From an alpha proteobacterium SCGC AAA536-K22 (GTDB lineage: Bacteria; Pseudomonadota; Alphaproteobacteria; Puniceispirillales; Marisalimonadaceae), in NCBI GenBank assembly GCA_000421325.1, contig ATWQ01000002.1, forward strand, positions 62,001 to 126,000: a stretch of DNA of 64,000 nucleotides, read 5' to 3'. Shown piece by piece: positions 1 to 64,000 of the stretch. The position numbers and the translations under genes were made by a program. The notes under the pieces are model-generated. The model was not told where the DNA came from, did not search any database, and saw only the letters and a program-made list of their open reading frames with translations. Every line of letters begins with the position of its first letter. Positions within the stretch are counted from its first letter, which is position 1.

Positions 1-3000
1 ATTATTAACTTCCATAGGTGGAGGTCCAAATCTATCAAAAAGCTCTTCAGTAAAATTATTTATATCTTCTGTATTTAATAATTCGCCTGCCTTCCTATAA
101 AGAGACATTCTGGTAGACAGGTCATAAACATATGTTTCTGGAATAAGAACCGGTAGCCCTAGAGATATTGAAGGAGACCAGGTTTCTTCAATGGACTTAC
201 CACCCTCTTTATATGAACTTACAGCATCTTTTAGCATATCTTGATATAATTCAACCCCTACCTCTTTAATCTGGCCAGATTGTTCATCACCAAGTAGATT
301 ACCTGCCCCTCTAATATCCATATCATAACTTGCAAGAGAAAAACCTGCTCCAAGATTATCAAGTGTTTTAATCACATCTAGTCTCTGCTGAGATTTCTTT
401 TGTAAAATTTTACCTTTATCAATTGTAAAATAAGAATAGGCACGAGTTTTACTGCGACCAACTCTACCTCTAAGTTGATATAATTGAGAAAGTCCAAACA
501 TGTCAGCTTTATGGATAATCATTGTATTCGCGTTTGGTATATCAATTCCAGATTCAATAATGTTAGTAGATATCAGAATGTCTGTAATACCGTCTGAAAA
601 TAAATTAATTGATTTATCTAATTCATCTATCTTCATTTGCCCATGTGCAACACTAATTGATAAATTAGGAACCATTTTATTAATTCTATCATACAAGCTA
701 TCAATGTCCTTAACTCTGGGACAGACAATAAACGTCTGTCCTCCTCTGTTTTTTTCTCTATTTAGAGCATCTAATAATACAACTTTATCCCACTCTAAAA
801 CAAAGGTTCTTATTGATAATCTATTAACAGGAGGGGTGGTGATTAAGCTTAATTGTTTAAGACCAGACAAAGATAATTGAAGGGTTCTGGGAATAGGTGT
901 TGCTGACAGTGTCAATACATGAATATTTCCTTGTAGTTCTTTGATTTTCTCTTTTTGAGCAACTCCAAAATGTTGTTCTTCATCAATAATTAGTAAACCT
1001 AAATTATTAAAATCTACGTCATTAGAAAGTAAAGCATGTGTTCCAATTATAATATTAACTTCACCTGTTTTAAGATCATTTTTAATTTTGCTTCTGTCTT
1101 TTAAACTAGTCATTCGCGATAAAGAAGAGATGTTTAATGAGGACGTTTTAAATCTTTCAGAAAAACTTTTGTAATGTTGTTTTACTAAAATTGTAGTTGG
1201 AGCAACTAAAGCTACTTGGTAACCAGAATTTGCCAAAATAAATGAGGTTCTTAATGCAACTTCAGTTTTACCAAAACCTACATCACCACAAATCAATCTG
1301 TCCATTAATTTGCCAGTTTCCAGATCTAAAATCACATCATTGATAGCCCTTTCTTGATCATCAGTTAATTGAAAAGGAAATTTTTTTGAAAAATTTTCAT
1401 AATCTTCGGTTACAAATAGCTTTTCTGTAGATATTATTTCTCTTTGAGCTGCTACTCTTATTAATTTCTCAGCCATATCCTTAATTTTCTTTTTGACATT
1501 TGCCTTTCTATTTTGCCAATTAGCAGCGCCAAGTTTATCAAGATCTCGTGAAAAATTTGAATCACCAACCCTACTCAACAAATTCATATTTTCAACAGGA
1601 AGATATAACTTGTCTCCTCCACTATAAATTAACCTCAGGCAATCATGATCCACACCACTGGAAGTAATCTTTTCCAATCCATCATATAGGCCTATTCCGT
1701 GATCAATGTGAGCGATTAAGTCACCAGTATCAATGGTATTTACATCCTTTAGAAAATTTTCAGTTTTTCTTCTCCATGATTTCTTCTTTTTTTCTGGCAC
1801 TCCAAAAATATCACGATCAAAAATAATTAAATGATTAAGAACTTCAAAACTTTCCATATATGGTGAATATGTAAAATTAAAATTTGTTGATAGTTCATTA
1901 TAAATTAAGTCTTTGATTTCAATAATATTAAATTTGATATTACTATTATTTAAATCTTCTTCAAAAAAATGAATTAAGTTGTTAATTCTGGATTTTTCTT
2001 CAGTAATTATTATAATTTTTTTATTATCTAAAATTTCTTTTATACAAAATTTAACAAAATTATTTATTTTATTTGTATCTTCTGAATTTATGTAATTAGA
2101 AATTATTAATGGTTTAGTGTACAAATTAATTTCATAATTATCTTTATTTTTAATTTGATCAAATTCATTTAAATTAATTGTTTTGAATGATTTTAAATGA
2201 TCTTTTACATTTTTTGTTGTTAAGTACAAATCTTCAATTGTAATTAAATTATATTCGGAATTTTCTATTTCTCTTTCTTCACTGAAATGTTTAATTTCTA
2301 ATTCTCTTTCGTCAATTAATTTAAAAAAATTTTTAGTCAATAAGAAGGTAATCTCTTGATCTTTTGGTAGAAAATCAAAAATTGAAGCCAAAGGATCTTT
2401 ATGAAGTAATGGTAAAAAATGTTCTATTCCATTAAATTTAATACCTGATGAAACTTTTTCATAAATAGAATTATTAATGCTTTGATTACCATCTAAGCTT
2501 CTAAATTTTTTTCTAAAGTTTTCTATATTTTCTTCACTTAATAAAAATTCATTAGAAGAATAAATATTAATGTTTTCAACGTGAGTACTAGATCTTTGTG
2601 TTAGTGGATCCATTACTTTGATTGTTTCAATAGTTTCACCAAAGAAATCGATTCTAAAAGCTTTTGAGTATCCAATCGGAAAAACGTCTAAAATACTTCC
2701 TCTTAAACTAAATTCACCTAACTCTCTAACAGTTTGAACTCTTTTGTATCCAGCATTAATTAAAAAATCAGTTAATTTGTTTAAAGAATATTCAATTTTA
2801 TTAGTTAGGGAAGTAAAATTTTTTTTATAAAAATCGCATGGAGCAGTTTTAGTTATTAAAGAGTTAATAGTTGTTAAAAAAATAATTTTTTCTTTATTTT
2901 TTTTTAAAAAACAAAGTTTTGAAAAAGATTTTACACGCTCACTTGTGATACTAAAATTTGGTGATGAAATGTCATATGGAAGACAATCCCAAGCTGGAAT

Positions 3001-3189
3001 TTTGAAAATATTAATATTTGTAAAATTTTGTGATAAAAAGTTATAGATATTGGATAGTTCTAAATCATTTTTTGCAATGTAAAAAATGTTATTATTTTTT
3101 AAGAGTGCTGATATTAAAAATGGAATTGAACTATCTCGAACACCATTAATATTATTAATTTTCTCTAATTCATACTCAAAATTAAACAA
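1..3189 (-). CDS. mfd: Transcription-repair coupling factor Mfd (C-terminus cut by window edge)
   Basis: ATP-dependent translocase that removes RNA polymerase stalled at DNA lesions and recruits UvrA. The reading frame stays open for 1063 codons to base 1; the family is about 1150 residues, so roughly the last 90 are missing. Visible motifs are Walker A GDVGFGKTEVAL (near 1255-1290) and the Walker B motif in IDEEQHFGV (near 975-1000). The frame ends in the TRCF domain signature LFDRFGPPPMEV. The start is best placed at a TTG one base after the sdhE stop, because no in-frame ATG lies near the N-terminus. Directly following sdhE and divergent from recG is a common alphaproteobacterial arrangement. 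Confidence 0.96.
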   Translation of the reverse strand, partial: MFNFEYELEKINNINGVRDSSIPFLISALLKNNNIFYIAKNDLELSNIYNFLSQNFTNINIFKIPAWDCLPYDISSPNFSITSERVKSFSKLCFLKKNKEKIIFLTTINSLITKTAPCDFYKKNFTSLTNKIEYSLNKLTDFLINAGYKRVQTVRELGEFSLRGSILDVFPIGYSKAFRIDFFGETIETIKVMDPLTQRSSTHVENINIYSSNEFLLSEENIENFRKKFRSLDGNQSINNSIYEKVSSGIKFNGIEHFLPLLHKDPLASIFDFLPKDQEITFLLTKNFFKLIDERELEIKHFSEEREIENSEYNLITIEDLYLTTKNVKDHLKSFKTINLNEFDQIKNKDNYEINLYTKPLIISNYINSEDTNKINNFVKFCIKEILDNKKIIIITEEKSRINNLIHFFEEDLNNSNIKFNIIEIKDLIYNELSTNFNFTYSPYMESFEVLNHLIIFDRDIFGVPEKKKKSWRRKTENFLKDVNTIDTGDLIAHIDHGIGLYDGLEKITSSGVDHDCLRLIYSGGDKLYLPVENMNLLSRVGDSNFSRDLDKLGAANWQNRKANVKKKIKDMAEKLIRVAAQREIISTEKLFVTEDYENFSKKFPFQLTDDQERAINDVILDLETGKLMDRLICGDVGFGKTEVALRTSFILANSGYQVALVAPTTILVKQHYKSFSERFKTSSLNISSLSRMTSLKDRSKIKNDLKTGEVNIIIGTHALLSNDVDFNNLGLLIIDEEQHFGVAQKEKIKELQGNIHVLTLSATPIPRTLQLSLSGLKQLSLITTPPVNRLSIRTFVLEWDKVVLLDALNREKNRGGQTFIVCPRVKDIDSLYDRINKMVPNLSISVAHGQMKIDELDKSINLFSDGITDILISTNIIESGIDIPNANTMIIHKADMFGLSQLYQLRGRVGRSKTRAYSYFTIDKGKILQKKSQQRLDVIKTLDNLGAGFSLASYDMDIRGAGNLLGDEQSGQIKEVGVELYQDMLKDAVSSYKEGGKSIEETWSPSISLGLPVLIPETYVYDLSTRMSLYRKAGELLNTEDINNFTEELFDRFGPPPMEVNN

Positions 3190-3190
3190 T

Positions 3191-3448
3191 TTAAAAACCC
3201 TTAAATTCTCTAATTAAATTAATAATATAATTTTCTTTATCGGAATTAGTCTTTTCAACATCTATTGATAAACGCCATATTCGTGGATCCCCAGACTCAA
3301 GTAGTTTTTGATATGATTTGAGATTTTCATCACTTAACTTGTGTAAATAACTCTCTGCAAAATTACCAAGTAAAATGTCAGTTTCACGTGTTCCAGTATA
3401 CTTGGATCTATAAATTAGTTTTTTTATAAAAACACTTCTATTATTCAA
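3191..3448 (-). CDS. sdhE: SdhE, FAD assembly factor for succinate dehydrogenase
   Basis: Small (85 aa) soluble helical protein of the SdhE/CptB/SDHAF2 family, which helps attach FAD covalently to SdhA. The family signature near residues 13-30 reads YRSKYTGTRETDILLGNF. The Gly and Glu of the RGxxE motif are kept but its leading Arg is Thr. The length is normal. It is followed after one base by the mfd TTG start, so the two are probably co-transcribed. It diverges from recG across a 65-bp AT-rich gap that must hold both promoters. Confidence 0.9.
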   Translation of the reverse strand: MNNRSVFIKKLIYRSKYTGTRETDILLGNFAESYLHKLSDENLKSYQKLLESGDPRIWRLSIDVEKTNSDKENYIINLIREFKGF

Positions 3449-3513
3449 TTTTTTCTCGTTATATATAAAGTAGATTTATTTAAATGTTATTATAAATAAA
3501 GGATTTTAATTTC

Positions 3514-5640
3514 TTGTCTAATTTAATTATAAAAAGGCCTGAAAATATTTTTGGATTATTTTCCTCATTACTTAATATAAACGGTGTAGGGGAAAAAAAA
3601 TTACGGTTATTGGAAAAAAAAATTGGTCCTTATATAATTAATCTTCTATTTTATCTACCGATAAAATCTATTAACCGATTTAAAAACACATCACTTAAAA
3701 ATATAAATCATGGTGAAATAATAACATGTGAAGTTGAGGTGATTGAAATTAATATGCAACCCTATAAATTTAGAAATAAAAATAATATTTCACGAATAAT
3801 AACTTTCGGTTTGGATGAAGAGAAAAGTATAAGATTAGATATTATTTATTTTGGTAAAAACACTCAGTATTTAAAAAATATTTATAAAGTAGGAAATAAG
3901 ATTATTATAAGTGGAAAATTTGAAAGTTTTAATGGTTTAGGACAGATAGTTCATCCTGATTATGTTTTGACTGATAATCAAAGGGGTCAAATACCAAAAA
4001 TTGAACCTGTTTATCCTCTATTTCTTGGAGTTAATCAAAAATTTATCTATAAAATTATAAATCAATCGATAAAAAAAATTCCTAATATACCAGAATGGTT
4101 GTCTGATAAAGTCGTAGAGGAATATAAATTTTCAAATTGGCAAGATTCAATTACTAAATTACATAATCCTGAAAATATTGCAGATGCCGAACTTAATAGT
4201 ATTTACCGAAAGCGACTTGCTTTTGATGAGTTACTTGCAAATCAAATATCTATGTTATTAATCAAAAATAAAATTTCTAAAATCAATAGAAACTTATCAT
4301 CAAAAAATAACTCTCAAATTATAGAAAAATTTTATAAAAGCTTACCATTTAAGTTAACAAAAAATCAAATTGAAGTTGTTAACGAAATTAAAAAAGATAT
4401 TCATGATGACAAAACTATGGTTAGAATGCTTCAAGGTGATGTTGGATCAGGTAAAACAATTGTAGCATTAATTTCAATGTTGCACGCTATATCTGATGGA
4501 TCTCAATCTGTACTTTTAGTACCTACAGAAATATTAGCTTTACAACATTATAACACTGTAAAAAATCTTCTTACTCCAATTAACATGGAAGTTGTCTTAT
4601 TATTAGGTGAATCTAGATCAATACATAGCAAAAAAGAAAGAATGGAAATTATTAATAATATAGCTGAAGGTAATGTTAAGGTTATTATTGGCACACATGC
4701 ATTAATATCAAAAAAAATAACATACAAGAATTTATCACTAGCTGTCATAGATGAGCAACATAGATTTGGGGTTAAACAAAGATATGAAATTACTCAGAAA
4801 AGCACAAATGTTAATATATTAGTTATGACGGCTACGCCTATTCCAAGATCTTTAGCATTAACGGCTTATGGTGACATGGATATATCAATTATAAATGAAA
4901 AACCAATCGGTAGGCAACCTATAAAAACCTACGTATTACCACAAAGTAAGATAAATGAAGTTTTATTATCTATGGAAAGAGCAATTAAAAATGGAGCTTT
5001 AATATATTGGGTTTGTCCTTTAATTGAAGAATCAGAAAATATAGATTTAATTGCTGTAAATGAAAGATTTGATTTTTTAATAAATTATTTTCCAAATATT
5101 GAAATTTCATTAGTTCATGGAAAGCAAAATCAAATTGAAAGAGAAAAAGCTATCAATAATTTTAAAATTGGGAAAAGTAAAGTTCTTGTTGCTACTACTG
5201 TTATTGAAGTTGGAGTCGATATTCCTGACGCAACAATTATGGTTATTGAATGTGCTGAAAGATTTGGATTATCCCAAATTCATCAATTAAGAGGAAGAGT
5301 TGGAAGAAGCAACAAAGAATCCTCGTGCATATTATTATATAAATCCCAACTTAATCCAATTGCACACTCAAGGTTAAAAATATTGAAAGAGACTGATGAT
5401 GGTTTTAAAATTTCGGAAAATGACTTGATATTGAGGGGGCCAGGAGAAGTGCTTGGCAGCAAACAGTCAGGAAATATTGATTTCAAATTTATAGACTTAC
5501 ATTTACATAGTGATTTAATACCTGTAGCAAGAGATGAGGCTGTTAATTTATTAAAAAATGACAATGACCATAAAAAAATAAATACTCTTCTATCTATTTT
5601 TGAAAATAATGAAGCTATTAAATTATTAAAAGGTGGATAA
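3514..5640 (+). CDS. recG: ATP-dependent DNA helicase RecG
   Basis: Double-strand DNA helicase that remodels stalled replication forks and branched recombination intermediates. At 708 aa the length is typical. An N-terminal wedge/OB domain (about 1-240) precedes the helicase core. Walker A GDVGSGKT lies near residue 308, DEQHRFG near 413, TATPIPR near 440 and QLRGRVGR near 591. The start is a TTG with AAAGGA about ten bases upstream; no nearby ATG is in frame. A8 and A9 runs near its 5' end (3593-3623) are read through in frame, in contrast to several other homopolymers in this window. It converges on the DUF502 gene with 11 bp between the stops. Confidence 0.97.
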   Translation: MSNLIIKRPENIFGLFSSLLNINGVGEKKLRLLEKKIGPYIINLLFYLPIKSINRFKNTSLKNINHGEIITCEVEVIEINMQPYKFRNKNNISRIITFGLDEEKSIRLDIIYFGKNTQYLKNIYKVGNKIIISGKFESFNGLGQIVHPDYVLTDNQRGQIPKIEPVYPLFLGVNQKFIYKIINQSIKKIPNIPEWLSDKVVEEYKFSNWQDSITKLHNPENIADAELNSIYRKRLAFDELLANQISMLLIKNKISKINRNLSSKNNSQIIEKFYKSLPFKLTKNQIEVVNEIKKDIHDDKTMVRMLQGDVGSGKTIVALISMLHAISDGSQSVLLVPTEILALQHYNTVKNLLTPINMEVVLLLGESRSIHSKKERMEIINNIAEGNVKVIIGTHALISKKITYKNLSLAVIDEQHRFGVKQRYEITQKSTNVNILVMTATPIPRSLALTAYGDMDISIINEKPIGRQPIKTYVLPQSKINEVLLSMERAIKNGALIYWVCPLIEESENIDLIAVNERFDFLINYFPNIEISLVHGKQNQIEREKAINNFKIGKSKVLVATTVIEVGVDIPDATIMVIECAERFGLSQIHQLRGRVGRSNKESSCILLYKSQLNPIAHSRLKILKETDDGFKISENDLILRGPGEVLGSKQSGNIDFKFIDLHLHSDLIPVARDEAVNLLKNDNDHKKINTLLSIFENNEAIKLLKGG

Positions 5641-5651
5641 ATATTTACTAA

Positions 5652-6287
5652 TTATTTCTTGCTAATTTTAGGGGTAACTATTCCTCCAGAGATAACCATT
5701 TTAACTGCGTCTTCTACTTTCATGTTCATATAAATTAAGTCTTTCTTTCGTAAAAATAAAAGAAATCCACTAGTTGGATTAGGAGTGGTTGGGATAAAAA
5801 CATTTATTAATGTTTCTTTATTTAAAGTTTGAACTTCACCTTTTGTTTCACCTGTGACAAAACCAATAACCCAAATACCTTTTCTTGGATATTCAACCAA
5901 TACCACATCTCTAAAACTTTCTGAATTAGTAGACATAACAGTTTCCATGATTTGTTTAATGGCACTATATATAGTCCTTACTACAGGCATCTTATCAAGA
6001 ACTCTTTCACCAGTTTTCAATAAAGTTCTTCCGATAAATCCAGGAGTGATTGCCCCAATAAGTGTTATTACAACAATACTAATTATTAGTCCTAATCCTG
6101 GTATTTGATGAGGTAATTGTTTTGTAAAATCTAGACTATCAGGCAACAAACCTGCTACTTGAGCGTCAATGAAAGTAATAATAATCCATGTTACGTAAAT
6201 CGTAATTAAGATAGGAGAAGTAACTAAAATTCCAGCAAGAAAATATCTTCTAAATCTTGCAAAAATACCTAATTTTTCTTCAGACAA
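5652..6287 (-). CDS. DUF502 family inner-membrane protein
   Basis: A 211-aa membrane protein matching the DUF502 family by its N-terminal FARFRRYFLAGILVTSP-type start. There is a first hydrophobic segment near residues 14-36 and a second near 65-90. After these comes the conserved GERVLDKMPVVRTIYSAIKQ stretch and a soluble C-terminal part with the PTTPNPTSGFL motif. The molecular function is unknown. In alphaproteobacteria members of this family are often found next to recG, as here. Its start is 73 bp from mazG on the other strand, so a divergent promoter region is likely. Confidence 0.85.
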   Translation of the reverse strand: MSEEKLGIFARFRRYFLAGILVTSPILITIYVTWIIITFIDAQVAGLLPDSLDFTKQLPHQIPGLGLIISIVVITLIGAITPGFIGRTLLKTGERVLDKMPVVRTIYSAIKQIMETVMSTNSESFRDVVLVEYPRKGIWVIGFVTGETKGEVQTLNKETLINVFIPTTPNPTSGFLLFLRKKDLIYMNMKVEDAVKMVISGGIVTPKISKK

Positions 6288-6360
6288 TTATATCTCCTAA
6301 TGATATATTAAGTATAATTGATTAAATATGTAATTTATTAACATAAAAAAAGAATATATA

Positions 6361-7191
6361 ATGAAAAAAATATCAAAAAAAAAATTAACTGAATTAAATA
6401 AACTTGTATCTATAGATAAAATAAGAAAGGTTATTCAAATATTGAGAGATCCTGATGGTGGATGTCCATGGGATTTAAAACAGGATTATAATTCATTGGC
6501 ACCATATTCAATTGAAGAAGCGTATGAACTTGTCAATGCAATCGAAAAAAATGATGTGAAAGAAATTAAAAATGAGTTAGGAGATTTGTTATTACAAGTT
6601 ATTCTTTTATCTCAAATTGCATCTGATCAAGGTGATTTTGATTTTGATGATGTTACAAATGAAATTTCCCAAAAAATAATTAGAAGACATCCTCAAATTT
6701 TTGATACAAATTATAAAATGAATGATTTACCTCAAGATAGTTGGGAAAGAATTAAAAATTTAGAAAAAAGCAATGAAAAAAGTTCAGTAAAAAATACATT
6801 AGATCAAATTGAAAATAATATGCCTACTATTATTAGATCAATAAAAATCCAAAAAAAGGCTGCTTCGCTTAATTTTGATTGGATTAATAAAGATCAAGTT
6901 CTTAAAAAAGTTGATGAAGAATTAAATGAATTAAAAGAAGCTTTAAAAGAAAAAAATAAGAAAAATATTGAAGATGAATTAGGTGACTTATTTTTTACGT
7001 TAATAAGCTTGTCTAGACATTTAAATCTTGATCCAGATCAAACATTAAGAAAAGCTAATCAAAAATTTATAAATAGATTTAATGAAATGGAAAACATTCT
7101 TGAAGATAAAAAATTAAAATGGCATAGTTTGAAACTAATTGATTTTAAAAACTTATGGAATAATGCAAAAAAAAAATTAAAAGAGGTTTAA
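6361..7191 (+). CDS. mazG: Nucleoside triphosphate pyrophosphohydrolase MazG
   Basis: Hydrolyses NTPs/dNTPs to monophosphates and pyrophosphate (house-cleaning of abnormal nucleotides, modulation of (p)ppGpp). The 276 aa contain two MazG domains. The first has GCPWDLKQD near residue 34 and EEAYEL followed by NELGDLLLQ (about 55-80). The second has VDEELNELKEAL and DELGDLFFTL (about 185-217). Both acidic Mg2+-binding sets are complete. The ATG start opens a compact two-gene unit: the stop is followed immediately by the ATG of the SDR gene. Confidence 0.95.
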   Translation: MKKISKKKLTELNKLVSIDKIRKVIQILRDPDGGCPWDLKQDYNSLAPYSIEEAYELVNAIEKNDVKEIKNELGDLLLQVILLSQIASDQGDFDFDDVTNEISQKIIRRHPQIFDTNYKMNDLPQDSWERIKNLEKSNEKSSVKNTLDQIENNMPTIIRSIKIQKKAASLNFDWINKDQVLKKVDEELNELKEALKEKNKKNIEDELGDLFFTLISLSRHLNLDPDQTLRKANQKFINRFNEMENILEDKKLKWHSLKLIDFKNLWNNAKKKLKEV

Positions 7192-7956
7192 ATGAGTTCT
7201 AATTTACCAAAAACAATTTTTATTACAGGTGCAACATCTGGTTTTGGAAAAGCTACAGCTAAATTATTTAATGAAAAAGGATGGCAAACCATTATTACCG
7301 GACGAAGAGCAGATCGACTTGAAGAACTTGCAGAAGAATTAGGACAAAATTCATTACCCCTTTCCTTTGATGTTAGTGACAGACAATCTGTTCAAACTGC
7401 AGTCAAAAATCTTCCCCCAAACTTTAATAAAATATCTGTGTTATGTAATAACGCTGGTCTAGCTCTTGGGTTAGAAGGTGCCGACAATGCTAATCTTGAT
7501 GATTGGGATGAAATGATTGATACTAACATTAAGGGTTTAGTTTATGCAACAAGATCTATTTTGCCATTAATGATTGATAATGGAGAAGGTCATATTATTA
7601 ATCTTGGTTCGGTTGCAGGTTCTTACCCCTACCCTGGTGGTAATGTTTATGGTGGTACCAAAGCATTTGTAAGTCAATTTTCATTAAATTTAAGAGCTGA
7701 TCTAGTTGGAAAAGGAATTAATGTGACTTCACTTGAACCTGGTCTTGCTGAAACTGAGTTTTCAATTGTTAGATTTAAAGGTGATAGAGAAAAAGCCTCT
7801 CAAGTATATAAAAATACCAAAGTTATAAAACCAGAAGACATAGCTGAAACAATTTTTTGGATTTCTACAAGACCAAAGAATATTAATATAAACAGAATTG
7901 AAATAATGGCTGGAGATCAAGCTTTTAATCCTTTTAATGTTGTAAAAAAGAATTAG
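7192..7956 (+). CDS. SDR-family NAD(P)-dependent oxidoreductase (YdfG-like)
   Basis: Classical short-chain dehydrogenase, 254 aa. The cofactor motif TGATSGFG is at residues 12-19, and an Arg-rich segment (TGRRADR) after beta-2 favours NADP(H). The NNAG motif follows near 88, the catalytic Ser in NLGSVAGS near 142, and YGGTK (the YxxxK pair) near 155. It most resembles the YdfG group acting on serine, 3-hydroxy acids or malonic semialdehyde, but the substrate cannot be fixed from sequence. It starts directly after the mazG stop. Its TAG stop overlaps the opposing IMPase stop by four bases (TTAG). Confidence 0.9.
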   Translation: MSSNLPKTIFITGATSGFGKATAKLFNEKGWQTIITGRRADRLEELAEELGQNSLPLSFDVSDRQSVQTAVKNLPPNFNKISVLCNNAGLALGLEGADNANLDDWDEMIDTNIKGLVYATRSILPLMIDNGEGHIINLGSVAGSYPYPGGNVYGGTKAFVSQFSLNLRADLVGKGINVTSLEPGLAETEFSIVRFKGDREKASQVYKNTKVIKPEDIAETIFWISTRPKNININRIEIMAGDQAFNPFNVVKKN

Positions 7957-8831
7957 GTAACATCACTTAAATAAGGATGGTGTCTGGGTATTGCTATTTC
8001 TTTTATACGATCCCATATCTCATTGTTGGAAGCGGCTAATATTGGACCATTTGCGTTTAAATTAAAATTTTCTTTATTTTTTATCATATATACATATCCG
8101 CCAGCCTCTCTTGTAATCAAATCTAATGGTGAATGATCCCAAGGTGTAACTCTTCCATAAAACAAAAATTGAGTTTCATTATTCGCCAACATGATAGTTT
8201 CTATGCCAGCGCTTCCAATAAAAAATCTCTTTGTATTATTCCTTAAATTGTCCAAAATAGATTTTCTGTAGGGATCTGGAATTCCTTTAGTCCCACCTGA
8301 ACCTAAAATCAATTTTGGTGTTATTTGATTTATTGATAATTTAGTAATTTTATTAGTATCAATTTTTACCGAATACGCACCAAAACCTTTAAATGCATAA
8401 ACATAAATTTTTTTTAATGGGTAATAAATAAATGTGGCAATTGGAATTGAAAAGCTTACTAGTGAAATCATGGAACAAAAAGTATCTTTTCCATTAATAT
8501 AATTTTTGGTTCCGTCTATTGGGTCAACAACCCATACTAGTGGTTCGTTCAATAAGGTAATATATTGTTTGTTATTTAAATATGAAGATTCTTCACCTAT
8601 AAATTTTTTAACATTAAGAAACCCTAATAATTTTTTACAAATTAATTCCTCACTTTTTTTATCAGCAATACTAACAAAATCATCATCAGAAGTTTTAGTA
8701 GAAATATCATTTGAATTAAGATTATTAAAATATTTTAATATAATCTCTTGATTAACTTTTTTTAATAAATTTTTGATATAATTTACTATTTCATCCCTTA
8801 TTTTTTTATCGTTTATGAAGTTATTAGTCAT
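7953..8831 (-). CDS. Inositol monophosphatase superfamily phosphatase
   Basis: Mg2+-dependent, Li+-sensitive type sugar/nucleotide phosphatase, 292 aa. The three family motifs are present: GEESSY near residue 78, DPIDGTKNYINGKDTF near 102-117, and TPWDHSPLDLITREAGG near 228-244. Candidate activities are inositol monophosphatase, histidinol-phosphatase (HisN) and 3'(2'),5'-bisphosphate nucleotidase (CysQ); the sequence does not separate them with confidence. The start overlaps the end of hflX by eight bases, which suggests translational coupling in the ntr-trkA-dat-hflX transcript. Confidence 0.85.
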   Translation of the reverse strand: MTNNFINDKKIRDEIVNYIKNLLKKVNQEIILKYFNNLNSNDISTKTSDDDFVSIADKKSEELICKKLLGFLNVKKFIGEESSYLNNKQYITLLNEPLVWVVDPIDGTKNYINGKDTFCSMISLVSFSIPIATFIYYPLKKIYVYAFKGFGAYSVKIDTNKITKLSINQITPKLILGSGGTKGIPDPYRKSILDNLRNNTKRFFIGSAGIETIMLANNETQFLFYGRVTPWDHSPLDLITREAGGYVYMIKNKENFNLNANGPILAASNNEIWDRIKEIAIPRHHPYLSDVT

Positions 8832-10152
8832 GATTAGTTTGTTTTATTGAATTTATTTTTATATGTGGAAAATTTGACTTAAAATGTTCTAATTTTTGAA
8901 TAGAAATTTTTGATTTAACTTTATTCCCTGTAAAATTAGCATCACAATATATATCATTATAAACAAAAGAATTTTTGTGTAACCAAGAAGAAATTTTTAA
9001 AGAGTCAGTAGGTATAAAAAACAAAATATCAGGAAAATTTTTATCAACTAATTTTTCTAAATAATTTATTAAATTTTTTGTACCGTCTTTAGTTAATGCA
9101 CATGTTTTAACAAATTTATTTTTAAATTTAATGTCAATATTATCAATATTAGAATTTATATCAGATTTATTAAAAATATTAATAATCTTGCTCTTTAACA
9201 CTTCCTCAGTAAAACCAATCTTTTTTAATGTATCAAAAACTAGTTTTGCTTCATTTTCTATATTTGGATTGGATAAATCATGAACTAATAATAAATAATC
9301 TGAAGAAAAAAGCTCTTCTAAAGATGAATTGAAAGAATCTATTAATTCTGTGGGTAATGCTGAAATAAATCCCACAGTGTCGGACAAGATAATTTTTTTC
9401 TTGTTTGATAGATTAACTAAACTCATTTTTGTATCTAAAGTCGCAAAAACCATATCCTTTACTAATACTTTAGAAGAAGTTAGATTGTTAAAAATCGTTG
9501 ATTTACCAGAATTTGTATAACCTACGAGGGAAAATATTAAATTATTATCATTTTTTCTTGGTTTGCGTTGAATTTCTCTTGTTTGCCTAACTTTAGATAA
9601 TAATTTTTTTAATTGTTTGATTTTGGTATTGATCATTCTTTTGTCTAATTCTATTTGACTTTCTCCAGGCCCCCCTACTTTACTTAATCCACCTCTTTGC
9701 CTTTCTAAATGTGTCCAAGATCTTACTAATCTGGTTCTTTCAAAACTTAAATTAGCAAGTTCAACTTGTAATTTTCCTTCCTTGGTAGCCGCACGAAGAC
9801 CAAAAATTTCTATAATAAGTTGCGTTCTATCAATAATTTTTTTATCAAAAAATCTCTCCAAATTTCTATGTTGAATTGGAGATAAAGAACAATCTATTAT
9901 TATAAGATCAACTTCGTCTAAGTTAAAATTATATTTAATTTGATCAGTTACTGTTTTACTAAATAATAAAGATGGTTTTGGAATATTTATATTAATAATT
10001 TTTTCAAAGACAATCGAACCATCCAACGCTTGAACAAGACTTCTTGTTTCAGAAGATCTAGAAATAAAATTTTTCTGATTAAAAATTTCATTTTGACAGA
10101 ACTTATAATTTTTAAAAATAGGAAAAAGTAAAAAGGTTTTATATTTATTCAT
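8824..10152 (-). CDS. hflX: GTPase HflX
   Basis: Ribosome-associated GTPase that splits stalled 70S ribosomes under stress. The 442 aa have the HflX N-terminal domain, the glycine-rich GGPGESQIELDKRMI signature (about 158-172), then a coiled linker. The G domain has G1 GYTNSGKST near 211, G3 DTVGFI near 258 and G4 NKSD near 328. In most alphaproteobacteria hfq lies immediately upstream of hflX. Here only ten bases separate hflX from the aminotransferase gene, so hfq is absent from this position. Confidence 0.96.
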   Translation of the reverse strand: MNKYKTFLLFPIFKNYKFCQNEIFNQKNFISRSSETRSLVQALDGSIVFEKIININIPKPSLLFSKTVTDQIKYNFNLDEVDLIIIDCSLSPIQHRNLERFFDKKIIDRTQLIIEIFGLRAATKEGKLQVELANLSFERTRLVRSWTHLERQRGGLSKVGGPGESQIELDKRMINTKIKQLKKLLSKVRQTREIQRKPRKNDNNLIFSLVGYTNSGKSTIFNNLTSSKVLVKDMVFATLDTKMSLVNLSNKKKIILSDTVGFISALPTELIDSFNSSLEELFSSDYLLLVHDLSNPNIENEAKLVFDTLKKIGFTEEVLKSKIINIFNKSDINSNIDNIDIKFKNKFVKTCALTKDGTKNLINYLEKLVDKNFPDILFFIPTDSLKISSWLHKNSFVYNDIYCDANFTGNKVKSKISIQKLEHFKSNFPHIKINSIKQTNHD

Positions 10153-10162
10153 TAATTTTTAA

Positions 10163-11011
10163 TTATTTAGTAAAGTTTTTAAAATATAATTTTCTTAATT
10201 CAACTGATATTTCACCAACTTCACCGTTATTAATTTTTACATTATCAATTTCAATTATTGGAGTAACAAAAGAAGAAGCACTAGATAGAAAAACTTCTTT
10301 AGATTTATAAAGTTCTTCTTTTCTAAACTTTTTTTCTTTAACAATTAAATCATTCAAATCAGCAAATTTTGCAATTGATTTTCTTGTTATACCTGACAAG
10401 ATTTTTCCATCAATTGCTCTAGTAATAATTTCATTATCATTATTAATAATCCATATATTAGAACTAGATCCTTCTGTTACATAACCTTCAGAATCAATGA
10501 AAATTCCTTCAAAAGCACCCTTATTATTTGCCTTTGTTTTAGCTAATACATTTGGTAATAATTGAGTTGTTTTAATATCTGGTCTTGCCCATCTATTATC
10601 GTTTAAAGTAATTGCTTTAACGCCAATTGCTTCATCAGAAAGGTTATTTTGTTTTTTTGTTATTATTATAGATAGCAAAGGTTTAATATTCATGTCTTTA
10701 TAACTATGGTTTCGTTCAGCTATTCCACGTGAAACTTGTATATAGACACTTCCAAAAGAGACTCTATTTATTTTTATTAAATTTTTAATAATTATTTTTA
10801 AAGATTGTTTTGAAAAAGAAAATTTTATATTTATAGAATTTAGCGAATCAAATAATCTATTTAAGTGACCTTCAAAATCATAAAATATTCCTTCATTAAA
10901 TAAAACAACTTCATAAACAGAATCTCCAAAATGATATCCTCTATCATTTATATTAACTTTTGAATTTTCATAATTTTGATAAATTCCATCTACATACGAT
11001 ATATTATACAT
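10163..11011 (-). CDS. dat: PLP-dependent class IV aminotransferase (D-amino-acid aminotransferase-like)
   Basis: Fold-type IV transaminase, 282 aa, resembling D-alanine/D-amino-acid aminotransferase. The N-terminus has VNINDRGYHFGDSVYEVV (about 19-36). The PLP lysine is expected in LPNVLAKTKA (about 150), followed by the phosphate-binding region GYVTEGSSSNIWI (about 173-185). It could supply D-amino acids for peptidoglycan or act on branched-chain substrates. The position between trkA and hflX is where alphaproteobacteria commonly have dat. Its start overlaps the trkA stop by one base. Confidence 0.88.
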   Translation of the reverse strand: MYNISYVDGIYQNYENSKVNINDRGYHFGDSVYEVVLFNEGIFYDFEGHLNRLFDSLNSINIKFSFSKQSLKIIIKNLIKINRVSFGSVYIQVSRGIAERNHSYKDMNIKPLLSIIITKKQNNLSDEAIGVKAITLNDNRWARPDIKTTQLLPNVLAKTKANNKGAFEGIFIDSEGYVTEGSSSNIWIINNDNEIITRAIDGKILSGITRKSIAKFADLNDLIVKEKKFRKEELYKSKEVFLSSASSFVTPIIEIDNVKINNGEVGEISVELRKLYFKNFTK

Positions 11012-12399
11012 TAAAAAAAATCCAAGTTAACAGAAAGTAATTCTTCAACTTTCTTCATAGATTTTACTGGAACGAACATAACGACTATATCCCCTGCTTT
11101 AATTATAGTATCTCCCCTTGGTGAAACTATACTATTATCCTCTTTTACAACGGCTCCCAAAGCAACATCTTTAGGTAATTTAGTATCCTTAAGGGGTTTG
11201 CCTATTATTGAAGAAGATTTCAATGCTTCAAATGATATAACCTCACCAAACTCTTCAATTATAGAATGTACATGCTCTATTTGACCACTTCTAACTTCTT
11301 GCAATATTGAAGATGCTGTTAAATTGGGTGGACTAACTACACCCTCAAGATCTAATGAATTAAAAAGTGGAATAAAAACAGGCAAATTAATTAAAGCTAC
11401 AGTGTGTGAAGCTCCTGATCTTTTTGATAATAACGAAGAAAGTATATTTACTTCATCATTATTGGTAGCTGCAATATATGTTTCACCTTGACCCAACCTT
11501 GCTTCTAAAATTATTTCGGGGTCTAAGGAATCTCCTGAAATTATAGTTGCATATTCAAGCATTTCTGCAGCGTGTCTTGCCTTATCTTTATCTAGCTCTA
11601 ATATAGTTAAATTAGTTTCAGGTGATAATTTGTGTATTTCTTCAGCAACTCTAATTCCGATAGCACCTGCTCCGGATATTGTTACTTTTTCAGCAGTAGT
11701 TTCAGCATGACCAAAGGCAATTAAGGTTCTATTAATTTGATCTGTAGGACAAGCAAGATAAACTCTATCGCCAGATAAAATTATATCATCTCCTCCCCTT
11801 GGTATAACTAACTTAGTACCTCTAATAATAGCCATAACTGTAACAGTTAATTCAGGAAATAAATCAACTAAATTTCTTAAGGGTGTATTAAGAATTGGGC
11901 AATCATTTTTACAAGAAACCCCTAACATAGTTACAGTAGAGCTAGCAAATTCAGCAACATCAAATGCTCCAGGAGTTCTCCATTGATTAACAATAGCTGT
12001 CGCCACTTCATCTTCAGGAGAAATTATTTTATTTACTCCAACATTTTTTAATAAATAATCTGAGTATTTAGGATCAAGATATGTTTTTGATCTTATTCGA
12101 ATGATCATGGTAGGAGTTCCAAAAATAGATTTAGCAACATGACATGCTGCAATATTAATCTCATCTGATTGAGTGACAGCAATTATCATTTCAGTATCTT
12201 TAATTCCAGCATCCTCAAGAACATTTGGATAAGAAGCCAGTCCTAATACTCCTTGAACATCATATAATTCAGTAACTTTTTGAATAGCATCTGGATTTGA
12301 GTCAATTACAGTAATATCAAAACCTTCATTTGAGAGATGCTCTGTAATTGACATACCAACTCTACCAGCACCACATATTATAATTTTTTGTTTCATCAA
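11011..12399 (-). CDS. trkA: Trk potassium uptake regulatory subunit TrkA
   Basis: Peripheral NAD(H)-binding gating subunit of the TrkH/TrkG K+ transporter. The 462 aa have two RCK (TrkA-N plus TrkA-C) units. The first Rossmann motif GAGRVG is at residue 9 and the second, GAGAIG, near 240; each is followed by a TrkA-C ligand domain. The membrane partner TrkH is not in this window. It is transcribed with ntrX, which lies 20 bp upstream; ntr-trkA linkage is widespread in alphaproteobacteria. Confidence 0.97.
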   Translation of the reverse strand: MMKQKIIICGAGRVGMSITEHLSNEGFDITVIDSNPDAIQKVTELYDVQGVLGLASYPNVLEDAGIKDTEMIIAVTQSDEINIAACHVAKSIFGTPTMIIRIRSKTYLDPKYSDYLLKNVGVNKIISPEDEVATAIVNQWRTPGAFDVAEFASSTVTMLGVSCKNDCPILNTPLRNLVDLFPELTVTVMAIIRGTKLVIPRGGDDIILSGDRVYLACPTDQINRTLIAFGHAETTAEKVTISGAGAIGIRVAEEIHKLSPETNLTILELDKDKARHAAEMLEYATIISGDSLDPEIILEARLGQGETYIAATNNDEVNILSSLLSKRSGASHTVALINLPVFIPLFNSLDLEGVVSPPNLTASSILQEVRSGQIEHVHSIIEEFGEVISFEALKSSSIIGKPLKDTKLPKDVALGAVVKEDNSIVSPRGDTIIKAGDIVVMFVPVKSMKKVEELLSVNLDFF

Positions 12400-12419
12400 A
12401 TCACCAAAATATAATTGAG

Positions 12420-13820
12420 TTAATTATATATATTAATATTTATATTCAATTCTTTTAATTTTCTGTGTAATGCAGATCTATCCATTCCGATGTAAGTAGA
12501 CGTTTTAGCAATATTACCTTTAAATCTTTTTAATTGCTCTTTAAGGTAATTTTCTTCGAAATTCTTTCTTGCATCTTTAAGTGATAAATTAAAATTATTA
12601 ATAATATTATCATGTTTTTTTATTTCATTATAACCTAATATTTCTGGAGGTAAATGTGATGGCTTGATTATAAGATTTTCCTGATTGCCATACATAATTA
12701 TTAACCACTCTATTATATTTTTTAATTGCCTAACATTGCCTGGCCAATCATAATTCTGTAAAACAACTAATGTTTCTGGAGAAAGGTGTAAATAATTACT
12801 TCCTAATTCTTTTGAGATAAATTTAAGAAAGTATTCAACTAAATCATTAATATCTTCTCCACGTTTATTTAAAGAAGGAACTTCAATCGGGGCTACAGAC
12901 AACCTATAAAACAAATCTTCTCTTAAAATTCCTTCCTCCATAGATTTCAATAAATTTTTGTTACTTGCTGAAATTACTCTTACATCAACATTAATTTTTT
13001 TATTTGAACCAATTTTATAAAAACTTTGATCTTGTATTGCTTGAACCAACTTTCCTTGTGTTTGGACTGGCAAGTCACAAATTTCATCAAAAAAAAGTGT
13101 GCCATTATTAGCCTGCTCAAACAAACCAACACTATATTGACGAGATTGATTATCATTTAGTTTTTCACTCCAACCAAATAATACTTGCTCTACCCTTTCA
13201 GGAGAAAGTGTTGCACATGAAGCGATTATAAAAGGAAATGAATTTCTATTTGATTTTTTATGTATCCATCTTGCAATCAACTCTTTTCCAGAACCTGATG
13301 GTCCAGAGATTAGGACTCTACTATTAGTCTGTGAGAATTTATTCAATTGTTGTTTTACATTTTTGAAAACACTTGAACCTCCTACTAATTTCATTCGCTC
13401 ATTTTCTTTTAGTTCAAAGTCCAAAACTTTAATTTTTAAATTACGTTCTTTAATTGCCTTATCAACTAAAAGTATCAATCTCTCAGATTTGAATGGTTTT
13501 TCTATAAAGTCATAAGCTCCATTTTTGGCTGCTTTCATTGCAGTTTCAATATTTCCATGACCAGACATCATTATCACTGGTAAAAAAGAATCATTCAATT
13601 TACTCCAAGAAAGTAATTCTAAACCAGAATTTGTATTATTATTCATCCATATATCAGTTATTAATAATGTAATGTTTTGATTTTTAAGAATTTCAACAGC
13701 TATTTCATAACTATTTGCAGTTATTGCATTATAACCTTCATCTTTAAGAATTTCAGCTACCATTTCACAAATATCAATCTCGTCATCGACAATAAGAACA
13801 GAAATTTTATTTTTTACCAT
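12420..13820 (-). CDS. ntrX: Response regulator NtrX (AAA+ domain without GAFTGA)
   Basis: Response regulator partner of NtrY, 466 aa. The receiver domain has acidic pocket D12-D13, phosphoacceptor D56 and the KPF lysine near 108. The AAA+ domain has Walker A GPSGSGKE near 173 and an intact Walker B LFFDEICDLP near 240-249. A Fis-type helix-turn-helix ends the protein. The sigma-54 contact loop GAFTGA is missing: the stretch after VEQVLFG is an unrelated NDNQSRQ-type loop. Known alphaproteobacterial NtrX proteins often lack this motif, so control without sigma-54 is the likely mode. The gene is 16 bp downstream of ntrY. Confidence 0.94.
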   Translation of the reverse strand: MVKNKISVLIVDDEIDICEMVAEILKDEGYNAITANSYEIAVEILKNQNITLLITDIWMNNNTNSGLELLSWSKLNDSFLPVIMMSGHGNIETAMKAAKNGAYDFIEKPFKSERLILLVDKAIKERNLKIKVLDFELKENERMKLVGGSSVFKNVKQQLNKFSQTNSRVLISGPSGSGKELIARWIHKKSNRNSFPFIIASCATLSPERVEQVLFGWSEKLNDNQSRQYSVGLFEQANNGTLFFDEICDLPVQTQGKLVQAIQDQSFYKIGSNKKINVDVRVISASNKNLLKSMEEGILREDLFYRLSVAPIEVPSLNKRGEDINDLVEYFLKFISKELGSNYLHLSPETLVVLQNYDWPGNVRQLKNIIEWLIIMYGNQENLIIKPSHLPPEILGYNEIKKHDNIINNFNLSLKDARKNFEENYLKEQLKRFKGNIAKTSTYIGMDRSALHRKLKELNININIYN

Positions 13821-13836
13821 TTACTATTTCTCATAA

Positions 13837-15999
13837 TTAATTTTTTGAAATTAAAGGAAATTTTAATAAGATAGATGTACCTTTTGATGCTTTTAGTGAT
13901 TTTATTAATATTGTACCATTATGATCATCTATGATTTTTTTTGTAATTGCTAATCCAAGTCCTGTACCACCAACCTTAGTTGTAAAATATGGTTCTGTAA
14001 TTTCTGAAATCATAGTTTTATCAATACCAGTTCCGTTATCATTGACAACAATAGAAGCATAATTATTTTCTATATTAAAAAAAATTGATATTCGAGCATT
14101 TTCTATATTATTTGAAGTAATATTTTCGTATGAGTTTTTTATAAGATTACCACATGCTTGCCTTATTTGTTTTTCATCACCCATAATTAAAGCATTATCT
14201 AATACATCATCAATTTCAATCAAAACCTTGTCAAATGATGACATCATGGGATTAACGTAATCTAAAATTACTTTATTTATATTGATCATTTTTAATGTTG
14301 GTGAAGGCATTCTGGCAAAAGAGGAAAATTCATCTACTAAATGATGAATATCATCAACTTGACGCGTTATCATATTTAAAGATTGCTCAAAAACTTTTAT
14401 GTCTATTTTTTTATTGCTACTCAATCGATTCTTTAATCTTTCAGCAGCTAAGCGAATAGGCGTTAAAGGATTTTTTATTTCATGAGCAATTCGTCGTGCA
14501 ATGTCTGACCAAGCACCCATTTTTTGAGCAGCTATTAAACTAGTGACATCGTCAAAAGTTAAAACATAGCCCAAAATTAAATTATCAGACTTTTGTACTA
14601 CCAATCTTGTTATTAAATTTAAAACCTTATCATCTCTTACAATATAAACTTTATCCTCAACTACATTTTTTTTTGAGATCAAAAGACTATTAATTACGTT
14701 TGTAAATTCAGGAACCAAATCTAAAATAGGCTTTCCAAAATCTTTCTCAATTGATATTTTTAATAAATTTGTTGCTGTAACATTAGGAAGATTAATCTTA
14801 AGATTTTTATCTAACCCTATGACCCCAGAGTAAACACCTGATAAAACTGACTCAGAAAACTTTCTTCTTTTATCAAGTTGATCATTTGCATGCTCCAAAT
14901 CAACTCTATTAGATTTAAGGTCTGAAATCATTAAATTAAAAGCTTGTGCAAGTCTTTTAATTTCATTAATGTTTATTTTGGATAAAACATTATCAGCTAT
15001 TTTATAATCTAAATTGCCACCACCTACTTCTTCTGCACCTTTTATAAGAGAACTAATTGGTTCAAATAATTTATTAGCTATATTCAATCCAATTATTAAA
15101 GAGGTGAATAATAAAATTACCGTTATTAATAAAAATATAACTATAAATGAAATTTTAATATCAAATTGTTTAATTTCTATTGATTGATAGTCAGAAGCAG
15201 CAATTGACGTACTTTCAATGGCATTTAAAACTCTTTGATCAACAAATCTAGTTATAAGTAAATAAGCGTCAATATATTGGGTTAATTTTATAAATGCTCT
15301 CATTTTATTAGAATCATCTTCTTTAACAATTAAAATTTCATCTTTATTCGCAGAAATATAAAATTTGGGTGAAATTTCTGTATAGGTATATTCAAAAACA
15401 AATTCTGAAAATGCCAATACATTCCCAATAGAGTCAATAATAACAGCTTCTGACAAATTATGTTTACGAGTGTATTTATCTAGAAAATTATTAAATTTAC
15501 TTTTGTCCGATGATAAAATTGCAGAGTTTGCATTTATTAAATTAACAAGCTCTAAAATATCTCCCCTCATTGCGCTTTGATGTTCATCAAGGTATTGATT
15601 AGCAACTTCTACAGATTGTGAGATAGCAGTGGAAATTTTCTTATTGAACCAACCACTTAGAGCTGAATCAAAAATAAATATTGAAAAAAAGGCTATAAAT
15701 AACGTTGGAGTCAGAGCTATTGCGGAAAAAATAAATAATATTTTTTTTTGTAATTCTTGACCAGCTTTCTCTAGTTTAATTTGGTTAACTATTAAATAAA
15801 TATTTTTTAAAAAGATAAAAAAAATAAAAGATATTATTGAAAATAAAAAAAATAAAGAAATTATGAAAATATTAACATGATCATTTACAAATTTAAATTG
15901 ATATAATGAATCATATATGAATATACAAATCAATAGAGAAGGTAAAAAAGCAAGAAAAAATAATTTTTGTTTAAAAATATTTAATATATTTATCTTCAT
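13837..15999 (-). CDS. ntrY: Membrane sensor histidine kinase NtrY
   Basis: Membrane-bound sensor kinase (720 aa) controlling NtrX; in relatives it responds to nitrogen and redox/oxygen state. Several N-terminal transmembrane helices (within 1-110 and about 285-310) bracket an extracytoplasmic sensor region. These are followed by a HAMP domain, a PAS domain (about 375-485), the HisKA box RIAHEIKNPLTP with His near 505, and an HATPase domain. N-box NLIKNSYEN, G1 NDNGTGI and G2 GGTGLGLAIT are all intact. It has its own candidate promoter in the 58-bp gap after ntrC. Confidence 0.95.
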   Translation of the reverse strand: MKINILNIFKQKLFFLAFLPSLLICIFIYDSLYQFKFVNDHVNIFIISLFFLFSIISFIFFIFLKNIYLIVNQIKLEKAGQELQKKILFIFSAIALTPTLFIAFFSIFIFDSALSGWFNKKISTAISQSVEVANQYLDEHQSAMRGDILELVNLINANSAILSSDKSKFNNFLDKYTRKHNLSEAVIIDSIGNVLAFSEFVFEYTYTEISPKFYISANKDEILIVKEDDSNKMRAFIKLTQYIDAYLLITRFVDQRVLNAIESTSIAASDYQSIEIKQFDIKISFIVIFLLITVILLFTSLIIGLNIANKLFEPISSLIKGAEEVGGGNLDYKIADNVLSKININEIKRLAQAFNLMISDLKSNRVDLEHANDQLDKRRKFSESVLSGVYSGVIGLDKNLKINLPNVTATNLLKISIEKDFGKPILDLVPEFTNVINSLLISKKNVVEDKVYIVRDDKVLNLITRLVVQKSDNLILGYVLTFDDVTSLIAAQKMGAWSDIARRIAHEIKNPLTPIRLAAERLKNRLSSNKKIDIKVFEQSLNMITRQVDDIHHLVDEFSSFARMPSPTLKMININKVILDYVNPMMSSFDKVLIEIDDVLDNALIMGDEKQIRQACGNLIKNSYENITSNNIENARISIFFNIENNYASIVVNDNGTGIDKTMISEITEPYFTTKVGGTGLGLAITKKIIDDHNGTILIKSLKASKGTSILLKFPLISKN

Positions 16000-16023
16000 C
16001 CTATAACCTTGTTTATAGAATAT

Positions 16024-16053
16024 ATTATAATATATATATATAATTTATTACAA
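16024..16053 (-). promoter_or_regulatory. Candidate sigma-70-type promoter for ntrYX
   Basis: Read on the minus strand, TTGTAA (16053-16048) and TATAAT (16029-16024) are separated by 18 bases, about 24 bases before the ntrY ATG. This is close to a standard housekeeping promoter. The background here is extremely AT-rich, so chance matches are possible. Confidence 0.4.
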
Positions 16054-16057
16054 ACCT

Positions 16058-17497
16058 TTAAACTTTTCTTTTCTTAACAACTGAAATATTATAGGCATTA
16101 ATTTTTGATCTTAAGGTATTTCTATTAAATCCAAGACATTTAGACGTCTTTATTTGATTGCCTCTAAATAATTTTAAAGTTGTCTCAATTAAAGGTTTTT
16201 CAATTTTTGAAATAAAATTCTCATGTAAATTATTAAGTGATATATTTTCGTCAAAATCTTTAAAATATCTATTTAAATAATTCTTAAAATATAACTCTAA
16301 ATTTTCTTCATATTTACTATCAACAGTAGGTCTGTCTTCAGATAAAACTTGCTGTATAAGATTAGTTGATATGTTATCAGTAGATGATAACAAACATAAC
16401 CTTTCAATAACATTCTCTAATTCTCTTATATTACCCGGCCATGAATATTCTTTTAATAGATTTAAACCTTCATGCGGAATAGATCTATTTATCAATTTGT
16501 TTTGAAAATTTCTTTTTAAAAAATGCGATGATAAGTCAGGTATGTCTTCAAATCTTTCTTTAAGAGAAGGCATTTTAATAGGAATCACATTTAATCTATA
16601 ATAAAGATCTTTTCGAAATAAACCTTTTTCAACATCATTGTAAATATTATTTTTAGAAGAGACAAAAATTCTTGGTTTTATGAAGTGAGGATTATTTAAT
16701 GAAAGATGACTTAAATCTATTTCTAAAAAATTCAAAAAATTTTTTTGTTGATGTAATGATGAATCAGTTATACTTTTTATATAAATCGTACTCCCACTAA
16801 GTTCATCAAATGATTTAAAGTCTTTTAAATTATAATCTTGTAAATTTTTAATTAAATTTTCAAATTTGTAATCATCAAAGAATTGCATATTCAAATTCAA
16901 AAATAGCTTATTATTAGATAAACTTAAATCGTGTATTGATTTAGCTATTAGTTTTTTACCTGTTCCGCTTTCACCCAATATTAAAACAGTTAAATCTGTA
17001 TTTACAATACGAGATATTATTTTATATATTTCCTGCATCGCGACTGATTTACCAATAACTGGACCAGAGTCGTAGATAGTTTTAGAGGAATTATAAGAAG
17101 TTGAGCTGTTAGTTTCTAATTTTTGTGGAAGAAACGTATTTGATACTAAATTTAAAAGCTCATCCAAATCAAATGGTTTTGGAAGATATTCAAATGCTCC
17201 TTTTTTCTCCGCTCTTACTGCAGTTAATAAAGTTGTTCTAGCAGACATTACAATTATTTTTAGATTTGGTTTGATTTTTTGTAATTTTGGCAAAACATCT
17301 AACGCATCACCATCCGGTAATCCTACATCAGTTATTAATATATCAGCAAAATCTGACTCAACTAATCTCCACATTCCAGCAGCTGTACCACTTGATTTAA
17401 CGTTATAGCCAGCTCTACTTAATGCTGTAGAGATAACTACTCTAATACTTCTATCATCATCTACTACTATTATATTTTTAACATTTTTAATTTCCAT
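16058..17497 (-). CDS. ntrC: Response regulator NtrC with degenerate AAA+ domain
   Basis: Nitrogen regulator NtrC, 479 aa. The receiver domain is intact (D13-D15, phosphoacceptor D57, KPF near 107), as is the C-terminal Fis-type DNA-binding helix-turn-helix (about 435-470). The central domain keeps Walker A GESGTGKK near 175 and the arginine-finger region FRKDLYYRLNVIP. It has lost GAFTGA entirely, and where Walker B should read FLDEIGD it reads YIKSITD (about 238-244), replacing the Asp-Glu pair with Lys-Ser. ATP hydrolysis and sigma-54 activation therefore look impossible, while phosphorylation and DNA binding look possible. It follows ntrB by 21 bp. Confidence 0.93.
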   Translation of the reverse strand: MEIKNVKNIIVVDDDRSIRVVISTALSRAGYNVKSSGTAAGMWRLVESDFADILITDVGLPDGDALDVLPKLQKIKPNLKIIVMSARTTLLTAVRAEKKGAFEYLPKPFDLDELLNLVSNTFLPQKLETNSSTSYNSSKTIYDSGPVIGKSVAMQEIYKIISRIVNTDLTVLILGESGTGKKLIAKSIHDLSLSNNKLFLNLNMQFFDDYKFENLIKNLQDYNLKDFKSFDELSGSTIYIKSITDSSLHQQKNFLNFLEIDLSHLSLNNPHFIKPRIFVSSKNNIYNDVEKGLFRKDLYYRLNVIPIKMPSLKERFEDIPDLSSHFLKRNFQNKLINRSIPHEGLNLLKEYSWPGNIRELENVIERLCLLSSTDNISTNLIQQVLSEDRPTVDSKYEENLELYFKNYLNRYFKDFDENISLNNLHENFISKIEKPLIETTLKLFRGNQIKTSKCLGFNRNTLRSKINAYNISVVKKRKV

Positions 17498-17518
17498 AAT
17501 TTAAACTCCTTTAAATCA

Positions 17519-18577
17519 TTATTTTATTAACGGAAAATTAATACAAAAATTGGTAAACCCTGGTTCTGATGTAACATTTATTACAGCACTCATTTCTTCT
17601 AAACCACTTGCAACAATTGATAAACCTAGCCCTTTACCATCCTTCTTAGATGAAATAAATGGATCAAAAATATTTGACAACATATGGCTTGGAATGCCAA
17701 TGCCATAGTCAATAACTTCAATTTGTAATGGTAAAGTAGTAGGACTGTCTTCTTTTGTAAAAGATGTAATTTTAGTCGAATTAAAACTAGTTTTTATTTT
17801 AATTTTACCATTAAAGGAGCTCGCCTCAGAAGAATTTTTTAATAAATTTAATATAATTTGAATTAAAAGATTTTTATTAGCAAATAATTTAGGAAGTGAT
17901 GGATCATAATCATCTATGTAATCAACCTGAGCGCCAAAACTATTTTGAGCAACTTTTCTGCAATGATTGAGTATTTCATGAATATTTATATATTCACATT
18001 CTAATTTCAAATTATTATTACTTATATGCTCCATTCTATCTAATAATGAAATAATTCTCTCACTTTCAATTGTAATTAATTGAGTTAATTCTGATAAGTT
18101 AGAATTATTTTTTAAATCACTTTCTATTAATTGAGAGGCTCCTTTAATTCCAGCTAAAGGATTTTTTAATTCATGCATTAACATATCAACCATAGTTGAA
18201 AATGATTTAGAAATTTTAGTATTAATTCTTTGAGATTGAAACATTTCAGATAGTGCTAATTGACTAATTTGTACAATTATCTGGTTACTATCAAACGAAA
18301 GAGGAACCACATGAACCCTAACTTTTCTATTTGGAAAATTAATAGTACTAAAATCCAAGCTCTCTTCAGTTAAACCAGATTTAGTTTTTCTAACTCGTTT
18401 TAATAGACTTAATATTGGAGAATCGTTTGGAATAAAATCATTTATAAACTTACCGATAATTAGATTTGAACTTATACCAAAAAATTCTTCTCCAATAGAA
18501 TTTATATAATCAATTTTATTTTCTTTATTAACTAAAAAAACTGGAGTTCTTAATTCATTTAAAATAATATTAAACAT
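17519..18577 (-). CDS. ntrB: Nitrogen-sensing histidine kinase NtrB
   Basis: Soluble two-component kinase/phosphatase acting on NtrC, 352 aa. There is an N-terminal PAS domain (about 5-120), then the HisKA box MHELKNPLAGIKGA with phospho-His near 135, and the HATPase domain with N-box LNLLKNSSEA, DYGIGIP and GKGLGLSIV. It is first in the minus-strand ntrBC-ntrYX-trkA-dat-hflX series. Its start faces ispDF across a 118-bp intergenic region; dusB, often found between ispDF and ntrB in relatives, is absent. Confidence 0.95.
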   Translation of the reverse strand: MFNIILNELRTPVFLVNKENKIDYINSIGEEFFGISSNLIIGKFINDFIPNDSPILSLLKRVRKTKSGLTEESLDFSTINFPNRKVRVHVVPLSFDSNQIIVQISQLALSEMFQSQRINTKISKSFSTMVDMLMHELKNPLAGIKGASQLIESDLKNNSNLSELTQLITIESERIISLLDRMEHISNNNLKLECEYINIHEILNHCRKVAQNSFGAQVDYIDDYDPSLPKLFANKNLLIQIILNLLKNSSEASSFNGKIKIKTSFNSTKITSFTKEDSPTTLPLQIEVIDYGIGIPSHMLSNIFDPFISSKKDGKGLGLSIVASGLEEMSAVINVTSEPGFTNFCINFPLIK

Positions 18578-18695
18578 GTTTTACCTTAAATTTTAAATAT
18601 TAAACAAAAAAACGATTATAAATTATACATAATTAATATAAATTATAATTAATCATAATTATATGCCTGCTTATTAAGCAATTACGGAGAATGTT
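18578..18695. promoter_or_regulatory. Divergent ntrB/ispDF intergenic region
   Basis: This 118-bp, almost purely AT region must contain the promoters of both the ntr series and ispDF. A 13-bp palindrome, TGCTTA-T-TAAGCA (18668-18680), lies just before the ispDF Shine-Dalgarno sequence and could be a regulator site. It does not match the NtrC consensus TGCACC-N5-GGTGCA. A TATAAT string at 18644-18649 has no clear -35 partner. Confidence 0.4.
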
Positions 18696-19898
18696 GTGAA
18701 AAAAATTACTAGTAATTTAGTAATAATATTACTTGCTGGTGGAATTGGAAGTAGATTAAAACAAAAAAAAAATAGTAAACAAATGATCAGTTATAACAAT
18801 GAAACAATTTTAGAAAAAAATATTATTAGTTTTAAAAAATTTTTAAAAAATACTCCAATTCAAGTTGTTTCAAATAGCAAAGATTTATCAAAAGTAAGTG
18901 AAATTAACAAAAAATTCAATATATTTCCTCCAATTATAGGAGGTAATGAAAGGCAAGAGAGTGTTTTCAACGCTTTAGAGTTATTAAAAAAAATCAACCC
19001 TAAATACGTTTTAATACATGATGTAGCCAGACCTCTAATCTCACGGGAAGTGATTAAAAAATTACTAAAATACTGTGAAAAAGAGGTTGTATGCGTAGTC
19101 CCTACACTGAATGTTACCGATGCCATAAGAACAGTATCAAAAAATCTAATTACAAATGTTGTAAGCAAAAAAAGTAAAGTATTGGTTCAAACACCTCAAT
19201 TATGTAATTATAATCTTTTAATGGATGCACACTTAAAGAGTAAAAGTTTTTACGAGGACGAGAGTTCTTTATTTTTAAATAATGGAATGAAGGTTATTGC
19301 AACTGAAGGTGACCCACTAACCTTTAAAATAACCTATAAAAAAGATTTAAAATTATTGGAGCCACATTTGTGTGATAATAATACCAAATATGTAACAAAA
19401 GTTGGAAATGGCTTTGATATTCATAGATTTGATATTACTAAAAATAAAAACTTTATCAAGTTAGGTGGAGTTAAAATACATGATATAAGACCATTAATTG
19501 GTCATTCAGATGGTGATGTCCTCCTACATGCTATAACCGATAGCATTTTAGGAATAATAAACAAAGGTGATATTGGAGAATTATTCCCTCCATCAGATGA
19601 TAAATGGAAAGATGCAGATAGTTCACATTTTCTAAAACTTGCATCTATTATGTTAAAAAAAGAAAAAGGAAAAATCAATAATATTGATACAGTAATAATA
19701 TGCGAAAAACCAAAAATATTAAACTATTCAAAAGTAATTACTGAAAATGTTGCAAAAATTTTAAATATTAATCCTCTGAGAATTAGTATTAAAGGAAAAA
19801 CATCTGAAAGTGTTGGCTTTATTGGGCGACAAGAAGGAATTGCTGCTATGGCCACAACATCTGTACAAATAATTGAAAAGATTTTTGATGATCAATAA
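18696..19898 (+). CDS. ispDF: Bifunctional IspD/IspF isoprenoid enzyme
   Basis: Fusion of MEP cytidylyltransferase (IspD) and MECDP synthase (IspF), two non-consecutive steps of the MEP isoprenoid pathway. The 400 aa start with IspD (about 1-225; nucleotide-binding LAGGIGSRLK at 13-22) and continue with IspF from VGNGFDIHRF (about 240), including the metal ligands in DIH and the GHSDGDVLLHAITD segment. The start is GTG at 18696, with CGGAGA five bases upstream; an ATG at 18691 is out of frame and stops at once. This fusion is typical of alphaproteobacteria. Confidence 0.97.
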   Translation: MKKITSNLVIILLAGGIGSRLKQKKNSKQMISYNNETILEKNIISFKKFLKNTPIQVVSNSKDLSKVSEINKKFNIFPPIIGGNERQESVFNALELLKKINPKYVLIHDVARPLISREVIKKLLKYCEKEVVCVVPTLNVTDAIRTVSKNLITNVVSKKSKVLVQTPQLCNYNLLMDAHLKSKSFYEDESSLFLNNGMKVIATEGDPLTFKITYKKDLKLLEPHLCDNNTKYVTKVGNGFDIHRFDITKNKNFIKLGGVKIHDIRPLIGHSDGDVLLHAITDSILGIINKGDIGELFPPSDDKWKDADSSHFLKLASIMLKKEKGKINNIDTVIICEKPKILNYSKVITENVAKILNINPLRISIKGKTSESVGFIGRQEGIAAMATTSVQIIEKIFDDQ

Positions 19899-19918
19899 CA
19901 AAAAATTTTTGATTTTTT

Positions 19919-20401
19919 TTGTCAAAACTTGCTGAGGTTTATCCAATTGGTTGTGTAAAATATGCACCTGGAACACTAGCCTCCATAGTAGCGATAATTT
20001 TTGGGTACTATATTTTAATATTTTTTAATATTAAATTTTTCTTATTGTTTGTTTTTTTTTTTATAATTTTAAGCTACTTTCTTTGCGAAGCGCACATAAG
20101 AGTATATAACAAAAAAGATCCGAAAGAAATTGTAGTTGACGAATTTGGAGGTCAATTTATTGCTCTATTAGGCATAATAGACTCAAATAATATTAACCAT
20201 ATTTTAATATCTTTATTACTATCATTTTTTTTGTTCAGGTTTTTTGATATTACAAAATTAGGACCTATAAAAAGATTTGAAAAATTACCTGATGGATTTG
20301 GTATTTTAGCTGACGATTTAGTTGCAGGTTTATTTGCATTTTTAATCCAAGCGGCTATTTTAACTTCATTAGACAAACCTTTAATTATAAAAACTTTATG
20401 A
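19919..20401 (+). CDS. pgpA: Phosphatidylglycerophosphatase A
   Basis: Inner-membrane lipid phosphatase converting phosphatidylglycerophosphate to phosphatidylglycerol. The 160 aa contain the N-terminal APGTLASI motif (about 17-24), the DEFGGQFIAL metal-site motif (about 70-79) and three to four hydrophobic segments. The C-terminal block has the family signature FFDITKLGPIKRFEKLPDGFGILADDLVAG. The start must be the TTG at 19919, because the only upstream in-frame codons before a TGA stop are two TTT codons of a T8 run. No clear Shine-Dalgarno sequence is visible. Confidence 0.93.
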   Translation: MSKLAEVYPIGCVKYAPGTLASIVAIIFGYYILIFFNIKFFLLFVFFFIILSYFLCEAHIRVYNKKDPKEIVVDEFGGQFIALLGIIDSNNINHILISLLLSFFLFRFFDITKLGPIKRFEKLPDGFGILADDLVAGLFAFLIQAAILTSLDKPLIIKTL

Positions 20402-20408
20402 GTAAAAA

Positions 20409-20903
20409 ATGTGGCAAAAAATAAATAATCAATCTGAAATTTTATTTCACAACTGTCTAGAAAAAAAATTAACAGTTACTACTGCAGAAAGTTGTACAGG
20501 CGGTATGATTGCATCATCAATTGTTTCAATAAGTGGTTCAAGTGCTATCTTTAAATCTTCTGTCGTTACATATTCAAACGAAATGAAAAGTAAAATTTTA
20601 AACATGTCTTTGAAGTCAATTAATGAAAATGGAGCAGTAAGTAAAGTAATTGCTTATGCCATGGCTTCTAATGTATTAAATCTTATGAATTCAGACATTT
20701 CAATTGCAACTACAGGAATAGCGGGACCAGGTGGAGGAAGTAAAAATAAACCAGTTGGACTTGTCTATATTGGAATTGGTACAAAACAAAATACAGTTAC
20801 TAAAAGATATCTATTTAAAGGAAATAGACTTAAAGTTAGGCAAGAAACAACTTTAGAAGCACTAAAACTCGCAAACGAGATTATTGAAACCTTTAAAAGC
20901 TAA
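20409..20903 (+). CDS. pncC: CinA C-terminal-domain protein (nicotinamide-nucleotide amidase PncC)
   Basis: Stand-alone CinA C-terminal domain, 164 aa, which in characterised members deamidates NMN to NaMN in pyridine nucleotide salvage. Key motifs are TTAESCTGGMIAS (about 24-36, catalytic Ser), SVVTYSNEMKSKIL (about 56-69) and ATTGIAGPGGGSKNKPVGLVYIG (about 98-120). The N-terminal MoaB-like domain of long CinA is not present. It lies seven bases after pgpA. Its stop overlaps the opposing ratA stop by four bases (CTAA). Confidence 0.93.
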   Translation: MWQKINNQSEILFHNCLEKKLTVTTAESCTGGMIASSIVSISGSSAIFKSSVVTYSNEMKSKILNMSLKSINENGAVSKVIAYAMASNVLNLMNSDISIATTGIAGPGGGSKNKPVGLVYIGIGTKQNTVTKRYLFKGNRLKVRQETTLEALKLANEIIETFKS

Positions 20904-21328
20904 TTATACAGCTCATTTGCTCTTTTTTCAAATGCCCCTACCATTTTACGAACAGCTTCTGAAAACAACGTTTCCATTAATGTTTGTAGAAAAATAGATT
21001 TAAATTTAAAATCAACCATGAACTGAACTTCACAGCCATTTTTGTTATCTTTAAAAACCCAATAATTTTCAAGGTATTCAAATGGCCCATCTTTATAATT
21101 TACAATTATCTTTTTATTAAAGTTATCTAGAGAAATTTCAGACGAATATATTTCTTTATATATTTTAAAACCAATAATTAAGTCAGCTTCAAAATTATTT
21201 TTACAATTATTCTTAACTCTTGCACCTAAGCACCAAGGTAAAAATTCTGGATATCTTTTAACATCAGAAACTAATTTGAATAAATTTGATGGAGTATGTT
21301 TTATTATCTTTCGCTCTTCGTGCTTCAT
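20900..21328 (-). CDS. ratA: START-domain RatA/COQ10-like protein
   Basis: Polyketide-cyclase/START-fold protein of the RatA/COQ10 family, 142 aa. The protein has the family LVSDVKRYPEFLPWCLGARV segment (about 18-37) and an FxSIFLQTLMETLFSEAVRKMVGAFEKRA C-terminal helix. In alphaproteobacteria and mitochondria this family acts as a ubiquinone-binding chaperone needed for respiration; the E. coli homologue was described as a ribosome-association toxin. The position directly after lipA and the ubiquinone-based respiration here favour the COQ10-type role. Confidence 0.88.
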   Translation of the reverse strand: MKHEERKIIKHTPSNLFKLVSDVKRYPEFLPWCLGARVKNNCKNNFEADLIIGFKIYKEIYSSEISLDNFNKKIIVNYKDGPFEYLENYWVFKDNKNGCEVQFMVDFKFKSIFLQTLMETLFSEAVRKMVGAFEKRANELYN

Positions 21329-22294
21329 TTAATTATTTCTTTTTATTCCATTATACAAGTGAACCCTTGCTTTTTTAAGTTTTTCAAAGTCTTCACTTGC
21401 ATGAAAACTACTTCTTGTTAATGGAGAAGAGGAAACAACAAGAAATCCTTTTGAAAGCGCTACTTTTTCGTATTTTTTAAATTCAATGGGATCGACATAC
21501 TTTTCGACTTTATGATGTTTGATAGTTGGTTGGAGATATTGTCCAATAGTTAAAAAATCAATATTTGCTGATCTCATATCGTCCATTACTTGATAAACTT
21601 CGTTTTCATTCTCACCGAGGCCTACCATTATTCCAGATTTAGTAAAAATATTAGGATTAGTTTCTTTTACTTTTGCCAGTAAATTCAATGAATGAAAGTA
21701 TCTCGCTCCCGGCCGAACTGTTGTATATAATCTTGGAACAGTTTCAAGATTATGGTTGAAAACATCAGGTTTTGCATAAATAACTTTTTCTAATGCACCA
21801 TCTTTTCTTAAAAAATCAGGTGTTAATATTTCTATTGATGTATGTGGAGATAATTTTCTTATATCTTTTATTGTATTTACAAAATGATCGGCACCACCGT
21901 CATATAAATCATCCCTATCAACAGATGTAATTACAACGTGACTTAAGCTTAATCTTGCAACTGACTTAGCCACCCTGATAGGCTCTGACAAATCAAGTCC
22001 CTTTGGCTTGCCAGTGGCAACATTACAAAAAGAACAAGCTCTGGTACAAGTATCACCCATAATCATCATTGTAGCATGTTTTTTTGACCAACAATTACCT
22101 ATGTTAGGACAGCTAGCTTCTTCGCATACCGTTGTAATATTAAGGTCATCTAATAGTCCCTTAGTTTCATCAAAAATTTTTCCCAAGGGAGCCCTTACTC
22201 TAAGCCAATTTGGCTTTGGTGGTGAGACATTATCAGGCTTATGTATTTTTTCTGGATGTCTAATTTTCTTTATTTCATTCATGGACTTTATCAT
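21329..22294 (-). CDS. lipA: Lipoyl synthase
   Basis: Radical-SAM enzyme inserting two sulfurs into protein-bound octanoate to make lipoate, needed by the neighbouring PDH genes. The 321 aa carry the auxiliary-cluster motif [12 protein letters not shown] (about 57-68), the radical-SAM motif CTRACSFC (about 83-90), and a C-terminal RSSFHA serine ligand of the auxiliary cluster. The length is normal. The stop is next to the ratA start (no gap), and lpd lies 21 bp upstream. lipB is not in the window. Confidence 0.98.
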
Positions 22295-22315
22295 TAAATA
22301 TTTTATAAATTTATT

Positions 22316-23725
22316 TTAATAATGAATAGCTTGATTGTATGCATCGAGAACAGACTCGTGCATACTTTCAGAAAGAGTTGGGTGTGGAAAGATAGTATGC
22401 ATTAACTCCTTTTCAGTAGTTTCTAATTTTTTGGCTATTGAAAACCCTTGTATTAACTCAGTAACTTCTGGTCCAACCATATGAGCTCCAATTAACTCAC
22501 CGGTATCTTTGTTAAATATTGTTTTTATCATTCCTTCAGAGTCCCCTAAAGCAATAGCTTTACCGTTACCAACAAATGGGAATTTACCAACCTTAATATT
22601 AAGGTTTTGAAACTTTGCATTTTTTTCTGTTAATCCTATAGACGCTACCTGTGGTCTACAATATGTACAGCCAGGTATTGAAGTTTTATCTATAGGTATT
22701 AGATCTTTATGGCCTGCAATTTTTTCTACGCACAAAATACCCTCATGACTTGCCTTGTGAGCCAACCATGGTCCAGCAGTTACATCTCCAATAGCATAGA
22801 TACCTTTTTCATCTGTTTCCATCCATTCGTTCGTTAAAATATGACCTTTATCAAAGTTAACATTATAATTATCTAAACCTAAATTTTCAGTATTTGGTAC
22901 GATACCAATAGCTAAAATTAATTTTTCCGCATTAATTTTTTCAACTTTACCATTTACAGAAATGTCAGCAGACACAGATTTATTTAGGATTTCAACAGAT
23001 TTTAAAATTGCATTTGTTTTAATAACTACACCTCTTTTTTTAAAGTTATTATCTACAATTTTAGATATATCTTCGTCCTCATTTGGTAAAATTGACGGCA
23101 GAGCCTCTACAACGGTAACATCAACTCCTAAATCATTATAAAAAGATGCAAACTCCATTCCTATAGCGCCAGAACCAATAATAATTAGTGAGGTAGGTAA
23201 TTTTGGAGGTGTCATTGCAGTCTTGTAATCCCAAACATTCACACCATCAGAAGATATAAACGGTAAATTTCTAGATCTTGCCCCTGTTGCGATAATAATA
23301 TTTTTTGCTTTTTTACTAATAGTCTCTGTTTTAGTTTTTATCATTATTGTTTTTGAATCAATTGAGCCATTTTCTATATTTCCAAATCCCTCGTAAACAA
23401 AAACTTTATTTTTTTTTAGAAGGTGGCTTATACCTTCTGATAATTGTGCAGCTACTTTCCTTGATCGTTTTGTTATATTATTTATATCCATTTTTATATC
23501 AGAAACCGTAAAACCAAATTCGCTAACATTATCTAGCATATGTCTAATTTCACTCGCCCTTAATAGAGCTTTAGTAGGAATACAACCCCAATTTAAACAA
23601 ATACCGCCCAAATGTTTGTCTTCAACTAATGCAACAGACATACCTAGTTGTGATGCTTTGATTGCGGCAACATAACCTCCGGGGCCACCCCCAATAACAA
23701 TAAGATCATAATCATTTTTTGTCAT
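22316..23725 (-). CDS. lpd: Dihydrolipoyl dehydrogenase (E3)
   Basis: FAD flavoprotein that reoxidises dihydrolipoamide, the E3 component of pyruvate dehydrogenase. The 469 aa contain the FAD motif GGGPGGY (about 12-18), redox disulfide GGICLNWGCIPTKAL (about 40-54), NAD motif GSGAIGMEFA (about 183-192), the second FAD-binding segment YAIGDVT near 314, and the catalytic C-terminal HPHPTLSE (about 446-453). It lies eight bases after the pdhC stop, in the usual pdhABC-lpd order. Confidence 0.98.
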   Translation of the reverse strand: MTKNDYDLIVIGGGPGGYVAAIKASQLGMSVALVEDKHLGGICLNWGCIPTKALLRASEIRHMLDNVSEFGFTVSDIKMDINNITKRSRKVAAQLSEGISHLLKKNKVFVYEGFGNIENGSIDSKTIMIKTKTETISKKAKNIIIATGARSRNLPFISSDGVNVWDYKTAMTPPKLPTSLIIIGSGAIGMEFASFYNDLGVDVTVVEALPSILPNEDEDISKIVDNNFKKRGVVIKTNAILKSVEILNKSVSADISVNGKVEKINAEKLILAIGIVPNTENLGLDNYNVNFDKGHILTNEWMETDEKGIYAIGDVTAGPWLAHKASHEGILCVEKIAGHKDLIPIDKTSIPGCTYCRPQVASIGLTEKNAKFQNLNIKVGKFPFVGNGKAIALGDSEGMIKTIFNKDTGELIGAHMVGPEVTELIQGFSIAKKLETTEKELMHTIFPHPTLSESMHESVLDAYNQAIHY

Positions 23726-23733
23726 GTTTATTC

Positions 23734-24991
23734 CTATAAAAGCATTAATGATGGATTTTCGATAAATTTTTTAAATTCTGATAAAAGCTCCGCTCCAACA
23801 GCACCATCAACTACCCGATGATCACACGACAATGTAACAGTCATTATAGTAGCTATTATTATCTGTTCATTAATCACAGTGGGTCGCTTTTCTCCAGCCC
23901 CAACCGCAAGAATACATCCTTGTGGTGGATTTATAACTGCTGAAAATTCTTTAATACCATACATACCAAGATTAGAAATTGAGAAGGATCCCCCTATATA
24001 ATCTTCGTGTAATAATTTTCCGTTTTTAGCTTTATCTGCTAAATTCTTCATTTCTTCAGATATTTGTAGCAAACCCTTCGATTGGACGTCTTTAATAATT
24101 GGTGTAATTAATCCACCCTTAATGGCAACAGCAACTGATATGTCTGTTGTATGAAAATATTTAGTATTTTCATTTTCCCAACTAGCATTTGCTTTAGGCA
24201 CTTTCATTAGAGCCGCACTAGAAGCCTTTATAATCATATCATTCACAGAAATTTTATATTGTTCCTTGGCTTTAGAATTTAAGGCACTTCTAATTTTCAA
24301 GAGCTCATCTATATTACAATCAAGAGAAAGATAAAAAATGTGGAGCTTCGTTTTTGGATTTAACAAGCCTTTCTGCAATTGTTTTTCGCATTGCACTATT
24401 TTTAACGAGTTCAAAGTTATCTATAGAAGTTTTGTTTAGATTTTTGACATTTTTATTATTATTATAATTTTCAACATCTACCTTTAGTATCCTACCGTTG
24501 GGACCTGAACCTAACAATGAGTTTAAATCTATATCTCTTTGTTTAGCTATCCTTTTTGCTAAAGGTGTAATAAATATTCTATCTTTAATTACATCTAAAA
24601 TTTTTTCTTTTATTTCACTTTTAAAAGTAGGTTTAGAAACGTTGACTATATTATCTTCCAATATTTTTTCGTCTATAATTTTTTTGTCTATAGACTTCTT
24701 TTCAATTATTTCTTCTTCTACTTTATTAGGTAAATCTGTTAATTCTTCACCCTCCAAAAGCAAAATGGCAATTGGAACGTTAACCTTTATAGATTCTTGA
24801 CCTTCATCAACTAAAATTTTACCAATCACTCCTTCGTCTATTGCTTCGACCTCCATAGTAGCTTTGTCTGTTTCTATTTCAGCAATTAAATCACCAGATT
24901 CAACTTTATCACCTTCTTTAACCAACCATTTTGATAAGGTACCCTCCTCCATAGTTGGACTCAGTGCTGGCATTAAGATATCTATACTCAT
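23734..24991 (-). CDS. pdhC: Dihydrolipoamide acetyltransferase E2 of PDH, interrupted by a +1 frameshift
   Basis: E2 core of pyruvate dehydrogenase. The first frame (24991 down to about 24338) encodes a lipoyl domain with K43 in ETDKA, a linker, and a peripheral-subunit-binding domain (ITPLAKRIA ... GSGPNGRI). The second frame, ending at 23734, encodes the catalytic domain with [11 protein letters not shown] and the active-site DHRVVDGA. The frames join cleanly if the T6 run (sense strand; plus-strand A6 at 24333-24338) is read as T5, giving [17 protein letters not shown]. The total of 1258 bases is one more than a multiple of three. pdhB, lpd and lipA beside it are intact, so a sequencing error or a very recent mutation is more likely than decay. 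Confidence 0.93.
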
Positions 24992-25000
24992 CTCATATCC

Positions 25001-26335
25001 TTAGTCTTTATAACAAACTTCGCCACATGCATTTACAATGTCATCAACTTGAGGTAGTGCAAGTTTTTCTAAATTGGCAGCATAAGGCATTGGTACATCT
25101 TTACCAGTAACTCTTTTAACCGGCGCATCAAGCCAATCAAAAGCGTTTTCGTTAATAAGAGCTGAAATTTCTGCGCCAATGCCTGCAAAAGGAAAACCTT
25201 CCTCACAAGTAACCACCCTATTAGTTTTTTTAACAGAATTAATTATTGTATCCAAGTCTAAGGGACGTAATGACCTTAAATTTACAACTTCAGCATTGAT
25301 ACCTTTTTCATGTAAAATTTCTGCTGCCTCAAGAGACTTTCCTACCATTATAGAAAACGCAATAATAGTAACATCTGAGCCTTCTTTTTCAACATTAGCT
25401 TTTCCTATTGATAATAAAAAATCTTCATTGTCTGGGCAATTAAAAGATTGGCCGTACATAACTTCATTCTCAAGAAAAATTACTGGATCTGGATCTCTTA
25501 TAGCAGATTTTAATAATCCTTTAGCATCTTTACTAGACCATGGTGAAACAACTTTTAAACCAGGACAATGAGCATACCAACTAGCATAACATTGGCTATG
25601 CTGGGCTGCAACCCGTGAAGCTGCACCATTAGGTCCTCTGAAAACAATTGGACAACCCATCTGTCCACCTGACATATAAAGTGTTTTGGCTGCCGAGTTA
25701 ATTATTTGGTCCATTGCCTGCATTGCAAAATTAAAAGTCATAAATTCAACGATTGGTTTTAAATTTCCAAATGCAGCACCGATACCTATACCAGCAAAAC
25801 CATGCTCTGTTATAGGAGTGTCGTAGACACGTTTATCACCAAACTCATCAAGTAAACCCTGGGTTACTTTGTATGCACCCTGATATTCAGCAACTTCTTC
25901 TCCCATTACGAAAACATTTTTGTCAGATCTCATTTCTTCTGCCATTGCGTTTCTTAAAGCTTCTCTTACAGTAATAATACTTGAATTGGGCTCGAGGGTA
26001 ATTGGTTTCACCATTTTTAACTCAGGCGCAATTTTTTCTTTTTCTAGATATGGTTTGTCAGCAATATTTTTTATTGAAGCATGTGGTAATTCAGTTGAAT
26101 CAATTAATAATGCTATTGGAGTATTAACTTTAACACCCTCAGTTCCGGCTGGAACAAGCAATTGACCTATTTTTCCATCATCAACCGCTTCTACTTCCAT
26201 TGTAGCTTTATCTGTTTCTATTTCAGCAATTAAATCACCTGATGAAATTGAGTCTCCTTCATTTACAAGCCATTTGGCTAAAGTTCCCTCTTCCATAGTG
26301 GGACTAAGAGCAGGCATTAAAATTTCAATTGTCAT
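25001..26335 (-). CDS. pdhB: Pyruvate dehydrogenase E1 beta with N-terminal lipoyl domain
   Basis: E1 beta subunit of pyruvate dehydrogenase, 444 aa. Residues 1-80 form a lipoyl domain (K43 in [12 protein letters not shown]), nearly identical to that of the adjacent E2. A short linker leads to the transketolase-type domain starting near [12 protein letters not shown] (about 125). [14 protein letters not shown] and the C-terminal transketolase domain with [15 protein letters not shown] follow. The E1-beta lipoyl fusion is a known alphaproteobacterial form. It starts ten bases after pdhA. Confidence 0.97.
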
Positions 26336-26345
26336 TTAATCACCA

Positions 26346-27350
26346 TTAATTAATAGTTATATCCGTATATAATTCAGCTTCAGAAGGTTCTGGTGAATCT
26401 TGAGCAAATTTTGCAGCATCTGCAATTTTAGATTTTATTTTCACATCAATATCTTTAAGAGCTTTATCTTCAACACCCATTTTATTCAATAAAATTTTAA
26501 TATTTTCAATTGGATCAGACGTTTTTCTAATTTTCTCGACTTCGTCTCTAGTTCTATATTTAGCTGGATCTGACATAGAATGTCCTCTATACCTATAAGT
26601 CTTCATTTCTAAAATATAAGGACCTTTGCCTGATCGACAATACTCAATGGCTCTAATTGCAGCATCTCTTACAGCAATAATATCCATACCATCAACAATT
26701 TCTGATTTAATGCCATATGCTTTTCCTCTATCTGATAAATTATCACCTGCTGAAGATCTATTTACAGATGTACCCATACCATACTTATTATTTTCTATTA
26801 CAAAAATAACAGGAAGCTTCCAAAGTGAGGCTATATTATAAGATTCATAAACTTGCCCTTGGTTTGCTGCTCCATCTCCAAAATATGTTATAGATACATT
26901 TTTATTTCCATTATATTTATGTGCAAAAGCCAAACCTGCTCCAATGGGAACTTGAGCTGCTACAATTCCATGCCCACCAAAAAAACCTTTTTCACGGCTA
27001 AACATGTGCATTGATCCACCTTTACCCTTTGAATAACCGTCTTCTCTACCAGTTAACTCAGCCATAACACCTTTAGGATCCATATCACATGCTATCATAT
27101 GACCATGATCTCTGTACGATGTAACAATACTATCACCTTCTATTTGTGCTGACTGGATACCAACAACCACCGCTTCTTGACCTATATATAAATGGCAAAA
27201 ACCACCTATCTTGCCCATACCATATAATTGACCTGCTTTTTCTTCAAACCTTCTAATAAGAAGCATTTTCTGATACATGTCTATTAATAATTCTAAATCA
27301 TAATTCATTTTTGATTCATTTAATGTTTTTGTTGACGTATTTTTTTTCAT
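26346..27350 (-). CDS. pdhA: Pyruvate dehydrogenase E1 alpha
   Basis: Thiamine-diphosphate-dependent E1 alpha subunit of pyruvate dehydrogenase. Motifs include IRRFEEKAGQLYGMGKIGGFCHLYIGQEA, the phosphorylation-loop-like YRDHGH, and the ThDP site GDGAANQGQVYESYN...ENNKYGMGT. YRYRGHSMSDPAKYR comes towards the C-terminus. The ATG at 27350 is chosen (334 aa): it has AGG about seven bases upstream. The longer frame would need a TTG at 27374 and adds eight unconserved residues. Confidence 0.96.
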   Translation of the reverse strand: MKKNTSTKTLNESKMNYDLELLIDMYQKMLLIRRFEEKAGQLYGMGKIGGFCHLYIGQEAVVVGIQSAQIEGDSIVTSYRDHGHMIACDMDPKGVMAELTGREDGYSKGKGGSMHMFSREKGFFGGHGIVAAQVPIGAGLAFAHKYNGNKNVSITYFGDGAANQGQVYESYNIASLWKLPVIFVIENNKYGMGTSVNRSSAGDNLSDRGKAYGIKSEIVDGMDIIAVRDAAIRAIEYCRSGKGPYILEMKTYRYRGHSMSDPAKYRTRDEVEKIRKTSDPIENIKILLNKMGVEDKALKDIDVKIKSKIADAAKFAQDSPEPSEAELYTDITIN

Positions 27351-27407
27351 ATAAACCTGTGTTATTAATAACAAAATTTTAATAATTTAAGTATCTTCTA
27401 ACAAAAT

Positions 27408-27434
27408 ATTAAGATTATTCCTAATAATATCTTA
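27408..27434 (-). terminator. AT-only stem-loop between ftsB and pdhA
   Basis: On the minus strand, just after the ftsB stop, ATTAAG-AT-ATTATT pairs with AATAATCTTAAT around an AGG loop, leaving a two-base bulge. ATTTTGTT follows. It could end the eno-ftsB transcript or protect the pdh mRNA end. Without G-C pairs and without a long U tract it would be a weak intrinsic terminator. Confidence 0.35.
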
Positions 27435-27436
27435 AT

Positions 27437-27748
27437 CTATTTAGTAATATCAATCACTATTTGGTCAGATTCAATAAGGCCTAATGATTTATGTGCAATT
27501 TCTGAAATTATATCAGAGTCTAAATTATTATCACGAAGAAGATTTATTTCTGAAGAGGTTTTTATTTTATCATTAAGTAAAATGTTATATTCCTTTTTAG
27601 CCACTGATATTTGATTATTTAATAAAAAAATTTTCCAAACTGATCTGTCTCCAAAAAAGATATGCGAAATAAAAAAAACAAATATTAATAAAGAAAAAAA
27701 TGTCATTAAATTTAGAAGAAAATTTTTTCTGCTTAAATATCTATTCAT
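27437..27748 (-). CDS. ftsB: FtsB/DivIC-type septum formation initiator
   Basis: Small divisome protein, 103 aa. It has one transmembrane helix (about 13-33) followed by a coiled-coil (about 45-80) and a short conserved tail with AHKSLGLIESDQIVID. It links FtsL/FtsQ in the septal complex. The position between eno and pdhA is standard for alphaproteobacteria and is the main support, since the sequence itself is weakly conserved. Confidence 0.85.
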   Translation of the reverse strand: MNRYLSRKNFLLNLMTFFSLLIFVFFISHIFFGDRSVWKIFLLNNQISVAKKEYNILLNDKIKTSSEINLLRDNNLDSDIISEIAHKSLGLIESDQIVIDITK

Positions 27749-27760
27749 ATTACAAATATC

Positions 27761-29047
27761 CTAAATATTAAAATAATTGAAAAAATTATTGCCATAATAA
27801 TAAGCGTCATCGCCCATCATTTCTTCTATTCTTAAAAGCTGATTATATTTGGCAGTTCTATCACTTCTTGATAATGATCCTGTTTTAATTTGACCAGCAT
27901 TTAAAGCAACACTTAAGTCACTTATAAAAACATCTTCTGTTTCACCAGATCTATGAGAAACAATAACTCCAAAATTAGAATCCTTAGCTAATTCCATTGT
28001 TTCAAGAGTTTCTGAAAGTGTGCCAATTTGATTAAGTTTAATTAAAATTGCATTTGCCGAATTGTTTTTTATTCCTTTTAACAGTCTTTCTTTATTTGTA
28101 ACAAAAAGATCATCACCTACGATTTGTACTTTTTTACCAATTCGCTTTGTGAGTTCTTTAAAACCATCCCAATCATTTTCATCAAATGGATCTTCAATAG
28201 AAACAATAGGAAATTTATTACAAATATTTTCCCAAAATATAACTAATTCATCAGAAGAGTATTTTTTATTTTCACCTTTTAAAGTGTAAAAATTATCCTT
28301 AAATAATTCACTTGCTGCAGCATCTATAGCAATAAAGATTTCTTCACCTAGTTTATACCCACTTTTTTCAACAGATTCTGAAATATAAGTTAGTGCTTCT
28401 TCAAGATTATTTATATTTGGAGCAAAGCCACCTTCATCTCCTACAGAAGTAGAAAACCCCTTTTGAGTTAAAATTTTTTTTAAATTAAGGAAAATTTCTG
28501 TACCTGACCTTAGAGCATCAGAAAATTTAGAAAAACCAATTGGCATTATCATACATTCTTGAAAATCTAATCCATTATTGGCGTGAGCACCCCCATTAAT
28601 AATATTCATCATTGGAACAGGTAGAGTGTAGGCTCTCATTCCACCAATATATTTCCATAAAGGTAATTTCAAAGAGTTAGCCGCGGCCCTAGCAACAGCC
28701 ATCGAAAAGCCGAGTATAGCATTAGCACCTAATTTATTTTTGTTAGCTGTACCGTCAAGCTCAATTAAATCACGATCTATATTTCTTTGTTGAAATGGAT
28801 TTCTTCCAGAAAAGGTATTGAAAATTTCAACATTTACATTTTCAATAGCTTTTAGAACACTCATTCCATTAAAAAACTTTGAATTATCGTCTCTAAGCTC
28901 GTATGCTTCATATTCACCAGTTGAAGCTCCAGACGGGACAGCTGCTCTACCTAAACTGCCGTCAGATAATTTAACGTCAACTTCTAATGTTGGATTACCC
29001 CTACTATCTAAAATTTGTCTAGCTAAAATGTCAGAAATATAAACCAT
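27761..29047 (-). CDS. eno: Enolase
   Basis: Glycolytic 2-phosphoglycerate dehydratase, also a partner of RNase E degradosomes in some bacteria. The 428 aa contain the N-terminal [25 protein letters not shown], substrate loop [13 protein letters not shown] (about 152-164), and metal ligands in [14 protein letters not shown] and VGDDLFVTN. Catalytic Lys is in [10 protein letters not shown] and the HRSGETED signature follows. It starts an eno-ftsB pair, 26 bp after kdsA. Confidence 0.98.
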
Positions 29048-29073
29048 TATGACTCCAATGTAACAGTAATGTA

Positions 29074-29898
29074 CTACACTTTTATTATTTTATCTATTTC
29101 GATCAATTGACTAAGTAACATCTCAAGTTCATTTAATTTAACCATGTTAGCTCCATCGCTAGGTGCTTTTTCTGGATTTTCATGAGCTTCAATAAATAAT
29201 CCAGAAATACCAACGGAAACAGCCGCCCTTGACAAAACTGGTACAAATTCTCTTTGTCCACCTGATGTTAAACCTAATCCTCCTGGTTGTTGAACAGAAT
29301 GTGTTGCATCAAATATAATTGGAAAACCAAATTCAGTCATTTGAGGAATTGCTCGCATATCTGAAACGAGTGTATTATAGCCAAAAGAAGTACCTCTTTC
29401 GGTTAACATTACATTTTTGTTTCCAACATCTAAAACTTTATTTAAAACATTTTCCATATCCCAAGGTGCTAAAAATTGTCCTTTTTTTATATTTATAGTT
29501 TTTCCTGTTTCTGCTGCAGCAGTTAATAAATCAGTCTGTCTGCATAAAAAAGCAGGTATTTGAACTACATCAACAACGTTTGCTATTTCTTTACATTGAT
29601 AACTTTCGTGAACATCTGTCAAGATTGGTATATTAAATTCTTTTTTTACATCTGATAAAATAGTTAAGCCTTTTTCTATACCAATACCTCTATGCGAGTT
29701 TTTGCTAGATCTATTAGCCTTATCAAATGAAGATTTATAAACGAAATTAACACTTAATTTTTTACAAATTTCGTTAATTATACCCGCATGATTAATTGCA
29801 TGGTCTTTTGACTCAATGGAACATGGTCCTGCAATTAAGAAAAAAGGATGTATATTAGAAACTTCAAATCCTGATATATTAATAATATTTTGTTTCAT
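29074..29898 (-). CDS. kdsA: 3-deoxy-8-phosphooctulonate synthase
   Basis: Makes Kdo-8-phosphate from arabinose-5-phosphate and PEP, the first step of the Kdo pathway for the LPS inner core. The 274 aa include AGPCSIES (about 24-31), [12 protein letters not shown] (about 54-65), LTDVHESYQ and the [15 protein letters not shown]-terminal segment. Presence indicates a true Gram-negative outer membrane. The gene is 27 bp downstream of pyrG. Confidence 0.97.
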
Positions 29899-29925
29899 AA
29901 TCTAACAACACCTAGATAGTAGACA

Positions 29926-31572
29926 TTATAACAATCGAGATTGTTTTAAACTTGCATTAATAAAAGAAGAAAATAGTGGATGAGGATCAAAAGGTTTAGA
30001 TTTTAACTCTGGATGAAATTGCACGCCTATAAACCAAGGGTGAGAAGAAATTTCTAATATTTCAGGAAGCAAGTTGTTAGGAGACATTCCTGAGAAAGTT
30101 AAGCCATTATTTTTAAATTCTAAATTGAATTTATTATTCACTTCATATCTATGACGATGACGTTCTGAAATCGTATTTTTTTTATAAATCGATTTTACAA
30201 AGCTATTTTCAATTAATTTACAATCGTACGCGCCTAACCTCATAGTACCACCTAGATTAGAATTTTTATTTCTTTTTTCTAGACCAGTCTTAGTTTGCCA
30301 TTCGGTTAAAAGGCCAATCAAAGATAAATGATTTTTACCAAATTCAGATGAAGTTGCGTTGTCTAATTTTAGTACATTTCTAGCAAATTCAAGAACTGCC
30401 ATTTGCATTCCAAAGCAAATTCCAAAAAAAGGGATATTATTCAATCTTGCAAACTTAATTGCATTAATTTTTCCTTCAGAACCTCTTTTGCCAAAACCAC
30501 CTGGAACAATAATTCCATTTATATCCTTAAACATATTTTTAACATCTGTATTTTCACGTTCAATTAATTCTGAATCAATCCATTTAATGGTTATTTTAAC
30601 TTTGTTGGCTAAACCACCATGATTAATGGCCTCAATCAAAGATTTATAAGCATCAATCATAGATGTATATTTACCTACAACACCAATATTAATATTACCT
30701 TCAGACGAATTTTGTATTTTATTAATTTTAATCCAACGGCTTAAATCTGGTTTTTTTGACAGATCAAGTTGAAAATGCTTGCAAACTTGATAATCAAGTC
30801 CTTGTTTGTGATATGCGATAGGTACATCGTATATTGAAGAAGAATCCAATGCTTCTATTACCGTTTCAGGCTTCAAATTACAAAAAAGTGCAATTTTTGA
30901 TTTTTGTTCTGTAGGAATAATGTTTTCAGTTCTGCAAAGAAGTATATCTGGTTGAATACCCATACCCTGTAACTCTTTCACAGAATGTTGAGTTGGTTTA
31001 GTTTTTAGTTCACCTGCTGTCTTAATATAAGGCAACAGTGTAACGTGTAGAAAACAAGTTTTAGATAATCCTAGCTCATTTCCTAATTGTCTAATAGCTT
31101 CTATAAACGGTAGTGACTCAATATCACCTACAGTACCTCCAATTTCGCAAAGAATAAAATCTTCATCATTGATATCAGATAAAATATATTCTTTAATGGC
31201 GTCAGTCACATGCGGTATTACCTGAATGGTGGCCCCTAAATAATCACCTTTTCTTTCCTTAGAAATTACATTTGAATAAATTTTGCCAGTTGTAATGTTA
31301 TCCGATTTCTTTGCATTAACACCAGTAAATCTTTCGTAGTGTCCCAAGTCCAAGTCTGTTTCCGCACCATCATCGGTAACATAACATTCTCCATGTTGAT
31401 ACGGACTCATTGTTCCAGGATCAACATTTAAATAAGGGTCTAATTTTCTTAACTTTATTTTATAACCTCTAGCTTGAAGAACTGCACCAAGTGAAGCTGA
31501 AGCTAAGCCTTTACCCAAAGAAGATACAACACCTCCAGTTATAAAAATAAACTTTGCTGATGTACTATTCAT
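29926..31572 (-). CDS. pyrG: CTP synthase
   Basis: Converts UTP to CTP with glutamine. The 548 aa have an N-terminal synthetase domain with [17 protein letters not shown] (about 13-29), [28 protein letters not shown]-type substrate residues (about 56-83) and [12 protein letters not shown]. The C-terminal class I glutamine amidotransferase has PGGFGKRG, nucleophile Cys in FFGICFGMQ, and catalytic His-Glu in GVQFHPE. It is 19 bp from secG. Confidence 0.98.
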
Positions 31573-31591
31573 TTTAAGCCTAATAAATTAA

Positions 31592-31906
31592 CTAGTTACC
31601 AAGAGGAACAGTCGGCTCCGTTGTTGAGCTTTTTTCTATGGACTTTTCAACTTCATTAGCAATTGAAGGTGCATTATTCGAAGATAATAATGCTAAAATT
31701 ATTGAAGTTAAGAAAAAACAAGCACCTAGAATTGCTGTCAATTTAGTCATGAAATTTGCAGTACCTCTAGCTGTCATGAAACCTCCACCAGCTCCGCCGC
31801 TAGATCCACCTATTCCTAATCCTCCACCTTCGCTTTTCTGAAGTAAAACTGCGCATATAATACAAATAGCTAATATAATATGAATTATTAGAATAACAGT
31901 TATCAT
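31592..31906 (-). CDS. secG: Preprotein translocase subunit SecG
   Basis: Small inner-membrane subunit of the SecYEG channel, 104 aa. It has two transmembrane helices (about 2-22 and 53-73) separated by the glycine-rich loop LLQKSEGGGLGIGGSSGGAGGG and MTARGTANFMTKLTA, the family hallmark. The ATG is two bases after the tpiA stop; the tpiA-secG-pyrG order is common in proteobacteria. Confidence 0.95.
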   Translation of the reverse strand: MITVILIIHIILAICIICAVLLQKSEGGGLGIGGSSGGAGGGFMTARGTANFMTKLTAILGACFFLTSIILALLSSNNAPSIANEVEKSIEKSSTTEPTVPLGN

Positions 31907-31908
31907 TA

Positions 31909-32661
31909 TTAATCCTCAATATTATGAATTTTATCTAAATATTTAACGGCTGAACTGTAAATTGCAAGAAAATCTTTTATTTTCAGACTAGCGCCCCCAA
32001 CTAGAACACCACAGACATTATTAACTGACAAAATTTCTTCGATGTTATTTTCATTTACAGAGCCACCATATAAAACTTTAACATTTTTTTTCGTTTTTGA
32101 ATTTACTATTTCAATAATATTTTTATGCATTTCTTTAATTTCAGTTTTGTGAGGAATTTTCCCAGTTCCAATAGACCATATTGGTTCATATGCTATAATT
32201 ATCTCCTCAAATTTTTCTGGTAAGCATTCAATAATTTGTTTTTTAATAAAATTAATGGCTTTTCCATTCTCACGTACACTTAGATTTTCTCCTACACAAA
32301 TTATGGGCTTTAAGTTAGTTTCAATTGCCAATTCGGCGCATTTTTGAATATGTTGATTAGTTTCTTTATTATATATTCTTCTTTCTGAATGTCCAAGTAT
32401 GACATATTCACAACCAAACTCTTTTAATGAAGCAGCTGACACTTCTCCGGTATATGCCCCAAAAGATAGATTGTGACAATTTTGTCCACCAATTGAAATT
32501 GGAAGATTATTGATAAGTTCATTTAAAAAATTGATATAGATAGTAGGTGGAAAAATACACACATTAACATCATCAGAAAATTTATAATCTCTTAAATGTT
32601 CAATAAAAAAATTTATAGATTTTTTATCTAAATTCATTTTCCAATTAGCTGCAATAAACAT
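31909..32661 (-). CDS. tpiA: Triose-phosphate isomerase
   Basis: Interconverts DHAP and glyceraldehyde-3-phosphate. The 250-aa TIM barrel has AANWKMN (about 4-10, catalytic Lys), GHSERR (catalytic His, about 93-98), YEPIWSIGTGK (catalytic Glu near 164; flexible loop 6) and YGGSVNENN plus GVLVGGASLK phosphate-binding loops. It is the first gene of the minus-strand tpiA-secG-pyrG-kdsA-eno series and diverges from the ppiD-like gene across 105 bp. Confidence 0.98.
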   Translation of the reverse strand: MFIAANWKMNLDKKSINFFIEHLRDYKFSDDVNVCIFPPTIYINFLNELINNLPISIGGQNCHNLSFGAYTGEVSAASLKEFGCEYVILGHSERRIYNKETNQHIQKCAELAIETNLKPIICVGENLSVRENGKAINFIKKQIIECLPEKFEEIIIAYEPIWSIGTGKIPHKTEIKEMHKNIIEIVNSKTKKNVKVLYGGSVNENNIEEILSVNNVCGVLVGGASLKIKDFLAIYSSAVKYLDKIHNIED

Positions 32662-32766
32662 ATATTAAATTATCCTCCAGTTAATTAAATAAAAAATTAA
32701 ATTATTTATAAAAATACCTAAATAGTATATTAATTTAAAAAATTAACAATCAAACTAGGTGTTAAA

Positions 32767-34632
32767 ATGTTAAGAGCTCTTCGCAATCAAACAAAGTCTA
32801 TATTTTTCAAGTGCTTTCTCGTCTTATTAATCTGTGGATTTGCATTATGGGGAGTTGGAGATTTAACTGGAGGAGCTGGAGAAAAAAAAGTGTTAACAGT
32901 TGATAGTGAATACGTAACAGTTGAAAAGGTTATCAATGAGTTAAATAGAATAAGATATTCATTACCTGAGAGACCAACTTTACAAGAAGCTATTAAAAAA
33001 GGGATGCATAGAAGTGTAATACAAAGATTAGAAAAAGAAATGCTATTAAACTCTGAAGCTAAATCTTTAAAACTAAGTGTTCCATTGTCTGCAAAAACTA
33101 AAGCTATAAGTCAAGAAAAAGCATTCAAAGATCCACTTGGTAAATTTTCTCAAAATAAGTTTTTACAATCTTTAAACAATGCTGGCTTGTCAGAGGCAAA
33201 ATATTTAGAAATGATTAAAAGCGAAGCTAATCTTAAACAGATATCAATGCCATATTCATTTAATGAAACTTACGATGATAAGGTGATTAAAAAATTAATG
33301 GATTGGCAAAATGAAACTAGAGATATTAATTATGAGATTTTTGAAATGTTTGAAAAAAATGACATTTCAAAGCCTGAAGATAATATTTTAAAAATTTTTT
33401 ATAATGATAATAAAGAAAATTATAAAATACCAGCTACAAGAAACATTAAATTCTTAGAAATTAATCCTATCGTCTTTGAAGATCAAGTTGAGATAAATCA
33501 AAAACAAATCAACGAAAAATACGAAATTGAAAAATCTAATTATTTCATTGAAGAAAAGAGAGAAATTCTTCAAATAACAACACAAGATAAAGATAAAGCA
33601 TCCAAATTTATGGATTTGATTAATAAAGGCAATAATTTTAATGATCTTGCAAAAAAATATTTTGAATTATCCAAAAATGATATGAATATTGGTATTCTAG
33701 AAAAATCAGACTTACCATTAAACAGCGCAGATCTGATTTTCAAAGCTAAATTAAATGAAGTTCTGGGTCCAATAAAAACAAAATTTGGTTTAAATATATA
33801 TAAAATTATAAATATAGCAGAAAAAACAGAAGTTAATTACGATGATGCCATTAGAGATGTTAAAGAAAAAATGCTAAAAGAATTATCTGTTGAAATTCTT
33901 TTTGAAAAATTAGATGAAATTGAAGATTTAATTGCAGAAGGTAGTAGCTTAGATGAAATTTCTAAATCTAGATTATTCAACAAGAAAATTTCTGTTAAAA
34001 AAATGAATAATGTTTCTAGGAATGGATTAATTTATTCCTATTCTAACAGGAATGAATTTATAAATAAAAACAATGTTTTTCTTAAAAATATTTGGAGTGC
34101 TGATGTAAATGAATTAAGTGAAATTTTTAATTCTAATGAAGACACCTATAATATAATTGAAGTTGTAAACGAGAACTTAGAAGAACTTCCGCCTTTTGAA
34201 AAGATCAAAACCAAAGTTTATGATGAGTGGTTAATTGAAGAGATAGTTTTGAAATCTAAACAGAAAGCTAAACAATCAATTGTGAAGAATAATAATAATT
34301 TACTATCAAAAATTAATATTGATAGAAGCAGCAAATCCATCAATAAAATTAATGATACTTTTTTAATAAATGAAATTTTTAACATTCAAAATAAAGAGAT
34401 TAATTATTTACAATCTAAAAAATTTATAGTTGCAGTCAAAATTTTGAATGTTAAAACCAAAAAATATGACATAAATAAAAAAATTAAAAATAATTTGCAT
34501 TTATCTTTATCACAAAGCTTTTTTAATGATTTTTCAATTTTTTATCTACAAAACTTAGCTATAAAACACAAATTAAAAAGAAATATTACAGAAATAGATA
34601 AATTTCTTAGTAATCAAGAAATAATTAATTAG
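32767..34632 (+). CDS. ppiD: SurA_N/PpiD-like periplasmic foldase
   Basis: Membrane-anchored periplasmic peptidyl-prolyl isomerase-type chaperone, 621 aa. The first 33 residues follow the PpiD pattern: a basic MLRALRNQTKS start, one transmembrane helix (about 13-30) and GVGDLTGG. A SurA-N chaperone region follows (about 40-180), then a rotamase-like domain (about 245-345) containing the GNNFNDLAKKY and GILEKSDLP stretches. The length matches PpiD. Sequence is Lys/Asn-rich and poorly conserved, so isomerase activity is unproven. In alphaproteobacteria ppiD commonly diverges from tpiA, as here. Its stop overlaps the merR stop by four bases. Confidence 0.87.
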   Translation: MLRALRNQTKSIFFKCFLVLLICGFALWGVGDLTGGAGEKKVLTVDSEYVTVEKVINELNRIRYSLPERPTLQEAIKKGMHRSVIQRLEKEMLLNSEAKSLKLSVPLSAKTKAISQEKAFKDPLGKFSQNKFLQSLNNAGLSEAKYLEMIKSEANLKQISMPYSFNETYDDKVIKKLMDWQNETRDINYEIFEMFEKNDISKPEDNILKIFYNDNKENYKIPATRNIKFLEINPIVFEDQVEINQKQINEKYEIEKSNYFIEEKREILQITTQDKDKASKFMDLINKGNNFNDLAKKYFELSKNDMNIGILEKSDLPLNSADLIFKAKLNEVLGPIKTKFGLNIYKIINIAEKTEVNYDDAIRDVKEKMLKELSVEILFEKLDEIEDLIAEGSSLDEISKSRLFNKKISVKKMNNVSRNGLIYSYSNRNEFINKNNVFLKNIWSADVNELSEIFNSNEDTYNIIEVVNENLEELPPFEKIKTKVYDEWLIEEIVLKSKQKAKQSIVKNNNNLLSKINIDRSSKSINKINDTFLINEIFNIQNKEINYLQSKKFIVAVKILNVKTKKYDINKKIKNNLHLSLSQSFFNDFSIFYLQNLAIKHKLKRNITEIDKFLSNQEIIN

Positions 34633-34970
34633 TCTAAATTTTTTTTTATTAAATTTGAGCCCTGCTTTATAAGAGACTTAATTAACATAATATTTTGATT
34701 AATTTCATCATGAAAGCCGACAGACTTTTCTTTGTATTCTTTATTAATTAAGTTGATTGCACCTTTAATTGTAAAACCTTGCTCATAAAGTAGTTTTTTT
34801 ATCATTAATAAATATTCAATATCTAATGAAGAATAGTATCTTCTTCCACTTGAACTTTTTTTTGGTTTTATCATAAAAAATTTTTTTTCCCAAAATCTCA
34901 ATACATGAGCTTGAACACCAATAATGTTTGCAGTTTTTGAAATAGTATGAAAGTTATCTTTTTGGTTCAT
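34629..34970 (-). CDS. MerR-family transcriptional regulator
   Basis: Small regulator, 113 aa. The N-terminal MerR winged helix-turn-helix has ISKTANIIGVQAHVLRFWEKKF (about 9-30), GRRYYSSLDIEYLLMIKKLLYEQGFTIKGAINLI (about 42-75), then a short C-terminal helix. No cysteine cluster is present, so it is not a metal sensor of the classic type. The gene follows ihfA by 18 bp; the plsX-fabH-ihfA-merR order is conserved in alphaproteobacteria, where the regulator's target is not well defined. Confidence 0.9.
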   Translation of the reverse strand: MNQKDNFHTISKTANIIGVQAHVLRFWEKKFFMIKPKKSSSGRRYYSSLDIEYLLMIKKLLYEQGFTIKGAINLINKEYKEKSVGFHDEINQNIMLIKSLIKQGSNLIKKNLD

Positions 34971-34988
34971 AACATAAAAGCTTAAGAA

Positions 34989-35273
34989 TTACTTAAATTT
35001 TGATTTTAAAATATTTGAAGAATTAAAAGTAACGACATTTCTTGCTTTTATAGGAACTTCAACTCCTGTTTTAGGATTTCTTCCAATTCTAAGGCTTTTA
35101 TGTCTTACTGAGAAAGTTCCAAAAGAAGAAATTTTAACATCTTCTCCCTTCTCTAGTTCACTCAATATTAATTCAAAAATTTCTTCAATTACATTAGATG
35201 AATCAGATAATGATAATCCAACATTATCACTGATAGCTTCTATAATATCATTTCTTGTCCAAGTTTTTTTCAT
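34989..35273 (-). CDS. ihfA: Integration host factor subunit alpha
   Basis: DNA-bending nucleoid protein, 94 aa, HU/IHF family. The family core reads ISSFGTFSVRHKSLRIGRNPKTG (about 46-68) with the intercalating Pro in RNPKTG, followed by VPIKARNVVTF. The spacing and R-x-GRNPKTG context suit IHF alpha rather than HU. ihfB is not in this window. IHF often assists sigma-54 activators; here those activators look degenerate. Confidence 0.93.
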   Translation of the reverse strand: MKKTWTRNDIIEAISDNVGLSLSDSSNVIEEIFELILSELEKGEDVKISSFGTFSVRHKSLRIGRNPKTGVEVPIKARNVVTFNSSNILKSKFK

Positions 35274-35321
35274 TTTAAGATAATAATAGAATTTAGATAA
35301 TATTAAAGTTTTTTTTTTAAT

Positions 35322-36309
35322 TTATGGCTTTCCAATTCTAATTACTGAAGCACCCCAACTTAATCCACCACCAATTGCCTGTAATCCTAAAAGATTACCA
35401 TTTTTTATTTTTTTTAGAAGATACTGCATGATCTAAAGCTAGAGGTATTGATGCAGCAGATGTATTACCGTGATCTTTAACAGTAGAAATAATTTTTTTT
35501 GAATTCATTTTCAATTTATCAGCTACTCCTAATATAATTCTTTGGTTAGCCTGATGTGGTACCAACCAATCTAATTCATTAATTTCTTTATTAGAAAGTG
35601 ATAATGCTTCTTCTAAAGAAAGAGATAGTTTATCAATTGCATGTTTAAATACATCTTTACCAGACATTTCAATAAAACCAGTCATTTGATTACTAGAAAC
35701 ACCCCCATTAGTTTTTAATAGATCATAAAAATTGCCGTCTGAATGAATTACATTTGACAATATTCCCCAATTATCCAATTTTTTATCTATATTATCAAAC
35801 TTTTGTAGTATCACAGCTCCAGCACCATCACCAAACAATACAGAAGTGGTCCTATCATTCCAATTAAGAAGTTTTGACATTGAATCAGCTCCAACAACTA
35901 AACAATTACTATAATAATTATCTATCATCATGGATTTCGCTATTGACAAAGCAAAAACAAAACCTGCACAGACCGCCTGCACGTCAAAAGAAACCGCATT
36001 TATTCCTATTTTTTTTTGAACAAGAGTAGCTGTTGCAGGAAATGTATTATCTGGTGTCGTAGTTGCAACAATAATTAAATCTATATCTTCTTTTTTTATT
36101 TTAGCATTTTTAATAGCATTGAATGATGCATTTACAGCCATATCAGAAGTTGATTCATCTTTAGAGACAAAATGACGAAATTTTATACCTGAGCGTTTTG
36201 ACACCCACTCATCAGACGTGTTGACAAATTTAGAAAGTTCTTCATTTGAACATTTATTTTTAGGTAAATATGAACCAACCCCTGTTAATAAGATTTTATA
36301 AGAAATAAT
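35322..36309 (-). CDS. fabH: 3-oxoacyl-ACP synthase III FabH, frameshifted near the C-terminus and with a non-ATG start
   Basis: Condenses acetyl-CoA with malonyl-ACP to start fatty acid synthesis. The N-terminal segment LLTGVGSYLPKNKCSNEEL and DEWVSKRSGIK are in one frame with the active-site Cys (AVCAGF), His (PHQANQR) and Asn (GNTSAAS). The frame stops early at KKNKKW. The missing tail, GLQAIGGGLSWGASVIRIG, is present one base out of frame up to a TAA at 35322-35324. It rejoins if the A8 run (plus-strand T8 at 35408-35415) is read as A7. No ATG, GTG or TTG precedes the conserved N-terminus in frame; ATT at 36309 or 36306 has GGAG five or eight bases upstream. Confidence 0.9.
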
Positions 36310-36318
36310 AGTTTCTCC
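36304..36318 (-). promoter_or_regulatory. Ribosome binding site and ATT start region of fabH
   Basis: On the minus strand, GGAG (36318-36315) is followed by AAACT and then two consecutive ATT codons (36309-36304) in the fabH frame. The nearby ATG (36320-36318) overlaps the GGAG and lies in another frame that stops after eleven codons. This supports initiation at ATT, a rare start codon known from infC in E. coli. A missing base in this read is the alternative. Confidence 0.45.
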
Positions 36319-36332
36319 ATTGATATTAAAAT

Positions 36333-37364
36333 TTAGATGATTAATTCTATTTTACTTATTTTCTTCTTTAAATCAGAAATAAAATTATATTTTACCATAT
36401 CTATAGCAACACAAATTGCATTAGCAAAACCAAAAGCGTCTGTTCCACCATGACTTTTCACTGCAACACCATTTAAACCTAAAAATACAGCTCCATTATA
36501 TTTTCGGGGATCCATTTGTAATTTAAAATCATTTATTGCACTTTTAGCAAATAAATAGCCTATTTTAGAGCTTAAAGAACTTGATAATGCTTTTTTTAAG
36601 TAAGATGTCACTAATAATGCAGTTCCTTCTGCAGTTTTTAAAGATACATTCCCACTAAAACCGTCAGCAATAATCACATCTGAAATACCTTGCGCTATCT
36701 TATCACCTTCAATAAAGCCAGTATAATTAATTTGATCCTTTAATTTAGTTAAAATTTGTGAGGCTTCTTTTATATAATCGAGGCCTTTTTGCTCTTCTTC
36801 ACCAATATTTAAGAGAGAAATTGTAGGATTATTAACTCCCATTACTATATTAGCAAATGCTTGTCCCATAAAAGCAAATTGAACCAAGTTTTTGGCATCA
36901 CATTCAATATTTGCACCTAAGTCAAGCATACAGCTTTCACCTCTAATAGTTGGAAAGTAAGCTGCAATTGCTGGCCTGGTTATACCTTCAATTGGCCTAA
37001 GAAACAATTTTGTCATTGCCATTAATGCGCCTGTATTTCCAGCAGAAACTATAGCATCAGTTTGACCGGTTTTCACTGATTGAATAGCTAAACCCATAGA
37101 AGAATTTTTACCTTTTCGAACAGCAATACTTGGTTTTTGATTTGCACCAATAATTTCGTCTGTATGAATGATTTGAGAATCTTTAAGTGTTTTTATAGAG
37201 CTTACTAATGGAAATAATTTATTCTTATTTCCAAAAAAAGAAAATTTTACATCAGGATATCTTATTTTTGATTGAGCCGCACCATCTACTATTATTTGAG
37301 GAGCATTATCACCCCCCATAGCATCCAATGATAAGTGAATTGAATTTGTCAAAAATAACTCCAA
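36333..37364 (-). CDS. plsX: Phosphate acyltransferase PlsX
   Basis: Makes acyl-phosphate from acyl-ACP at the start of phospholipid synthesis. The 343 aa contain LSLDAMGGDNAPQIIVDGA (about 12-30), VSAGNTGALMAM (about 106-117), MLDLGANIEC (about 149-158) and FSGNVSLKTAEGTA (about 238-251). It is upstream of fabH in the conserved plsX-fabH-ihfA-merR order. The DUF177 gene yceD, often between the bc1 chaperone gene and plsX in relatives, is missing: the 97-bp gap is too short for it. Confidence 0.97.
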   Translation of the reverse strand: MELFLTNSIHLSLDAMGGDNAPQIIVDGAAQSKIRYPDVKFSFFGNKNKLFPLVSSIKTLKDSQIIHTDEIIGANQKPSIAVRKGKNSSMGLAIQSVKTGQTDAIVSAGNTGALMAMTKLFLRPIEGITRPAIAAYFPTIRGESCMLDLGANIECDAKNLVQFAFMGQAFANIVMGVNNPTISLLNIGEEEQKGLDYIKEASQILTKLKDQINYTGFIEGDKIAQGISDVIIADGFSGNVSLKTAEGTALLVTSYLKKALSSSLSSKIGYLFAKSAINDFKLQMDPRKYNGAVFLGLNGVAVKSHGGTDAFGFANAICVAIDMVKYNFISDLKKKISKIELII

Positions 37365-37461
37365 TAAAAATTAAATATAAATTTTAAGATATATAAAAAA
37401 TATTATATTAATAACACACAATTAAAGCAAAGTAATATAAGTATTATATGTACAACGTAAA

Positions 37462-38004
37462 TTAAATCTCAAACTTAGGAAAGTTAAATTCATTTAATAA
37501 AAAGTATTGATCATTTTTATTTTCAAAAAGAAAAAAAACTTTTTGACAGTATTTACTTAACAAATAAGGGGACTTACCAAAGTCAACAACATTTCTATAT
37601 ACATTTTTAGTTATATGTTTCTCTAATTTATTAAAATCTTTAATTTTCAGACAATTACAGTAAGCTTCTTGACGTCCCATATATGAATTAATCATTTGCT
37701 TTATTTTAATGTGCACTCCTGCATCTCCTGCACCTAACTCTCTTAAACTTAAATCTAAGTCTAAAAAAATTTTATCAAATAAATTTTGTGATAAATCTTT
37801 TCCCGCATTACCACATTTATAGAGATGGAATGTTAGCATTATTGAAAATAAAACTAATAAATCATACCTGCCGTCAATGGTGTCAGGCACTAAAAGCTTT
37901 TCATAAAAATCTTTACTTCGAGACACATTTACAATTTTATAATAAAAACTATCAATTAAATCTCTTTTTTTAGATTGAGAACTTGTATAAGAATTGAAAA
38001 ACAT
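37462..38004 (-). CDS. Ubiquinol-cytochrome c chaperone family protein
   Basis: A 180-aa protein of the CBP3/UQCC1-type chaperone family, needed for assembly of cytochrome bc1 in mitochondria and present in alphaproteobacteria. The recognisable core is DTIDGRYDLLVLFSIMLTFHLY (about 42-63), the FDKIFLDLDLSLRELGAGDAGVHIKIKQM stretch (about 76-104) and NSYMGRQEAY. It implies a bc1 complex elsewhere in the genome. It diverges from bamE, the usual neighbour. Confidence 0.87.
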   Translation of the reverse strand: MFFNSYTSSQSKKRDLIDSFYYKIVNVSRSKDFYEKLLVPDTIDGRYDLLVLFSIMLTFHLYKCGNAGKDLSQNLFDKIFLDLDLSLRELGAGDAGVHIKIKQMINSYMGRQEAYCNCLKIKDFNKLEKHITKNVYRNVVDFGKSPYLLSKYCQKVFFLFENKNDQYFLLNEFNFPKFEI

Positions 38005-38064
38005 TTACTTAATTAAACAGTTAAAATTATGTTATATATCAAAAAATTATATCTGGAAATATAT

Positions 38065-38496
38065 ATGTATTATTTAAAAATTTTTATTTGCATTATGTCA
38101 TTTGTATTAACATCATGTTCTTCTACCATTCAAAACAATGGCTTGTCTGAAGTAAAATTTAACGAAATTAAAATTGAAATTGGGAAAACTTCTAAAAAAG
38201 ATTTAACTAGAAAATATGGCCCCCCTATTTTTCAAAGTTTATTTAATGATAATATAATATACTATGTTTCGCACAAAACGGGTTATAAATTACTAGATAA
38301 ATTTAAGACTGTAAAATTATCAATTTATGAAATTTATTTAGATAAAAAAAATATTGTTGAAAATTTCCAAGAATATTCTGAAAAAGATGCTTTAGATATT
38401 GAAATTTCAGATAAGGAGACAGGAGAAGACAAAGATGCTGTATTTATCTTGAAAGAAATTTTGAACAATATGAGAAAAAAAAACGTCCAAAATTAA
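38065..38496 (+). CDS. bamE: Outer-membrane assembly lipoprotein BamE
   Basis: SmpA/BamE family lipoprotein, part of the BAM complex that folds outer-membrane proteins. The ATG at 38065 gives a short lipoprotein signal ending in lipobox LTSC (Cys at residue 18), and GGAAA lies five bases upstream. An ATG at 38029 would add twelve residues and is less likely. The mature part has the BamE pattern IKIEIGKTSKKDLTRKYGPP (about 41-60), then IIYYVS and VKLSIYEIYLDKKN strands. Its stop overlaps the thiL stop by four bases (TTAA). Confidence 0.88.
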   Translation: MYYLKIFICIMSFVLTSCSSTIQNNGLSEVKFNEIKIEIGKTSKKDLTRKYGPPIFQSLFNDNIIYYVSHKTGYKLLDKFKTVKLSIYEIYLDKKNIVENFQEYSEKDALDIEISDKETGEDKDAVFILKEILNNMRKKNVQN

Positions 38497-39431
38497 AAAT
38501 GTAAATATGATTTCTTTTTATAGGAATGATTATAATTTTTTAATTTAATATAATCTTCATGAAAATCTTGGAAAAAACCTATATGCGTTAAATCTATACC
38601 TTTTTCATTAGATATATTTTTTAAGGCTTTTTCATAATTGGGTCTGCAAGAAAATAATAACTCATAATCATCACCACCATATAATGCAGCATCTAAAAGA
38701 AGATCTTTTTTAAGATTAATAAAAGATGGTAAAGGAACTTTTTCAATATCAAGTACAATTGTTAAATTTGAATTTTTAGCTAAATGACATGCATCTTGAA
38801 CTAAACCGTCTGAAATATCAATCATAGAATTAGCTATTTTATTTATAGCAAGACCTAAATTAACTCGTGGTTCCGGAAGTAAATATTTTTTCTTAGCTGA
38901 ATCAAATTTTTTTGACTTGGAATAAAAATTATCTAATCCAATTTTTGAAAGACCTAAAACTCCTGAAACAAACAATAAATCGCCTGATTTAGCTCCATCT
39001 CTTGTAACTGATTTTTTATTTAATGTTTCACCAAAAATTGTTATGGTAATATTTATGTCTTTTAATGACGAAGTTAAGTCGCCTCCTATCAATTCTATAC
39101 CAAACAATTCTTGATCTTCACAAAGACCTTTTGCAAACTTTTCTATAAAGTTTTTAGCCTTTTTTTTAGGAATACTTATAGATAAATTATAAAAAATTGG
39201 TTTTGCACCCATAGCGGCCATGTCGGACAAATTCACCCTTAAACTTTTTTTAGCTATGTCTTTTGGATTTTCATGACCAAAAAAATGTATTCCTTCAGCT
39301 AATGTGTCAGTGCTTATTACAAGATCATAATTAGATTTTTGTTTAAAAATTGCAGCATCATCTTTTAAATTCCTTGCAATATTACTTGTGAGGGGTTTTA
39401 AGTATTTTTCTATGTAATCAAATTCATTCAT
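38493..39431 (-). CDS. thiL: Thiamine-monophosphate kinase
   Basis: Phosphorylates thiamine monophosphate to the active cofactor TPP, used by the E1 alpha/beta pair in this window. The 312 aa have the AIR-synthase-like fold: DDAAIF near residue 23, STDTLAEGIHF (about 40-50), NLSDMAAMGAKP, GGDLTSS (about 115) and SMIDISDGLVQDACHLA (about 205-221). It is the last gene of the rib-nusB-thiL series. No TPP riboswitch is possible in the 19-bp gap before it. Confidence 0.97.
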   Translation of the reverse strand: MNEFDYIEKYLKPLTSNIARNLKDDAAIFKQKSNYDLVISTDTLAEGIHFFGHENPKDIAKKSLRVNLSDMAAMGAKPIFYNLSISIPKKKAKNFIEKFAKGLCEDQELFGIELIGGDLTSSLKDINITITIFGETLNKKSVTRDGAKSGDLLFVSGVLGLSKIGLDNFYSKSKKFDSAKKKYLLPEPRVNLGLAINKIANSMIDISDGLVQDACHLAKNSNLTIVLDIEKVPLPSFINLKKDLLLDAALYGGDDYELLFSCRPNYEKALKNISNEKGIDLTHIGFFQDFHEDYIKLKNYNHSYKKKSYLHF

Positions 39432-39450
39432 TTGGAATATAATTATAACT

Positions 39451-39915
39451 TTATTTAGATATATTTTCTAATATGCCATTGGCAAAATTTGGATTACCAC
39501 CAAAAGATTGAATAATACTAATATATTCATTAATAATGGTGATTTTTTTAAATCTTTTATCAAAACACAACTCATAAGTAGCTAATCTAAGAACAGATTT
39601 CTCAGTTTCACTTAATCTATTAAAACCCCAGTTTTTTGACAAATGTTTACAAATTATATTATCAATACTTAATATATTTTTGTATACACCTTTAGTAATT
39701 GAATTAAATAAGTCTGTATCAATTTGCTTTATACCTAGTTCAATCAAAATAGATGGCAAATAATTATCAATATAAGATTTGATTAAATAATCAATATCTT
39801 TTTGTACAAAGGACGCACCATAAAGAACTTGAGTTGAACATATTCTAGACGCAGTTTTTTTTATAATTGAATTATGCCTGACATTATCTTTAATATTAAG
39901 TTGCGTCTTATTCAT
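39451..39915 (-). CDS. nusB: Transcription antitermination factor NusB
   Basis: All-helical RNA-binding protein, 154 aa, forming with S10 the boxA-binding unit for rRNA antitermination. Recognisable features are SRICSTQVLYG (about 23-33), WGFNRLSETEKSVLRLATYEL (about 92-112) and the C-terminal INEYISIIQSFGGNPNFANGILENI (about 127-151). The family usually has ALDALA-type N-terminal helix residues, less conserved here. It overlaps ribH by eight bases, the usual ribH-nusB coupling. Confidence 0.95.
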   Translation of the reverse strand: MNKTQLNIKDNVRHNSIIKKTASRICSTQVLYGASFVQKDIDYLIKSYIDNYLPSILIELGIKQIDTDLFNSITKGVYKNILSIDNIICKHLSKNWGFNRLSETEKSVLRLATYELCFDKRFKKITIINEYISIIQSFGGNPNFANGILENISK

Positions 39916-40357
39916 AAGAAATATTATTTTTATGGTTAATTAAAGACAAACATGCCAAAGCTGCACCAGCTCCTTTGTTCAATCTTAAAGGATCTGATCT
40001 TTCAATTGCTTGCTCTTTATTCTCAACAGTTAAAATTCCATTTCCTATTGGTAACGAGTAAGTAATTGACAAATCACTTAAAGCTCTAGCTGACTCATTA
40101 GAAACAATTTCAAAATGATATGTTTCACCTCTGATAATACAACCTAAGGCAACATAACCATCAAATAAAATTTCTTTTGAAGATTTTTCAGAATAGATTT
40201 TAATGGAAGGAGCAATTTCTAATGCACCAGGAACATTAATGATTTTATATTCAACAGAATTTGATTTAAGCACCTTTATAGCCCCTTTTATCAAATTTTG
40301 AGTTATATTCTTATAATATGGCGAACAGACCAAAAGAACCTTTTTATTTGTTAACAT
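39908..40357 (-). CDS. ribH: 6,7-dimethyl-8-ribityllumazine synthase
   Basis: Penultimate step of riboflavin synthesis. The 149 aa contain the N-terminal VCSPYYKNITQNLIKGA, VPGALEIAPSIK (about 42-53), ALGCIIRGETYHFEIVSNES (about 71-90) with the catalytic His, and the C-terminal GAGAALACLSLI. Length suits the small icosahedral/decameric type. It is placed between ribBA (four bases upstream) and nusB (overlapping). Confidence 0.96.
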   Translation of the reverse strand: MLTNKKVLLVCSPYYKNITQNLIKGAIKVLKSNSVEYKIINVPGALEIAPSIKIYSEKSSKEILFDGYVALGCIIRGETYHFEIVSNESARALSDLSITYSLPIGNGILTVENKEQAIERSDPLRLNKGAGAALACLSLINHKNNISYE

Positions 40358-40361
40358 ATAA

Positions 40362-41459
40362 TTAACCTAATTTTTTCCAACTTTTGATACTTAAACCAAA
40401 CCCATCCAAACCAATCGCAGTAGCCTTTGTATTAGATAAAATCATCATGTTTTTAACACCTAAATCTAATAAAATTTGAGCTCCAACACCATAATCTCTA
40501 ATGTTTTTTAAATTTTTAGTCTGATTATTCGTATTTCTAAAAAATTTCTTAGATAAGGACTCAGATGATAAATCTCTTATAAGTATAATTATTCCATTTT
40601 TGTTGTTTGAAATAGTTTCCATTGCAATAGACAACTCAGACCCAGTCCTATAACTTGATTGATCTCCAAGAACATCCGACAATAAATCTAATGCATGTAC
40701 TCTAACTAAAATAGTATCTTTTTTATTGATTGTTCCCTTAACCAAAGCGATATGCTCAGAATTATCTATTATATTTTTGAATATTATTACTCTCCAAACA
40801 CCTCCAAATTTACTTTCTAATATAGATTCTGAAACTCTTCTAATGTAAAATTCATTTTTACGTCTATAGGAAATTAAATCTGAAATAGAAGCAATTTTAA
40901 TTTTATGTTTTTGTGAAAATTTTAGAAGATCTGGCAATCTTGCCATCTCTCCATTATCTTTCATTATTTCACAAATAACACCTGAAGGATTTGAGTGAGC
41001 TAGTTTGGCTATATCCACTACAGCTTCTGTATGACCTGCTCTTATTAACGTTCCACCATCTTTTGCAATAAGAGGAAAAACGTGGCCAGGGGTTGTAATT
41101 TCATTTTTTGAGGCATTTAAATTAATTGCCGTTTTAATTGTTAAAGATCTATCACCAGCTGAAATTCCAGTAGTAACACCGTCACTTGCTTCTATAGATA
41201 CTGTGAAAGCTGTTTCAAACCTACCTTCATTTCTTCGCTCCATTAGAGATAAGCCTAATTTTTCAGACTGAGAACGAGTTAAAGATAAACAAATTAGTCC
41301 TCTACCGTATTTTGCCATAAAATTTATAGCTTCAGGTGTTGCATAATCACCTAAAACACATAAATCTCCTTCATTTTCTCTATCTTCATCATCTACAAGT
41401 ATAAAAATCTTACCCTCTGAAGCATCTTTTATAACTTCTTCAATTTTAGATAAACCCAT
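40362..41459 (-). CDS. ribBA: RibBA-type protein: DHBP synthase fused to a degenerate GTP cyclohydrolase II domain
   Basis: The N-terminal domain (about 1-205) is an intact DHBP synthase: VDDEDRENEGDL (about 22-33), RSQSEKLGL, TAINLNASKNEITTPGHVFPL and the RAGHTEAVVDIAKLA motif. The C-terminal domain (about 210-365) aligns with GTP cyclohydrolase II by its overall order. The zinc-binding stretch, normally with three Cys (GxxxxCxC after DV), reads DVLGDQSSYRTGSEL near 259-273 and has no cysteine. The family GQEGRG-type segment is also replaced. GTP cyclohydrolase activity is therefore unlikely; inactive C-terminal domains of this kind are known in alphaproteobacterial RibBX proteins. Confidence 0.93.
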   Translation of the reverse strand: MGLSKIEEVIKDASEGKIFILVDDEDRENEGDLCVLGDYATPEAINFMAKYGRGLICLSLTRSQSEKLGLSLMERRNEGRFETAFTVSIEASDGVTTGISAGDRSLTIKTAINLNASKNEITTPGHVFPLIAKDGGTLIRAGHTEAVVDIAKLAHSNPSGVICEIMKDNGEMARLPDLLKFSQKHKIKIASISDLISYRRKNEFYIRRVSESILESKFGGVWRVIIFKNIIDNSEHIALVKGTINKKDTILVRVHALDLLSDVLGDQSSYRTGSELSIAMETISNNKNGIIILIRDLSSESLSKKFFRNTNNQTKNLKNIRDYGVGAQILLDLGVKNMMILSNTKATAIGLDGFGLSIKSWKKLG

Positions 41460-41504
41460 TTCAACTCCAAGAAAACAAATTAAGATATTTATGTATTTAC
41501 ATAG

Positions 41505-42116
41505 TTACTTTTTAGCATTAAGTCTTTCTAAATATCTAGCTAAAATATCAATTTCAATATTAACCACTGTGCCAATCTTAAAGTTTAAAAAACTTGTATA
41601 AGCCCACGTATGAGGAATTATGTTCACAGAAAATGTATCAGAAAACACTTCATTAACTGTTAAAGAAACACCATCAATAGAAACAGATCCTTTTGGTGAA
41701 AAATATTTCATGAATTTATCTTGTACATAAAATGATATTTTATAAGATCCATTAATTTTTTCGATAGATTTAATTATACTAGTGGTATCCACATGACCAT
41801 AAACAAAATGCCCACCTAATTCATCTCCAACTTTTAGAGATTTTTCTAGATTAACAATTGTTCCAATTTTCCAATTAAGAAAATTTGTCTTAGCAGCAGT
41901 TTCATCGCTTACGTCAAAAAACAATATATTATTAGATTTTTTTTTTAATGTTAAACATATGCCTGAGCAAGCTATTGAAGCACCAATTATTAGTTTATCA
42001 AAATCAAAAGGAGACTCTAATTGTGATAACTTTTGAACAGAAATTGATAATTCCCAATCATTAGGATGGCTAATGTTCTCAACTTTCCCAATATGACTAA
42101 CAATACCCGTAAACAT
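41505..42116 (-). CDS. ribE: Riboflavin synthase, alpha subunit
   Basis: Dismutates two 6,7-dimethyl-8-ribityllumazines to riboflavin. The 203 aa show the internal duplication of the family: MFTGIVSHIGKV at the start, GASIACSGICLTL and GDELGGHFVYGHVDTT (about 97-112), then the second-barrel equivalents KGSVSIDGVSLTVNEV (about 138-153) and IPHTW. Riboflavin supply is relevant for FMN/FAD loading of the NQR complex upstream. It lies nine bases after ribD. Confidence 0.96.
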   Translation of the reverse strand: MFTGIVSHIGKVENISHPNDWELSISVQKLSQLESPFDFDKLIIGASIACSGICLTLKKKSNNILFFDVSDETAAKTNFLNWKIGTIVNLEKSLKVGDELGGHFVYGHVDTTSIIKSIEKINGSYKISFYVQDKFMKYFSPKGSVSIDGVSLTVNEVFSDTFSVNIIPHTWAYTSFLNFKIGTVVNIEIDILARYLERLNAKK

Positions 42117-42125
42117 TTTAAATCC

Positions 42126-43229
42126 TCATTTATTTAATTTTCTTATTTCTAACACATCATCATCAAAGGTTCTTAAATAAGATAATTTATAATTATGAAC
42201 ATTATTCATAGAATTAATATTTAAATTATCAATCAATGGAATTCCATCATTTCCAATGGTTTTACCTGAACGAAATATAAGAAGTTTATCAATCAAACCA
42301 AGAGATAATAATATAGTATTTATTTTTGAACCAGCTTCAATTAATAGATTGTTTATACCTCTTTTAGCTAGATCCTGAAAAATAAAATTAAAAAAACTTT
42401 CATTACAAAGATTTTTTTCAATTTTTATTTTTTTAATTTTTATATTGTGACTTAAATGATTTACCATATCTAATAAAGAATAAACAAAAATATCGTTATA
42501 AGGTGACGAATTATATATTTTATATTCAGAAGTAACTTTAAAAAATCTATCTAAAATTACCTTTTTAGGACTTCTGTTTTCTAAACCATTTAATCTACAG
42601 TTCATTTCTGGATCATCAGCAAGAATAGTCGAACTTGTTGTCATAATTGCATCATTTTGTGATCTAATCAAATGTACATAACTCCTACTTAGATCATTTG
42701 TAATCCATTTAGATTGATAATTATTAAGAGCAATTTTTCCATCTAAAGAACAAGCAATTTTTAAGGTAACAAAAGGTTTATTATTAAATATTCTTGAAAA
42801 AAAACCATCATAAAGATCTATACATTCTTCATTCATATAATTTTCATAAACTCTAATATTATTCTTTTTTAGAATTTCAATTCCTTTATGCAAAGTTCTT
42901 GGATCAGGATCAATGCAACTAACAAAAACTTCAGAAATACCTGAATTAGATATTAATTCCGCACATGACATCCCAGTTGAATTTTTATGAGCACATGGTT
43001 CTAAGGTCACATACATAGTTGATCCAGATAAACATTGCTTTTCCTCTACATTATTGATGGCATTCTCTTCAGCGTGAGGTCTTCCAGAATTTGAAGTTCT
43101 ACCAGTAGATAATAAAATACCATTTTTGACTATAACACAACCTACAGGTGGATTTTTGCCAGTTATTCCTTTGGATCTTGTTGCAAGTAAAATTGCATAA
43201 TTCATCCATTTATTATTGTTAAATGACAT
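42126..43229 (-). CDS. ribD: Bifunctional riboflavin deaminase/reductase RibD
   Basis: Second and third steps of riboflavin synthesis. The 367 aa begin with a CMP/dCMP-type deaminase domain having zinc ligands in GRPHAEENAI (about 50-59) and TLEPCAHKNSTGMSC (about 76-90). The reductase domain starts near VTLKIACSLDGKIAL (about 150) with SKWITNDLSRSYVHLIRSQNDAIMT. A family-typical glycine-rich element (LLIEAGSKIN) follows near 296. It follows nrdR by 17 bp. Confidence 0.96.
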   Translation of the reverse strand: MSFNNNKWMNYAILLATRSKGITGKNPPVGCVIVKNGILLSTGRTSNSGRPHAEENAINNVEEKQCLSGSTMYVTLEPCAHKNSTGMSCAELISNSGISEVFVSCIDPDPRTLHKGIEILKKNNIRVYENYMNEECIDLYDGFFSRIFNNKPFVTLKIACSLDGKIALNNYQSKWITNDLSRSYVHLIRSQNDAIMTTSSTILADDPEMNCRLNGLENRSPKKVILDRFFKVTSEYKIYNSSPYNDIFVYSLLDMVNHLSHNIKIKKIKIEKNLCNESFFNFIFQDLAKRGINNLLIEAGSKINTILLSLGLIDKLLIFRSGKTIGNDGIPLIDNLNINSMNNVHNYKLSYLRTFDDDVLEIRKLNK

Positions 43230-43246
43230 TTAATAAGCTTAATAAA

Positions 43247-43699
43247 TTAATCTTTAATCTCTGTTTCGACAAATTTGCCAAAATCACTTGCTTCTCTAAA
43301 ATTTCTATAAACCGAAGCATATCTGATATAAGCTACATTATCAATTTCTGCTAAGGCATTCATTACTAATTCGCCTATAAACTTAGATTGTATTTCATTA
43401 TCGCCACTAGACTCTAATTGCCTAACAATTCCATTAACTGCTCGTTCAATGGCATCATCATTTGTTTGACGTTTTCTAAGAGCCATTAGCATTGATTTTA
43501 ATAATTTATCCCTATCAAAAGCAAATTTTTTACCATTTCTTTTTACTACAATTAAATCTCTTAATTGAATTCTTTCAAAAGTTGTAAACCTTGAACCACA
43601 ACTAGTGCAAGACCTTCTTCTTCTAATTGTAGCTCCATCTTCACTTGCACGAGAATCTTTTACTTGCGTATCTTCTTTTCCACAAAAAGGACATCTCAT
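43247..43699 (-). CDS. nrdR: Transcriptional repressor NrdR
   Basis: ATP/dATP-sensing repressor of ribonucleotide reductase genes. The 150 aa have a zinc ribbon with MRCPFCG and [16 protein letters not shown] (Cys at 3, 6, 31, 34), then an ATP-cone domain (about 48-138) starting [16 protein letters not shown]. It sits between glyA and ribD, the usual alphaproteobacterial place; its target nrd genes are not in the window. Confidence 0.97.
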
Positions 43700-43714
43700 A
43701 ATATTCTCCTTGAA

Positions 43715-44986
43715 TTAGTAGATTGGAAATTTTTTACATAAATCTTTTACTTTATCATGTGTTATTTTTTGTTGCTCTTCACTTGCGCTATTCTCCTTAA
43801 ATCCATCTAAAACATCTGCAATATAATTTCCTATTAATTTAAACTCATTTATTTTGAAACCTCTAGTTGTTGCGGCAGCAGAACCAAATCTAATCCCAGA
43901 TGTAATGGTTGGTGGTAAGGGATCAAACGGAATACCATTTTTATTACAAGTTAAACCGGCTTTTTCCAAGGCTATCTCTGCATTAGATCCGGTTATATTT
44001 TTATCTTTCAAACTTAGTAAGACTATATGGTTATCTGTTCCCCCTGAAACTATATCATATCCCCTTTCTATTAAAGTACTAGAAAGGCACTGAGCATTCA
44101 GAATGATATTTTTAGCATAAATTTTAAACTCATCTGAGAGAGCTTCTCCAAAACCTGCAGCTTTACCCGCTATCACATGCATCAAAGGACCTCCTTGAAG
44201 ACCAGGAAAGACTGCAGAATTAATTTTTTTAAAAAGGTCTTCATTATTAGTTAAAATCATACCTCCTCTTCCAGATCTAAGGGTTTTGTGCGTTGTTGTT
44301 GTAACTATATCTGCAAAATCAATGGGGTTAGGATGGACTCCTCCAGCCACTAAACCAGAAAAATGAGCCATATCCACTAATAAAAATGCATTAATTTTAT
44401 TAGCAATTTCTCTAAATTTTTTAAAATCAATGATTCTAGAATATGCCGAACCACCTGCTATAATTAATTTTGGATTATGTTCAATTGATAGTTTTTCAAT
44501 CTCTTCAAAATCTATAAGGGCGTCTTCTTTTCGAACTCCATATTGAATTGCGTTAAACCACTTGCCCGAAATATTTGGTTTTGCACCATGTGTAAGATGT
44601 CCACCAGCATCTAGGCTCATGCCAAGTATAGTATCACCTGGTTTTAATATACTAAGAAAAACAGCTTGATTAGCTTGGGCTCCGGAATGGGGTTGAACAT
44701 TTACAAATTTAGCATTAAAAAGTTTCTTTGCCCTATCAATTGCAAGTTTTTCGACTTGGTCTACAAAATCACATCCACCATAATATCTTTTACCAGGTAA
44801 ACCTTCTGCATATTTGTTCGTTAGAACAGATCCTTGAGCTTGTAAGACTGATTTGGAAACAATATTTTCAGAGGCTATCAATTCAATTTGATTTTGTTGC
44901 CTGTTAAGTTCTTGATCAATAAATTTTGATAAAGCTGGATCATAGCTACTTATGTTATCATGAAAAAAACCGTCTTTATAAAACAT
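43715..44986 (-). CDS. glyA: Serine hydroxymethyltransferase
   Basis: PLP enzyme interconverting serine and glycine with tetrahydrofolate. The 423 aa include [15 protein letters not shown] (about 29-43), [18 protein letters not shown] (about 58-75), [12 protein letters not shown] and the PLP-lysine motif [14 protein letters not shown] (about 229-242). [15 protein letters not shown] comes near the C-terminus. It is between rpiB and nrdR in a conserved series. No room exists for a glycine riboswitch before it. Confidence 0.98.
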
Positions 44987-45010
44987 TTATCATTCCTTAA
45001 TCTCAATTAA

Positions 45011-45439
45011 TTAAATTTTATCTACTCTTATACTATGTCTTCCTGCCTCAAAATCTGTATTTAAAAATTCATTTACAATATCAATAGCCAAGTTGTCTTC
45101 CAGTACCCGACCACCTAATGCAAGTACGTTAGCATTATTATGTTTTCTACTTTTGGACGCCATTTCAATACTAGTACATAACGCTGCTCTTATATGAGTA
45201 AATCTATTTGCTGCCATAGATATACCTATACCAGTACCACAAAATGATATTCCTTGTGAATTAGAATACGTTTTTAATTTATCTGATAAAATTTTTGCAT
45301 AATCAGGATAATCAACTGCATCAAGAGAAAAACATCCTAAGTCTTCTATAGTATAATTGTTTTTAATTAAAAAAACTTTAACTAATTCTTTCAGTTTATA
45401 GCCACCATGATCAGAAGCCAAAAAAATTGTTTTTAACAT
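45011..45439 (-). CDS. rpiB: Ribose-5-phosphate isomerase B
   Basis: Interconverts ribose-5-phosphate and ribulose-5-phosphate; ribulose-5-phosphate is also the DHBP synthase substrate. The 142 aa contain LASDHGGYKLKE (about 7-18), DYPDYA, and the active-site CGTGIGISMAANR (about 66-78, Cys as base). HNNANVLALGGRVL comes later. It precedes glyA by 24 bp and follows a 92-bp gap after the DUF1467 gene that could hold a promoter. Confidence 0.96.
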   Translation of the reverse strand: MLKTIFLASDHGGYKLKELVKVFLIKNNYTIEDLGCFSLDAVDYPDYAKILSDKLKTYSNSQGISFCGTGIGISMAANRFTHIRAALCTSIEMASKSRKHNNANVLALGGRVLEDNLAIDIVNEFLNTDFEAGRHSIRVDKI

Positions 45440-45531
45440 AAAATAACACCAATGATTTCCAAATAAAGATTTACCTTAGATAAACGCAAACTTCAATTTG
45501 AAAATAAATAAAAAGAAATTATAATTCGCAA

Positions 45532-45774
45532 CTAAATATTTTTTATAAAATTTTCTAATAAACCATACTCTACAATCCAAAAAATGCATGTTGATGGCAA
45601 AAAAGAAATTAAAAAAGATAAAATAAATTTAAGTTTTATGTTGGTTTTTATAGGAGCTGAGTTTGCATTTCCCTCCTCAGGATTTTCAACAACTTTTACC
45701 CCAAAAGGAAGTGACATAAAAAAAACAATTAGCCACATCATTAGATGAACTAGAATGAAAGATACGATACTCAT
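45532..45774 (-). CDS. DUF1467 family small membrane protein
   Basis: An 80-aa protein with two transmembrane helices (about 4-25 and 48-70). The short linker with LPFGVKVVENPEEGNANSAP matches the alphaproteobacterial DUF1467 family, typically found directly downstream of the RNase J gene, as here (eight bases apart). The function is unknown. Confidence 0.85.
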   Translation of the reverse strand: MSIVSFILVHLMMWLIVFFMSLPFGVKVVENPEEGNANSAPIKTNIKLKFILSFLISFLPSTCIFWIVEYGLLENFIKNI

Positions 45775-45782
45775 TTAAAACA

Positions 45783-47438
45783 CTATACTCTATTAATGTG
45801 GACTTTGACTATTGGCCTTTTGGAAAAAGTTGACTTAAACTCACGCCTAACTAACTTTGAAATTTGACTAATTAGCTCTTCATCTAAAATTTCTGGATCG
45901 CAAGAAAGATTTTCAATAAAATCCTCTATTTTTAAAGATATATCAATTAAAACATTATCTACAATACTATTATCAGACACCCCAATTTGAGAAATTTGAG
46001 GGGTAATTACAAGATACCCATCTTTATCAATTACAATAGAAATAGTAACAAATCCATTCCATAAAGAGTGTCTTCTAGTAATAAACCTCTCATTATTAAT
46101 TGGTATTATTTCGCCTGCATCATATACGTGTGTAACAAAATCAAATCTAGAAACAATATTTGGTGCATTCCCATTTAATTTTATTACTTCGCCATTTTTG
46201 GGTTTTATAACAAGGGGTACTTGACAATTATTCGCCAAATCTGAATGCGCCTCGATATGTTCTCTGGTACCATGAACTGGAATAGAAATCTTTGGCTTGA
46301 TAAATGAGTACATCTCTATTAATTCGTCTCTAGAGGGATGTCCTGATACATGAACATTTTTATCATCATCCGTAACTATATTTATGCCTCTTTCTAAAAA
46401 CCTATTCTGAACTTTTAAAATTGCATTTTCATTTCCTGGTATTTTTCTACTGGAAAAGATTATAGTGTCACCTTTTATAAGTTTTATAAATTTATCATTA
46501 TCTTTAGAAATTCTAGAAAGTGCTGAGTTTGGTTCACCTTGTGAACCTGTAGAGATTATTAAAACATTAGACCTAGGAATAAGGTTAAAGTCTTTTAAAG
46601 ATAATAATTCTGGAATATTTTTTAAATAGCCAACCTCTTTTGCTGCATCAATAGCTCTTAAAAGAGCTCTACCTACCACTAAAACAGATCTATCAGTTTT
46701 TAATGCTATGTCTAAAAGTGACTTTATTCGACTTATGTTTGATGAAAAACAAGTTACAAGAACTGTATCATTACAATTCTTAATTGTATCTAATAAACCG
46801 TCATATGCAAAGTTTTCAGAGGGAGTTTTTCCATCAACCAACGCGTTAGTTGAATCACATACCATTGCTAATATCCCATTTTCTCCTATAGAACGAAAAT
46901 TATCTATATTAGTTTTTTCATTTAGATTAATTGAGTTTTCTAATTTCCAATCACCTGTATGAAAAATGTCTCCCTGTTTTGTGGAAATTAAAATTGAAAC
47001 TGGGTCTGGAATTGAGTGTGAAGTTTGAATAGCCTTGATTTGAAAAGGGCCAATTATTAGTTGTTTATCAATAGTAAGTGTGTTTAATTCTAATTTTTTT
47101 TCTTTATTATTTTCTTTTAATTTTCTTTTTAATAAAGCCATTGTAAATGATGTACCCCATATTGGACAATTAATATCATCTGCAAAATAAGGTATTGCTC
47201 CAATATGATCTTCATGACCATGAGTTAAGAATATTCCTAAAAACTTGTCACCTAAAGATTTGATAAATTTAAAGTCTGGTAATAATACATCTATACCTAA
47301 ATCTGTTTCGTCAGGAAATGAAATACCTAAATCTATTAAAATCCATTTATCTTCATAATGATACAAATTTGCATTCATACCTATTTCTTCAGATCCCCCA
47401 ACAGGTAAAAATAATAAATCAGATTTCTTCCAATGCAT
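45783..47438 (-). CDS. rnj: Ribonuclease J
   Basis: Metallo-beta-lactamase/beta-CASP nuclease with 5'-exo and endoribonuclease activity on mRNA and rRNA. The 551 aa contain LPVGGSEEIGMNANLY (about 11-26), metal motif THGHEDHIGA (about 71-80), IFHTGDWKLE (about 154-163), VCDSTNAL, the beta-CASP segment around STGSQGEPNSALSRIS, and HVSGHPSRDELIEMY (about 360-374). Alphaproteobacteria characteristically encode RNase J in the coaX-rnj context. The length is normal. Confidence 0.97.
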   Translation of the reverse strand: MHWKKSDLLFLPVGGSEEIGMNANLYHYEDKWILIDLGISFPDETDLGIDVLLPDFKFIKSLGDKFLGIFLTHGHEDHIGAIPYFADDINCPIWGTSFTMALLKRKLKENNKEKKLELNTLTIDKQLIIGPFQIKAIQTSHSIPDPVSILISTKQGDIFHTGDWKLENSINLNEKTNIDNFRSIGENGILAMVCDSTNALVDGKTPSENFAYDGLLDTIKNCNDTVLVTCFSSNISRIKSLLDIALKTDRSVLVVGRALLRAIDAAKEVGYLKNIPELLSLKDFNLIPRSNVLIISTGSQGEPNSALSRISKDNDKFIKLIKGDTIIFSSRKIPGNENAILKVQNRFLERGINIVTDDDKNVHVSGHPSRDELIEMYSFIKPKISIPVHGTREHIEAHSDLANNCQVPLVIKPKNGEVIKLNGNAPNIVSRFDFVTHVYDAGEIIPINNERFITRRHSLWNGFVTISIVIDKDGYLVITPQISQIGVSDNSIVDNVLIDISLKIEDFIENLSCDPEILDEELISQISKLVRREFKSTFSKRPIVKVHINRV

Positions 47439-47457
47439 TTAATTACTTTCTAGTTAC

Positions 47458-48252
47458 TTAAATTGATTTGTTTTTTAAATATAATTCAACTAATCCAATT
47501 AGAGTTAAGTCATCAATTATCAGATCTATTGACCTTAGAGAGTCTTTAAATAAATGACTTAATCCGCCAGTGGCTATAATTTTATAATCAGAAAATTCAT
47601 CTATAGATTTAATTTTATTTATCAAACCTTCAATCATAGAGACATAACCCCAAAATATTCCAGATTCCATAGCATTTATAGTATTTTTACCAATAATTTT
47701 ATCAATGTCAGTCAATGGTTTTAAAGAAATCCTCGGGAGTCTTGCTGCAGCTAGATATAGGGCTTCCAGTGATAAATTTACACCTGGAGCGATAATTCCT
47801 CCATTATAACTTCCATCTTTACCAACTAAATCAAAAGTCGTGGCTGTTCCTAAATCGATTACTATTGCCGGAGATAACTCTAACTTCTTAGTTGCAAATG
47901 AATTAACCAAGCGGTCAGCACCTGCTTCGTTTGGGTTATCAATGTTAATTTTAATTCCAATATCAAAGTCATTTTCTCCAACAACAAATGACTTAACCTT
48001 AAAATATTTTTTTATTAAAGATTTTATATTTAAAAGAGTTTCAGGAACTACTGATGCAATGCATACTCCAGTAATATCTTTTAATTCAAACTTAGATAAA
48101 TTTAACATTTGTAAAAGCCAAGGATAGTATATATCTGCAGTTCTTTTAGAATTATTATTAATTCGCCAACAACCTTTTTGGTGTATATTTTTGTTATAAG
48201 AATATAGGGCAAATACTGTATTTGTATTTCCACAATCAATAGCTAATATCAT
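47458..48252 (-). CDS. coaX: Type III pantothenate kinase
   Basis: First step of CoA synthesis, insensitive to CoA feedback in the CoaX type. The 264 aa show the ASKHA fold with DCGNTNTVFALY (about 5-16), NEAGADRLVNSFA (about 107-119), VIDLGTATTFDLV (about 128-140) and GGIIAPGVNLS (about 148-158). The start overlaps the birA stop as ATGA, showing translational coupling. Confidence 0.97.
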   Translation of the reverse strand: MILAIDCGNTNTVFALYSYNKNIHQKGCWRINNNSKRTADIYYPWLLQMLNLSKFELKDITGVCIASVVPETLLNIKSLIKKYFKVKSFVVGENDFDIGIKINIDNPNEAGADRLVNSFATKKLELSPAIVIDLGTATTFDLVGKDGSYNGGIIAPGVNLSLEALYLAAARLPRISLKPLTDIDKIIGKNTINAMESGIFWGYVSMIEGLINKIKSIDEFSDYKIIATGGLSHLFKDSLRSIDLIIDDLTLIGLVELYLKNKSI

Positions 48253-48989
48253 GACAAATTATCAAATGGAAAGGTGACAGATTCTACAGAATAATAATCA
48301 CAAATACTAGATCCAACTTTAACTTGCAAGCTACCTCTTTCACCTAACCCTAAGAAGATACCTTTTATTTGAATGTTAGACGAATTAAGTGTCAAGTTGA
48401 TAACCTTTTCTTTATTTCTAATATTAGAATTTATTTTCTCTTTAAAATAAAAAAAATCTTTATCTTGCCAAGTAGAATAATTATGAAAAATTTTATTTAA
48501 TATTTTATAAGAAATATGTTCCAGAGACATTTTATTTAAAATATGGTCACTCAGTTTAGTTGTTTTCCATTTAGTTACGTTTTTCGGAGTTTTCAAAATA
48601 TTTAAACCTATACCAAAAATGATAAAATTATCAAAAGCCTCTAACAAAACTCCAGAAATTTTTTTATTGTTAACTAATACATCATTTGGCCATTTTAATT
48701 CAATATTATTACGATTTACACCAAAATCAACTAAAGTTTCTAATATTGAATATCCTATTAATAACGATAATTGATGCCAAACTTTCTTATCCTTTTTGGG
48801 TCTAAAGATAGATGATAAAAATAGATTGCCTTCTAAAGATTCCCATTTATTCTTATTCCTGCCTCTTCCATTAGTTTGTACATAAGATAAATATGAAGTT
48901 CCTTCAAGTGATCCATTTATAGCTTCTTTTCTAGCTACATCATTTGTACTAGAACAAGTTTTTAAAATATTTAAACTTATATTAATCAA
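48249..48989 (-). CDS. birA: Biotin--protein ligase (no DNA-binding domain)
   Basis: Attaches biotin to carboxylases. The 246 aa contain the catalytic loop NGRGRNKNKWES (about 40-51), LKWPNDVLVNNKKISGVLLEA (about 98-118) and a short C-terminal SH3-like domain. There is no N-terminal helix-turn-helix, so it cannot act as a biotin repressor. The start is a TTG at 48989 with AAGGA about eight bases upstream; no ATG is available. In alphaproteobacteria it normally follows nuoN; here it follows a NuoL-like gene by 29 bp. Confidence 0.95.
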   Translation of the reverse strand: MINISLNILKTCSSTNDVARKEAINGSLEGTSYLSYVQTNGRGRNKNKWESLEGNLFLSSIFRPKKDKKVWHQLSLLIGYSILETLVDFGVNRNNIELKWPNDVLVNNKKISGVLLEAFDNFIIFGIGLNILKTPKNVTKWKTTKLSDHILNKMSLEHISYKILNKIFHNYSTWQDKDFFYFKEKINSNIRNKEKVINLTLNSSNIQIKGIFLGLGERGSLQVKVGSSICDYYSVESVTFPFDNLS

Positions 48990-49018
48990 AAAAATTCCTT
49001 TTTTTTAATAATCAATCT

Positions 49019-50713
49019 TTAATTGCTAGAAGAAAGATAAGATGAATAATATTTAAAAAATTTATTATGCTTTATTCTTATATTATTTCCAAATTTTGGA
49101 ATTAGAACATAATTAAATATAGATAACGATATCCCAAATAAACAAATTAAATTTGTTTGATCTATAAACCAGTCATGTGTTTGATTTTCATGACTTAAAG
49201 CAAAATCTGAGTTAAAATTTAATACTAAATTCCAAAAATACTCAGGGATTGGACCAGAGAATAGATTGTTTAAGAACCAGCCAGAAAAAATTAAACATGT
49301 TGCTAGCAAAAGAAGAATTATTTTTGTTAGAAACATATTTTCGTTAATTTTATTATACAAATGTATATTACAATTATTTTGACACCAAAACACAATTAAT
49401 ATGTTCTTAAATAAAGTATAAGAAAATAAAAAAAAATAAAAAAGACAGATAATTATAGAAAAAAACATAAACGTTTCATTCAATGTTTGGAGTGAAGAAA
49501 TAATTAATTTTTTAGAGTAAAAACTGGAGAAAAAAGGAACGCCTATTAATGATAATGAAGCAGTTAAAGTTAATAAAAACGTAAAAGGAGTTTTAATTAA
49601 TAGTAATCCCATTTTATCTATTTGATGTTCACCATTAAGTTTTGTTATTATAATACCATAACTTAAAAAAAGCATTGTTACCGATAATGTAGAAGTCAAT
49701 AAATAAAAAAATGCCCCATTATATACTTTTAAACCAATCATAAAAACTATTATGCTAAATTGAGAAGAAGCAACGTATACGGTTAAACTTTTTAAATTTT
49801 TAGACTTAAATATCAAAATAGTAAAAATTATTATAAAAATAAATCCAAGCAAAGTAATTACATTTAAAAAATTTGAATATGTCTCAGTCAGTGGTAAAAA
49901 TCTCAAGATCAAATAAATCCCAGAAGGTAAAAATATTCCTGAATATATTAAAGCCGATATAGAGGAATTAATTTTTAAAAAGTGATAACTTGAACTTCCT
50001 ATAAAAAACTGTCTGCACCTAAATAAGAAAGATAAAAATAAAACACATAAAATTAATTCAAAAACTGTAAGTTCTAGATCAAGCAACATTAATTTATTAT
50101 TTTGTCCAAGATAACTACTTTCAAAAATAACGTCAAAATCAATCGAATTTGTATACGAGTAGAGGAAAAACAAACATAAAAAAATGCCTAAGTCTGATAC
50201 TCTATTATAAAGAAAAACATTGTCGTTACCTTTTAAATCTTCTTTTTTTTGAAAAAGGTTAGTTAAAAAATAACATGATACCATTATTATTTGCCAACCT
50301 AAAAATAATTGAATTAAATTATTAGACGATACTAAAGTTAAAGAACCAAATATTGATAGAGATGAATATTTAATTATTTTTAAATCAACTTTATTATCTT
50401 TATAAAAATTTATTGAGTAAATTATGAATATGGTGGCGACTAAAGTTATAATAATTAGTAATCCGGAAACAAATAAATCTAATCTTAAAGACCAATCTAT
50501 TAAAAGTTTTTCTAATTTTAAAATTGGATAATAATATAGAGGTAGATCATTTTCAAAGTCTAGTAACTTTAGAAATAAATATGTACTTAGTACAAATGAT
50601 GAACTCATTAAAGCAGTATGCAAAATATATAACAATTTTACATTTTTAATTTTATCCGAGAACTGAAAAATTAAAAAGCTCAGTAAAGGGAAAATAAATA
50701 TTAATATTTCCAT
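49019..50713 (-). CDS. Divergent NuoL/ND5-like membrane protein lacking proton-path residues
   Basis: A 564-aa polytopic membrane protein that aligns along its length with the NuoL subunit of complex I (for example PILKLEKLLIDWSLRLDLF, NNLIQLFLGW, NRVSDLGIFL, ISALIYSG, SLIGVPFFSSFYSKK). Compared with E. coli NuoL, conserved residues are replaced: E144 by Gln (Q141), K229 by Arg (R232), H254 by Tyr (Y257), H334/H338/K342 by Tyr/Ser/Val (near 337-345), and D400 by Lys. No other nuo gene is present. It lies 84 bp after nqrF and directly before birA. The frame is fully open, so it is probably retained with a changed role rather than a dead relic. DabB-like transport is another possibility, but no DabA partner is adjacent. 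Confidence 0.75.
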   Translation of the reverse strand: MEILIFIFPLLSFLIFQFSDKIKNVKLLYILHTALMSSSFVLSTYLFLKLLDFENDLPLYYYPILKLEKLLIDWSLRLDLFVSGLLIIITLVATIFIIYSINFYKDNKVDLKIIKYSSLSIFGSLTLVSSNNLIQLFLGWQIIMVSCYFLTNLFQKKEDLKGNDNVFLYNRVSDLGIFLCLFFLYSYTNSIDFDVIFESSYLGQNNKLMLLDLELTVFELILCVLFLSFLFRCRQFFIGSSSYHFLKINSSISALIYSGIFLPSGIYLILRFLPLTETYSNFLNVITLLGFIFIIIFTILIFKSKNLKSLTVYVASSQFSIIVFMIGLKVYNGAFFYLLTSTLSVTMLFLSYGIIITKLNGEHQIDKMGLLLIKTPFTFLLTLTASLSLIGVPFFSSFYSKKLIISSLQTLNETFMFFSIIICLFYFFLFSYTLFKNILIVFWCQNNCNIHLYNKINENMFLTKIILLLLATCLIFSGWFLNNLFSGPIPEYFWNLVLNFNSDFALSHENQTHDWFIDQTNLICLFGISLSIFNYVLIPKFGNNIRIKHNKFFKYYSSYLSSSN

Positions 50714-50797
50714 ATATTAATTCTAACATTTTAATATCAAAATATTTAAATAAAAAATCCTAATTATTTCAAATGTATAATGGAATTAATTAAATAG

Positions 50798-52018
50798 TTA
50801 TCCACCAAAATCGTCAAGCATAATATCTTCCTTATCAACACCTAGGTCAAGAAGCATATTAGTTACGCATTGATTCATGATTGGAGGACCACACATATAA
50901 TACTCACAGTCCTCTGGCGCTGGATGGTCTTTTAGATATTGTTCAAATAAAACATTATGTATAAAACCAGTATGCCCTTTCCACTTATCTTCAGGCATTG
51001 CGTCTGATAGGGCGACATGCCAACTAAAATTAGAATTTTCTTTATCTAATTTATCAAAATCTTCTACGTAAAACATTTCTTTCTTTGACCTGGCACCATA
51101 CCAAAAGGTAACTTTGCGATTTGTCTTAATTCTATTAAACTGATCAAAAAGGTGACTACGCATCGGAGCCATACCAGCTCCACCTCCAATAAAAACCATT
51201 TCTTTATCAGTTTCTCTAGCATAAAACTCACCAAAAGGACCAGATATCACTACTTCGTCACCTGCCTTTAAATTAAAGATGTAAGAGGACATTTTACCTG
51301 CTGGAATACCCGAAGATCCAGGTGGAGGAGATGCTATTCTAACATTAAGCATAACTATACCTTTTTCAGCAGGACAATTAGCCATAGAATAAGCTCTTTC
51401 AATTGGTTCATTACTTTCAGCATTGAAATCCCAAATTTTAAACCTGTCCCAATCTTCATGATATTGTTTGTCCACTTCAAAGTCCTTGTAAGACAATGAA
51501 TATTTTGGGGCCTCTATTTGTATATAACCACCAGCACGAAAGTTTACATCTTCACCTTCTGGTAACTCTAATATTAATTCCTTGATAAAAGTTGCAACGT
51601 TATCGTTGCTTCTAACCTTACATCTCCATTTTCTTACACCAAAAACTTCTTCCGGAACTTCGATTTGCATATCTTGTTTAACCGCAACTTGGCAAGATAG
51701 TCTGTCACCACAAGATGCTTCTCGTTTGTTTATATGGCCAAGTTCAGTTGGGAGTATTGATCCACCACCTGCGTGAACTTTAACCCTACATTGAGCACAT
51801 GTTCCACCACCACCACAGGCTGAAGGTACGAAAAGTTTTTCAGCGGCTAAAGTTTGTAATAATTTACCCCCCGCTGGAACTGTCACAGTTTTTTCACCAT
51901 TAATAGTGATGCTAACATCACCAGAAGAAACTAATTTACTTCGGGCTAGTACAATTATTGAAACTAAAGTCAATACTATCATTGTAAAAAGAGTTATACC
52001 GAGAATAAAAGTGTCCAT
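50798..52018 (-). CDS. nqrF: Na+-translocating NADH:quinone reductase subunit F
   Basis: NADH-oxidising entry subunit of Na+-NQR. The 406 aa have one N-terminal transmembrane helix (about 3-25) and a 2Fe-2S ferredoxin domain with [10 protein letters not shown] (about 69-78) and a later Cys in LSCQV. The ferredoxin-reductase module has FAD motif RAYSMANCP (about 205-213), [10 protein letters not shown], and NADH motif [12 protein letters not shown]. The C-terminal [11 protein letters not shown] and GGxx ending are also typical. It is the last nqr gene, 12 bp after nqrE. Confidence 0.98.
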
Positions 52019-52030
52019 TTATTTTAATCC

Positions 52031-52712
52031 TTAAAGTTTAACACCAGAAAAACACATAAAAGCCATAGCCATTAATCCAGCAGTGATAAATGTGATACCT
52101 AAGCCTTGTAGACCATCAGGAATATCACTATATTTTAATTTTTCCCTTACACCAGCCATTGTAGCGATAGCTAAGGCCCATCCAAAACCAGAAGCAATTC
52201 CATAAGTTGTTGCCTCTGAAAAATTATAATCTCTTTCAACCATAAATAATGAGCCACCTAATATTGCACAATTAACTGTTATTAATGGTAAGAAAATACC
52301 TAATGCATTGTATAATGGCGGAAAATATTTGTCTAAAATCATCTCTAAAATTTGAACTAAAGCTGCTATAACACCAATGTAAGATATCAATCCTAAAAAT
52401 GTCAAATCAACATTAGGAAATCCAGCCCAAGCAAGAGCTCCAGGCTTAAGTAAATAAGATAATATTATATTATTAGCTGGAACAGTTATGGATTGAACTA
52501 TCATTACTGAAATTCCTAAACCTATAGCCGTAGAAATTTTTTTTATAGCTGGAACAGTTATGGATTGAACTATCATTACTGAAATTCCTAAACCTATAGC
52601 CGTAGAAATTTTTTTTTGATACAGCAATAAATGTACACATACCAAGAAAAAAAGATAGTGCTAGGTTTTCAACAAATATCGCTTTTACAGCTAATGAAAT
52701 CAAAGCTTCCAT
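52031..52712 (-). CDS. nqrE: Na+-NQR subunit E, carrying a 72-bp internal duplication and a +1 frameshift
   Basis: Integral membrane subunit E of Na+-NQR (about 200 aa, six helices). The N-terminal frame gives [19 protein letters not shown] and continues to FIAVSKK. An A9 run (plus-strand T9 at 52609-52617) then shifts it, whereas A8 would restore [15 protein letters not shown]. The downstream frame is intact to GVKL at 52031, but the stretch [19 protein letters not shown]...VPA appears twice in tandem, adding 24 residues and a second copy of one helix. The total of 682 bases is 3n+1. The other nqr genes around it suggest a needed complex, so a mis-assembly or error is plausible. Confidence 0.9.
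52474..52617. repeat. Perfect 72-bp tandem duplication inside nqrE
   Basis: Bases 52474-52544 are identical to 52546-52616, a two-copy direct repeat with a 72-base period, starting TAGCTGGAACAG and ending in a T run. The copies differ only in the terminal T run (T8 in 52537-52544, T9 in 52609-52617). The 72-base unit is in phase with the nqrE codons (24 codons), and the extra T causes the frameshift. Confidence 0.97.
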
Positions 52713-53368
52713 TAATGGACCTCTAGTGATTGTATCTTATACTCACGAGCTTCAACTTGCGATTTTTTCCATGACCGCACACCCCAAATTAAAAAACCTA
52801 TTATAAAAAAAGCGGATGGAGGCAATAATAATAGACCATTTGGAACATACCATCCACCATTATTCACTGGATCTAAAATAGTAATACCAAATAAAGTACC
52901 TGATCCAAAAAGTTCTCTAACTACCCCTACGCACATTAATAGTAAGCTATAACCTAATCCATTTCCAACACCATCAACAAATGAATTAAAAGGAGTGTTT
53001 TTCATAGCAAAAGCTTCTGCTCTTCCCATAACAATACAGTTTGTTATTATTAAACCTACAAAAACAGATAAAGTTTTTGATATCTCATAAGCATAAGCTT
53101 TTATTATTTGGTCAACAAGAATAACAAGAGAGGCTATTATAACCATCTGGACTATAATTCTAATAGAATTTGGTATATAATTTCTAAGAAATGAAATAAA
53201 CAATGAAGAAAATCCAGTAACAGCAATAACAGCTAGGGACATAACAAAAGCAACATTTAGAGAAGAAGTTACTGCTAAAGCAGAGCAAATACCCAAAACC
53301 TGAAGCGTTATTGGATTATTATCAACTAGAGGATCGACTAGTAATTGTTTTCTAGTCTGAGACATCAA
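52712..53368 (-). CDS. nqrD: Na+-NQR subunit D
   Basis: Integral membrane subunit of Na+-NQR, 218 aa, with six predicted helices and homology to NqrE/RnfA. Family stretches are [20 protein letters not shown] (about 19-38), [16 protein letters not shown] (about 105-120; this conserved NC half-site contributes to the intramembrane FeS centre shared with NqrE), and [11 protein letters not shown]. It overlaps nqrC by four bases and the nqrE start by one. Confidence 0.97.
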
Positions 53369-54156
53369 GCCGCTCCATTTTTAAAATTGCTAAGAAATTT
53401 CTTAAAACCATCTTCACCCATCCAAAACTTTACCAGATTATCTACACCATTTGAAGTAAGTGTAGCACCTGCTAATGCGTCAATATGATGTTCTTTATAT
53501 TTTTTAGTCTTGGCAACTTGAATCATTAATTCACCATTTTTATTATTTAATTTTTTGCCCTTCCATTGAGCTTTCCATTTTGGATTATCAACTTCAGCCC
53601 CCAAACCAGGTGTTTCAGCATGTTGATAAAATTGAAGACCAAAAATGTCATTAAGATTATTTTCTAATGCTATAAACCCATATAATGTGGACCACAAACC
53701 ATATCCATGGATAGGAAGAATAACTTTATCTAGAGATCCATCATCTTTTTTTAGAAGATAAATAGTAGCATAATTAGTCCTTCTTCCTATAGATGCAGGA
53801 TCATTTTTTAGAGAAATACTAAGTAATGGATCTTGAGAAGCTTTTTTATCATCAAAAATGGATGGGTCAAATTTATCAGTAAATTTACCAGTATTAAGGT
53901 CAACTACTAATGGTTGAAATGAAGAAAATGTTTTATTTACATCAATACCTTCATGATAAACACCTGCAACTTGTAAAATATTTTTTTGCTTATCTATTGC
54001 TTTATTAACTTCTTGTATAGACTTAAGATTTACAGCGGCAAATGATACAACCATAGAACAAACAAAGCATAGAGCGGTTGCAACTATTACTGTTTTAACA
54101 ATACCGTCAACTGGCATGTTTTTAAATTTTGTAAATATGTTATTCGAATTAGACAC
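53365..54156 (-). CDS. nqrC: Na+-NQR subunit C
   Basis: Periplasm-exposed subunit with covalent FMN, 263 aa. One N-terminal helix (about 18-40) is followed by a soluble FMN-binding domain. The flavinylation motif lies in [17 protein letters not shown] near 229-245, where the Thr in AGAT is the expected FMN attachment site. Upstream the conserved [14 protein letters not shown] (about 156-169) and ETPGLGAEV are present. ApbE, which performs the flavinylation, is encoded nearby. Confidence 0.97.
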
Positions 54157-55360
54157 TATATTTAGCCCTTCGTTTTATATTAGCCATTACTACAAAATGA
54201 TCAATCAAAGGAGCAAATATATTTCCAAATAAAATTGCTAGCATCATACCCTCTGGAAACGCTGGATTTAAAACTCTTATCATTACAACCATAAAGCCAA
54301 TTAAAGCTCCATAAATATAACGACCCATATTAGTATGACTAGCTGAGACTGGCTCAGTTACCATAAATACTAGTCCAAAAGCGTAACTTCCAATAACTAA
54401 ATGCCAGTACCAAGGCATACTAAACATGGGATTTGTGTCAGAACCAACCCAATTTAAAAATGAAGAAAAAATTATCATTCCTAATAAACAACCAACTATC
54501 ATTCTATAATTAGCTATTTTGGTCATTAAAAGAAAAATTAGGCCCATTCCAATTGCTAAAGTTGAAGTTTCTCCCAAAGATCCCTGAATGTTGCCTAAAA
54601 ATGCATCCATCCAAGTTATGCCATAATTACTAAGACTCTCATATCCTTCTGAAGCAGAAATACCCAAGGATGTTGCAGCTGAATAACCATCAACTGGTGT
54701 CCAAATTGAATCACCAGACATATAAGCTGGATATGCAAAATATAAAAAAGCACGACCTGTAAGAGCGGGATTGAGAAAATTTTTCCCAGTTCCTCCAAAT
54801 ACTTCTTTTCCAACAACAACACCAAAAGCTATTCCTAAAGCAACTTGCCATAAAGGAGTAGAGGCAGGCAAAGTTAGTGCAAAAAGCATGGAAGAAACTA
54901 AAAAGCCCTCATTAACTTCATGTCCTCTTATAGTAGCAAACGTAACTTCGCATATACCACCAGCTATTAAAGTTGTTAGATAGATAGGAAGAAAATATAA
55001 TAATCCATGGGTTATATTTGATAGAAGACTTTGTGGATCAAGACCAAGTCCAGTCATTTGTAAAAGAGAAATTCTCCAACCTGTTTCACCAATTGAACCG
55101 AGGGAGGCTAAAGCGCTATTAGTCTGAAAACCCGTATTATATAAAGCCCACAATACGCAAGGGATAGTCGAAATAACTACATAAGTCATTACTCGTTTCA
55201 TGTCGACAAAACTCCTAGCATGTGGAGCTACTTTAGTAACAGTATTACTTGTAAAAAATATTGTCTCAATCATTTCAAAGATTGGATAATATTTTTCATA
55301 TTTTCCGCCTCTTTCAAAATGAGGTTCGATAGAATTAAAATAACTACGTATTGACATCAA
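54149..55360 (-). CDS. nqrB: Na+-NQR subunit B
   Basis: Main Na+-pumping membrane subunit, 403 aa, with about ten helices, covalent FMN and riboflavin. KVAPHARSFVDMKRVM (about 41-56) leads into the membrane domain. The flavinylation motif is VDGYSAATSLG near 223-233, with the Thr kept and Gly replaced by Ala relative to the usual SGAT. GKEVFGGTGKNFLNPALTGRAFLYFAYP and ATSLGISASEG follow the family. It overlaps nqrC by eight bases and starts right after nqrA. Confidence 0.97.
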   Translation of the reverse strand: MMSIRSYFNSIEPHFERGGKYEKYYPIFEMIETIFFTSNTVTKVAPHARSFVDMKRVMTYVVISTIPCVLWALYNTGFQTNSALASLGSIGETGWRISLLQMTGLGLDPQSLLSNITHGLLYFLPIYLTTLIAGGICEVTFATIRGHEVNEGFLVSSMLFALTLPASTPLWQVALGIAFGVVVGKEVFGGTGKNFLNPALTGRAFLYFAYPAYMSGDSIWTPVDGYSAATSLGISASEGYESLSNYGITWMDAFLGNIQGSLGETSTLAIGMGLIFLLMTKIANYRMIVGCLLGMIIFSSFLNWVGSDTNPMFSMPWYWHLVIGSYAFGLVFMVTEPVSASHTNMGRYIYGALIGFMVVMIRVLNPAFPEGMMLAILFGNIFAPLIDHFVVMANIKRRAKYSV

Positions 55361-56705
55361 TTATCCTTCTTTCTCAATTTTTTGAAGACTATCTCTTAGA
55401 GCAACTCCATACTCATATTTGGCAGGACACGCAAATGTACACAAAGCCACATCTTCTTCGTCTAGTTCTAATGCACCAAGAGACTGAGCAACGTCAGTAT
55501 CCATGACCAACAATGATCTCAATAATTGTGTTGGCAAAATATCTTGAGGCATCAAAGTTTCAAAAACACCTGTAGGCACCATGGCCCTTCTGCCACCGTT
55601 TAGATTTGATGTTAAAGCAAATAACTTAAAAAAGCTAAATGCTGATAGTAAAACAGGCATTACTGAAAATTTACTAGGTTGTGGTTTGATCCAACCAAAA
55701 AAATGTTTTTCTTTATCTTCTTTTATAATTGTAATTTGACGAGAATATTTACCTAAAAAAGCTAAATCGTCAACAGCATGGAATCCAGATAAAATAGAAC
55801 CTGAAATTACTCTACAATCATCAGTTTTTGGATATTCGCCTTCAAGGATGTCATCCAATGATGCACCCAAAACTGTTTTAATTAATCTTGGATTGTTAGC
55901 AAGCGGACCAGCAATCGAAATTACACGAGTAATATCAATGAAACCAGTTAAAAATAACTTTCCAATAGTAATTACGTCTTGATATCCAATTGACCATACA
56001 GTCTTGTCAGAGTTAGGAGGATCAAGAAAGTGCATGTGAGTTCCAGTCAAACCAGCAGGATGCGGGCCAGCAAATTCGTATGTTTCAAACTCGTTAAATT
56101 GAATGTCACTATTTTCCTTTTTACAAATAAATACTTTACCATCAGTTAGCAAAGAAATGTTTTTAACACCTTCTTCAAAAGCTTTTAAATCATTATGAAT
56201 TATTAATTCTGCATCTGGGCATAATGGTTCTGTATCCATAGCCGTAACAAAAATTGAAGAAGGCTTTGCATCGCTTGCCGGTACTTTTGAATAAGGTCTG
56301 GTTAGGAATGAAGTCCATAAACCACTGTCAAATAGACATTTTTTTTACATATTCACTTTTAGATTTTTCTTTAGAATGTAATTTTGTAATTTCAATTCCC
56401 TTGTCGGCAATATCTTCAACATCGATCACAACGCTAAGTAAAGCTCTTTTATCACCTCTGTTAATATCTTGAACTCTACCCTTGCAAGGAGAGACATAAA
56501 GGATATCTTGCTGATCTTTGTGACAAAAAAGAGGAGTGCCTCGTTTTACTTGATCTCCAACATTTATAAGCATTTTTGGCTTTAGACCATTATATTCAGG
56601 GCCAACAATAGCAACGGAACGTGGATTTTTTGTTTCATCTATTACTTGTCTTGGAATTCCTAATACGGGGATATCTAAACCTTTTTTTAAATTAAATTTT
56701 TTCAT
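55361..56705 (-). CDS. nqrA: Na+-NQR subunit A, interrupted by a +1 frameshift
   Basis: Cytoplasmic quinone-site subunit of Na+-NQR. The first frame (56705 down to about 56340) runs MKKFNLKKGLDIPVLG to SKSEYVKK. The next part, CLFDSGLWTSFLTRPYSKVP, lies one base out of frame and continues via IFVTAMDTEPLCPDAE to the C-terminal LCTFACPAKYEYG. Reading the A8 run (plus-strand T8 at 56339-56346) as A7 restores a continuous 448-codon gene, including the stop, of normal family length. Total length 1345 is 3n+1. The rest of the sequence is well conserved, arguing against long-term decay. Confidence 0.93.
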
Positions 56706-56970
56706 TAAAAAAATTTTTACCTACCAAATTACGATCAAGAATAGTTAAATAATATGTTAACTGATAAAGTTTATATATAATAAATTTAGAAAAAAACAAC
56801 CGTATATGTATGTTTTTTTTTATATTCATTCTAAATTAAATATACATATAAAATTATGACTTAAATATTATCATTTATTTAACTTAGAAAGAGATTATAA
56901 ATGAACTAATTAACCAAATAAGACAATGCAATAATGGCTATAATATAAATTTAAAGAAAAGTAATTATAA
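56706..56970. promoter_or_regulatory. Divergent nqrA/apbE control region
   Basis: At 265 bp this is the longest gene-free stretch in the window. It separates the nqr operon (-) from apbE-nqrM (+). On the minus strand, TTGTTT (56799-56794) and TATATA (56777-56772) are 16 bases apart and could drive nqrA. On the plus strand, a TATAAT lies at 56939-56944, about 27 bases before apbE. Between them is a nine-base inverted repeat, TATATGTAT (56803-56811) and ATACATATA (56842-56850). Also present are AAAAAACA/TGTTTTTT arms around 56791-56819. All are AT-only, so significance is uncertain. Confidence 0.4.
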
Positions 56971-57990
56971 ATGAAATATACAAAACTTATTATTTTCCTG
57001 ATAATCAGCACTTTAATTTTATCTTGCTCTGAAGATAAAAAATATAATATCGAACTTAAAGGTAATACAATGGGCACGTATTATCTCCTTAGTTTAGTTG
57101 ATGTTCCTAAAAACCTTTCTAAAAAAGAAATAGAAATTGAGATAAAAAACACATTACTTAAAGCAAATAAAATTTTATCTAATTGGGATAAATCATCAGA
57201 AATTAGTAAGTTAAATAATAACAAGACAATAAAGCCAATACAGATCTCTAATGAACTTTTTGATGTTGTAAGTGAAGCTAACTCTATTAATACCAAAAGT
57301 AATGGTTATTTCGATATAACCCTTGATCCATTGATAGAATTATGGGGGTTTGGATATTCAAAAGGCAAGATTATTGACAGAGTTCCAAGCAAAAATAAGA
57401 TAAGAGATACTTTAACTTTAGTTAATCAAAATTTACTTTTAGAAATCAATTCAAATAATCAATTAATTAAAAAAAATAAAAATGTTAGATTAAATTTGTC
57501 AGCTATTGGAAAAGGGTATGGAATAGATCTTATTGGAAAAAAATTAGATTATCTAAATATTAATAATTATATAATTGATATCGGGGGTGATATATTTGCT
57601 AAAGGCCATAATAAAAATAATAAAGATTGGGTAGTTGGAATAGAAAACCCAAAATTAAATGAAAAGCTCATCAAAGAGATTGTTAATGTTTCAAATAAAG
57701 GAGTGGCTACTTCAGGAGAATACAAAAATTACTTTTCAAAAGATGGAACAAAATATTCACATATTATTAACCCTAAAAATGGAATGCCTATTACTCACTC
57801 AACAAAATCAGTTACAGTAGTTGATAAAAATGCAATGAGCGCTGATGGATGGGCAACCGCATTAATTGCGATGGGAAGTAAAGTTGGATTAAAAGTAGCA
57901 GAAAAAGAAAAAATTGCTGTTATGTTTATTGATCAAGTAGAAGACAAATTGTTGAAAATTAAAAGTAGCGAATTTAAATTTTTTAAATAA
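56971..57990 (+). CDS. apbE: FAD:protein FMN transferase ApbE
   Basis: Periplasmic flavin transferase that attaches FMN to Thr in NqrB and NqrC. The 339 aa start with a lipoprotein signal ending in ILSC (Cys near 19). GNTMGTYY (about 31-38) follows, then NGYFDITLDPLIELWGFG, the LNLSAIGKGYGIDLI FAD-binding segment (about 174-188), IDIGGDIFAKG (about 202-212) and SHIINPKNGMP plus the Mg-site AMSADGWATALIAMG. Its location divergent from nqrA and upstream of nqrM fits an NQR maturation unit. Confidence 0.96.
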   Translation: MKYTKLIIFLIISTLILSCSEDKKYNIELKGNTMGTYYLLSLVDVPKNLSKKEIEIEIKNTLLKANKILSNWDKSSEISKLNNNKTIKPIQISNELFDVVSEANSINTKSNGYFDITLDPLIELWGFGYSKGKIIDRVPSKNKIRDTLTLVNQNLLLEINSNNQLIKKNKNVRLNLSAIGKGYGIDLIGKKLDYLNINNYIIDIGGDIFAKGHNKNNKDWVVGIENPKLNEKLIKEIVNVSNKGVATSGEYKNYFSKDGTKYSHIINPKNGMPITHSTKSVTVVDKNAMSADGWATALIAMGSKVGLKVAEKEKIAVMFIDQVEDKLLKIKSSEFKFFK

Positions 57991-58031
57991 GAAAAAATTG
58001 TGTTTTATCTAACAATCATGTAAGGAGCATT

Positions 58032-58238
58032 ATGGAGATTTTTTTTATTACATTTATTTTTCTTTCTATAATCATAGTTCTAATGTCACTTGGGGTTATG
58101 TTAATGGGAAAAAACATTAAAGGTAGTTGTGGTGGCCTTAATGCAATCTCTGGTTCAGACAAATGTTCAATATGTAATAAAGATATAGATCCTAACAATC
58201 CTCTAGTTGATCAGCTTAATTGCAAAAGAACCAACTAA
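58032..58238 (+). CDS. nqrM: NqrM, Na+-NQR maturation protein
   Basis: A 68-aa protein of the DUF539/NqrM family, required for assembling the intramembrane iron centre of Na+-NQR between NqrD and NqrE. It has one transmembrane helix (about 2-27), then KNIKGSCGGLNAISGSDKCSICNKDID with the four conserved Cys. The ATG at 58032 has AAGGAGC about five bases upstream. It follows apbE by 41 bp and is probably co-transcribed. Confidence 0.93.
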   Translation: MEIFFITFIFLSIIIVLMSLGVMLMGKNIKGSCGGLNAISGSDKCSICNKDIDPNNPLVDQLNCKRTN

Positions 58239-58243
58239 TTTTT

Positions 58244-58435
58244 TTATTCACTCATTGGTATAAGTACTAATATTAAAAATGATACAGAAGATATTAGACC
58301 ATATAGCCAAGATTTAAAAATCCAATTTTTTTTTCCTTTTTTTATCCAATTTTCTCTAAAAGCTCGGCCAGAAAAAATAAGAACTATTAATAAAATCAAA
58401 CCTTGCATGGAGCTATATGATAAATCTAAAAACAT
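58244..58435 (-). CDS. Small two-helix membrane protein of unknown function
   Basis: A 63-aa open frame not recognised as a known family. It has hydrophobic segments near residues 9-24 and 43-60, joined by a strongly basic linker (FRENWIKKGKKNWIFKSW), the pattern of a genuine small inner-membrane protein with its loop on the cytoplasmic side. It converges on nqrM with only five bases between the stops. A link to NQR is possible only by position. Confidence 0.5.
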   Translation of the reverse strand: MFLDLSYSSMQGLILLIVLIFSGRAFRENWIKKGKKNWIFKSWLYGLISSVSFLILVLIPMSE

Positions 58436-58486
58436 AAATTATAACCAGTTGACAAAATTAATAATAAAATTTTGTAATATTAAGAC

Positions 58487-59380
58487 TTAATTAAGCTGAA
58501 TTCTTTTTTTTTCAAACATGTAAATTCCTATAAAAATCAAAATCAAAGAAATTAGATGATAAAGTTTAAATAACTCTCCAAGAAGAATAACAGCTAAAAT
58601 AGATGCAAAAACAGGAACTAAGTTAGTATAAAGACCTGATCTAGCTGGACCAATTTTTTCAACACCTTTCATAAAAAATATCTGTGCTAAAAATGATGGA
58701 AAAATTATAATAATACTAAGTACTATGACACCCTTAATTCCTGGTAAAATCAAAGTGTTACTAAAAGCTTCGTAAAATAAGCCTGGTAAAGATCCTAAAA
58801 AAGCTACATAAGAAAAAAAAGTAAGTAAAGCAAGTGCTCCTATTTTTGGTTTTTTTCTGAGCCCAACAGCATAAACAGCATATAAAGTACAAGCAAATAT
58901 CATTACAATGTCTCCTTTATTAAGTTGTAATTTTAATAATGCATAGGGATTACCTGAACTTACAACTAACAAAACTGCAAAAAATGTAATTAATACTCCA
59001 AACAATTGGGGTAAGTTTATCTGTTCTTTTAACCAAAATCTTGAAATTATAATTATGAATGCTGGCATTGTGCCTTGAACCAGGCCTAAGTTAATAGCTA
59101 TAGTATCATGTGCAGCAATGTAATAAAAAGAGTTGAAGCTAGTAAAACCAAACAAGCCCATAATTACCAGCCACTTCAGTCTATTTTTTAAAATTTTCCA
59201 AGCGGCTATCAATTCTTTTCTGCATAAAAAGGTCAATATTATGGAAACAAAAAACCATCTTACACTTACTACTAATAGGGGAGAAACCTCATCTACAGCT
59301 GCTCTACCCGCAATTGTATTGAATGCCCAAAATAATGAAGTTAATGTTAAAAGAAAATGTGCATTAGTAAAGATGTTCAT
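58487..59380 (-). CDS. EamA-family (DMT superfamily) transporter
   Basis: A 297-aa, ten-helix transporter made of two EamA repeats. The N-terminal repeat has FWAFNTIAGRAAVDEVSPLLVVSVRW (about 18-43) and YYIAAHDTIAINLGLVQGTMPAFIIIISRF. The C-terminal repeat ends GPARSGLYTNLVPVFASILAVILLGE (about 241-266), the usual end-of-repeat signature. The substrate is unknown; relatives export amino acids or metabolites. It diverges from the molybdenum-hydroxylase operon across 115 bp. Confidence 0.92.
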   Translation of the reverse strand: MNIFTNAHFLLTLTSLFWAFNTIAGRAAVDEVSPLLVVSVRWFFVSIILTFLCRKELIAAWKILKNRLKWLVIMGLFGFTSFNSFYYIAAHDTIAINLGLVQGTMPAFIIIISRFWLKEQINLPQLFGVLITFFAVLLVVSSGNPYALLKLQLNKGDIVMIFACTLYAVYAVGLRKKPKIGALALLTFFSYVAFLGSLPGLFYEAFSNTLILPGIKGVIVLSIIIIFPSFLAQIFFMKGVEKIGPARSGLYTNLVPVFASILAVILLGELFKLYHLISLILIFIGIYMFEKKRIQLN

Positions 59381-59495
59381 AAAACAATCTTGTTGAAAAG
59401 TTAAAATATAAATATTGAATATAAGGCAATTAGTTGTTATTTTGTTAATACAAGTCTTTTACAGTTTATACAATTTTAAAATTTTGGGAGAAAAA
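59381..59495. promoter_or_regulatory. Divergent region between EamA transporter and molybdenum-hydroxylase operon
   Basis: A 115-bp AT-rich region. A loose plus-strand promoter-like pair is TTGTTA (59442-59447) and TATACA (59467-59472) with a long 19-base spacer. GGGAG at 59486-59490, followed by five A, fixes the start of the downstream gene at the ATG at 59496. I see no clear operator. Confidence 0.3.
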
Positions 59496-60365
59496 ATGTC
59501 AGAAACTCAATACCTTGCTGCTAAAACAATTGATGAAGCGGTTAATGCTCATTCTAAAGCAAATGGATCTGCTAGATTTTTAGCTGGAGGCACAGATTTA
59601 CTAGTCCAAATTAAAAGTGGAATTAAAAAACCAAACCTAGTTATTGACGTAAAAAAAATAGTTGAGCTTAATACAATAGATGAAGTTTCAGAAAATGAAT
59701 TTATTGTTGGTGCTTCAGTTTCTGGTGCAAATTTGAATAGAAACCCAAAATTTTCTAAACTTTGGCCGGGTGTTCTTGAAGCCTTTAGACTTATAGGATC
59801 TGAACAAATACAAGGAAGAGCTTCTTTGGGTGGTAATCTTTGTAACGGATCTCCTGCTGGAGACAGTGTCCCTGCGTTGATTGCTGCTGGTTGTAAAGCT
59901 CTAATTGCTGGGCCTAATGGCAAAAGAGAAGTACCAATCGAAGATTTCCATACTGGACCTGGAAAGACTGTTTTAGAAAATGGTGAAATGTTAGTTAGCC
60001 TCAAGTTTCCAAAACGAGAAAGTAATTCTTCTGATGCATATTTAAGAATGACCCCAAGAACTGAAATGGATATTGCAGTTGTCGGTTGTGGTGTAAGTAT
60101 TTCTATAGAAAATAATTTATGTACTTCTGCAAGAGTGTCTATGGGTGCAGTTGCACCTACTCCTCTACTTATAAATGAAGCAACTAATATAATGGTTGGA
60201 TCCAATCTTAATTCTGAAATTCTAGAGAAAGTTTCAAGACTTTGTATGGATGCCTGCAACCCGATTGACGATAAGAGGGGTACAATTGAATATAGAACAA
60301 AAGTGGCGGGTGTATTATTTAAAAGAACTGCATTAATTGCAATTGATAGAATTAAAGGAAATTAA
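59496..60365 (+). CDS. FAD-binding medium subunit of a xanthine-dehydrogenase-family enzyme (CoxM-like)
   Basis: Medium, FAD-carrying subunit of a molybdenum hydroxylase, 289 aa from the ATG at 59496. This start is preferred over an upstream frame extension because of the GGGAG five bases ahead and because family members begin near this point. FAD motifs are FLAGGTDLLVQIKSG (about 28-42) and ASLGGNLCNGSPAGDSVPAL (about 108-127). The C-terminal CO_deh_flav_C domain follows. The gene order medium-small-large matches CoxM-CoxS-CoxL and related hydroxylases. Confidence 0.93.
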   Translation: MSETQYLAAKTIDEAVNAHSKANGSARFLAGGTDLLVQIKSGIKKPNLVIDVKKIVELNTIDEVSENEFIVGASVSGANLNRNPKFSKLWPGVLEAFRLIGSEQIQGRASLGGNLCNGSPAGDSVPALIAAGCKALIAGPNGKREVPIEDFHTGPGKTVLENGEMLVSLKFPKRESNSSDAYLRMTPRTEMDIAVVGCGVSISIENNLCTSARVSMGAVAPTPLLINEATNIMVGSNLNSEILEKVSRLCMDACNPIDDKRGTIEYRTKVAGVLFKRTALIAIDRIKGN

Positions 60366-60369
60366 AACC

Positions 60370-60849
60370 ATGAGTAAAATACAAATTTCAACTAAAATTA
60401 ATGATGAAAATGTCGAATATTTATGTGAACCGCACGACACTATGCTTGATGTTTTAAGAAACCAATTGGAGTTAACAGGTTCTAAGGAAAGTTGTGGCTC
60501 AGGTGATTGTGGGTCTTGTAGTATTATTTTAGATGGTGAACTTGTTTGTTCGTGCTTAATGTTAGCCGCTGAAGCCGAAGGAAGTAAGCTAGAAACTATC
60601 GAAGGTATGTCAGAAGGTGGAAAACTTCATGCTTTACAACAAAAATTTTTAGAAAAAGCAGCATTACAATGCGGTATTTGTACACCTGGTTTTCTGATGG
60701 CTTCAAAAGCTCTGCTAGATCATAATCCATCACCGACTGAAACTGAGGTAAGATTTTGGTTGGCTGGAAATTTATGTAGATGCACCGGTTATGATAAAAT
60801 TGTAAAAGCTGTTCTTGAAGTAGCCGATGATATGAAGGAGAGTGCATAA
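60370..60849 (+). CDS. 2Fe-2S small subunit of the molybdenum hydroxylase (CoxS-like)
   Basis: Electron-transfer subunit with two 2Fe-2S clusters, 159 aa. The plant-ferredoxin-type cluster uses CGSGDCGSCSIILDGELVCSC (about 41-60). The second, all-helical cluster uses CGICTPGF (about 101-108) and CRCTGYDKIV (about 136-145). The ATG at 60370 is chosen; a longer frame from 60337 overlaps the upstream gene. Its TAA overlaps the ATG of the large subunit by one base, indicating coupled translation. Confidence 0.95.
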   Translation: MSKIQISTKINDENVEYLCEPHDTMLDVLRNQLELTGSKESCGSGDCGSCSIILDGELVCSCLMLAAEAEGSKLETIEGMSEGGKLHALQQKFLEKAALQCGICTPGFLMASKALLDHNPSPTETEVRFWLAGNLCRCTGYDKIVKAVLEVADDMKESA

Positions 60850-63086
60850 TGAACGAAATTAGTAATAAATGGATTGGAAAAAATACAGTTAGACCTGATG
60901 GTGCAGAAAAAGTTACTGGTAGAGCTCAATATTCTTCAGACACTACAATGCCAGGAATGGTATGGGGACACGTGTTAAGAAGCCCTCACCCGCATGCAAA
61001 AATTAAATCTATAAACACTAAAAAAGCTGAGGCTCTTGACGGTGTAAAAGCTGTAATTACTTCTAAGGATATTGTTGATTTTCCTTTAGATAAACCAGTT
61101 ATTCTTGGTATACAGGATATGCGCTGGATGTGTAGAAATGTAATGGCTAGAGATAAAGTATTGTTTCATGGTCATCCACTAGCAGCTGTGGCAGCAACTA
61201 CAGAAGCAATTGCTGAAAAAGCATGTGAACTTATTGAAGTTGATTATGAAATTTTACCTTGGGCTATTGAAATTGAAGACGCTATTAAGCCTGATGCTCC
61301 AATTCTGCATGATCATATAAAATTTAATGACAAACCATCTAATATAGCAGGTACACTAGAGCACCAAAAAGGTGATATAGATGAAGGTTTTGCTAAAGCC
61401 GACGTAATTATAGAACGTGATTTTAAAACTGAGGCTGTACATCAAGGTTATCTCGAAACACATTCTTGTCTTGTTAGTGTTGCAGCTGATGGTAGAGCCA
61501 CTATCTGGAGCTCCAGTCAAGGTCAATTTATGGTAAGAGCCATGACCTCTTTTTTAACAGGTATTCCGCAAAGTAACATAAGAGCTATACCTGCAGAAAT
61601 CGGTGGTGGTTTTGGTGGAAAAACAATAGTCTATTTAGAACCTCTTGCGACTGTTTTGTCACAAAAAACTGGTCGTCCTGTTAAAATTGTTATGAACAGA
61701 GAAGATACAATGCGTGCATCTGGTCCTACTTCAGGGTCAAAAAGCAAAATCAAAATTGGAGCCACTAAAGATGGAAAAATTATAGCTGCTCAAGGTATAT
61801 ACTATCTTCAAGCAGGTGCATTTCCTGGATCTCCTATAAGAGGCGCCGTCGGCTGTTCATTAGCTCCATATGATATACCTAATGCACATACATTTGGATA
61901 TGATGTAGTTTCAAATAGATGTAAAGTTGCAGCATACAGAGCACCTGGAGCTCCAATTGGTGCATATGGTGTAGAATGCGTATTGGATGAAATTGCAGAA
62001 TCTTTAAAAATGTGTCCACTAGAATTGAGAAAGTTAAATGCCGCAAAAGAAGGAACTAAAGCAGTTCATGGCCCTACATATCCAACAATGGGTTATATGG
62101 AAACTCTAGATGCAGCAATTAAACATCCTCATTATAATGCACCCTTAGGTAAACATCAAGGACGAGGCGTTGCTAGTGGATTTTGGTTTAATGCAGGTGG
62201 AGAGTCTAGTGCTCAACTTAATATAACTGAAGATGGCAATGTGGTTGTTACTACTGGTCATCCTGATGTAGGGGGATCTAGAGCTTCAATTGCAAATATA
62301 ACAGCTGAACTATTAGGAATTAATCATGACAGAGTTTCAGTTTTAATTGGGGACACAGCAACCATTGGATATAGTAATTTGACTGGTGGAAGTAGAGTAT
62401 TGTTTGCTTCTGCAATGGTCGTTACAGAATCTGCTAAAATAGTGATTAAGCAACTTAAGCAAAGAGCTGCTAAAATTTGGGGAATTGACGAGGAAGCTAT
62501 TGATTGGGAAAATGGTGAAGCACGTCCAGCAGGTGACAACGCTGGTAATTTTGAACCTTTATCTTTAGTAGAATTAGCTGGCAAAGCTACTGCTACAGGA
62601 GGACCAATAGGTGCTGGATATCAAGTTAACACAGAGGGAGCTGAAGGAGGATTTGCCACTCACATTTGTGATGTTGAAGTTGATATGGATTTAGGCATAG
62701 TAAGGGTAAAGAAATATACATCAATACAAGATGTTGGAAAGGCAATCCACCCAGATTATGTCGAAGGGCAACTTCAAGGTGGTTGTGCACAAGGAATAGG
62801 ATGGGCTTTAAGCGAGGAATACATTTACAACAAAGAAGGACATCTAGATAATACAGGATTTCTTGACTATAGAATGCCTGTTTGTTCTGATTTACCAATG
62901 TTGGATACAGTTTTAATCGAAGTTCCAAACCCAAAGCATCCTCAAGGTGTTAGAGGAGTTGGTGAAGTCCCATTAGTTCCACCTTTGGCTGCTATCTCAA
63001 ACGCTGTGTATCAAGCCATAGGAAAAAGATCTTATAGTTTACCAATGTCACCTCCAAAGGTTTTAAAAATAATCGAAAGTAGTTAA
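60849..63086 (+). CDS. Molybdopterin-binding large subunit of a xanthine-dehydrogenase-family enzyme
   Basis: Catalytic Mo-cofactor subunit, 745 aa. It has an N-terminal a/b hammerhead domain (VTGRAQYSSDTTMPGMVWGHVLRSPHPHAKI, about 21-51), IGGGFGGKT (about 252-260), AAYRAPGAPIGAYGVE (about 359-374), VTTGHPDVGGSRAS, and a C-terminal active-site Glu in RGVGEVPLVPP (about 702-712). The AYRAPGAP loop is neither the AYxCSFR of form I CO dehydrogenase nor the AYxGAGR of form II. CO oxidation is therefore unlikely; purines, N-heterocycles or aldehydes are candidates. No XdhC/CoxF-type maturation gene is seen in the window. Confidence 0.93.
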   Translation: MNEISNKWIGKNTVRPDGAEKVTGRAQYSSDTTMPGMVWGHVLRSPHPHAKIKSINTKKAEALDGVKAVITSKDIVDFPLDKPVILGIQDMRWMCRNVMARDKVLFHGHPLAAVAATTEAIAEKACELIEVDYEILPWAIEIEDAIKPDAPILHDHIKFNDKPSNIAGTLEHQKGDIDEGFAKADVIIERDFKTEAVHQGYLETHSCLVSVAADGRATIWSSSQGQFMVRAMTSFLTGIPQSNIRAIPAEIGGGFGGKTIVYLEPLATVLSQKTGRPVKIVMNREDTMRASGPTSGSKSKIKIGATKDGKIIAAQGIYYLQAGAFPGSPIRGAVGCSLAPYDIPNAHTFGYDVVSNRCKVAAYRAPGAPIGAYGVECVLDEIAESLKMCPLELRKLNAAKEGTKAVHGPTYPTMGYMETLDAAIKHPHYNAPLGKHQGRGVASGFWFNAGGESSAQLNITEDGNVVVTTGHPDVGGSRASIANITAELLGINHDRVSVLIGDTATIGYSNLTGGSRVLFASAMVVTESAKIVIKQLKQRAAKIWGIDEEAIDWENGEARPAGDNAGNFEPLSLVELAGKATATGGPIGAGYQVNTEGAEGGFATHICDVEVDMDLGIVRVKKYTSIQDVGKAIHPDYVEGQLQGGCAQGIGWALSEEYIYNKEGHLDNTGFLDYRMPVCSDLPMLDTVLIEVPNPKHPQGVRGVGEVPLVPPLAAISNAVYQAIGKRSYSLPMSPPKVLKIIESS

Positions 63087-63115
63087 TTTTAATTATAGTT
63101 TTATAATTTAAATTT

Positions 63116-64000
63116 ATGGAACAAAATAATAAAACTATAATTATTTTTGCATATTTGGCTGCCTTTTTAGGAGTATGTGGTCATGCAAGCTCAGAATTTT
63201 TTGTGAAATTATCTGGAATATCAGGTGTTGAAGTTTCTGTTTGGAGATTTGGATTAGGAGGTTTGGCACTCTTAATTTTATGCATAATAAATCCTACTTC
63301 TAGAAACTTAATTAAACCGTTAAAAGAAAGATTCTATCCCATTGTAATTCTTTCAATTTTTGGAATGGCTTTTGGGCAATTTTTATTTCATTGGGCATTA
63401 GATTTTGCATCTGTTGTACAAGTTGCAACTATGGTAACAATAATGCCGATAGGAGTAGTATTTGTAGCAAGAATTATTGAAGGAACAAAAATAACACCTC
63501 CTAAAATTATTAGTGGTATTGGAGCTTTTTTAGGATGTATATTTTTGTTAACCGATGGTTATCTAGATCAACTTAGTGGAGAAAGTAATAGTTTAATTGG
63601 AATATATTTGTCAATTGGATGTGCATTTATTGGAGCAATTTATCTTGTGATGGTTAAGCCATATGTCCAATTATACGGGCCTGTGCGCATGACAACTTAC
63701 ACATTTGCACTTGGTTTTATAGCATTATATCCCTCGATTGGCATAATTTGGGGCATATGGGTCAACCCACTAGATCTTTTTAACAGACCTGATATTGAGT
63801 ATATTTCAATTATAACGCTTGGTATTTGGAATACTTGCATTGCCTTTATATTATGGCTTTGGGGACTTTCTAAAATACCTGACGTAGCACGAGGTAACTA
63901 CTTGTTCTTTTTGAAGCCAGTGATAGCGCTTTGCCTTGCTTTTTTTATACTAAAAGATGATATCAGCATTAATCAGTTAATAGCAATATTTGTAATAACT
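63116..64000 (+). CDS. EamA-family transporter (C-terminus cut by window edge)
   Basis: A second DMT-superfamily transporter, 295 codons visible, open at base 64000. Two EamA repeats can be seen: FLGVCGHASSEFFVKLSGISGVEVSVWRFGLGG (about 18-50) and SVVQVATMVTIMPIGVVFVARIIEG (about 99-123). The second repeat reaches NYLFFLKPVIALCLAFFILKDD near the end. It starts 29 bp after the molybdenum-hydroxylase large subunit, so it is probably in that operon. The substrate is unknown. It is not closely similar to the EamA protein at 58487. Confidence 0.9.
   Translation, partial: MEQNNKTIIIFAYLAAFLGVCGHASSEFFVKLSGISGVEVSVWRFGLGGLALLILCIINPTSRNLIKPLKERFYPIVILSIFGMAFGQFLFHWALDFASVVQVATMVTIMPIGVVFVARIIEGTKITPPKIISGIGAFLGCIFLLTDGYLDQLSGESNSLIGIYLSIGCAFIGAIYLVMVKPYVQLYGPVRMTTYTFALGFIALYPSIGIIWGIWVNPLDLFNRPDIEYISIITLGIWNTCIAFILWLWGLSKIPDVARGNYLFFLKPVIALCLAFFILKDDISINQLIAIFVIT

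Follow-up and report, generated by a model that had tools for sequence, protein, structure and literature searches.

The replacement of nuo by nqr in the SAR116 groups LGC2-C and LGC2-D, with a nuoL gene lying beside nqr, is described in the main-text passages of Roda-Garcia et al. (2021), which also report that nuoL is missing from the closest nqr operon, that of HTCC2181 (PMC8547437). The swap and the adjacent nuoL are already known from these passages, and the gene and the replacement event are evidently the same as those treated here; the residue losses, the shift of constraint, the clean loss, the restriction to one genus and the role considered below have no counterpart in them. The nearest relatives of the gene product, hereafter the orphan, are the NuoL/ND5 proteins of SAR116 members of the same family (genera g11 and g13), with which it shares the fold, the helix order TM1–15, 35 common invariant columns and the position in the locus. 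In contrast to these proteins, the orphan is about 80 aa shorter, lacks E144, H254, H338 and K342 (E. coli numbering), carries R in place of K229, stands without NuoM, NuoN and the hydrophilic arm, and has its constraint redistributed. MrpA and MrpD have the same antiporter fold (7qru_D, Z 33.3; 6z16_D, Z 33.0), but their HMM scores with the orphan fall below that of NuoL, and the orphan lies outside the mrp cluster and lacks the MrpA C-terminal extension. DabB of the DabAB inorganic-carbon transporters is likewise a NuoL-like protein outside complex I, but no DabA occurs in the genus or the other order members searched, and the orphan gives a marginal DabB2 match only (E 2.8e-4). ApbE, an accessory factor of Na+-NQR, is encoded divergently from nqrA at the orphan locus; its fold is unrelated, and the orphan is missing beside other alphaproteobacterial nqr operons.

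The window, the 64,000-nucleotide stretch of DNA analysed here, belongs to a low-GC SAR116 alphaproteobacterium of the AAA536-G10 group; its named relatives, SCGC AAA536-G10 among them, comprise single cells and MAGs of SAR116. The orphan (49019..50713, minus strand) is a frame of 564 codons with no internal stop, flanked by gaps of 84 and 29 bp and by genes on the same strand. Directly upstream lie nqrF (50798..52018, minus) and then nqrA–nqrE (52031..56705, minus), with apbE, a flavin transferase homologue, divergent from nqr (56971..57990, plus). Directly downstream, birA (48249..48989, minus) is the first of the genes found behind nuoN in sister genera, succeeded here by coaX (47458..48252, minus) and rnj of the ribonuclease J family (45783..47438, minus). 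Other families of the order, as well as genera g11 and g13, have the gene order nuo...L-M-N-birA-coaX-rnj-DUF1467-rpiB-glyA-nrdR-ribD at this site, while the orphan's genus has apbE (divergent) and nqrABCDEF-orphan-birA-coaX-rnj and onward. The nqrABCDEF genes and the orphan thus occupy exactly the nuo...L-M-N site of the sister genera, in agreement with the preliminary description, which had taken nuoL-nuoM-nuoN-birA-coaX-rnj to be the normal arrangement. Since the gap to nqrF is 84 bp and no terminator-like site was found between nqrF and birA, the orphan is probably co-transcribed with nqr. No RNA families were found at the locus, and a promoter scan returned 32 sites against 23.9 in shuffles. 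Two nqr genes are disrupted in the window assembly. A frameshift splits nqrA (55361-56705) into ORFs of 125 and 292 aa, where relatives have one ORF of 447 aa, and nqrE contains a 72-bp tandem duplication (52464-52607; copies 94% alike) that breaks the frame near its 5' end; in relatives the segment is present once and NqrE is intact at 202 aa. The duplication is probably an assembly error, and together the two defects suggest that the window assembly contains sequence errors or that this cell has a broken NQR.

Profile searches, on which all whole-genome statements here are based, found no further complex I genes in the window genome (1.995 Mb, 92 contigs, 80% complete). Of the 37 genomes of the genus, 36 lack NuoH and NuoD, including two that are 99% and 100% complete (G014 and G031); nearly all other order members searched have them. 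The lone genome with complex I genes, the MAG G030, carries nuoL (640 aa), nuoH and nuoD on contigs C68 and C96. Contamination of this MAG stands at 5%, and its full-length nuoL contig bears another, divergent coaX (39% identity), so that its complex I contigs look foreign and probably are. The AAA536-G10-group genus lacks complex I, and the option that the complex is encoded elsewhere in the genome was rejected on the negative NuoH/NuoD searches. The locus comparison and the genus-wide absence bear out the earlier proposals that no other nuo gene is present and that NQR replaced complex I in place with one NuoL descendant kept. Besides the orphan, the window genome encodes three PF00361 proteins, all within an Mrp operon on contig C23 (L005:8712-16046), which comprises mrpE, F, G, B and C and three separate antiporter-like subunits (569, 485 and 497 aa), with no canonical long MrpA. 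Elsewhere, in the otherwise complete genome G031, a PF00361 match (G031:C57:821-1651) is broken by two in-frame TGA codons.

The NuoL model TIGR01974 is the top NCBIfam match of the orphan (239 bits, E 1.4e-70), although the score lies below the model's cut-off of 407.5 bits; NuoM (61 bits), NuoN (40 bits) and Mrp models all fall in the range of about 38–70 bits. PF00361 is matched above its cut-off (89.5 bits), and the nearest solved structure by sequence is Paracoccus NuoL (8qby, E 5.9e-45). A single-chain AlphaFold (AF2) model built on an alignment of 16 homologues is of moderate quality (mean pLDDT 70, pTM 0.76), and its best Foldseek and VIA matches are all ND5/NuoL (VIA Z 33–36). The best superposition, at Z 36 to ND5, spans E. 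coli NuoL residues 3–523, and the C-terminus aligns little past E. coli residue 535, within the first part of the lateral helix. Accordingly, the orphan has the antiporter fold of TM1–15 but neither the distal half of the lateral amphipathic helix nor TM16. Truncation of E. coli NuoL in the lateral-helix region leaves negligible complex I activity (PMC3274701). No viral contig searched contained a relative of the orphan, and a plasmid search returned just ordinary NuoL-like matches with less than 60% identity. A search of genome contigs with the single protein as query matched nothing, while an alignment query recovered the orphan homologues. The orphan is a real and intact protein, and its family score, fold and locus establish its NuoL ancestry. 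Identity as an Mrp subunit was not borne out, with the mrp cluster on C23 containing no orphan and the Mrp models scoring below 70 bits, and DabB identity was rejected because DabA (PF10070) is missing from all 61 genomes of the genus and other order members searched, control genomes being matched. That the orphan serves as a normal subunit of complex I, with its partners elsewhere or missing from the assembly, or as a DabB working with DabA, is vanishingly unlikely: the 80% completeness of the window genome leaves room for the former, but the genus-wide lack of NuoH/NuoD outside one contaminated MAG, the lack of DabA and the loss of both catalytic residues and tail stand against it.

In the sequence tree with all rows included, the orphans sit on a stem of 5.1 changes per column and group with fast-evolving Alphaproteobacteria; when the fastest-evolving rows are removed, they fall inside the NuoL of the SAR116 order (SH-aLRT 99.8), beside the NuoL of their own family (81). 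Because of the long stem the position is unsafe by itself, and the tree was set aside as sole proof of origin, its placement changing with the fast-evolving rows in or out. Tree and locus combined are best explained by descent from the local NuoL, the tree alone falling short of proof.

The proton path of NuoL was compared among 16 orphans, E. coli NuoL and 44 alphaproteobacterial NuoL. The path is intact in all 44, one undetermined residue aside. In the window protein, E144 is changed to Q, K229 to R, H254 to Y, H334 to Y, H338 to S and K342 to V, exactly as the preliminary description had read them. Across the 16 orphans, E144 is replaced without exception, the corresponding position (Q141 in the window, codon 50291..50293, minus) being occupied by Q, Y or H. 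The position of K229, a K in every NuoL compared, is R in all 16 (R232, codon 50018..50020, minus). H254 is replaced by Y, F, L or I, H338 by S, T or F, and K342 by V, L, F or T. D178 of E. coli (orphan D174) is retained in all 16. The change of D400 to K, also listed earlier, is literally correct, but the neighbouring K399, invariant across the NuoL set, is kept in the window protein (K401, codon 49511..49513, minus); this lysine persists in the five orphans of the window's subclade, and the remaining 11 have N or H there. The orphan probably does not pump. In E. coli NuoL, E144Q and K229A each severely cut complex I activity, but barely alter the ability of NuoL to rescue a B. subtilis mrpA deletion (PMC4938563), so that the loss of residues by itself leaves some transport role possible. 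This rescue, together with the presence in the genome of an Mrp with three antiporter-like subunits, favours a role of the orphan alongside the Mrp Na+/H+ antiporter, as a NuoL/MrpA-like module exchanging the Na+ pumped by NQR. We consider such a partnership very unlikely, as the key residues were all lost together, G031 keeps Mrp without the orphan, Mrp already has its three antiporter-like subunits, and the orphan is unlinked to mrp.

The orphan is under purifying selection. Its dN/dS is 0.18–0.25 at the closest pairs (dS 0.27–0.53), with likelihood ratios against 1 of 64–92; a value well under 1 indicates selection acting on the protein. This dN/dS is similar to or above that of birA (0.11–0.20) and roughly 5–20 times that of nqrB, nqrC and nqrF (0.01–0.04). 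Neutral evolution over a distance of 0.3 should have introduced about 26 stops, but the 16 copies, intact at 35–89% pairwise identity, contain none, so the open frame is not due to chance. A pseudogene was rejected on these two grounds, in line with the earlier view that the gene is not dead. None of the findings named beforehand as contrary to that account, namely a nuo operon elsewhere, stop-ridden homologues or a DabA partner, was obtained. A subtler form of decay is a rival reading: the orphan could be a slowly dying relic that is lost upon clean deletion and whose frame stays open mainly through polarity, as a stop or frameshift would leave untranslated mRNA exposed ahead of the essential birA-coaX-rnj genes. 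The constraint is indeed weak, the dN/dS of about 0.2 being close to that of birA. Furthermore, the orphan has the lowest GC of the twelve locus genes measured (0.224), shares its strand with its neighbours across short gaps, and has been cleanly lost in G028 and G031. Polarity, however, guards against stops and not against amino-acid changes, and about 80 alignment columns are invariant across the 16 orphans, while 61 columns carry fixed, orphan-specific new residues. Given also the dN/dS, which requires selection on the protein itself, and the regions described next that are better conserved than in working NuoL, we regard the relic as a rather doubtful explanation.

The distribution of conservation along the protein differs from that of NuoL. 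The per-column correlation between orphans and NuoL is 0.16, compared with 0.79 between SAR116 NuoL and other alphaproteobacterial NuoL as a control; the orphan set includes nine closely related sequences, and the control set also contains close groups. TM8 and TM10, the best conserved helices in NuoL, are about average in the orphans (0.51 vs 0.92 for TM8; 0.54 vs 0.91 for TM10). Conversely, TM1 (residues 2–18; 50660..50710, minus) is the most conserved helix of the orphans, at 0.80 vs 0.53 in NuoL, and the TM13–TM14 loop (residues 443–460; 49334..49387, minus), with the motif QNNCNIHLYNKI, reaches 0.75 vs 0.57. This loop is predicted to face the cytoplasm by analogy with NuoL topology, since the lateral helix after TM15 of NuoL lies on that side (PMC3274701). 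In the orphans, constraint has shifted from the proton path to TM1 and the TM13–TM14 loop, and mere relaxation would not explain why these parts are more conserved than in NuoL. This finding suggests re-purposing rather than plain decay. A passive path for ions or anions, as the preliminary description had it, or for water would be one such new use, for which the antiporter fold offers a hydrophobic, partly polar interior with W140, R171, D174, Q235, R/K234 and the invariant R232 within the helix bundle. Yet the polar axis is broken where H254, H338 and K342 have given way to hydrophobic or small residues, conservation is comparatively low in the channel helices TM8 and TM10, and an uncoupled leak would be an energetic burden on a streamlined cell; a passive path is accordingly improbable.

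Intact orphans were found in 16 species-level genomes and adjoin nqrF in every one of them, and partial copies stand at contig ends in three more (G003, G020 and G009). In G031 and G028, by contrast, nqrF and birA are adjacent (80–99 bp) without any trace of the orphan; nqr is complete in G031, and the G028 contig is cut within nqrA in the stretch read. Since G028, G029 and G031 form one clade (support 100/100), a single loss suffices, and the two clean absences probably reflect one event. Presence was left unscored in seven genomes whose contigs end at the site (G011, G014, G016, G024, G029, G034 and G035). In about ten relatives (G003, G009, G011, G014, G016, G020, G024, G029, G034 and G035; L080, L092-L094 and L109-L119), contigs stop at or beside the orphan gene. 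The GC of the gene is 0.20–0.22, with 100-bp stretches of 11–14%, and the named relatives with such breaks are largely single-cell (AG-) isolates. Low GC and single-cell amplification are the likely cause, and hypervariability within populations was set aside because, with single-cell isolates and low GC at the orphan, an amplification or coverage artefact is simpler.

When 136 genomes from the order and 289 from the class were searched with a profile, the short NuoL form turned up in this genus alone. At seven further alphaproteobacterial nqr loci, no NuoL-like gene adjoins nqr within the stretch covered, two of these stretches ending close to nqrF. Four small-genome Alphaproteobacteria with nqr (G197, G212, G223 and G327; L208-L211) have an NqrF 68–70% identical and no close NuoL; G212, G223 and G327 contain no PF00361 protein, and G197 (1.2 Mb, 100% complete) has three divergent ones of 491, 495 and 610 aa. 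The orphan is dispensable: as relatives and other NQR-bearing Alphaproteobacteria do without it, Na+-NQR does not need the orphan. The check proposed in the preliminary description, whether every relative with nqr at this locus keeps the gene, thus gives a negative answer in G031 and G028. Of the features looked for in an NQR subunit or accessory, adjacency to nqrF is seen in all 16 copies; presence wherever this NQR occurs is not, given the absence from these two genomes and the seven other nqr loci.

Collectively, the orphan was probably kept for a new, non-pumping job, and we put the chances that it is a re-purposed, non-pumping NuoL at about even. In this reading, the ancestor of a single SAR116 genus acquired nqrABCDEF where its complex I genes had been, and the NuoL descendant stayed. 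The protein still folds as a 15-helix antiporter and inserts into the membrane, but has lost the proton-moving machinery together with the tail that clamps NuoL to NuoM/N/K. The central E144–K229 pair appears to have given way to the fixed arginine R232, possibly salt-bridged as a static pair to the invariant D174. The resulting non-pumping membrane protein, with TM1 and the TM13–TM14 loop as its constrained parts, may most plausibly act in the inner membrane as an accessory or assembly partner that the cell can do without, for which NQR is the first candidate because the orphan lies in seemingly the same transcription unit. An NQR-accessory role is possible; NQR as its specific partner is a tentative choice that we hold to be rather unlikely. 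The fuller picture of an ion-path-disabled NuoL acting as a lineage-specific structural or regulatory partner of Na+-NQR, in a hybrid assembly where the fold is purely a scaffold, is unlikely too. Against the orphan as an NQR subunit stands its dN/dS relative to the nqr genes, which is unusual for a subunit of a conserved complex.

The orphan amounts to a natural experiment, an antiporter-like protein having outlived the pump to which it belonged. The 16 naturally occurring versions, in which nearly all of the proton path is missing, are useful for separating the residues that keep the fold from those that move protons. Should a non-pumping role be identified, it would reveal which functions besides proton transfer are open to the NuoL fold, and whether the swap of a respiratory complex can leave behind a part that the newcomer adopts.
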